34,134 nt of DNA from Bryobacteraceae bacterium (GTDB lineage Bacteria; Acidobacteriota; Terriglobia; Bryobacterales; Bryobacteraceae). A program made the translations under genes and the position numbers. Of this stretch, positions 1-34,134 are shown piece after piece (within the stretch, counting starts at the first letter, position 1; each line of letters starts with the position of its first letter). The notes under the pieces are model-generated. The model saw only the letters and a program-made list of their open reading frames with translations, was not told the origin of the DNA and ran no database searches. Where the stretch lies: NCBI GenBank assembly GCA_030041985.1, contig JASIAM010000176.1, positions 1-34,134 on the forward strand, written 5' to 3'.

Positions 1-1426
<1,426 letters not shown>

Positions 1427-1429
1427 GGC

Positions 1430-2044
1430 TCATTCTCCTCGCAAACTACAGCCGAATACCGGCGTCGCGATCGGCAATTTCTCCGGGCGTGAAATCTTCT
1501 TCTGAAGCAGGGCTGTGATCACGGTTCGGCCAGCGTTGTCGCCCGCATGCCCACGGAAAGCGGTGATACCTCCCTCGAACAACAATCGGCCGGCAGCGTC
1601 ATAGAGCAGGGTCTGCCCGGACGTATAGGCCCCGAATTGCTGCGCCACTCTCGATTCCGGATCTTCGAATACCCGCACACCGGGGATGGCGCGTGCTTGT
1701 GAAAACAGCTTGCTTTTCCTCCAAGCGATGGCCTGGCTGGCTGGCAGAGTAAAAAACACGTCGGCCTCCACCGAACCACCAGCCTGAGCCAGGAGGACGC
1801 CCAATTCCGATAAACTGGCGCTCGAGCACTCGCATTCCGGATGCGCAAACAACAGCAGTGTGGATCTTCCAGTAGTGCGGCTGATGGGCGCGTGGAAGGG
1901 CCATTTCGCCGGCGGCTCGGCGGCTCGGCCCGGAGTGGTCGAGTACCTCCACAACACACTGACTCCAAATGCGGTCAGCGGCAGCCATAAGGCGACTGCC
2001 GCTACCACCAGCAATTTCTTCTCTAGGACAGGAGTTAAGGACAT
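1430..2044 (-). CDS. RedB-like membrane-anchored thioredoxin-fold protein
   Basis: A 204-residue protein starting at the ATG at 2044; a longer open frame reaches a GTG at 2170, but its extra 42 residues look non-native and precede the obvious membrane anchor. Residues about 12-33 form one transmembrane helix (LLVVAAVALWLPLTAFGVSV). The rest reads as a periplasmic thioredoxin-like domain: a LLLFAHPEC strand, then CEC (C-x-C in place of the usual C-x-x-C) at the start of a helix, and a C-terminal TPVFGCSL motif that I recall from proteins named RedB in Planctomycetes. The role is unproven; a redox or metal-related function is an inference from the cysteines. It is separated from the histidine kinase start by 3 nt, so the two are very likely translationally coupled. 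An alternative reading is a generic thioredoxin-like protein without redox activity. Confidence 0.75.
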   Translation of the reverse strand: MSLTPVLEKKLLVVAAVALWLPLTAFGVSVLWRYSTTPGRAAEPPAKWPFHAPISRTTGRSTLLLFAHPECECSSASLSELGVLLAQAGGSVEADVFFTLPASQAIAWRKSKLFSQARAIPGVRVFEDPESRVAQQFGAYTSGQTLLYDAAGRLLFEGGITAFRGHAGDNAGRTVITALLQKKISRPEKLPIATPVFGCSLRGE

Positions 2045-2166
2045 TCCGGAAACTCTATATGACACATCGGCCGAAGACGGGGAAACATTAGACAGCTCAA
2101 TCGCTCGACCAGCAGCAGCGCGATATGGGAAGGCCTTAGCTGACAGGCATCTCGCCAGCAAACCCG

Positions 2167-2439
2167 TCACCGGTAAGCTTGGCGACGGTTCTTTACACTG
2201 GTAATCTCGACGCTGCTATCGCCGCGGAAATCGAAGAACACGCGGTAGTCGCCACAGCGGAGCCGGAAGCCAGCCAGTGGTGGTTTGAGCTTTTTCACAT
2301 CGCCGGTGCGGCTGACCAGGTAGCGGTCAAGGCAGTAGAGAATCTGCATTGCAATCTCCCGCTGAATCGCGCGCAGATCTAAGCGCGCTTCCGGCGACCA
2401 GATGACCGCGATCCGCTCGGGCGCGGTCTCCTCGTTCAC
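2167..2439 (-). CDS. RelE/ParE-superfamily toxin
   Basis: A 90-residue protein beginning with GTG at 2439. The start overlaps the stop of the preceding small gene in the sequence GTGA (2436-2439), the usual arrangement of a type II toxin-antitoxin operon. The fold signature is clear: IAVIWSPEARLDLRAI at the N-terminus, then LKPPLAGFRLRCGDYRVFF and a final basic strand VKNRRQAYR. This is the pattern of the RelE/ParE family, whose members either cleave ribosome-bound mRNA or poison gyrase; the sequence does not tell me which. The length is normal and there is no sign of decay. The genes are in antitoxin-first order. Confidence 0.85.
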   Translation of the reverse strand: MNEETAPERIAVIWSPEARLDLRAIQREIAMQILYCLDRYLVSRTGDVKKLKPPLAGFRLRCGDYRVFFDFRGDSSVEITSVKNRRQAYR

Positions 2440-2696
2440 TGCTTCAGCCCAAACTCGCGAAGGATATCTTCATGGGCGATGCCCTCGCCGCGAGCCAGTG
2501 AAGCACGGGCGCGCTCGAGCGCCGCCGCCGCTTCCGGCGTGATCTCTTCCTCTTCCACTGCAGCCAGGGCCAGCGAACGTGCCAGCGGCTCCACCATCAC
2601 TTCCAGCAAGCCTCGCACCGCCTTCAGCTTTTCTCCCGGCAGCATATCCAGCAGCGCGTGGGCCTGCCGCCGCTGCTGGTCGAAATTCGATTCCAT
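2436..2696 (-). CDS. Probable cognate antitoxin of the RelE/ParE toxin
   Basis: An 86-residue, helix-rich acidic protein directly upstream of, and overlapping by 4 nt, the RelE/ParE-like toxin. The N-terminus (RRQAHALLDMLPGEKLKAVR) resembles small antitoxin-like proteins in which a leading helix carries L-L-D-x-L-P, and the C-terminal half (ITPEAAAALERARASLARGE, then an amphipathic tail EDILREFGL) looks like a toxin-wrapping segment. I do not recognise a classical DNA-binding domain, so autoregulation is an assumption. The role as antitoxin rests mainly on context, size and charge. Confidence 0.75.
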   Translation of the reverse strand: MESNFDQQRRQAHALLDMLPGEKLKAVRGLLEVMVEPLARSLALAAVEEEEITPEAAAALERARASLARGEGIAHEDILREFGLKQ

Positions 2697-2917
2697 TGCT
2701 TTTTAGTTTACCTGCCCGCGACGCAAAACACCTTAGCACTGCACCTAACCAAGTGTTAGTACAAGAGGCCGGCGTCCGCCTGCCGTCCTGGCTTGGCCGC
2801 ACGGCTACACAGATGCCGCCACTGGTACCTTCGTAGTTGCGCCGCCGCGCCTCGACGGGCGATGATACTTTATGGTCGCGTTTGTGCTTCAGTCAGCCTG
2901 TGTCAGATCTTTGACTT
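2697..2917. promoter_or_regulatory. Divergent intergenic region between the TA pair and the hydrolase operon
   Basis: A gap of 221 nt between the antitoxin start (minus strand) and the first hydrolase (plus strand), which must hold promoters for both directions. The only structure I see is a short inverted repeat, ctaac/gttag (2745-2749 and 2755-2759), about 50 nt upstream of the antitoxin start. It could be an operator for an autoregulating TA complex, but the arms are too short to be confident. I find no convincing -35/-10 pair. Confidence 0.3.
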
Positions 2918-5056
2918 ATGCGTGTTGAACCAACTATTCGGCCTTGCCCCCGCAAATTGCAGACACTTGGTCTGATTCTTTGGGCGTCCGGGCTTCTGAT
3001 TCACACGATCCATCACGGCGGCCTCGCCACCAACCTCGCATATATCGGGCCGGGCGCCGGTTTCGCGTTTATCGGTTCGTTTCTGGCGGTAATCGGCGGC
3101 GTACTGTTGGGCCTGATCTCTCTTTTGACATGGCCCTTCCGCATGGTTTGGCGGGCGCTTACCGGCAGCCAAGGTTACAAAAAGGCGAAAATCCGGAAAT
3201 TGATTTTCCTGGGTTTGGATGGACTCGATCCGGGACTAGTCGAAAGATATATTTCTAATGGAAAGCTGCCGAATTTTCGCAAACTGCGCGAGAGCGGTGA
3301 TTTTCGCCGGCTGCGCACCACCTTTCCCGCGCTCTCGCCGGTTGCCTGGTCCACCTTCGCCACCGGCGTCAATCCGGCGCGGCACAATATGTTCGATTTT
3401 CTCAACCGCAGCCTGCGAACGTATCTGCCCGAGCTTTCGTCGGCGCGCGTGCGCGAGCCGAAGCGCATTTTAAAGCTGGGAAAATACCGCATTCCCTTGA
3501 GCCGGCCGATCGTAGAGATGCGGCGCAAGAGCCGCACCTTCTGGCAAATTCTGGGGGAGCACCAGATCGGATCGACCATTCTGCGGGTGCCCATCACCTT
3601 CCCGCCGGAGAAGTTTAATGGCCGCATGCTCTCGGCCATGTGCACGCCGGATTTGCTCGGCACGCAAGGCACGTTCGCGTTCTTCACTACTACCGCGGGC
3701 GCCAGCGCCATGGAAAGCGGTAATCAATTCCCGCTTACCAAGTGCGACGGTGGTTACTCGGGTAAAATCCAGGGGCCGCAAAACGGCATGGTCGAAGGCG
3801 GCGGCGATCTCGAAATCCCCTTTCGTCTGAAAATCAATGGCTCCGCAGCCACTCTGGAAATTGAGGGCGAGAAACACCCGCTCAACGAAGGGGAATACTC
3901 ATCTTGGATTGCGTTGAATTTTCAAGCGCCGCTGGGCATCAAAGTGCGCGGCATTGCGCGTTTCCTCTTTAACCAAACCCCTTCCGGCCCCACTCTCTAT
4001 GTGACTCCCATCAATATCGACCCCGAGCACCCAGCGTTGCCCATCTCGCATCCCTCCTTCTATGCGACCTATCTCGCCAAACTGCTGGGCGAATACGCAA
4101 CCCTCGGAATGGCCGAAGATACCTGGGCACTCAATGAAGGCGCTATCGATGAAAAAGCCTTCCTCGATCAGGCCTACCTAACGTACGAAGAGCGGCGCGC
4201 CATGTTTCAAAGCGCTCTCGAGCGGACGCGGCGCGGCGTGGTGGCCTGCGTGTTCGATACCACCGATCGCGTCCAGCACATGTTCTTCCGCCACCTGGAT
4301 CGTGGCGGAAAATATGCAGGAACTATTGAAGACCTGTACCGCCGCGCGGACGAACTGGTGGGCGAAACGCTGCGGCACGTGGATGACGACACGGTTTTAT
4401 TCGTGCTTTCCGATCATGGATTCGCGTCCTTCGAGCGCGGCGTCAACCTCAACACCTGGCTGCGCGAAAACGGCTACCTCTTTCTGAAACCCGGAGCCAC
4501 CGGCGACGGCCAATATCTGAAAGAGATCGACTGGAGCCGCACCAAGGCCTACACCTTCGGGCTGGCGGGAGTCTACATCAATCAGAAGGGCCGCGAAGCG
4601 GAGGGTATCGTGGATCGCAAAGAAGCCGCGGCACTGAAACGCGAACTGGCCGCGCGGTTGAGCGGCCTCGAGGACACCGTGCGCGTGCGCACCGGCATTC
4701 GCAAAGCATGGCCTTCCGACGCTCTCTACACGGGACCGTACCTGGATGCGGCCCCGGATGTCGTGATCGGTTACGAAAACGGCTACCGCGCTTCGTGGGA
4801 TGCCGCAGTGGGTAAAGTATCGGCCGAAGTGTTCGACGACAATCGCAAGGCCTGGAGCGGCGATCACTGCATCGACCCCCACCTGGTGCCGGGCATTCTC
4901 TTTTCGAACCGTAAAATCGGCGCGGACAACCCCGGCATCGAAGACATGGCCCCTACCGCGCTCGATTTGTTCGGCATTCCCATTCCGGCATATATGGAAG
5001 GCAAGCCGGTGCTGACCACGCAGCCCGTGGCGGCGCCCGCTGAGGTGACCGCATGA
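2918..5056 (+). CDS. Membrane-anchored alkaline-phosphatase-superfamily hydrolase (type I phosphodiesterase/nucleotide pyrophosphatase type)
   Basis: A 712-residue protein from the ATG at 2918. The N-terminus has two hydrophobic segments (about 14-30 and 44-75, with IGPGAGFAFIGSF between), placing the catalytic domain outside the cytoplasmic membrane. The catalytic domain begins at LGLDGLDP (99-106, first metal-binding Asp) and continues with the nucleophile region SPVAWSTFATG (140-150; Thr/Ser at 145-146), FDTTDRVQHMFF (about 446-457, metal-binding Asp and His), LSDHGF (497-502) and SGDHC near the C-terminus. This full set of two-zinc ligands suggests an active phospho- or phosphodiester hydrolase or transferase. 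The substrate cannot be read from the sequence. The gene overlaps the next one by ATGA (5053-5056) and is its paralogue. Confidence 0.92.
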   Translation: MRVEPTIRPCPRKLQTLGLILWASGLLIHTIHHGGLATNLAYIGPGAGFAFIGSFLAVIGGVLLGLISLLTWPFRMVWRALTGSQGYKKAKIRKLIFLGLDGLDPGLVERYISNGKLPNFRKLRESGDFRRLRTTFPALSPVAWSTFATGVNPARHNMFDFLNRSLRTYLPELSSARVREPKRILKLGKYRIPLSRPIVEMRRKSRTFWQILGEHQIGSTILRVPITFPPEKFNGRMLSAMCTPDLLGTQGTFAFFTTTAGASAMESGNQFPLTKCDGGYSGKIQGPQNGMVEGGGDLEIPFRLKINGSAATLEIEGEKHPLNEGEYSSWIALNFQAPLGIKVRGIARFLFNQTPSGPTLYVTPINIDPEHPALPISHPSFYATYLAKLLGEYATLGMAEDTWALNEGAIDEKAFLDQAYLTYEERRAMFQSALERTRRGVVACVFDTTDRVQHMFFRHLDRGGKYAGTIEDLYRRADELVGETLRHVDDDTVLFVLSDHGFASFERGVNLNTWLRENGYLFLKPGATGDGQYLKEIDWSRTKAYTFGLAGVYINQKGREAEGIVDRKEAAALKRELAARLSGLEDTVRVRTGIRKAWPSDALYTGPYLDAAPDVVIGYENGYRASWDAAVGKVSAEVFDDNRKAWSGDHCIDPHLVPGILFSNRKIGADNPGIEDMAPTALDLFGIPIPAYMEGKPVLTTQPVAAPAEVTA

Positions 5057-6954
5057 AGGCTCTTGTCTTCCCTGCCCTCACACTCACCGCATTCCTTCTC
5101 TCCAGTTGCTCCCACCAGGCCATCCGTGCCAGCGCGGCCGGCCGCCGCATGATCGCCCTGGGTATTGATGGAATGGATCCCGCTTTCCTCGAGCGACATT
5201 GGGACTCGTTGCCCAATCTCCGGCGGCTTCACATGCAAGGCGATTTCGAGCGCCTGGGAACCACCATACCGCCCCAAAGCCCGGTCGCATGGTCCACGGT
5301 TGCCACCGGCCTCGATCCGGGCGGCCATGGCCTTTTCGATTTCGTCCATCGCGACCCGGCCACGCGCGAGCCGATCACCTCCATGGCCGAGGTCACCGAT
5401 CCCAAAACCACGCTGCACATCGGGCCTTATGTGATTCCTCTCAGCTCGGGTACGGTAGAAAATATGCGTGCCGGCCGGACTTTCTGGCAGGTGCTCCAGG
5501 ACCACGGCATTCCCGCCACCGTGATCCGCATTCCCGCCAATTTTCCGCCCGCCGAATGCGAGCAGGAATCGCTTGCGGGCATGGGCACGCCGGATTTGAA
5601 CGGCTCCTTCGGAACCTTCAGCTTCTTCACAGACGATCCCGCCGAGACGCGCAACCAGGTTTCCGGCGGCCTGATTATGCATCTCCATGGACAAAATGGC
5701 CGCTATACCTTGCGTATTCCGGGGCCGCCCAACACGCTGCGTAAAGACCGCGCCGTCTCTGTGATCGACCTCCCTGTCCATGCCGATCCGACGGCGGACG
5801 TCGCGCGGTTCGATGCGCCGGAAGAGCAGTTCGTCCTGCGCCAGGGCGAGTGGTCCGATTGGCAGCGCGCCGATTTCACTCTTATTCCGGGTTTGAAAAG
5901 TGTCTCCGGAATTTTTCGCATTTATCTGCAGCAGGTCCATCCCCATCTGCGCGTTTATGTGAGCCCGGTGAATATCGATCCCGGCGAACCGGCGCTGCCC
6001 ATTTCCACTCCCGACAAATACAGCGCGATTCTGGCCGGCAAGCTCGGCCCTTTCTACACGCAGGGCATCGCCGAAGAGACCTCGGCATTTCGCGCCGGCA
6101 TTCTTTCCAAAGACGAGTTTCTAGTGCAGAGCAACAAAGTACTCGATGATAGCCTGCGCATGTTCCATTACACTCTCAGCCAGTTCTCGAACGGACTACT
6201 CTTTTACTATTTCTCGAGCGTCGATCAGAACTCGCACATGCTGTGGGGTAAATACGAAGACGACCTGCTCAAAATCTACGAAAAAGTGGATGGCGCAGTG
6301 GGAGACGCCATGGCGCAACCCAACACCGACCTGCTGATCCTCTCCGATCACGGCTTCGCGCGCTTTGATCGCGCTGTCCATCTGAACACCTGGCTGATGC
6401 AGCAAGGCTTTATGACCCTTGACGACCCCACCAAAACGGGCGATGACACCGGATTCGTTCACGTAGATTGGTCCCGGACCCAAGCCTACGCGCTGGGCTT
6501 GAACGGCATCTATCTGAATCTCTTCGGCCGCGAGAATGGCGGCATCGTGGAACAGGCCGATAAACAGGAAGTGCTGGATGATATCGCGAAAAAGCTGCTG
6601 GAATTCCGCGATCCTGTGACCGGCGATCACGTCGTCGATAAGGTCTACTTCTCCTCAACCGCTTACCGCGGGCACAATTTGAGGCTCGCGCCGGACATCA
6701 TCGTCGGCTTCCGCCGCGGGTACCGCGCTTCGTGGCAGACCGCCCTGGGCGCGGTTCCGCCGGTTGCCATCGAAGACAATGACCAGGCTTGGATCGGCGA
6801 TCACTGCATGGCCGCCGACGAAGTGCCCGGGGTGCTTCTCAGCAACCGCAAATTCCGCTCTATGCACCCGCAAATGTACGATGTCCCGGTGACCATCCTG
6901 AACGAGTTCGGGGTGTCCGCCATTAGTGGCATGCTGGGGCAATCTGTTTTCTGA
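5053..6954 (+). CDS. Lipoprotein alkaline-phosphatase-superfamily hydrolase, paralogue of the preceding gene
   Basis: A 633-residue protein whose ATG overlaps the previous stop by 4 nt. It starts with a lipoprotein signal peptide ending in LLSSC (Cys19), so the mature protein should be lipid-anchored outside the cytoplasmic membrane, unlike the multi-span anchor of its neighbour. The catalytic landmarks repeat those of the neighbour: GIDGMDP (37-43), SPVAWSTVATG (about 76-86), SSVDQNSHMLW, ILSDHGFARF and IGDHCM, all metal ligands kept. The two genes also share colinear stretches such as TPDLxG, YVSPVNIDPxxPALPIS and YRASW, indicating an old tandem duplication. Retaining two differently anchored copies suggests two substrates or two steps of one pathway. 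Confidence 0.92.
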   Translation: MKALVFPALTLTAFLLSSCSHQAIRASAAGRRMIALGIDGMDPAFLERHWDSLPNLRRLHMQGDFERLGTTIPPQSPVAWSTVATGLDPGGHGLFDFVHRDPATREPITSMAEVTDPKTTLHIGPYVIPLSSGTVENMRAGRTFWQVLQDHGIPATVIRIPANFPPAECEQESLAGMGTPDLNGSFGTFSFFTDDPAETRNQVSGGLIMHLHGQNGRYTLRIPGPPNTLRKDRAVSVIDLPVHADPTADVARFDAPEEQFVLRQGEWSDWQRADFTLIPGLKSVSGIFRIYLQQVHPHLRVYVSPVNIDPGEPALPISTPDKYSAILAGKLGPFYTQGIAEETSAFRAGILSKDEFLVQSNKVLDDSLRMFHYTLSQFSNGLLFYYFSSVDQNSHMLWGKYEDDLLKIYEKVDGAVGDAMAQPNTDLLILSDHGFARFDRAVHLNTWLMQQGFMTLDDPTKTGDDTGFVHVDWSRTQAYALGLNGIYLNLFGRENGGIVEQADKQEVLDDIAKKLLEFRDPVTGDHVVDKVYFSSTAYRGHNLRLAPDIIVGFRRGYRASWQTALGAVPPVAIEDNDQAWIGDHCMAADEVPGVLLSNRKFRSMHPQMYDVPVTILNEFGVSAISGMLGQSVF

Positions 6955-6955
6955 T

Positions 6956-7777
6956 ATGGACCTGTTGAACGGCATCATCAACGCGCTGTTGCGCTGGTTT
7001 TACGCGGCTTTTTCGTGGACCGGCCCCAGTGCTCCAGCAGTCAGCCTCACGGTGCTATCCGTGCTGGTGGGCCTCGGCATGTTATGGGTATTCCGCAAGA
7101 CCTCCAACCAGACGCGCATTCGCGCGGTGAAGAAAAAAGTCTACGCCTACCTGCTCGAAATGCGCGTGTATGGCGACGATCCCGCCGCTACCTGGCGAGC
7201 CCAAAAATCCTTGATGAGCGCCAACCTGCGCTATATGGGGCTGGCGCTGAGGCCGGCGCTGTGGATGGTCGTGCCGGTGGGCATTCTGCTGATTCACATG
7301 GAGGCATTCTATGGGCGGGCGCCTCTCGAACCGGGCCACCCGGTGGTGGTTACGGCAGCGCTCCGCAATGGCGCGAGTGGCCCCGCGCCTGAACTACAGG
7401 CGCCGCGCGGTGTCATTATCTCGGCCCCTCCGGTGCGTGTTTTGGATGAAAACCAGGTGAGCTGGCGCATCGTCCCACAAACCGCCGCTTCCGGCGAATT
7501 GCGTTTCGAAATCAACGGCCATAGCATCGCCAAGGAAATCGTCGCTGGAGGCGGGCAGCGCTTCATTCCCGGACGGCGCGTGCAATCGGCTTGGGAGGCT
7601 CTGTGGCATCCCGATGAACCGCGCATCCCCACAGCCGATCTCGAATGGGTGGATATCGCCTACCCCGAAGCCTCCATTCCGCTGTTCGGTTTCCACATCA
7701 ACTGGCTGGTGTGGTTCCTGGTGGTTTCCATGCTGGCGGCCCTCCTACTCAAAAAACGCTTCGGCGTAACGCTGTAG
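6956..7777 (+). CDS. Three-helix membrane protein, Oxa1/EMC3 (DUF106)-like in its N-terminal half
   Basis: A 273-residue protein; the ATG at 6956 follows the previous stop by 1 nt (a longer frame from 6926 would only overlap the hydrolase). Predicted layout: membrane helix about 28-46, a charged helical stretch (about 50-98, SNQTRIRAVKKKVYAYLLEM onward), a second membrane helix (about 100-117) introduced by LRPALWMVVPVGILL, an extracytoplasmic beta-rich region (about 120-240), and a final helix (about 248-266). The order helix, basic coiled helix, then a Leu-Arg-Pro helix resembles the Oxa1-superfamily proteins EMC3/TMCO1/DUF106; that link is a pattern match by eye, not a domain hit. Position and spacing place it in the hydrolase operon, possibly as membrane partner or insertase. 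Confidence 0.8.
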   Translation: MDLLNGIINALLRWFYAAFSWTGPSAPAVSLTVLSVLVGLGMLWVFRKTSNQTRIRAVKKKVYAYLLEMRVYGDDPAATWRAQKSLMSANLRYMGLALRPALWMVVPVGILLIHMEAFYGRAPLEPGHPVVVTAALRNGASGPAPELQAPRGVIISAPPVRVLDENQVSWRIVPQTAASGELRFEINGHSIAKEIVAGGGQRFIPGRRVQSAWEALWHPDEPRIPTADLEWVDIAYPEASIPLFGFHINWLVWFLVVSMLAALLLKKRFGVTL

Positions 7778-7788
7778 AATGGATTGAA

Positions 7789-7980
7789 ATGTTCGGACCG
7801 ACTATTCGATTAAACAAAGACCTGTGGGACCGCATCAAGAAGTGCGCCGGCGCCGCGGGATACAGCTCTCCAGAAGAGTTCGTGGAACACATACTGGAGC
7901 GCGAGCTGGCCAAGCTCGAAGACGCTGTGACCGACGAAGAAATCGTCAAAAAGCTCCAAGGCCTCGGCTATATCGACTAG
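7789..7980 (+). CDS. Small ribbon-helix-helix (CopG-like) protein
   Basis: A 63-residue protein starting 11 nt after the previous stop. A longer frame to 7645 overlaps the membrane-protein gene and is not used. The sequence opens with a short beta strand (TIRLNKDLWDRIKK) followed by GYSSPEEFVEHILERELAKL, the strand-helix-helix spacing of the MetJ/Arc/CopG DNA-binding fold, and ends with a short acidic tail. It may regulate the operon in which it is the last gene; alternatively it may be a protein-binding RHH module. Its stop overlaps the convergent gene in the palindrome CTAG (7977-7980). Confidence 0.75.
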   Translation: MFGPTIRLNKDLWDRIKKCAGAAGYSSPEEFVEHILERELAKLEDAVTDEEIVKKLQGLGYID

Positions 7981-9266
7981 CGCCCGCGAAACCAATCGAA
8001 ACCGGACCACCTCTCAGCGAAGCCTAAGGGGCCCGTATCGATGTAGAGGGTCCCGGTCACCTGAATCGGATCTCCACCGTCCAGACTCGCTAGCCAGAGC
8101 GTCTTTTGGTTGCTTGCGAGCCCGTGGATCTCGATGTAGGGAGCGTCGCTTCTCGTAAACAAAATGTGCCGGCCATCGGCTGACCACAGTGGCTCTTCTT
8201 CGTGGTAGCCGGAATCGCTGATGAGCCGGTACGTCGGCCGCGATCCGGTGCGATCGCTAATCCAGATTTTGCGTTGCGAAAGCAGCTCATTGAGGCGTTT
8301 TCGTGAGGCCGGATCGCAGCCGCATTCGAGGTCCTGCTCCTCTGATGCTGCCGGAGCTGGTTCGGCGGAATACGCAATCGAATTCCCATCCGGCGACCAC
8401 GTAGGCGACAGTCCCACGGAGTCTTTGCCAGTCAGGTAATGCACGGCGAAGTTATCCAGATCCATCACGGCAATCCGCTTGTTGTGCCACTGATTGCGCT
8501 CGTCGCCCGCCGCGACAACGAGTTCGTTGCGCACCGGCGATAACGATAGAAAATCCGGATAGAGCAGCGTAGTCACACCGAGCGAGCGCGGCTTTCCACC
8601 GGATGCAGGCATCAGAAACAACTCATCGCCATCGGATGCTTCCGAAGCCGAAAATTCCTCCTGTCTCCAAAAGACAATCGACCTGCCGTCGCGCGTCCAG
8701 ATATAAGGCGCCCAGTCTTCGCTGGTAGATTCGAGAATCTTCGGGTGCGCCCCGTCTGCCAGAACCACACGGCAAAGGCGAGTCACCGGGTGATCATTGG
8801 GCGCGTTCGGATCGCCGGCAGTGTAGATCATCTCCGAGCCATCCGGACTGAAGATACCCAGCGAGGCGTCTGCGATCATTTGGACCGGCCCCTGCCAGTC
8901 GTTGCCGGCGCTATATCGATAAATTCCGTCGCGATCCTCCGGCCGCATCCACAAATCGTCCGTTACCGGCGACCACCGCACCGGCCCGGCAGCGGTGATT
9001 CTGCGATTCTTGCTTCCATCAATCGAGACGACAAAGAGGAACTCATTCTGCTCGTACGAAATCCACTTGCCGGAAGGGGAGAAACGGGGAGATCTAATAC
9101 CGCCGCCCACCAAGTTATGTGGTTCGCCATCGGGCAGGGCGCGTATAGAGAGCCCGTTGTTTTCCCCAAAGGCGATCATACCCAGCCCCCGCGCCGCGCC
9201 GCCTCCTCTCTTTGTCGCAGCTACTGCGGCTCCGAGTGCGCCAAAAACGAAAGTTCGTCGATTCAC
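7977..9266 (-). CDS. Exported TolB-like beta-propeller protein (PD40 repeats)
   Basis: A 429-residue protein. I use the GTG at 9266 because GGAGG (complement of 9273-9277) sits 6 nt upstream; a longer frame to 9305 lacks this. The N-terminus NRRTFVFGALGAAVAATK looks like a twin-arginine-type or Sec signal. The rest contains about seven propeller-blade repeats with the PD40/WD40-like pattern xFSPDGxxIxY, for example PRFSPSGKWISY, GIFSPDGSEMIYT, PTWSPDGNSIAYS and PLWSADGRHILFT. Proteins of this type act as periplasmic scaffolds or as the non-catalytic half of prolyl oligopeptidases; no peptidase domain follows here. A CGCD segment interrupts one blade. Function unknown beyond probable protein or ligand binding. 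Confidence 0.85.
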   Translation of the reverse strand: MNRRTFVFGALGAAVAATKRGGGAARGLGMIAFGENNGLSIRALPDGEPHNLVGGGIRSPRFSPSGKWISYEQNEFLFVVSIDGSKNRRITAAGPVRWSPVTDDLWMRPEDRDGIYRYSAGNDWQGPVQMIADASLGIFSPDGSEMIYTAGDPNAPNDHPVTRLCRVVLADGAHPKILESTSEDWAPYIWTRDGRSIVFWRQEEFSASEASDGDELFLMPASGGKPRSLGVTTLLYPDFLSLSPVRNELVVAAGDERNQWHNKRIAVMDLDNFAVHYLTGKDSVGLSPTWSPDGNSIAYSAEPAPAASEEQDLECGCDPASRKRLNELLSQRKIWISDRTGSRPTYRLISDSGYHEEEPLWSADGRHILFTRSDAPYIEIHGLASNQKTLWLASLDGGDPIQVTGTLYIDTGPLGFAERWSGFDWFRGR

Positions 9267-9272
9267 GGCCAA

Positions 9273-9277
9273 CCTCC
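9273..9277 (-). promoter_or_regulatory. Ribosome binding site deciding the GTG start of the beta-propeller gene
   Basis: The minus strand reads GGAGG followed by 6 nt and then GTG at 9266. No comparable site precedes the longer frame. Confidence 0.7.
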
Positions 9278-9358
9278 ACACGGGGCCGGGCAGGTTTTGT
9301 GCCAAAACACATACCCCGCCGCTCTGTTTCCGCTATTCCAATCGCCTCGCTGTGCACG

Positions 9359-9380
9359 CTGCCACACGCGCGCGTGGCAG
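9359..9380 (-). terminator. Hairpin directly after accC
   Basis: Four nucleotides beyond the accC stop there is a GC-rich inverted repeat with 7-nt arms ctgccac (9359-9365) and gtggcag (9374-9380) around an alternating CG core. There is no T-run on the far side, so it is not a standard intrinsic terminator; it may protect the 3' end or assist Rho-type termination. Confidence 0.35.
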
Positions 9381-9384
9381 AATT

Positions 9385-10764
9385 TCACACGGCCCCTATA
9401 GCCGGGGAAGGCGCAGCCAGCAGGCGGTTAATGAAATGGGTATCGAGCCGGCCCTCCAGGAAAGCGGGATCGGCCAGGATACGCTTGTGCAGAGGGATCG
9501 ATGTATGAATTCCTTCCACCACAAACATATCGAGCGCGCGCCGCATGCGGGCGATGGCTTCGGCGCGGTCGTTCCCATGGGCAATCAGCTTGGCGATCAG
9601 CGAATCGTAATAAGGCGGCACCACGCAATCGGCGTAGGTCCAGGTGTCCACGCGGATGCCGATGCCGCCGGGAGGATGAAATCCCGTGATCCGTCCCGCT
9701 GAAGGAGCGAAGGTCTCCGGGTTCTCGGCATTGATGCGGCATTCGATGGCGTGCCCGCGCAACTGCACCGGACCGCGCAAGAGAGCGCGCAAGCGCTCGC
9801 CCTGTGCAATACGAATCTGGCTCTTCACGATGTCGATCCCGGTGGTGGCTTCGGTAACCGGGTGTTCCACCTGGACACGCGCATTCACCTCGATGAAATA
9901 TAGGTTGCCGTTCTCATCCATCAAAAACTCCACCGTGCCTGCGTTCGTATATCGCGCCGCCGAGAGAGCCTTTTGCAGCCGCGCGGAAATTTCGTGGCGC
10001 AGCGTGTCGTTCATGGCAGGTGAAGGAGACTCCTCGAGTAGTTTCTGGTGCCGCCGCTGGATACTGCATTCCCGCTCGCCCAGGATCTCCACACTGCCCA
10101 ATTCATCGGCCAGCACTTGAAATTCGATGTGGCGCGGCGCGGCAATATATTTTTCCAGGTAGACGTCCGGCGAACTGAAGGCTGCGCCAGCCTCCTGGCG
10201 GGCCTGTTCCAACAGAGATGGCAGCGCGCCCGCGCTCTCCACCACGCGCATGCCGCGGCCCCCGCCTCCCGCAGAAGCCTTGAGGATGACGGGATAGCCA
10301 ATTCGCTCCGCCACATCGACTGCCTCCTCCGCGCTGGCGAGCACCCCCGCCGATCCCGGAAGAATCGGAACTCCCATTTCCTGCATGAACCCGCGCGCCC
10401 GTTCCTTCACGCCCATCAGCCGGATCACGTCCGGTTTCGGGCCAATGAAGGCTATACCGGACGCTTCACAGACCTCGGCGAAATCGGCGTTTTCACTGAG
10501 GAACCCGTAGCCCGGGTGGATGGCATCCACATTCGTAATTTCGGCGGCGCTGATGATCGAGGGCACGTCGAGGTAACTGCGCGCGCTCTTGGCCGGTCCG
10601 ATGCAGATGGCCTGATCGGCAAAACGCACATGCGAGCTATAGCGGTCGGCTTCCGAGTATACGGCGACGGTTCCTATTCCGAGTTCTTTGCAGGCGCTGA
10701 TGATGCGGATGGCAATTTCGCCGCGATTGGCGATCAGGATTTTCTTAAACCGGCCGGATGGCAA
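9385..10764 (-). CDS. accC: Biotin carboxylase subunit of acetyl-CoA carboxylase
   Basis: A 459-residue protein catalysing ATP-dependent carboxylation of biotin on AccB, the first step of fatty-acid synthesis, in the cytoplasm. Visible landmarks are the N-terminal [30 protein letters not shown], the ATP-grasp glycine loop [45 protein letters not shown] and [14 protein letters not shown], all in the normal order. The frame is open further upstream, but I place the start at the TTG at 10764: it lies 6 nt after GGGGAGG (complement of 10771-10777) and leaves an N-terminus of normal length. The start lies inside the last codons of accB, a 20-nt overlap that implies translational coupling. Confidence 0.96.
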
Positions 10765-11209
10765 ACAAGGCCTCCCCGTATTCCACCGGTTGTCCATTTT
10801 GGACGAGTTTACTTTCGAGGATGCCGGCGACTTCGGCTTCGATCTCATTCATCAGCTTCATTGACTCTATAATGCAGAGTACTTTTCCAGGCTGGATACT
10901 TTCCCCCACTCGCACGAACGGCGGTGCGCCCGGCGAAGCAGCCTCATAAAAAGTCCCCACAATGGGCGACTTGACGAGCACCAGGTTGGCATCGGGTTCG
11001 GGCCCCGCCGGAGCGGCTGGCGCCGGTGACACCCGCCGTGGCGGTAGTGCGGCGGGAGGAACATTTTCCGTAGAGGGAATCAGAATCTCCTGCCCTTGCG
11101 CCAGCCCGCGGCGGATGCGCACGCGATTTTCCCCGCGCTGCACTTCCAGTTCCGCAATTCCCGTCTCCATGGCCAACTGGATTAATTCACGAATTTCGTC
11201 AGCAGTCAT
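10745..11209 (-). CDS. accB: Biotin carboxyl carrier protein of acetyl-CoA carboxylase
   Basis: A 154-residue protein of normal length. An N-terminal helical segment (1-35, [20 protein letters not shown]) is followed by a Pro/Ala-rich flexible linker (about 50-72) and a C-terminal biotinyl domain (about 77-154) with [18 protein letters not shown] and the biotinylation site [12 protein letters not shown], in which Lys118 is the biotin carrier. It works with the downstream accC product; the carboxyltransferase genes are not in this window. The two genes form an accBC operon on the minus strand, presumably transcribed from the repeat-bearing gap upstream. Confidence 0.96.
10771..10777 (-). promoter_or_regulatory. 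Ribosome binding site for the TTG start of accC, inside accB
   Basis: The minus strand reads GGGGAGG, 6 nt before TTG at 10764, within the coding sequence of accB. It supports coupled synthesis of the two subunits. Confidence 0.7.
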
Positions 11210-11542
11210 TAATCGACTAGCTTAGCGCGAACACGTAGACGGACCCCACAAAGCAACCGGAAAATCTGAGGGTTGGTCCCGCACGGGTAGCCACGCTTTC
11301 AGCAATCAGCTTTCAGCTATCAGCTTTTAGGATCGGCTTACTGCTGTTGGATTGCGATGTTCGAAAGGATGGCCAAAGTTGAAACGAATGCTGACCGCAC
11401 ACCTTCCGAAGCTGAAAGCTGATTGCTGAGAGCTAAAAACTGGCCATGCGGAAGATTGCCAGTTCCTTTGGTTATCTCGGGCTTGCTTCTGCGACCTCTG
11501 CCCTGATCCGCGGCCCTCAGCGTCGGCGGTGAAGCCACAGCC
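11210..11542. other. Intergenic region upstream of accB with a long inverted repeat
   Basis: A gap of 333 nt without a convincing gene. It must contain the accB promoter, although I cannot point to one. The main content is the inverted repeat described separately (11299-11429) and, at about 11505-11534, a stretch ending in GCGGTGA that resembles one next to the second heptamer hairpin near 18842-18869. A 66-codon minus-strand frame at 11338-11538 crosses these repeats and shows no protein-like features. Confidence 0.6.
11299..11429. repeat. Inverted repeat with 20-nt arms built from TCAG-headed heptamers
   Basis: The arm at 11299-11318 is perfectly complementary to 11410-11429, with 91 nt between. 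Read on the plus strand, the left arm and its inner flank fall into 7-nt units: TCAGCAA, TCAGCTT, TCAGCTA, TCAGCTT. The right arm carries the same units on the other strand. I recall similar short repeated hairpins in acidobacterial intergenic DNA, and heptamer repeats (STRRs) in cyanobacteria. No transposase or target duplication is visible. Confidence 0.85.
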
Positions 11543-12367
11543 TCACAACGGGAATCGCCCCAAGCCCGGAAATGGCAAACCGCCTGATTTCGCGGGCGCC
11601 GGAGCGGGAGATTCGGAAGGTGGCGGCGGCGGTTGGTAACTGCCGAAATTCAGATCGGCGGGGGCAAAGCCCAGGTTGCGGTCAAGCACCATTTCGATCG
11701 TGCTGCCTTTGGCCAAGATGGCATCAGGACCGCGGGTCAGTAACACGCCGATCATTCCAGCGGCGGCTCCCGCGGCTGCGCCGATCCCCGTACCAAGGCC
11801 AATATGCTGGGTAGCTGCGCCTGCAATTACGCCTACACTAGCCCCCGCCGCTGCTGCCTCTCCTATTGTGCGGGCGTCTCCGGCCTTGTTCCCTTCGCTG
11901 ACCACTTTGCCCTCCGCCTTGTCCAGTTCCTCATCGGAGAGGCTATCCACACCACCCAGGCGGGCACGAAAATCGCGCGTAACACCGTTGGGCAGCGTGA
12001 GCGAATCGAAACGCACCCACAATTCCCCGCGGCCCTTCACCCGGCCCGGCTTCTTCACTTCAGTGACGGTGCCGATCACGTAACTCCCGGCCGGAATCAC
12101 GATCCGGCTGTTCGCCAGAATGGGAAATACGGTTTGCAGATAAACCCGGTCGCCTTCCGCCGAGTGCTTGGTGCTCACACTGTTGATCAAGGCCAGCGGC
12201 ACACGAGTACCGGCCGTAACTGTATAATCGCCAGGCGCGGAAGGTCCTACGGTGCCGGCCTGCCGCCAGGCTTCGGGTTGGGGAGCCGGCTGGGCCTCAC
12301 TCGGGCGATCCTGCGCCATGAGAGGAATCGCCAGACAAATGACCACGAAGCAACCGCGTAACGACAT
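11543..12367 (-). CDS. Exported protein with VirB10/TrbI-like beta region and glycine-zipper
   Basis: A 274-residue protein; the ATG at 12367 follows AAGGAG (complement of 12375-12380) at 7 nt. A signal peptide (CFVVICLAIPLMAQ) is followed by a Pro/Gln-rich stretch, then about residues 48-135 with GTRVPLALINSVSTKHSAEG, IPAGSYVIGTV and ELWVRFDSLTLPNG, a pattern similar to the outer-membrane domain of TrbI/VirB10. Residues about 165-215 are Gly/Ala-rich (GTGIGAAAGAAAGMIGVLL), like a glycine zipper that could insert in a membrane. The C-terminus is Pro-rich. No other type IV secretion genes are nearby, so a stand-alone envelope role is more likely than conjugation. The family assignment is tentative. 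Confidence 0.8.
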   Translation of the reverse strand: MSLRGCFVVICLAIPLMAQDRPSEAQPAPQPEAWRQAGTVGPSAPGDYTVTAGTRVPLALINSVSTKHSAEGDRVYLQTVFPILANSRIVIPAGSYVIGTVTEVKKPGRVKGRGELWVRFDSLTLPNGVTRDFRARLGGVDSLSDEELDKAEGKVVSEGNKAGDARTIGEAAAAGASVGVIAGAATQHIGLGTGIGAAAGAAAGMIGVLLTRGPDAILAKGSTIEMVLDRNLGFAPADLNFGSYQPPPPPSESPAPAPAKSGGLPFPGLGRFPL

Positions 12368-12410
12368 GGACAGGCTCCTTAACCGATTCTAGCCTACATA
12401 TCAAACGCGG

Positions 12411-13217
12411 CTAATTGCCGGAAGGTTGCGTGGGAAGAATTATATTCGCGGCACTGGTCTGGCCGCCCGCCGTCACCTGGATCTGCGGATTCGCCGGTAG
12501 ATTGCCGGGCAGTATGAGGTTGATCTGATAGATCCCCGGCGAACCGGGCGTCACACCAGCGTATTGAATGTTACTAGTCCCCTGGTTTCCGCCGTTAGCC
12601 CAGGAAGCCACGGCCGTTCCATTGAACAGCACCTGGAGATTGGTGTTGGTGGGCGCAGGCCCTCCCGGTATGTCCGATTCTCCGGCAATGCTATTCATGC
12701 TGGGATCGGCGCCCAAGCCGGTGACATAAAGGATGATGGTCTCTCCGGGCACCGCGGGTGCGTTGGAAGTGATCTGGGAATAGTCGGCATGTTGCGCGAT
12801 CACAAATCCGTCGCTGGTGGCGAACAGTTGCGGTGCCACCGGAACCAGCGTAATGGTGGCCGTGGGCCCGTACCAACCCTGCCGGTTCACAACCACGTTT
12901 ACGTTGCCGGGGTTAAAGTAACCTGGTACCAGCAGGTTGATTTGCGTGGGGGAAACGTAGATCAGGGGCGCCCACAAGCCGTTAATGCTGACCTGCACAC
13001 CGCCGAGTTGGAGCGGTAGTGAGGTGGCGTTCGACGCCAGCCCGACCGGCGGCGAGTAGGAAAGATTAGAGCCGAAAAGGCTAATGACGGAATTTACCGC
13101 AAACGGGCCGGGCACGAAATCTGCGCCATTAAGAATGCTATCGGAAGTGTAAACAGGCCCCTGCGCGCTCGCCAGGCGCACCGCCAGCGTCCCCAGGACT
13201 ACCCATGCGCGAAACAA
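12411..13217 (-). CDS. Secreted TIGR03437-type protein
   Basis: A 268-residue protein with a signal peptide (about 1-19, ending LASAQ). The TTG at 13217 is preceded by GGAG (complement of 13227-13230) at 9 nt. The mature part has the features I associate with the Solibacter-type domain TIGR03437: VYTSDSILNGADFVPGPFA, SLFGSNLS, VQVSINGLWAPLIYVSPTQINLLVP, a GETIILYVTGLG motif and IYQINLILPGNLPANPQIQVTAGG. In other proteins this module is found at the C-terminus of large secreted proteins; here it makes up nearly the whole protein. The function is unknown, and the fold is probably tandem immunoglobulin-like beta sandwiches. It is divergent from the Rieske oxygenase gene, with 69 nt between the starts. 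Confidence 0.88.
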   Translation of the reverse strand: MFRAWVVLGTLAVRLASAQGPVYTSDSILNGADFVPGPFAVNSVISLFGSNLSYSPPVGLASNATSLPLQLGGVQVSINGLWAPLIYVSPTQINLLVPGYFNPGNVNVVVNRQGWYGPTATITLVPVAPQLFATSDGFVIAQHADYSQITSNAPAVPGETIILYVTGLGADPSMNSIAGESDIPGGPAPTNTNLQVLFNGTAVASWANGGNQGTSNIQYAGVTPGSPGIYQINLILPGNLPANPQIQVTAGGQTSAANIILPTQPSGN

Positions 13218-13286
13218 GATATTGATCTCCGAAATGTTGGTGGGGAGTATACTCGAAATCTATCGAAAATTTATAGAGGCTCTATT

Positions 13287-14561
13287 ATGCTCGATCACGC
13301 CAGGAATCAGCTATTGACGCAAGTGGGTCCTGGAACTCCCATGGGAGGCCTCTTGCGGCGCTACTGGATGCCCATCGCGGCCGTAAGCGAGTTTGAGAAA
13401 ACCAATGTCAAACCGGTGCGCCTTTTGGGTGAGGACCTGACGCTCTACCGGGATTTGAGCGGAACCTTCGGGCTGGTTGGCCGGCTTTGTCCGCATCGCC
13501 GCGCCGACCTCTCCTACGGCTTCGTCGAAGCGCATGGCTTGCGCTGCAATTATCACGGCTGGCTCTTTGAGGAAACCGGCCGTTGCACGGCCCAACCCTA
13601 CGAAGATGCGGCCGCCCCGGAGGCTTGTTTTCGAGACAAAATTCGCATCCAGGCGTACCCCGCCGCAACTCTCGCGGGCCTCGTCTGGGCCTACCTGGGA
13701 CCGCAGCCGGCGCCGCTGGTCCCCAATTGGGAGCCCTTTTGCTGGAAGAACGGCTTCGTACAGATCGTGTTTGCCGACGTGCCCTGCAACTGGTTTCAAT
13801 GCCAGGAGAATTCCATCGACCCGGTACACTTCGAGTGGATGCATGCCAATTGGAGCATGCGCCTGCGAGACCAGACGGGTCCCTACGCGCCCCGGCACCT
13901 CAAGCTGGAATTCGACGAGTTTGACTACGGATTTCAGTACCGGCGCATTCGCGAGGGCATGAACGAGTCCGACCCCATGTGGACCGTAGGCCGCGTCTGC
14001 CTTTGGCCCAACGCCCTATTCACCGGCGATCACTTCGAGTGGCGCGTGCCCGTGGATGATGAAAATACTTTGAGTGTCACCTGGGCGTTCAGCCGCGTGC
14101 CCAAAGAGAGCGAGCCTTATGTGCAGGAGCGTATCCCCGCGTGGCATGGACCCGTAAAGGACCCTGCAACCGGGCGCTGGATCTCGAGCCACATCATGAA
14201 CCAGGATTTCGTCGCCTGGGTGGGCCAGGGAACCATTGCCGACCGTAGCCAAGAGCATCTGGCCACCAGCGACCGGGGTATTCTGCTGCTGCGGAAGCGC
14301 TTGCTGAGTGAACTGGACGCCCTGGCGCGGGGCGAGGACCCCAAAGGCACAATCCGCGATGCAGCGATCAACCAGTGCGTGCCATTGCCCGTAGCCGAGC
14401 GGAAATTGCTCATCGAAGGTTTGCCGCTGGAGGAATTGGCGCGCCATCCCGTCCTGGGCCGTCAGCTATTAGATGGATATCCGTTTCAGGCAGGCCAGCC
14501 CGCCGAAGTGCGCGCGGCTTATGAAGCGGCCATGGGAATCGGCCACACGGCTAACGCCTAA
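13287..14561 (+). CDS. Rieske non-heme iron oxygenase, alpha-subunit type
   Basis: A 424-residue protein, the normal length for the one-component oxygenase partners of the phthalate/vanillate type. The Rieske [2Fe-2S] ligands are CPHR (Cys68, His70) and CNYHGW (Cys87, His90). The catalytic domain has QENSIDPVHFEWMHANW: bridging Asp178 and iron ligands His181 and His186. The third iron ligand should be an acidic residue further on, possibly in the IADRSQEHLATSD region. Such enzymes hydroxylate or demethylate aromatic or related substrates with electrons from a separate reductase, and no reductase gene is adjacent. The substrate cannot be inferred. The stop overlaps that of the convergent neighbour (14558-14561). 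Confidence 0.93.
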   Translation: MLDHARNQLLTQVGPGTPMGGLLRRYWMPIAAVSEFEKTNVKPVRLLGEDLTLYRDLSGTFGLVGRLCPHRRADLSYGFVEAHGLRCNYHGWLFEETGRCTAQPYEDAAAPEACFRDKIRIQAYPAATLAGLVWAYLGPQPAPLVPNWEPFCWKNGFVQIVFADVPCNWFQCQENSIDPVHFEWMHANWSMRLRDQTGPYAPRHLKLEFDEFDYGFQYRRIREGMNESDPMWTVGRVCLWPNALFTGDHFEWRVPVDDENTLSVTWAFSRVPKESEPYVQERIPAWHGPVKDPATGRWISSHIMNQDFVAWVGQGTIADRSQEHLATSDRGILLLRKRLLSELDALARGEDPKGTIRDAAINQCVPLPVAERKLLIEGLPLEELARHPVLGRQLLDGYPFQAGQPAEVRAAYEAAMGIGHTANA

Positions 14562-15073
14562 AACAGCGCTTCCATCAGGCTCACCAGCAAGTCGCGATTC
14601 ACCGGACCTGTCCGCGCGCTACGCCAGTCATAGAAGCGCCAGGATGCCTGATTGTCTTCGATGCAGTAGAACAGAAGCTGATTGCGAATTTCCAGATGAT
14701 CCAGCATCTTCTGGTTGTAGGTACGCACCTCGCCTTCCAGGATGTACGGCACCAGGAATTTCTCTGTCGAAACAAGCTGCGGTCCGGCCAGGAAACTGAT
14801 CTGCATCTGCCGCCCTTGCGAGCTGATCTGTATCAGATTTGTTCCCGATGCCCGAAACATTTCCGGGGCGTATTCGGGCGGGGAAAGCTCGATCTTGGCG
14901 TCCGCCAATGCGCTGTTTACCGAGTCCACAAACTCGGCGCAAATCCGGTGGAGTTCACAAGCCCCCTGCCGCCGCAACCCTGCCACCATGGAAGAATTCA
15001 TCGACAGGCGCTCGGAGCGCCTGGTGGCATCGATCTGTTTGGCGAGCCGCTCGATGGCGTCATCCGGATACAT
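14558..15073 (-). CDS. Uncharacterised 171-residue cytoplasmic protein
   Basis: I do not recognise a named family. The protein has no signal peptide or membrane segment. The N-terminal half is helical and charged (AIERLAKQIDATRRSERLSM), the middle has beta-like stretches (QMQISFLAGPQLVSTEKFLV, VPYILEGEVRTYNQ) and the C-terminus contains WRFYDWRSARTGPVNRDLLV. The composition matches the neighbourhood, and the frame is closed by a stop shared with the convergent oxygenase gene, which supports it being real. Function unknown. Confidence 0.75.
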   Translation of the reverse strand: MYPDDAIERLAKQIDATRRSERLSMNSSMVAGLRRQGACELHRICAEFVDSVNSALADAKIELSPPEYAPEMFRASGTNLIQISSQGRQMQISFLAGPQLVSTEKFLVPYILEGEVRTYNQKMLDHLEIRNQLLFYCIEDNQASWRFYDWRSARTGPVNRDLLVSLMEALF

Positions 15074-15139
15074 AAGGGGGGAACCTTATTGTAAGGCGTC
15101 GACTGTGTTTCTGGCTAATCGGCCCCGCCCCATGCCGCG

Positions 15140-15961
15140 CTATTCGACAGTAAATGCCGCTTTGGCTTCGTAACTCTGGTTGCCGATGGCGTCTTTCACC
15201 TGAATCGCGATCCCATATTCCCCCGGATGCGTATTTTTTTGCGTGGTGATCGACATCGATGCCGGAATCCAGAGCTTGGGGTAAAACGAATCCGTCTGGT
15301 CCGTGGTCGGCTCCGGCTGTGTCCAAAGTGCTTTGCCGGATTGGTCCAGTACGGATACTACATAGCTGACATCGATCTTGTTTTTCGGGCCGTAGCGGAA
15401 CCCGGTAATGTCAAATCGCGTCCACACGGCATCTCCTGCGCGATAAGCCGGCTTCTCTACCGGCTGCGTATCGTCTTCGGAGCGAAAGAACCGCAGATTG
15501 CTCACGGTCAGCATGCCGCCAGGCGGGAGATTGTGGCCGCGCACCGCAAAAGGCACTTTCAATATCGATTGCGACTTGGCGACCACATCATTCACCTTTA
15601 CGACAATTTGATAGGTCCCCGCGCCAATCAACGGCGGCACAGCGATTTCGGTTGCGATCCGCGGCATCCAATCTTTATCCTGCGGGCTGACTTCTTCCGT
15701 TACTTCGTTCTTAACCGGCTCGACCAGCAGCACACCCTTGGGATCGAACGCCTCTACCGAGTAGCTCAGATGAATCTTTTCGTCCGGCGTTTTCTGATAG
15801 TTGTGCACGCGGCAGGAGAAAAAGATGGTCTCGCCCGGAATGACCTCGGAGCCTGTGGGAAGAGCCGCGCCGCCATCGGAGTTTGCCACCAGGGGCCGCA
15901 CGATTTCCAGCGGGGCCGCAGCTAGAGGGAACGCCAAAGCCAGCAGCGCCAGTGCCCGCAT
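15140..15961 (-). CDS. Exported beta-rich protein of unknown function
   Basis: A 273-residue protein starting at the ATG at 15961, whose first residues MRALALLALAFPLAAA form a signal peptide; the longer frame to 16072 would bury this signal inside the protein. The mature part looks like two similar beta-sandwich modules, each with a VIPGETIFFSCRVHNYQ or AGDAVWTRFDITGFRY opening, a Ser-Val/Val-Leu-Asp strand (SYSVEAFDPKG, SYVVSVLDQSGKAL) and a GxGTYQIVVKVND or PGEYGIAIQVKD ending. The repetition suggests an internal duplication. It lies 10 nt downstream of the cbiX-like gene on the same strand, so co-transcription is likely. No catalytic residues are evident. Confidence 0.82.
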   Translation of the reverse strand: MRALALLALAFPLAAAPLEIVRPLVANSDGGAALPTGSEVIPGETIFFSCRVHNYQKTPDEKIHLSYSVEAFDPKGVLLVEPVKNEVTEEVSPQDKDWMPRIATEIAVPPLIGAGTYQIVVKVNDVVAKSQSILKVPFAVRGHNLPPGGMLTVSNLRFFRSEDDTQPVEKPAYRAGDAVWTRFDITGFRYGPKNKIDVSYVVSVLDQSGKALWTQPEPTTDQTDSFYPKLWIPASMSITTQKNTHPGEYGIAIQVKDAIGNQSYEAKAAFTVE

Positions 15962-15971
15962 ACATTCGATT

Positions 15972-16352
15972 CTATCGTGCGCTCCGCCCGTCCGCTTCCC
16001 TTGCTCGATCGAGTAGGATCTCGAGCAGAGCCGAATGGCCCTCGAGCGGCTTCGTAACGTGAATTTCCACACCGGGCCGAACCTTCATCAGGCCCTCCAC
16101 CAGGGCTGGTAAGTCGCGTTCCAGATGCATCCCCAGCGTCAGAAAATAAGGGATCACAACGATCCGGCGAACTCCACGCCGCACCAGACGGTCCACGGCC
16201 TCGGCAAGATCCGGCTGGCCCAATTCGAGAAACGCCGGTTCGACGTGGGGGAATGCGCCGGCGCGCGCGAACTCGGCGGCAAGTGTGCGTACTCCCTCAT
16301 TTGCCGATTCGATGCGCGAACCGTGGGCGAAAACGATGAATCCGGTAATCAG
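15972..16352 (-). CDS. cbiX: Short CbiX-type sirohydrochlorin chelatase with a non-canonical start
   Basis: The frame encodes a small single-domain CbiX protein, which inserts cobalt or iron into sirohydrochlorin for cobalamin or siroheme. Conserved landmarks are FIVFAHGSRIESAN (first catalytic His), PAFLELGQPDL, VIPYFLTLGMHLERDLP (second His) and HPxxV-type strands. An in-frame stop lies at 16365-16367, and between it and the conserved FAHGSR motif no ATG, GTG or TTG exists. The only candidates are CTG (16350-16352) or ATT (16347-16349); homologues begin close to the second (M-T-G-like). The first standard start is a TTG at 16221-16223, which would remove the catalytic His. About 125-126 residues, normal for the short form. 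Either a rare start codon or a sequence error explains this. Confidence 0.8.
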   Translation of the reverse strand: MITGFIVFAHGSRIESANEGVRTLAAEFARAGAFPHVEPAFLELGQPDLAEAVDRLVRRGVRRIVVIPYFLTLGMHLERDLPALVEGLMKVRPGVEIHVTKPLEGHSALLEILLDRAREADGRSAR

Positions 16353-16439
16353 AGCCGGAACGCACTATAGCACACTCGCAAGCTAAGAAGCTGCCAACTG
16401 GAGTTCAAATTGCAACGAAGTTAGACACGGGACGGGCGG

Positions 16440-17123
16440 GTGACTCGTAAAGTCATTTCGGCAGTTGTTGGTTTATGGATAGCAATTCCGGCCTTCGCGC
16501 AGGATTCCGCCGCGCAGGATTCGGCCGATAGAAGCGCATTTCCCTCATCCAGCGCACCCGCAACCACCACGCCCTCGAATTCGACAGTTTCCGCCAAGTG
16601 GAAGCATTTCGTAGAGGAGACGATCACGCCGCTCACCCTGGGGGCGGGCGGTATCAACGGCGCAATTTCCCAAGCCACCAATTCCGACCCGCGTTACGGA
16701 ACCAACTTTGGAGCATTTGCCGAGCGTTTCGGCGCTTCTACGGCCGATAACGTGACACAAAACTTCTTCGGTGACTTCGTAATGGCATCGGTATTTCATG
16801 AGAACGTCATCTATACGCGAAGAGGTCCGAACTACGGAGGCATCTGGAAACGCGCCGGCTACGCCATCAGCCGCGCCTTGATCACCAGAGCGGACAGCGG
16901 GGGCAATATATTCAACTGGTCGAACGTCACCGGCACGGCCATGAGCGCAGGTTTTTCGAACCTCTATTACCCTCGTGCGAGCAGAACAGGCGAAGCATTT
17001 GCCATCCATTTCGGAACGAGCGTGGCCGGCGCCGGCTTCGCCAACCTTTACCCGGAGTTTTGGCCCGATTTCCGCGCGATGCTTCGGCGGCGCCACCTGT
17101 GGCCGGACCATTCAAAGCCGTAG
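16440..17123 (+). CDS. Exported conserved acidobacterial protein of unknown function
   Basis: A 227-residue protein from the GTG at 16440. A signal peptide (about 1-20, ending PAFAQ) precedes a low-complexity Ser/Ala/Thr stretch (about 21-50). The remainder is well structured: KWKHFVEETITPLTLGAGG, GAFAERFGASTADNVTQNFF, GDFVMASVFHENVIYTRRG, GYAISRALITRADSGG and FSNLYYPRASRTG, ending in a hydrophobic Tyr/Trp-rich segment. I recall near relatives in many acidobacterial genomes, always uncharacterised. The helices with small residues and aromatic girdle suggest a membrane-associated or outer-membrane protein. No RBS of note. Confidence 0.82.
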   Translation: MTRKVISAVVGLWIAIPAFAQDSAAQDSADRSAFPSSSAPATTTPSNSTVSAKWKHFVEETITPLTLGAGGINGAISQATNSDPRYGTNFGAFAERFGASTADNVTQNFFGDFVMASVFHENVIYTRRGPNYGGIWKRAGYAISRALITRADSGGNIFNWSNVTGTAMSAGFSNLYYPRASRTGEAFAIHFGTSVAGAGFANLYPEFWPDFRAMLRRRHLWPDHSKP

Positions 17124-17177
17124 CAGGGCAACTTTCTTACGGGTGCCCGGGACTATACTACTTCGTGAGGTAACTCG

Positions 17178-18734
17178 ATGCGCGCGATACCGGTTTTCCT
17201 GGGCGTAGCCTTGGTGGCGAGTGCGGCGGACATCTCTCCCTTGTTGACGCTTCCCAGCGGCCAACTCGGCGGCAGTTCAACAGCCAGCGGAGGAGCCGCT
17301 TTCAAAGGCATTCCCTTTGCGCAACCACCTGTAGGCGATTTGCGCTGGCGTCCACCGCTCCCGGAAAAACCCTGGAAAGGTCTGCGCGATGCCACCGCAT
17401 ATGGCCCGCCTTGCGCTCAGAATTCCGCTGGCCACATGCAGCCAGGCAGCAGCGAGGATTGTCTGTACCTGAACGTCTGGGCTCCGGAATGGCCGCCAAA
17501 ACAGCGCCACCCCGTGATGTTCTGGATTCACGGCGGCGGCAACTACGCCGGCACTGCCTCTTCGGCCAATTTCGATGGCGAACAACTCGCGCGCCATGGC
17601 GTGGTTGTGGTGACTGCCAATTACCGGCTCACTATTTTCGGCTTCTTCGCGCATCCGGAACTGTCGCGCGAATCGCCGCATCATGCTTCCGGGAACTACG
17701 GCTTGATGGACCAAATTCGCGCGCTACAGTGGGTCCGCGATAACATCGAGCGATTCGGCGGTGATCCCCAAAACGTGACCATATTCGGACAATCCGCCGG
17801 CGCGGTGGATGCCAACGTCCTCATGACGTCGCCGCTTGCCAAAGGCCTGTTCCAAAAAGTGATCGCTGAAAGCGGCACCGTGACTCGCAATCCGGATGCC
17901 GCCACGCTCGCCATGACGGCCCTGGGAGCGGTGATGCAAGTGAAGAGCGGACCGGTCGCGTATTCCGATGCCGCGGATTTGGCCGAAGCGGAGCGAGCCG
18001 GCGCAAAGCTAGGCGCCAATCTGAACTCCTTGCGCGCGCTGCCGGCAGCCGCGCTCCTGCAACTGGTGGCTGGACCGCGTATGAGCATCGGGCCGGCGAA
18101 TGGCGTCATCGTCGATGGCTGGGTTTTGCCCAAAGCCCCCGCCGAAGTGTTCTCCCAAGGGCAGGAACTGAGAGTGCCGTTGCTGATCGGAAATAATGCG
18201 CGGGAGCGCACCCCACCGCAAACGCCGCCAGAAGACTTGACCAAAGCCGCGGCAACCATGTACGGCCCGCTTGCCAGGCAGGCCCTGTCGCTTTACGGCT
18301 TCAGCAACCCCGCGCCGCCCGACCCGCTCTATGGCGGCGCGGCAGCGCAATGGGTAGTGGACACGATGTACCGCTGCCCGGTAGTTGCCGAACTTCTCTG
18401 GCACGTCAAAGCCGGGAATGCCGCCTACGAGTATCAGTTCGATATCGCTCCGAAGGGACGTGAAGAGTTGGGAGCCGTGCACGGCGCTGAAGTGCCGTAC
18501 GTGTTCGGCCGCGTGAAAGACGGCACAACCTCCGGCGCCATCGAGCAGTACTGGACCTCTTTCGCGAAGAGCGGCAGTCCCAAGGCCGCCGGCTTGCCAG
18601 ACTGGCCCAGATTCACGAGTGCCGCACGCGCCTACATGGAGTTCACACCCGATGGGCCGTCACCGCGCGAGGGGCTGCGGCGCAACTTTTGCGATCTTTA
18701 TGTGGAGAACGTCAAGCGGCTCGTGGGGCGCTGA
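17178..18734 (+). CDS. Secreted type-B carboxylesterase
   Basis: A 518-residue alpha/beta-hydrolase; the ATG at 17178 follows GAGG at a good distance. A signal peptide (about 1-16, ending VASA) is followed by the usual landmarks of the cholinesterase/type-B carboxylesterase family: GIPFAQPPVGDLRW (44-57), EDCLYLNVWAP (93-103), the oxyanion loop HGGG (118-121), GNYGLMDQIRALQWVRDNI (172-190), and the nucleophile elbow GQSAG (204-208, Ser206). A likely catalytic His lies in VHGAEVPYVFG. It hydrolyses ester bonds of unknown substrates outside the cytoplasm. The gene ends facing the convergent ankyrin gene, with a hairpin between them. Confidence 0.93.
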   Translation: MRAIPVFLGVALVASAADISPLLTLPSGQLGGSSTASGGAAFKGIPFAQPPVGDLRWRPPLPEKPWKGLRDATAYGPPCAQNSAGHMQPGSSEDCLYLNVWAPEWPPKQRHPVMFWIHGGGNYAGTASSANFDGEQLARHGVVVVTANYRLTIFGFFAHPELSRESPHHASGNYGLMDQIRALQWVRDNIERFGGDPQNVTIFGQSAGAVDANVLMTSPLAKGLFQKVIAESGTVTRNPDAATLAMTALGAVMQVKSGPVAYSDAADLAEAERAGAKLGANLNSLRALPAAALLQLVAGPRMSIGPANGVIVDGWVLPKAPAEVFSQGQELRVPLLIGNNARERTPPQTPPEDLTKAAATMYGPLARQALSLYGFSNPAPPDPLYGGAAAQWVVDTMYRCPVVAELLWHVKAGNAAYEYQFDIAPKGREELGAVHGAEVPYVFGRVKDGTTSGAIEQYWTSFAKSGSPKAAGLPDWPRFTSAARAYMEFTPDGPSPREGLRRNFCDLYVENVKRLVGR

Positions 18735-18777
18735 CGTCGCTCAGCGCAGCGAATTCTCCGAGGCCCCGGTTGAGTTA

Positions 18778-18821
18778 TCAGTTGTCAGTTTTCCGGCTAC
18801 TAACTGAGAACTGACAACTGA
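18778..18821. repeat. Hairpin built from TCAG-headed heptamers between convergent genes
   Basis: The arms 18778-18793 and 18806-18821 match at 15 of 16 positions around a 12-nt loop. Each arm reads as 7-nt units TCAGTTG, TCAGTTY, and so on, the same design as the repeat at 11299-11429 but with a different third position set. It sits 44 nt past the esterase stop and just past the ankyrin stop (read on the other strand), so it could end transcription from both sides, although no T-run follows. Confidence 0.8.
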
Positions 18822-18827
18822 AACACT

Positions 18828-20450
18828 TTAATTTGTTCTCGCCGCATCTCCGCGCTTCTGCGGTGAGGTCCCGTTCCGTTCCCCATCCATCGCCTTCCGG
18901 ATGATCGCTGCCGCCTCGGGAAACTCCTTTTTCGCGTTGGCGAAGAACACGCCCTCGGCCACCATGAGGGGCGTCCAGCCGAGCTTGGTTTTGATATCCA
19001 CCCGCGCGCCATGGTCGACCAGATATTGAACAATGCGCGGCTGTCCGGAAACGATAGCTGCGATCAGCGGTGTGCTGCCGCTCCACCGCGGGTCTCCCAG
19101 GATCTTTCCAATCAACTGGTCCATGTTGAGCGGGTAATACAAAAGTGTGTACTGCGGATCCCCAACCATCGGGTAATCGCCGAAATCTGCTGCGGCGTTA
19201 ATATCGTTGCCCAGGGCCAAAGCCAGCTTTACTGCTTCGAGGCGCTCCGCTTCGCTGCAGCCCGTGTACGGCCCCGGCGCTTCTCCTTCCCAATAGTCCA
19301 ATCCCGCGGCAACCATCAACGGAGTCACACCTAAGATGTTCGGCATCTTCGGATCGGCTCCGTGATCGGCCAGCAATCGCATGTAGGCGGCGTCTCCATT
19401 GTGAGCGGCGACATAAAAAGGAGTCGCTCCCACATAGGTGAGGTAATGCCTTCCCAGTTGGATCAGCGGCGGATTCTTCATAGTGCCGCCTTCCTTATCA
19501 AACTTCTTCTCTTCCCAGTTAATGCGGGTGTTCGGATTGGCGCCGTGCTCCAGCAGCTTGGTTGCAAGTTCCAAAGCCGTCAGATTGCCCGTAGGGACGG
19601 GCGGACCGTGCGGCGTATTCCCCACCCCGGCTGCGCCATCCGACCCCGGCCTCCGCAGCCACGCCAAAGTGTGCAGCGCCGATCCCCGCGGATCGGGGGC
19701 ATTCGGATCAGCCCCGTGGTCCAGCAGGACCGCAGCGAGTTCGAAATAGGCATTCACCACCGCTACATTCAACGCCGAAGTGCCGTCCGGGGCCACATCA
19801 TTTACATTGGCGCCATGGTCCAGCAAGACTTTGGCTGCTTCGATGTGGCCGTTGCGAACGGCAAATAACAGCGGCGTGAACCCCGCCGTCGATTTCGCTT
19901 TTACTGCCGCGCCGAACTCGATCAGCATTGCCTCCGCAGCCGCATTCCCTTCTGAGGCGGCCCACATCAGGGCGGTCTGGCCCTTGCGCGGCTCCGCGGC
20001 ATTCACTTTGGCGCCGTGTGTGAGCAACACTTTCAGAGCCTCGGGCTTGCCCGTGAGTGCAGCCGTCATCAGAGCAGTCTGGCCGTCCTCGGAGGTGCCG
20101 TTTGGATCAGCACCGGCCCGCAAAAGGTGCTCGACCAAAGTGGGGTCGCCGTTGGTACAGGCAAGCGATAGCGGCGTGATGTTGTAAACCGCGGTGGCTT
20201 TCACATTCGCGCCAGCGCCGATCAGCAGATCGGCGATCTCCAGCTTGTCCAGCCGGGCCGCCCAATGGAGGGCTGTCGAACCATCGGCCGCTGCTGCGTT
20301 GACTTCGGCATGGTTCGCAAGCAACGAACGCACCGCTTGCGCGTCCGAATGCTTTACCGCTTCGATCAACCTCTGATCGTTTGCCGCCAGGATAGGCGAT
20401 GCTGCTAACAAGAAAAGAGCCGCTCGAATCGCAATAGTCGGGCACTTCAT
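18828..20450 (-). CDS. Exported ankyrin-repeat protein
   Basis: A 540-residue protein; the ATG at 20450 starts a signal peptide (MKCPTIAIRAALFLLAASPI, ending LAA), which the longer frame to 20645 would bury. About eleven ankyrin repeats follow, with the core pattern GxTPLxxAAxxGxxxxVxxLLxxGAxxN; good examples are DGSTALHWAARLDKLEIADL, GQTALMWAASEGN, GFTPLLFAVRNGHIEAAKV and VGATPFYVAAHNGDA. One repeat has a long insertion (about PGSDGAAGVGNTPHGPP). Ankyrin stacks bind other proteins; the target is unknown. The last 14 or so codons (GTSPQKRGDAARTN) do not resemble an ankyrin repeat and coincide with a repeat-like DNA stretch (18835-18869), so the original end was probably earlier. Confidence 0.9.
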   Translation of the reverse strand: MKCPTIAIRAALFLLAASPILAANDQRLIEAVKHSDAQAVRSLLANHAEVNAAAADGSTALHWAARLDKLEIADLLIGAGANVKATAVYNITPLSLACTNGDPTLVEHLLRAGADPNGTSEDGQTALMTAALTGKPEALKVLLTHGAKVNAAEPRKGQTALMWAASEGNAAAEAMLIEFGAAVKAKSTAGFTPLLFAVRNGHIEAAKVLLDHGANVNDVAPDGTSALNVAVVNAYFELAAVLLDHGADPNAPDPRGSALHTLAWLRRPGSDGAAGVGNTPHGPPVPTGNLTALELATKLLEHGANPNTRINWEEKKFDKEGGTMKNPPLIQLGRHYLTYVGATPFYVAAHNGDAAYMRLLADHGADPKMPNILGVTPLMVAAGLDYWEGEAPGPYTGCSEAERLEAVKLALALGNDINAAADFGDYPMVGDPQYTLLYYPLNMDQLIGKILGDPRWSGSTPLIAAIVSGQPRIVQYLVDHGARVDIKTKLGWTPLMVAEGVFFANAKKEFPEAAAIIRKAMDGERNGTSPQKRGDAARTN

Positions 20451-20562
20451 AGGCTTCACCACCTGTTGGAGACAGTATATGCAATCTGCTGCAGCCGGCG
20501 TTAACTCAAGCGAAACCGGCATCCGGTTTGCGCGGTCAGCACTGGGTGGGTCTGGCCCGGAC

Positions 20563-20835
20563 TCACGGCTCCAACGCGATTCCCGTTGACTCGCAATCAA
20601 CAATTTCCACGTTCTGCGGGCCGAGAGAGCCGTTTGGCCATTCAAAGCAAATTCGCCACTGGTCGTTAATGCGGATGCTGAACTGGCCGCGCCGGGCGCC
20701 TTTCAACGCCTCACCAACAGCATAATAGTCAGCACGCTTACGAGCGAAGCGCAACCCTTTGTGCTTGTCAAAACCTTTGTAAGACGGCGTTTGGGGTCCA
20801 CCAGGTCGAATAACGCCCATTGAGCCAATTTTCAC
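20563..20835 (-). pseudogene. Degenerate orphan HigB/RelE-type toxin
   Basis: A 90-codon frame whose second half (ALKGARRGQFSIRINDQWRI, then CFEWPNG and VEIVD) is a clear HigB-type sequence, including the conserved R-I-N-D-Q-W-R-I-C-F core. The first 45 or so residues do not resemble the HigB N-terminus (usually a K-x-F-x-H-K-x-L opening and a helical pair), and the family's terminal D-Y-H is replaced by DCESTGIALEP. No HigA-type antitoxin follows; the next minus-strand gene is the ankyrin protein. I read it as a toxin remnant after deletion of the 5' half. An intact but divergent toxin is the alternative. Confidence 0.6.
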
Positions 20836-20926
20836 CTTAAGTGAGCGCGCTCATACGCTTCCGCCCGCCATCTCCCGGATTGCCCGCGTCTCCGGAGCAG
20901 AATATAATGACTGCAACGGAGGTGGG

Positions 20927-23296
20927 ATGACGACACCGCGGAGAGTGCTGTTGGCTATCGCAGCGGTGTTTCTGATCGCATCGGTTGGCTGGTCGCAGGC
21001 GAATCCCGCCGCTTCCGTACTGACTCAGTACTGCACCACTTGTCACAATTCCCGGCTCAAAACTGCCGGCCTGGTATTGGACCCCGGCGCCTCCGCGAGC
21101 CCCGCGGCGAACGCCGAGACCTGGGAGAAGGTAATCCAGAAGCTGCGTTCGCGTGACATGCCTCCCGCTGGAATGCCGCGGCCTGACTCCGCTACCTACG
21201 ATGCGGCCGCTTCCTGGTTGGAAACGGAACTCGACCGCTCGGCGGCGGCTCATCCGCAGCCCGGCAGATTACCTTTGCTGCATCGATTGAGCAGGACGGA
21301 ATATCAAAACGCCATTCGCGATCTGCTGGCGCTCGATGCGCTTCCCAAAGAAATGGATTTCAGCCTTCTGCTTCCCTCCGATAACGCGAGCAGCGGCTTC
21401 GATAACCTTGCCGATCTGCTCTTCGTCTCCCCGTCGGACATGGAGAGCTATCTGAATGCGGCGCAGAAGATCAGCCGCCTGGCAGTGGGCGATCCGGCGA
21501 TGCCCGTGATGGTCAATCGTTATCTGCTGCCGGACGAACAGCCGCAGGACTCGCAATTGGACGGGTTGCCATTCGGCACGCGTGGCGGATTGGCCGTGCG
21601 CAGCGATTTTCCGTTGGATGGAGAGTATCTCATCAAGGCGGAACTCGCGGGAACCCCGCGCGAGGCGCAACAGCTCGAAATCCTTGTCGATGGCGCACGA
21701 GTGAACCATGTCACTGTAGGCGGCGCCGAAACTGGCCGTGGCGGATCGTCCAAGTCTGCGCGCCCGGTGGCTGCGCCTCTGGAGTTCCGCATTCCTCTCC
21801 AGGCAGGGCCGCATCTCGTCGCTGTTACCTTTGTGGAACAGAATACGGTGCGAGACGAACAGACTCTGCGCCCCCGCATGCGTAGCAGGGGTACCGAGCC
21901 GGCGCTTGCTAATCTCGCGATCAGCGGCCCCTACAACGGCAAACGGCCCACAGACACGCCCAGCCGGCGGCGGATTTTTGTCTGCTACCCGGACGCCGCT
22001 GCAGACCAATTGCCCTGTGCCAAGCGAATTTTATCCACTCTCGCGAGGCGTGCCTGGCGGCGCCCCGTGACCGATGCCGACGCTGATATCGGGCGCCTTC
22101 TGCCTTTCTACAACGCGGGCCTCAAAGAAGGCGGATTTGACCAAGGCATTGAGCGCGCACTGGAACGCCTCTTGGTGAGCCCGCAGTTTCTCTTTCGCAT
22201 CGAGCGGGACCCGCCGGATGCCGCCGCCGGAACGCCTCATTTCGTCAGCAATCTGGAATTGGCCTCGCGCCTTTCGTTCTTCCTATGGAGCAGCATTCCG
22301 GATGACGAACTGCTGCAGCTCGCGGCCGCGGGGAAACTCAGAGACCCGGCTGTTTTGGAACAACAGGTGCACCGCATGCTGGCCGACCCGCGTTCGGAAT
22401 CGCTGGTCACCAACTTCGCCGAACAGTGGCTTTTCTTGCGCGACATCGAAGCCAAACGGCCGGACGAGTTGTTATTCCCCGATTTTGACGAGACACTCCG
22501 TGCTGCGTTCCGCCGGGAGACGGATCTTTTCTTGGACAGCGTCCTGCGGGAAAATCGCAACGTGCTCGATCTGCTCACCGCCAACTACACCTTTCTGAAC
22601 GACCGCCTGGCGCGGCATTATGGCATCCCCAACGTGGAAGGCAGCTATTTTCGCCGCGTGCAACTTCCGGCGGATAGTCCCCGCGGCGGCCTGCTGGGTC
22701 AGGGGAGTATTTTGACAATCACTTCTTATGCCACGCGCACGTCTCCGGTCGTGCGCGGCAAGTGGGTCCTGGAAAATCTGCTTTCTGCGCCGCCTCCTCC
22801 TCCACCGCCCAACGTGCCCGCCCTCAAAACTGAGGGCAATGAACCCGGAAAAGTGCTGTCGATGAGGGAGGCCATGATTGCGCACCGGGCCAATCCGGCG
22901 TGTGCGGGGTGCCATGCCCGCATGGACCCGATTGGCTTTGCCATGGAAAATTTCGACGCGGTGGGCCGATGGCGCGACCGGGATAACGATAATCCTATCG
23001 ACACTTCCGGCGTTTTCCCGGGCGGCATTCGTTTCGAAGGTGTGGCCGGTTTGAAGAAAGCTTTGCTCGCACACCCCGAGCAATTCGTCCAGACGGTGGC
23101 CAGTAAATTGATGATGTATGCGATCGGGCGTAATGTCCAATACTTCGATCAGCCTGCCATTCGGGCCATTGTGCGCGATGCGGCGGCAAACAACTACACC
23201 TTTGCTTCGCTGGTATCGGGGGTGGTGAAGAGTCCACAGTTTCAGATGCGAGAGGCGGCGGCGCGCGCCGAAAACGCGCATGCCGCGCAGCAGTGA
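20927..23296 (+). CDS. Exported DUF1587/1595/1592/1588/1585 protein with two haem-binding motifs
   Basis: A 789-residue protein. A signal peptide (about 1-24) leads to a cytochrome-like N-terminus with CTTCH (Cys36, Cys39, His40), typical of the planctomycete/acidobacterial proteins of this class. The following sequence matches the order I know for these multidomain proteins: RLLHRLSRTEYQNAIRDLLA-type (DUF1587), a beta-rich middle with DGARVNHV, FAxRAWRRPV-type (DUF1595), FLFRIERDPPD and LASRLSFFLWSSIPDDELL (DUF1592), HPACxGCHARMDPIGFAMEN-type (DUF1588) with a second haem motif CAGCH (659-663), and a C-terminal LMMYAIGRNVQYFDQPAIRA (DUF1585). The biochemical role is not established. It is paired with the DUF1552 gene directly downstream. 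Confidence 0.93.
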   Translation: MTTPRRVLLAIAAVFLIASVGWSQANPAASVLTQYCTTCHNSRLKTAGLVLDPGASASPAANAETWEKVIQKLRSRDMPPAGMPRPDSATYDAAASWLETELDRSAAAHPQPGRLPLLHRLSRTEYQNAIRDLLALDALPKEMDFSLLLPSDNASSGFDNLADLLFVSPSDMESYLNAAQKISRLAVGDPAMPVMVNRYLLPDEQPQDSQLDGLPFGTRGGLAVRSDFPLDGEYLIKAELAGTPREAQQLEILVDGARVNHVTVGGAETGRGGSSKSARPVAAPLEFRIPLQAGPHLVAVTFVEQNTVRDEQTLRPRMRSRGTEPALANLAISGPYNGKRPTDTPSRRRIFVCYPDAAADQLPCAKRILSTLARRAWRRPVTDADADIGRLLPFYNAGLKEGGFDQGIERALERLLVSPQFLFRIERDPPDAAAGTPHFVSNLELASRLSFFLWSSIPDDELLQLAAAGKLRDPAVLEQQVHRMLADPRSESLVTNFAEQWLFLRDIEAKRPDELLFPDFDETLRAAFRRETDLFLDSVLRENRNVLDLLTANYTFLNDRLARHYGIPNVEGSYFRRVQLPADSPRGGLLGQGSILTITSYATRTSPVVRGKWVLENLLSAPPPPPPPNVPALKTEGNEPGKVLSMREAMIAHRANPACAGCHARMDPIGFAMENFDAVGRWRDRDNDNPIDTSGVFPGGIRFEGVAGLKKALLAHPEQFVQTVASKLMMYAIGRNVQYFDQPAIRAIVRDAAANNYTFASLVSGVVKSPQFQMREAAARAENAHAAQQ

Positions 23297-23306
23297 GGAT
23301 AACCAG

Positions 23307-24641
23307 ATGATATTCGTTACGAAAAAAGCGCTGCCACGGCGCACGTTTCTGCGGGGCATCGGCGTTACCGTCGCCCTGCCGCTGATGGACGCCATGGTTC
23401 CGGCACTCTCGGCGAAATCGCTCAAACCCACACCCCGGCTGGGTTTCGTCTACGTTTCGAACGGCGTGATCCAAAACCAGTGGAAACCGGCCACAGCGGG
23501 AACCGCGTTCGAGTTGCCTCCCATTCTGAAGCCGCTCGAACCGGTACGCAGCCAGATCAACATCTTGAGTGGGCTGGCGCATCTGCAGGCCGATACATTC
23601 GGCGATGGCACCGGCGATCATCCGCGGGCTTCGGCCGTGTGGCTCACGGGAGTTCACGCCTATGACCGCACCCGCCCCGGTGTGGAAGTACACCTCGCAA
23701 CCTCCGCGGATCAACTGGCCGCCGCCGAAATCGGCGTGACCACACAAGTGCCTTCGCTCGAATTGAACTTGGACCCTCCTACGCAGGGTGCCTGCGATTC
23801 CGGCGATTGCTTTTACGTAAACACGATTTCCTGGCGGAATCCGACCACGCCCAACCCCGCTGAATCCCACCCCCGCGTGGTTTTCGAGCGGCTCTTCGGC
23901 GATGGTGGCACGGCGGCGCAGAGGTTGGCGCGGGCGCGCGATGAGGGGAGCATTCTCGACTCCGTGCTCGAAGAGGTCAACGATCTGAACAAAACTCTAG
24001 GACCGGGGGACCGCACCAAGCTCACCGATTATCTAGATTCGGCGCGCGAAATCGAGCGGCGCATTCAGAATATCGAAGCGCGCGGAGCGCAATCCATCGA
24101 CTTGCCCGACCGGCCCACCGATATCCCGCCTTCCTTTGCCGAACATACCAAGCTGATGTTTGATCTCCAGTTGCTCGCGTACCGCGCCGATGTCACGCGC
24201 GTGTTCACCATGATCCTGGCGCGCGAACTCAGTCCGCGGACTTACCCGGAAATCGGTGTTCCCGAGCAGCACCATCCCACGTCCCATCACCGCAACGACC
24301 CCGAATTGATCGCCAAGAAGGCGAAGATCGATAACTACCACGTCCAATTGCTCACGTATTTTCTGGAAAAATTGCAGGCCACGCCGGACGGCGAAAGTTC
24401 TCTCCTGGACCAGAGCCTGATTCTATATGGCGGCGGCATGGGCGATGGCAATCTGCACCGCCACTTCGATCTCCCATGCCTGCTGGCCGGAAAACTGGGA
24501 GGCCAGTTCCAAACGGGCCGTCATTTGGTGTATCCGGATCGCACGCCCATGGCGAATCTGCTGGTAACGATTCTGAACAAGGTAGGCGTACATACGGGCA
24601 AACTAGGCGACAGCACAGGCCCCTTGCCGCTCGAAGTTTGA
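23307..24641 (+). CDS. Exported DUF1552 protein
   Basis: A 444-residue protein. The ATG at 23307 is preceded by GAGG and leaves a twin-arginine-type signal near the N-terminus (PRRTFLRGIGVTVALPLMDA); an in-frame ATG at 23280 overlaps the preceding gene and adds nothing. The mature sequence has the DUF1552 hallmarks FVYVSNGVIQNQWKPA, NILSGLAHLQ, DHPRASAVWLTGVH, SLELNLD and QSLILYGGGMGDGNLHRHFD near the C-terminus. The gene almost always follows a DUF1592-type gene in the lineages I know, and the spacing here (11 nt) fits an operon. The Tat-like signal suggests export of a folded, possibly metal-containing protein. Confidence 0.93.
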   Translation: MIFVTKKALPRRTFLRGIGVTVALPLMDAMVPALSAKSLKPTPRLGFVYVSNGVIQNQWKPATAGTAFELPPILKPLEPVRSQINILSGLAHLQADTFGDGTGDHPRASAVWLTGVHAYDRTRPGVEVHLATSADQLAAAEIGVTTQVPSLELNLDPPTQGACDSGDCFYVNTISWRNPTTPNPAESHPRVVFERLFGDGGTAAQRLARARDEGSILDSVLEEVNDLNKTLGPGDRTKLTDYLDSAREIERRIQNIEARGAQSIDLPDRPTDIPPSFAEHTKLMFDLQLLAYRADVTRVFTMILARELSPRTYPEIGVPEQHHPTSHHRNDPELIAKKAKIDNYHVQLLTYFLEKLQATPDGESSLLDQSLILYGGGMGDGNLHRHFDLPCLLAGKLGGQFQTGRHLVYPDRTPMANLLVTILNKVGVHTGKLGDSTGPLPLEV

Positions 24642-24660
24642 TATCTGGCAGCCAGGCCTG

Positions 24661-25332
24661 TCAACCCCGTGGTTGCGTAGCCGGCGCTTTTCGGCGCAAG
24701 ACTGCCAGCATCGCTATTCCGGCAAGAAGCAGCACAAAAAAGGTTGGCTCCGGCGTAGCGGTTGCGGAGATCAGATTTGATCCTGAGATAGACAATGCCC
24801 AATTCCCATTGCGCTGATCACCGGTGATATCACAAAAAGGCGCATTCGGGCCTGCACCGCCATACATAGCGCAGGTGAAATTGCCCGTTCCGGTAGGGTA
24901 CGGAAATGTGTCCGGTTGCCCCAGATTGTCTTGCGCGAGATTGGGCGATTCCGTCAGCGCGATGGTGTAAATACCGGGGGTTGTGAGATCCGGCTGCGAA
25001 ATGGACGCGTCGAAACATTCGCCGGTCACCGGGTCGCCATTCACGATGCCACACGGCGCGTCATCGTTGACTTCGATGAGGTTGCCCGAGGGGTCGAATA
25101 ATGCGAGTGCAGGATCGAACCCGCCGGCCGGGATTACCATGCCGTTGCCGTTCGTTCCGCCGGCATAACCGAACGTCGTGACCGTCAGGGACGAGTTGGG
25201 ACCCAGATCAACCGTCAGGTACTGGATGTCGTCGTCGCCCGAAAACATGCCCTCGAACGAAAGCACGGTGCTTGCCTGCGCCGCTGCTCCGGCGCAAAGC
25301 GCCGCCGCAAAAACACACAAAAAGGACCTCAT
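24661..25332 (-). CDS. PEP-CTERM-anchored secreted protein (DVUA0089-like)
   Basis: A 223-residue protein starting at the ATG at 25332, preceded by GGAGG at 10 nt; the longer frame to 25410 is rejected because it hides the signal peptide MRSFLCVFAAALCAGAAAQA. The mature domain has GMFSGDDDIQYLTVDLGPNS, GGFDPALALFDPSGNLI and a GNWALSISG ending, a beta-rich pattern I recall from the DVUA0089/FDP group. The C-terminus is a complete PEP-CTERM sorting signal: ATPEPTFFVLLLAGIAMLAV followed by LRRK. Such proteins are thought to be processed by an exosortase and linked to extracellular polysaccharide. No exosortase is in the window, though a polysaccharide synthase lies at 31135. Confidence 0.88.
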   Translation of the reverse strand: MRSFLCVFAAALCAGAAAQASTVLSFEGMFSGDDDIQYLTVDLGPNSSLTVTTFGYAGGTNGNGMVIPAGGFDPALALFDPSGNLIEVNDDAPCGIVNGDPVTGECFDASISQPDLTTPGIYTIALTESPNLAQDNLGQPDTFPYPTGTGNFTCAMYGGAGPNAPFCDITGDQRNGNWALSISGSNLISATATPEPTFFVLLLAGIAMLAVLRRKAPATQPRG

Positions 25333-25387
25333 TTCCGTTATGCCTCCGGCGGATCTGTAACAGAAGTCCGCTCCGATCGATAAGTTT

Positions 25388-26515
25388 TTACGGGAAAACT
25401 CCCGAGACACAGATCAGATAAATCGTATTATTCGGTGCGGCTTTCCTCAGATCCGGCAGCGCAAACGTGCTAGATCCGTTTCCGCCGTAATTTGTGCCTA
25501 GCAAGGAGAAGAGAGCCGTGTTGTTCTCAATTTGTAATGTGCGGCCATCCGCGGGAAGGTAATTCGACGTATATAGCGTCGAAACGCTCAAAAGGATCGA
25601 ACCCAACGTGCATTGAACTCCGCCTGTTCCTTCTGTAAAGAAATTGAGGCTATTCGAGCCAAAAATGCCAGTGGTGCCGGAAGGGCCGGTGGCACCGACT
25701 GGCCCAATTGCTCCCGTGGCGCCGGTCGGGCCAGTTGCACCCCTTGCGCCATTCGCTCCGGTGGGACCCACAAGTCCTTGTAACCCGGTGGCGCCGGTGG
25801 GGCCAGTCGCACCCCTTGCGCCAGCCGCTCCCGTGGGGCCGGCTAGTCCTTGTAACCCGGTTGGACCGGTTGGACCGATTGCACCAGTAGGACCGATTGG
25901 CCCTTGTATTCCAGTTACGCCAGTTGCTCCAGTCGCTCCGGTCGCGCCAGTCGCTCCGCCGTTAGTGAGAATGACTGTCAGCGTCGCGGAATGGCTGGTA
26001 GTAGCGCTCTCTTTACTGTCGAAGAAGACTGACACGCCCGGATTCGGGGTGATGATAAAACCGTTATTGGGAGTGATGCCGTTCACCCAGTCCTGCACCG
26101 CCTGCTTTACATCGACATAGAAGTAGTCGTACTCTGCCGGAACACTTACCCCGCTGGCGATTGACGTGCCTGCGACGGGCGCGTTCGTTCCGTTTACTGT
26201 TCCCTCAGTCCATGCACCGTTAGCCTCTGCGATATTCACGGTGCCGGGGCTTCCCGACTTATTCACGAAAAGCGTCAGTATGGCTTGCGAGATGTTGGTG
26301 CCGGTAATTCCCACCGGAAGCGTAGTAAGATCGAACTGTATCAGACCTTCTTCATTGGTGCTGCCGCCCACATTTACAGTTACCGCGCTGCCGTAATTGG
26401 TGCCGTTACCAGGAACAACGTAGCTGTCCTGAACCAGGGGAACCGTTTGGGCGAAGGCGGCCATAGGCAAGACCAACAGTCCACATAAGAGCGTTCGCAT
26501 GAATTTATTGCTCAC
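25388..26515 (-). CDS. Secreted collagen-like protein with DNRLRE-type head and phage-collar tip
   Basis: A 375-residue protein; GTG at 26515 follows GGAGA at 5 nt. After the signal peptide ([18 protein letters not shown], about 6-23) comes a beta-rich module (about 24-184) with [37 protein letters not shown] and VFFDSKES, the pattern of DNRLRE domains. Residues about 186-289 are Gly-X-Y triplets rich in GPTGAT, containing a tandem repeat of 24 residues (see 25721-25864). The C-terminus (about 320-375, [20 protein letters not shown], then [14 protein letters not shown]) is a phage tail-collar domain. The arrangement suggests a trimeric collagen stalk with globular ends on the cell surface. 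The collar domain is shared with the protein at 29306-29839. Confidence 0.85.
25721..25864 (-). repeat. Tandem 72-bp duplication in the collagen-like coding region
   Basis: Units 25721-25792 and 25793-25864 match at roughly 60 of 72 positions and keep the reading frame, each coding for 24 residues (eight Gly-X-Y triplets) including [20 protein letters not shown]. This is length variation by repeat expansion within the stalk. Confidence 0.75.
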
Positions 26516-26520
26516 TGACT

Positions 26521-26525
26521 TCTCC
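26521..26525 (-). promoter_or_regulatory. Ribosome binding site deciding the GTG start of the collagen-like gene
   Basis: The minus strand reads GGAGA, then 5 nt, then GTG at 26515. Neither the upstream ATG at 26539 nor the ATG at 26500 has a better site. Confidence 0.55.
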
Positions 26526-26676
26526 GACCAGCGTTTCAACTCACTTCGAAACGAAGGAATATAGAGAGCGTATCATGACATACCTTATTTGTAACTGTTG
26601 CGACAATAACATTTTTGGGTTTCGGTACTATGGGCAAATTCTATAACTACTGGTACCACTGAGTTACCGGCGTTGC

Positions 26677-27210
26677 TCACTCCTCGCGCAGCGCCGGCAT
26701 CGGATCCATCCTGGTGGCGCGCCGCGCCGGAATCCAGCAGGCGATTGCGGCAGTCACCACGGCCAATGCGGTAGCGATCCAGGTCGACTCCGAATGGCCC
26801 GGCTCGAGCCAGAGCAGGATGCCCTCCAAAAGCCGTTGGGCTACCAGCGCCGCGGTCAGTCCGCACACCAGACCGATGGCAACCATGCGGAAGCTCTGGC
26901 GGAAAATCAAAGAAAATATGTTGCCGGGCGTCGCACCCACTGCCATCCGTATGCCGATTTCTTGAGTGCGCCGCGAGGTTGTATACGAGATCACTCCATA
27001 AACGCCCGCGGCGGACATCGCCAGCGCGAGCACGCCTGTGATCGCCAGCAGGATCATGATAAAACGCCAGTCGGCTACCGAATCGGCGATCAGTTCGCGC
27101 ATTGGTCGCGCTCAGCAAAACCGGCTGGTTGGGATCGAGACTGGCGATGGCCGCGCGAATGGCCTTTTCCATTTCTCCCGCACGTGCAGGCCGCCGTTGG
27201 AGTTTCTTCG
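26677..27210 (-). pseudogene. Remnant of an ADOP/MacB-type permease
   Basis: Only the last FtsX-like segment of a MacB/ADOP (acidobacterial duplicated orphan permease) survives. From 27102 to 26677 the frame reads RELIADSVADWRFIMILLAI, then VYGVISYTTSRRTQEIGIRM and ends DPMPALREE, the normal end of these proteins. Just upstream the same protein continues in another frame (EMEKAIRAAIASLDPNQPVL), so a frameshift lies close to 27100, and a further shift seems to separate a GLHVR stretch near 27180. No upstream exporter domain or ATPase gene is present. The fragment sits between two collagen-like genes and shares a strand with one, as if the cluster were assembled around older DNA. Confidence 0.8.
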
Positions 27211-27240
27211 AGGCCGGCCCAGAGGGACTTCGGATGCCAG

Positions 27241-27330
27241 GATTATTTCTTTTTCGATAATTTAAATAAATCTTTTTATTAAAACAGCAGATTTTATTTG
27301 ACTTCATTGAAAATACCGAATAATATCGCA
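27241..27330. promoter_or_regulatory. AT-rich leader upstream of the large collagen-like gene
   Basis: Positions 27241-27300 contain only 10 G or C in 60 nt (17%), in a window that is otherwise GC-rich. The stretch has runs such as TTTAAATAAA and TTTTTATTAAAA. It directly precedes the start at 27340 and probably holds the promoter and UP-type elements. No individual -35/-10 pair is convincing. Confidence 0.45.
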
Positions 27331-27339
27331 TTTACGTCG

Positions 27340-29250
<1,911 letters not shown>

Positions 29251-29295
29251 ATTATGGAAAGTTGCATAAGAATCTTTTGCCGATTTATCAAATAA

Positions 29296-29300
29296 AGGAG
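29296..29300 (+). promoter_or_regulatory. Ribosome binding site for the GTG start of the collar protein
   Basis: AGGAG followed by ACATC and then GTG at 29306, a textbook spacing that fixes this start. Confidence 0.7.
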
Positions 29301-29305
29301 ACATC

Positions 29306-29839
29306 GTGGCCGAGGCATATTTAGGAGAGATTAGAATGTTCGCCGGGAACTTCGCGCCAAGCGGATGGGCACTCTGCAACGGGCAGATTCTCTCGATTTC
29401 GCAGAACAACGCCCTGTTCTCAATTCTGGGGACTCAGTTTGGAGGGGATGGTGTATCGACGTTCGGGTTGCCGAACCTGCAGAGCCGGGTACCCATCCAT
29501 CAAGGCCAGGGACAGGGATTGAGTGCTTATACGGTCGGACAAACCGGGGGAGTCGAGAACGTCACGTTGCTGACAAGTCAGATCCCGGCACACACGCACC
29601 CCGTCAATGCAAGCAACACCAGTGCCAGCGCGGCCACCGCGTCCGGGAACTTGCCGGCTACCGTCGAGGCCGCTCGCGGGCAAGAAGCTCCCAAGATCTA
29701 TGGCTCCCCCGCCGCCACGACCATGGCTGCCAACATGATCGGCGCCGCTGGCGGCAGCCAGCCGCACCCCAACATTCAGCCATATCAGTGCGTCACCTTC
29801 ATCATTTCGCTGCAAGGTATTTATCCCACCAGGGGCTAA
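29306..29839 (+). CDS. Phage tail-collar-domain protein (microcystin-dependent protein type)
   Basis: A 177-residue protein with no signal peptide, starting GTG-GCC-GAG after a strong RBS. The N-terminal YLGEIRMFAGNFAPSGWALC, NGQILSISQNNALFSILGTQ and FGGDGVSTFGLPNLQSR are typical of the collar domain found in phage tail fibres and in MdpB-like bacterial proteins; a second segment has VTLLTSQIPAHTHPV and a C-terminal NIQPYQCVTFIISLQGIYP. The absence of other phage genes argues against a prophage. It is 55 nt downstream of the large collagen-like gene on the same strand, and its N-terminal collar is the same domain as the C-terminal tip of the protein at 25388-26515. A role in a surface structure with these proteins is a reasonable inference. 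Confidence 0.87.
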   Translation: MAEAYLGEIRMFAGNFAPSGWALCNGQILSISQNNALFSILGTQFGGDGVSTFGLPNLQSRVPIHQGQGQGLSAYTVGQTGGVENVTLLTSQIPAHTHPVNASNTSASAATASGNLPATVEAARGQEAPKIYGSPAATTMAANMIGAAGGSQPHPNIQPYQCVTFIISLQGIYPTRG

Positions 29840-29858
29840 TTTCGTAACCGGACGCCCG

Positions 29859-31034
29859 TCATTCTGCGTGCAAGGCAGGTTTCGCGGTTTCTTCCACGGG
29901 TAACTCAGAGGGCTGCCCGAAAAAGACAAAGCGGCCGAAAATAGCAGCGCCGCCGAGCGCGATCACCGCCATCACAAAGGCAGCCGAGTAGCCGAAGCGG
30001 TTGGCGACCGCTCCGGCTGCAAACGAACTCGTGCCGACAAACAGGTCGTAAAACGCGCTCAGCACGCCCACGGCGGAGCCGCGCATTCCGGCGGGAGTGC
30101 GCCTCAAGACGGTGGCGAAAATGGAAGACCAAGGGAACGAGAAACCGAATCCCAAAATCGCGGCGCCCGAAAGCGCCAGCAAAGGCCGTGGTCCCGGCGC
30201 CAGAATCACCAAACCCGCAGCCATAGCGATCACGCCTGTGAAGTAAGTGATTCCCGGCGGAAAGCGGTCCGGCAAGCTGCCCAGAAAGAACCGCGAAAGC
30301 AGGATGACCAGGGCATACATGGAAAAGGCCATGGGACCGGAATTGCCGTGGCTCGCCAGGTGGAGCACCAGAAAACCCGCGATCACCGGGTAATGCACAT
30401 TTACGAAGCCAATGGCGATGCCCGGCACGAGAAGCGACCGGAGCAGGCCGAACTTGGCCTCGTGCACCACGGGCTCGTAGTCCTCGCGGATGCGCGTCAC
30501 CACTGCGAAACCCAGCAGCGCGGCGGTCATTTGAAACAGCGCGGCATGTTGAAACGTTCCGAGCCATGCGCCGACTACCGGTCCAGCGGAGATGCCTCCC
30601 CAAATGCCACTGCTCACATAGCCCAGCGCCTGGCTGCCGCGTTCGAGTCCCGCGTACTCCACGGCCCATGTGGCCGCCCCGGTGTAGAGGCACGCTTCGC
30701 CTAAGCCTTGCAGGATTCGGCCCAGATAGGGACCAGCGAGGCCGATGGGGAGGAGATACGCCACTCCCGAAAGCGAGCAGCTAAACAGGCCCACCAGGAA
30801 GGCGATTTTACGGCCGCGCCGATCGGCTAGAGGCCCGGCGACGAGACGCGCACCCAGAGCCACGAAGGAGAAGACCCCGATCACCAAGCCAACGGTCTGG
30901 TCCGATCCCCCAAGGTCGTAGCGGACGTGCGGGCCCAGTTGCGGCAAAACAGTTCCGATGCCCAGGAAGCCAAGGAACGTAGCCCCGATGAGTAACCAGA
31001 ACCGCCCGCTGAAGCCTCGAGCGGTGTGCCCCAC
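29859..31034 (-). CDS. MFS transporter
   Basis: A 391-residue protein of normal MFS length from the GTG at 31034, with about twelve hydrophobic segments. Family landmarks are LADRRGRKIAFLVG between helices 2 and 3 (the MFS D-R/K-x-G-R-R signature), RILQGLGEACLYTGAATWA in the first half, and LPDRFPPGITYFTGV as the corresponding loop of the second half. Substrate not deducible; the family includes drug and sugar exporters. It is convergent with the collar-protein gene, with only 19 nt between stops, and divergent from the glycosyltransferase. Confidence 0.9.
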   Translation of the reverse strand: MGHTARGFSGRFWLLIGATFLGFLGIGTVLPQLGPHVRYDLGGSDQTVGLVIGVFSFVALGARLVAGPLADRRGRKIAFLVGLFSCSLSGVAYLLPIGLAGPYLGRILQGLGEACLYTGAATWAVEYAGLERGSQALGYVSSGIWGGISAGPVVGAWLGTFQHAALFQMTAALLGFAVVTRIREDYEPVVHEAKFGLLRSLLVPGIAIGFVNVHYPVIAGFLVLHLASHGNSGPMAFSMYALVILLSRFFLGSLPDRFPPGITYFTGVIAMAAGLVILAPGPRPLLALSGAAILGFGFSFPWSSIFATVLRRTPAGMRGSAVGVLSAFYDLFVGTSSFAAGAVANRFGYSAAFVMAVIALGGAAIFGRFVFFGQPSELPVEETAKPALHAE

Positions 31035-31134
31035 TCGTTAATTGTACTAAGAGCAGGTTCACAGGCGTCGAAGCCCGGGAGTGTAATGCCTCTATGGGAG
31101 ATCTGTTAACATTAGCGTTTAGTAGCCCGTCATT

Positions 31135-32739
31135 ATGTCTCTCGTCTTCTCAGCGGCGCTGGCTGTGTCTCCTACCACGCGCATCATCAACGGGCTGTTC
31201 GATGACACGTTTGCCGGGATCCATAAGCTCGCCTGGTTTGACTGGGCCATGCTCATCCCTTATTTCACGGTGCTCGGCATCCTGTCGATTTATGGTGTGC
31301 ATCGGTACGAGATGATTCGCACTTACTTTCGACATAGGAAGAAAGCGATCCAACAGCCGCGGCAATACTTCGAGAAGCTTCCCCCGGTTACTGTGCAGCT
31401 TCCCATTTATAACGAGCGGTACGTAGTAGAGCGGCTCATTGAAGAGACTGTAAAGATCGAATATCCGAAAGAGCTTCTGCAGATCCAGGTGCTGGACGAT
31501 TCTACCGACGATACAGCGCCCTTTGCCGAGGCCCTGGTGGAGCGCTATCGCGCTCTGGGCCATCCCATCGAGTATCATCACCGCAGCAATCGCCACGGAT
31601 ACAAGGCGGGCGCGTTACAGGAGGGACTCGAAACCGCCATCGGAGAATTCGTGGCAGTCTTTGATGCGGACTTTTGCCCGCCTGCGGATTTCCTGTTGCG
31701 GACCATTCATTTCTTTACTGATCCGAAGGTGGGCGTGATTCAAACCCGCTGGAGCTACGTCAACCGCGAGTATAGTTTTCTTACCGAAGTGGAGGCGATG
31801 CTGCTGGACGGCCACTTCATTCTGGAGCATGGAGCGCGGTCGCGGGCCGGCCTCTTCTTCAACTTCAATGGGACGGCCGGCATTCTGCGCAAAACCATGA
31901 TTGCGGATGCGGGCGGCTGGCAACACGACACCCTGACGGAAGACACGGATTTGAGCTACCGCGCGCAATTGAAGGGATGGCGCTTTGTCTATCTGCCGGG
32001 CCTCGATTGCCCCTCCGAGCTGCCCGTGGAAATGCACGGCTTCCAGGTGCAACAGTCGCGCTGGGCAAAAGGGCTGACGCAAGTTGCCAAAAAACTGCTG
32101 CCAGCCATCTTCCGCGCCCCGATTCCTCTGCGGTTGAAAATCGAAGCCTTCCTGCACCTGACGCCCAATATTTCCTACCCGCTGATGATCGTGGTTTCGG
32201 CGTTGCTGCTGCCGGTCATGATCGTGCGGTTCTACATGGGACCGTTTCAGATGCTGTATGTGGACTTGCCGCTGATTGTCGCATCGTTCTGGTCGATTTC
32301 ATTGTTTTACGTATTGGCGCATCGGGAACTGTATCCCAAGCGTTGGAAGCGCTCGGTTTTACTGCTTCCCATGCTGATTGCGGTTGGCGTGGGCCTCACG
32401 ATCGTGAACACGCGAGCTGTGCTCGAAGCGCTATTCGGAGTGAGGACCGCTTTCGCGCGCACGCCCAAATATGCGGTGGGAGAGGGGCCGGTGAATCTGG
32501 AAGTCAAGAAATACCGGCGCCGCAGCGGCTGGCTGCCCTATGCCGAGATCCTGGTGGGCGTGTATTTTGTAGCGATGATCATGTTTGCGGTCCAAACCTA
32601 TAACTATTTCGCCATTCCCTTCCTCGCGCTGTTCGTGTTCGGCTATTGGTGGGCCGGATTCGGAACGCTCTATCAGGAGCACCAAGGGCGTTTACGCTGG
32701 CTGCGGCAGCGCAAACTGGAACTCGTCCGCCAGCCCTAG
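31135..32739 (+). CDS. Membrane glycosyltransferase family 2, cellulose-synthase-like
   Basis: A 534-residue processive-type beta-glycosyltransferase. After a first membrane helix (about 35-57) the cytoplasmic catalytic domain has PPVTVQLPIYNERYVVERL (83-101), VLDDSTDD (119-126), FDADF (176-180, the D-x-D), LTEDTD (267-272, the catalytic TED) and QQSRW (306-310, the Q-x-x-R-W). Four or five further helices (about 325-480 and 490-530) form the translocation part. No PilZ domain is present. These motifs are those of cellulose-synthase and glucomannan-synthase (CslA)-like enzymes, so it probably polymerises a beta-linked polysaccharide from a nucleotide sugar. No BcsB-type partner is adjacent. 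Confidence 0.93.
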   Translation: MSLVFSAALAVSPTTRIINGLFDDTFAGIHKLAWFDWAMLIPYFTVLGILSIYGVHRYEMIRTYFRHRKKAIQQPRQYFEKLPPVTVQLPIYNERYVVERLIEETVKIEYPKELLQIQVLDDSTDDTAPFAEALVERYRALGHPIEYHHRSNRHGYKAGALQEGLETAIGEFVAVFDADFCPPADFLLRTIHFFTDPKVGVIQTRWSYVNREYSFLTEVEAMLLDGHFILEHGARSRAGLFFNFNGTAGILRKTMIADAGGWQHDTLTEDTDLSYRAQLKGWRFVYLPGLDCPSELPVEMHGFQVQQSRWAKGLTQVAKKLLPAIFRAPIPLRLKIEAFLHLTPNISYPLMIVVSALLLPVMIVRFYMGPFQMLYVDLPLIVASFWSISLFYVLAHRELYPKRWKRSVLLLPMLIAVGVGLTIVNTRAVLEALFGVRTAFARTPKYAVGEGPVNLEVKKYRRRSGWLPYAEILVGVYFVAMIMFAVQTYNYFAIPFLALFVFGYWWAGFGTLYQEHQGRLRWLRQRKLELVRQP

Positions 32740-32752
32740 GCAAGAAAATCCG

Positions 32753-32854
32753 ATGCGCATGATTGCTCGCCGCATCTCGTTGATTTGCGGTGTGGGGCTG
32801 ATCGCAGTAGCAGCCTCGGCGGCCCTGACTGTCACCGAAACCGGTCCACCCTGA
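32753..32854 (+). CDS. Short signal-peptide-like ORF, probably a gene fragment
   Basis: A 33-residue frame starting 14 nt after the glycosyltransferase stop: basic residues, then ICGVGLIAVAASAALT, as in a signal peptide, then an early stop. It ends within the first bases of the MFS remnant. It could be a small secreted or membrane peptide, but it looks more like the 5' end of an exported protein cut off at a deletion junction. No RBS stands out. Confidence 0.35.
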   Translation: MRMIARRISLICGVGLIAVAASAALTVTETGPP

Positions 32855-33084
32855 TCGCCAAGATCGGCGCGGTGGCCACGGCCTTCCTGTTTCCGATTCT
32901 CTTGGATGCGATCGGCACGCGCCTGTTGCTTTACGGTCTGATTGTGGCCTCGGTGCTGGGGGCGCTGGTGACCTGGCAATATCGAATCGAAACGGCGGGT
33001 GTCAATCCCGATCGCCTCGGCGAGGTGGAACCCGAGGCCAAAAGCCCCGGAACGCCGGCTGGCGCCCACTTACGAGCTCACTAA
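32848..33084 (+). pseudogene. C-terminal fragment of an MFS transporter
   Basis: The frame reads IAKIGAVATAFLFPILLDAI, then LLLYGLIVASVLGALVTWQY and RIETAGVNPDRLGEVE, the last two helices and tail of a sugar/phosphate-type MFS protein. Everything upstream (about 400 residues) is missing, replaced abruptly at about 32848 by the short signal-peptide-like frame. It is not a fragment of the MFS gene at 29859, whose C-terminus is different. Confidence 0.8.
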
Positions 33085-33250
33085 TCCCTTTTTGTAGCGC
33101 TGGCGAACGCCGGCGCCGGACGCGTCTACTTTCCCCATAAGAAATACAGTACAAATAGATAAGAAATATGTGAGAACCGCCATATCCCAGACACTACAGA
33201 CAAGGAACCGCGTGGACCGGCGGGGACGTGTCTGCAAGTTCGATTCACTC

Positions 33251-33256
33251 GGGGAG
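33251..33256 (+). promoter_or_regulatory. Ribosome binding site for the TTG start at 33266
   Basis: GGGGAG followed by 9 nt and TTG at 33266. An in-frame stop (33257-33259) lies just upstream of the TTG, so no earlier start is possible. Confidence 0.6.
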
Positions 33257-33265
33257 TAGGCGTAC

Positions 33266-34134
33266 TTGCCATCCAAACAGCACCAGAGTTGGAAGGGCTT
33301 CGCGGGCTTTCGTCCTTCCTGGACTCTCGCCGCGCTTTTGGCATCTTCAACCATATGCGTACTCGTGTATGGATTGCAACCTCGGCACTTGCCAAAACCG
33401 AGTTCCAGGATCGTCTCTGCGGTTGTCGCGAAACAGTTCAAGCGGCCGGTCTATCCCTATTCAGTGCTGGCTGGGGGGGTATACAGCGCCGCTGAGTTGA
33501 AAGAAAAACTGGCGGCTGACCCGGTTGCCGCCCGCCACTACGATTCCTTTAATCAAACTTATGTGACCCTGGTCCGCTCGGCCTCCGAGCGGCGCGTGTA
33601 TGTATCGTATCGGAAAGGCCAGTCTATTTACTGGACCAGCAAGCCGGTTCGGCTCCCGGCAGGCGAGACTCTTCTTAGTGACGGCCACGAGTACGCCCGC
33701 GCCCGCTGTGGCAATCGAATCTCTGATACGCCGCGGAAGCCCGTGGAAAATCCCGGCGCAGCCCCTTCTGAAGCATTGCTGGATGCGCCCGACTTTACGC
33801 TGTCTAATCCGGCGCCAATCGCTCCGCCAATAATCGGTCCGGCTCCAAACATTGCAAATAGCATGCCGGAGTCGCCCAATGGCACGGTGCCATCCGGGAT
33901 CGGCACGCCGCGTTCCGGACCCAACTGGGGTATGGTAGCTGGGGAGGGCGCGGCCGTGGGAACAGTAGCGGTCATCGCGGCGAGCGGTTCGAGCGGTAGA
34001 TTGCCCCCACGCGGAGGAAACACACCACCCACACAACCGACCTCGCCCACACAGCCGACTTCACCCACACAGCCGACTTCACCCACGCAGCCGACTTCAC
34101 CCACGCAGCCGACCTCGCCCACACAGCCGACCTC
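33266..34134 (+). CDS. Membrane-anchored protein with TQPTSP repeats, 3' end outside the window
   Basis: The open frame covers 289 codons and continues past the right edge; the start is a TTG at 33266 behind a good RBS. A basic N-terminus and one hydrophobic segment (WTLAALLASSTICVLVYGL, about 18-36) anchor it. A conserved domain follows (about 55-140) with RPVYPYSVLAGGVYSAAELK, DPVAARHY, RVYVSYRKGQSIYWTSKPVR and LLSDGHEYARARCGNRIS, which I recall from uncharacterised bacterial proteins, often acidobacterial. Next is a Pro-rich stretch with a Gly/Ala/Val segment (WGMVAGEGAAVGTVAVIAAS, perhaps a second membrane span), then TQPTSP hexapeptides. Function unknown; a Pro/Thr-rich spacer crossing the cell wall or periplasm is plausible. 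Confidence 0.85.
   Translation, partial: MPSKQHQSWKGFAGFRPSWTLAALLASSTICVLVYGLQPRHLPKPSSRIVSAVVAKQFKRPVYPYSVLAGGVYSAAELKEKLAADPVAARHYDSFNQTYVTLVRSASERRVYVSYRKGQSIYWTSKPVRLPAGETLLSDGHEYARARCGNRISDTPRKPVENPGAAPSEALLDAPDFTLSNPAPIAPPIIGPAPNIANSMPESPNGTVPSGIGTPRSGPNWGMVAGEGAAVGTVAVIAASGSSGRLPPRGGNTPPTQPTSPTQPTSPTQPTSPTQPTSPTQPTSPTQPT
34031..34134 (+). repeat. Tandem 18-bp repeat encoding TQPTSP
   Basis: Five complete units start at 34031, 34049, 34067, 34085 and 34103, and a sixth is cut by the window edge. Differences are nearly all at third codon positions (ACA/ACG, ACT/ACC, TCA/TCG, CAA/CAG), which shows that the peptide is kept while the DNA drifts. Confidence 0.92.

Follow-up and report, generated by a model that had tools for sequence, protein, structure and literature searches.

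Four adjacent genes in the window (the whole 34,134-nucleotide stretch of Bryobacteraceae DNA analyzed here) are one co-inherited module. They encode two paralogous enzymes of the AP superfamily (H1 and H2), an Oxa1-superfamily membrane protein (M), and a small RHH-like protein (R) (Table 1). The module is often found beside sulfate-activation genes, which points to a sulfate-linked envelope pathway. Recomputed coordinates gave an overlap of 4 nt between H1 and H2 (-4), a gap of +1 nt between H2 and M, and a gap of +11 nt between M and R, confirming the spacing described in the first-pass annotation. The +1 gap follows from placing the start of M at the ATG at position 6956; the listed open reading frame opens earlier, at a GTG at 6926. 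R starts at an ATG (7789), 11 nt past the M stop at 7777.

Table 1. Genes of the module in the window
Gene	Position	Strand	Description
H1	2918-5056	+	AP-superfamily enzyme, PF01663, NPP type, membrane-anchored
H2	5053-6954	+	AP-superfamily paralogue, PF01663, exported lipoprotein type
M	6956-7777	+	Oxa1 superfamily (EMC3/TMCO1/MJ0480-like), three TM segments and an Ig-like domain
R	7789-7980	+	63 aa, RHH-like, invariant C-terminal GLGY tail

Co-inheritance of the four genes

M was identified in 34 of 61 genomes, including the genome of the window itself. Strong H-family matches occur in the same 34 genomes, with at least two in each; among the other 27, a match was found only in G026, and it was weak and partial. 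This all-or-none pattern also holds where H1, H2, and the R-M pair are far apart, as in G040. A survey of the phylum found M in 52 of 199 genomes, all 52 of which have a match to R and, as read off the match listings, an H match of at least 370 bits.

The loci were collected with M (20), H2 (20), or H1 (80) as the criterion, never with sulfate genes. Near-duplicates (L069, L106, L109, L114, L115, L126, L136, L141, and L153) were removed before counting, which was done on 88 dereplicated loci; loci fetched for R2, a paralogue of R, lie outside this set. Of the 80 named loci for which H1 was the sole criterion, 58 also contain R and M, and R and M lie within 400 nt of each other on one strand in 85 of the 88. 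Twenty-two H1 rows form one clade (98/94), and pairwise distances over 71 loci are correlated between H1 and H2 (r = 0.86) and between H1 and M (r = 0.78). Gene order is kept across several phylum labels. The proposal that the four genes are one dedicated unit is thus strongly borne out by co-inheritance and kept order, and the neighborhoods of relatives exclude random association. A chance operon of unrelated genes would account for three or four fold classes being encoded together, but we reject it as next to impossible given the all-or-none phyletic pattern, the order kept across phylum labels, and the retention of the genes when they are unlinked.

A role in anti-phage defense was also considered and discarded: PADLOC gave only PglZ for H2 (E = 0.053) and DpdC for R (E = 0.044), and its models produced no match for H1 or M.

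The small RHH-like protein

No RHH profile matched R above its cut-off. Weak matches were to a RelB-like profile (E = 0.11) and to NikR and Arc (E of about 0.3). R2 scored better against RHH_1 (E = 0.0032, 17.8 bits), still under the cut-off of 20.5 bits, and the assignment of R as an RHH protein is therefore kept as RHH-like, weak for R and better for R2. R shares its length and a strand-helix-helix-like sequence pattern with RHH/CopG proteins and differs from them by its slight acidity and invariant GLGY tail. The mean net charge of R is -1.8 across 91 sequences, which argues mildly against DNA binding.

An LGY tail is present in R, R2, some S711 enzymes, and stand-alone CysC proteins with an extra C-terminal extension. 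Fused Sat-CysC proteins have endings of this kind too, but these resemble the native C-terminus of the APS kinase and were set aside, and none is claimed for CysD, where we take the LGY-like ending to be the protein's own C-terminus.

The RelB-like match, together with a ParE-type gene pair upstream of the operon on the opposite strand (2167-2696), could be read as a sign that R and an unseen partner form a toxin-antitoxin pair carried along with the operon. This is very improbable and was rejected: R accompanies M, lying beside it on the same strand in the 85 loci counted above; no other gene was seen to accompany R so regularly; and the ParE-type genes, on the opposite strand, make up a unit of their own.

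Two paralogous enzymes predicted on opposite membrane faces

Both enzymes match PF01663 well above its cut-off of 23 bits (H1, 117.6 bits, E = 1.2e-33; H2, 112.9 bits, E = 3.3e-32), and they share 39% identity over 613 columns. Positions typical of the AP superfamily are invariant in 32 H1 rows (D101, S140, D450, H454, D499, H500, and H650) and in 33 H2 rows (D39, S76, D391, D432, H433, and H584, with H395 in at least 90%). We take these positions, from general knowledge of the superfamily, to be the nucleophile and the ligands of two metals, in agreement with the earlier observation that both hydrolases keep their metal ligands. S140 in H1 and S76 in H2 are the likely serine nucleophiles.

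The N terminus of H1 carries a hydrophobic segment; the protein also has a YIGPGAG motif and a single additional TM segment. H2 has a lipobox (LLSSC). The different anchors noted in the first-pass annotation were therefore confirmed, and the enzymes are predicted to differ in membrane side as well. The net charge after the H1 TM segment is positive in all 102 scorable sequences (of 105), and simple motif rules identified an export feature of some kind in 78 of 83 H2 sequences. The catalytic domain of H1 is thus predicted on the cytosolic face of the inner membrane and H2, exported in most sequences, on the opposite face; this comparative evidence suggests a difference in side between the two paralogues.

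The structure model of H2 (pLDDT 93.6) has its best PDB matches among NPPs, including Xac NPP (E = 2.6e-12), ENPP1, ENPP3, and ENPP5. Other best structural matches are phosphonoacetate hydrolase and PafA, and identity to the 50 best solved structure matches is only 9%-14%. The likeness to the NPP family thus consists of the H2 fold, the catalytic residue set, and the PF01663 matches of both enzymes. NPPs usually carry threonine at the nucleophile position, whereas H1 and H2 have serine there. They differ further in the strand-rich stretch at approximately residues 189-303 of the H2 model and in the presence of two paralogues predicted on opposite faces. The NPP fold alone fits many substrates. 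H2 also has matches on haloarchaeal plasmids, where the surroundings include glycan genes and sulfatases and, in a single case, a PAPS-reductase-family gene; these matches span less than two-thirds of H2 and were excluded from the evidence.

A bacterial Oxa1-superfamily protein besides YidC

The description of M as an Oxa1-like membrane protein was upheld by a profile of 39 rows that matched MJ0480 (5c8j) with an E value of 3.7e-12 over residues 10-120, spanning TM1, the cytosolic helices, and TM2. The M of the window scored 16.4 bits against Pfam EMC3_TMCO1, under the cut-off of 27.1 bits, and 16 of the 39 M homologues matched this family at E of 0.1 or lower (best, 3.1e-6). An Ig-like domain sits between TM2 and TM3. 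When M was compared with the PDB, nearly all Foldseek and VIA rows were to this domain, and the TM part was barely probed. Four residues of M are invariant, two of which (W170 and R171) are in the Ig-like domain. M is predicted to span the membrane with its helical part cytosolic and its Ig-like domain periplasmic.

The match over TM1, cytosolic helices, and TM2 is shared with the Oxa1 superfamily (YidC, TMCO1, EMC3, GET1, and MJ0480), and the three-TM layout with the archaeal MJ0480 type; M differs by its fixed partners H1, H2, and R. Bacterial YidC has a TM hairpin at the corresponding place, according to PMC8675477, and our mapping of that hairpin onto M places the Ig-like domain there instead. 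The window's own assembly gave no match to PF02096, as if M had replaced the cell's own YidC. This reading was ruled out: 53 of 61 genomes have YidC, among them 32 of the 34 carriers, and so do G002 and G004, two carriers from the same genus. The missing match is therefore probably an assembly gap.

That M is extra in genomes with a separate YidC would fit a dedicated insertase or chaperone for H1 and for polytopic S711-type AP enzymes, with R regulating the operon. The Oxa1-superfamily core of M is consistent with this, as are the S711-type or S287-type AP genes that frequently adjoin the module. However, most H1 sequences have an ordinary signal-like segment and TM segment, for which a dedicated insertase is normally not needed, and an insertase core has no need of the invariant W170 and R171 in the Ig-like domain. 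We consider this explanation improbable.

Sulfate genes beside the module

Genes for sulfate activation, putative PAP removal, or sulfotransfer were identified in 27 of the 88 loci and in none of 40 control stretches. The Fisher value for this comparison (9e-6) overstates its certainty because the loci are not phylogenetically independent and the controls, taken from 20 genomes (of which G216 lacks M), were not paired with individual loci. Scores had already been seen when the sulfation-gene thresholds were chosen; one control has a CysN-like match of 144 bits, under the cut of 600, and a CysQ-like match in one control scored 45 bits, under the cut of 300. The families linked to the module are CysC, Sat, and CysDN, an inositol-monophosphatase/CysQ-like family of the PAP-removal type, and a sulfotransferase. 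In 13 loci, a sulfation gene is the immediate same-strand neighbor of a core gene. The order CysQ-CysC-CysD-CysN-H1-H2-R-M occurs in L104 and L157, with a sulfotransferase on the opposite strand; M is followed by Sat in L121; CysC lies between M and R in L068; and L190, fetched for R2, has CysQ-R2-Sat-CysC-H0-H1-H2-R-M. No sulfation gene adjoins the module in the window, and in 61 of the 88 loci none occurs in the stretch.

CysC is present in 33 of 34 carriers versus 13 of 27 non-carriers and, inside the family of the window, in 14 of 14 versus 12 of 23. APS kinase serves cysteine synthesis as well, which makes the presence of CysC a non-specific sign. Sulfotransferases of PF13469 or PF00685 were found in 21 of 34 carriers versus 8 of 27 other genomes, and 13 carriers have neither at E of 1e-5, in searches that are not fully sensitive (one of four module-linked sulfotransferase genes was listed, that of G034, by one search). 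Acidobacteriaceae bacterium KBS 96 (L115), apparently an isolate because its record has no MAG label, contains H1-H2-R-M; G012, a genome almost identical to it, has APS kinase and matches neither PF13469 nor PF00685. Just 4 of the 61 genomes, each of them a carrier, have the module-linked sulfotransferase family, which was ruled out as an obligatory fifth partner.

Turnover of phosphorus or phosphodiesters offers another explanation, in which H1 and H2 would be NPP-type hydrolases for the reuse of nucleotides, phospholipid head groups, or glycerophosphodiesters, with no functional tie to the sulfate genes nearby. The best structural matches of H2 (NPPs, phosphonoacetate hydrolase, and PafA) agree with it, as do the 13 carriers with neither sulfotransferase family and the 61 loci with no sulfation gene in the stretch. 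Against it, sulfate genes of several families recur by the module in separate lineages, are adjacent on the same strand in the 13 loci noted above, and are absent from the control stretches; two paralogues predicted on opposite sides and an Oxa1-type protein would also not obviously be required for scavenging. On balance, turnover is unlikely, though it deserves more weight than a dedicated insertase.

Proposed function

Our preferred reading, tentative and given a little under an even chance, is that the module works with the PAPS supply of the cell in making or maturing a sulfated envelope compound, with a glycan or glycolipid as the likeliest candidate. The first-pass annotation suggested an envelope-modification or nucleotide/phosphodiester-processing system; this remains compatible with the NPP fold of H2, and the sulfate neighborhood makes the reading more specific. 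The link to the sulfate pathway is supported; the chemistry, the substrate, and the role of M are inferred. H1 and H2 would catalyze phosphoryl (possibly sulfuryl) transfer or hydrolysis on one shared membrane-bound intermediate, acting on it from the two sides of the membrane. M may be an Oxa1-fold hub that holds the enzymes and the intermediate together, and R a small cytosolic RHH-fold adaptor or autoregulator working with M.

A bolder variant, to which we give little credence, is a trans-membrane group-transfer system in which H1 and H2, on the two faces of the inner membrane, would move a group bearing sulfate or phosphate on and off a membrane carrier via M, fed by PAPS from the products of neighboring genes and without a classical sulfotransferase. 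Carriers such as G031, with an APS kinase inside the operon and no match to PF13469 or PF00685, would be explained by it; if true, it would also give the Oxa1 fold a second function in bacteria.

If the preferred reading of a sulfated envelope compound is right, this sulfate-linked pathway is so far unrecognized and is shared by Acidobacteriota, most of them uncultured, and by lineages under several other phylum labels. M adds a bacterial member of the Oxa1 superfamily besides YidC, one that is tied to enzymes and apparently not to general membrane-protein insertion, and makes other jobs of the fold directly testable. No description of the H1-H2-R-M gene set was found in searches of open-licence PMC papers, and we know of no PAPS-dependent sulfation cluster with this core set.

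Other recurrent neighbors

Forty neighbor families were listed, and 20 were annotated using one representative each. No glycosyltransferase was found among these 20, a difference from bacterial PAPS-dependent envelope and capsule sulfation, with which the module has sulfate activation in common, along with a sulfotransferase at some loci. A sulfated capsule is reported for Vibrio sp. KMM 8419 (PMC11641403).

The most frequent neighbors by number of loci were an outer-membrane beta-barrel (14), a class III aminotransferase (11), a nitroreductase, a thioredoxin, and an HD domain (10 each), and a response regulator (9), among others. We read the non-sulfate neighbors, for which no control count was made, as large or clade-bound families: several occur mostly in Aminicenantes-type loci, and the beta-barrel and the response regulator are found in more lineages.

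Conservation of the four-gene module

The first-pass annotation had read the genes for two alkaline phosphatase (AP)-superfamily enzymes (H1 and H2), an Oxa1-superfamily membrane protein (M), and a small RHH-like protein (R) as one unit. Its intergenic spacings of -4, +1, and +11 nt were reproduced, and the unit itself is borne out by co-inheritance. In a set of 61 genomes, comprising that of the window and those of 60 relatives, 34 have M, and these same 34 carriers each have at least two strong H-family matches; among the 27 genomes without M, the sole H-family match is weak and partial (G026). This extends to genomes with scattered genes, such as several from one sister family (e.g., G040, G044, and G047), where H1, H2, and the R-M pair are all present at widely separated sites. 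Across the phylum, M was found in 52 of 199 genomes, all with an R match and an H match of at least 370 bits; an H match this strong also occurs in eight genomes that lack M (G216, G129, G247, G086, G084, G164, G110, and G224). H1-H2-M-R is one inherited unit.

Gene order in 40 fetched loci is usually H1-H2-R-M. M precedes R in the window and in its close kin L066, L067, and L068, the last with CysC (APS kinase) in between. A gene for a sulfatase-type AP enzyme of ~287 aa (S287) stands just before H1 in many relatives from the order and is absent beside H1 in the window. In close relatives, divergent from H1, stands a polytopic sulfatase-family enzyme whose nucleophile is likely Thr, not a formylglycine Cys, judging from its sequence. 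The ParE-type gene and small ORF of the window are likely a toxin-antitoxin pair.

Coordinates of the module genes and of other features in the window and in fetched loci
Locus	Feature	Position	Strand	Remarks
Window	H1	2918-5056	+	712 aa
Window	H2	5053-6954	+	633 aa
Window	M	6956-7777	+	273 aa counted from ATG 6956
Window	R	7789-7980	+	63 aa counted from ATG 7789
Window	ParE-type toxin gene beside small upstream ORF	2167-2696	-	PF05016, E 1.8e-7; small ORF 2436-2696; just upstream of H1
Window	DUF1592/DUF1588/DUF1585 protein, then DUF1552 protein	20927-24638	+	First protein with cytochrome-type domains
Window	Collagen-repeat protein	27298-29247	+	Weak CBM_5_12 carbohydrate-binding module match
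L072	S287 gene	6190-7050	+	Directly upstream of H1; 4-nt overlap with H1 start
L066	Sulfatase-family enzyme, ~710 aa	7244-9376	-	LGYVQ tail
L103	Two R-like ORFs in tandem	7184-7534	-	Second, 49 aa

Paralogous enzymes and their predicted location

H1 and H2 share 39% identity, and both well exceed the PF01663 cut-off. Catalytic and metal-binding positions, as we assign them from the AP superfamily, are kept in alignments of 32 H1 and 33 H2 sequences (one H2 ligand at ≥90%), with Ser at the presumed nucleophile position (S140 in H1, S76 in H2). The H2 structure model (pLDDT 93.6) matches the folds of NPP enzymes, phosphonoacetate hydrolase, and PafA. Both are AP/NPP enzymes.

A GPGAG motif precedes the transmembrane (TM) segment in 102 of 105 H1 sequences, 87 of which have a hydrophobic segment ahead of the motif. 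The 30 residues after the TM segment carry positive net charge in all 102 (mean, +7.4), which, under the positive-inside rule, predicts a cytosolic catalytic domain. Among 83 H2 sequences, simple motif rules, from which some miscalls are expected, assigned a Tat-like motif to 20, a lipobox with a hydrophobic segment to 43 others, a hydrophobic segment alone to 15, and no export feature to 5. On these predictions for H1 and H2, the paralogues seem to act on opposite membrane faces.

An additional Oxa1-type protein

A profile of 39 M sequences had a single sequence match in the PDB, MJ0480 (5c8j; E 3.7e-12, residues 10-120). Pfam EMC3_TMCO1 is matched by 16 of the 39; the window's M falls below the cut-off. 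AlphaFold modelled M with high confidence (pLDDT 95.2), and fold comparison identifies residues 121-202 as an Ig-like domain (Z up to 6.4, graded middling by the tool). M is an Oxa1-type membrane protein. PMC8675477 names YidC, TMCO1, EMC3, and GET1 as the families of this superfamily; it also reports that YidC has a TM hairpin, specific to bacteria, between helices 4 and 5. Our own mapping puts the Ig-like domain of M in the place of this hairpin. YidC is also present in 32 of 34 carriers, making M an extra member of the superfamily. That M is a dedicated insertase, as its family might suggest, we consider quite improbable. YidC (PF02096) was not found in the window's assembly (98% complete) and is present in same-genus carriers (G002 and G004), so its absence is probably an assembly gap.

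Link to sulfate activation

Profiles for CysC, Sat, CysD, CysN, CysQ-like proteins (PAP-removal type), and a sulfotransferase family, each with at least one seed verified in Pfam, were run on all loci. After dereplication, 88 loci contained R and M; 27 of these have at least one sulfation gene, against none of 40 control stretches (20 kb each, 20 genomes). In 13 loci a sulfation gene and a core gene on the same strand overlap or are within 100 nt of each other, some overlaps stemming from uncertain ORF starts. Arrays include CysQ-CysC-CysD-CysN-H1-H2-R-M (L104 and L157, with a sulfotransferase on the opposite strand) and CysQ-R2-Sat-CysC-H0-H1-H2-R-M (L190, fetched via R2, a paralogue of R). 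APS kinase is present in 33/34 carriers versus 13/27 non-carriers, and inside the window's family in 14/14 versus 12/23. No sulfation gene adjoins the module in the window; the genome it comes from contains three matches to APS kinase (C30, C304, and C333) and a single representative of the module-linked sulfotransferase family (C335).

The module probably takes part in sulfate-dependent chemistry of the envelope, its enzymes lying on both membrane faces. In the full reading, which we hold tentatively at somewhat under an even chance, H1 and H2 would transfer groups on a membrane-bound intermediate or trim it, M would be a hub, and R an adaptor or regulator. Phosphodiester turnover without sulfation is unlikely. 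Sulfotransferase families are enriched in carriers and not universal (PF13469, 20/34 versus 6/27; PF13469 or PF00685, 21/34 versus 8/27), in searches that were incomplete: of four module-linked sulfotransferase genes, only that of G034 was among the matches listed, for PF00685. A bolder reading, a two-sided transfer system free of sulfotransferases, is quite improbable.

The protein families of the module are already known, R's membership weakly so. No description of the gene set, its spread, or its sulfate link was found in the literature searched; we provisionally place the module within PAPS-linked envelope modification, and these three aspects appear new. The case for greater novelty would arise if the role of M turns out to be other than insertion.

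Other recurrent neighbours include an outer-membrane barrel (14 loci) and an aminotransferase (11 loci); no glycosyltransferase is among the 20 annotated recurrent neighbour families. On two haloarchaeal plasmids (L226 and L227), distant AP-family relatives lie near sulfatases in the midst of glycan genes, glycosyltransferases included; L226 also has a PAPS-reductase-family gene.

A shared C-terminal tail

The last four residues of R, GLGY, are invariant across 38 aligned rows. With close variants counted, C-terminal L..LGY occurs in R (89/91), R2 (10/11), polytopic S711-type AP enzymes (21/46), and CysC (6/11), and is absent from H1 (0/110), H2 (0/86), M (0/87), sulfotransferases (0/22), and 3822 other ORFs of at least 150 aa, many of which are not genes. 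It looks like a common docking tail, putatively. Each of the six tailed CysC carries the tail at the end of an additional C-terminal extension, and their loci all hold R2, five (L186, L187, L189, L190, and L191) having been fetched because of R2 and L164 not; for the five other CysC, R2 is in the same stretch solely in L100.

R2, itself RHH-like, lies near the APS kinase in these six loci and, except in L190, adjoins a 460-aa-type PF01663 enzyme. L186 looks like a sulfated-glycan operon, as Pfam matches on the same strand include a sulfatase-like enzyme, a polysaccharide flippase, a PHP-domain protein, and, weakly, a radical SAM protein.

Spread beyond the phylum

R and M accompany H1 in 58 of the best 80 named loci from an H1 scan. 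Nine of the other 22 have at least 5 kb of DNA beyond H1, so the lack of R and M there is not due to a contig end; Planctomycetota and Chromatiales contigs stop shortly past H1. By labels taken from MAG records, R and M are present in Dadabacteria (4/5 loci), Aminicenantes (4/5), and Omnitrophota (2/2), and also in Gemmatimonadetes, Thermodesulfobacteriota, Bacteroidota, Deltaproteobacteria, Poribacteria, and Spirochaetes. Some taxonomies count Aminicenantes as Acidobacteriota, and that used for our tree places Dadabacteria under Thermodesulfobacteriota.

In one midpoint-rooted tree (66 rows, 59 different), H1 forms a single clade (98/94) with H2 inside its sister group; the duplication therefore seems older than the spread across phylum labels. 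Pairwise distances in 71 loci with all four genes correlate at 0.86 for H1-H2, 0.78 for both H1-M and H2-M, 0.67 for M-R, and 0.50 for H1-R.
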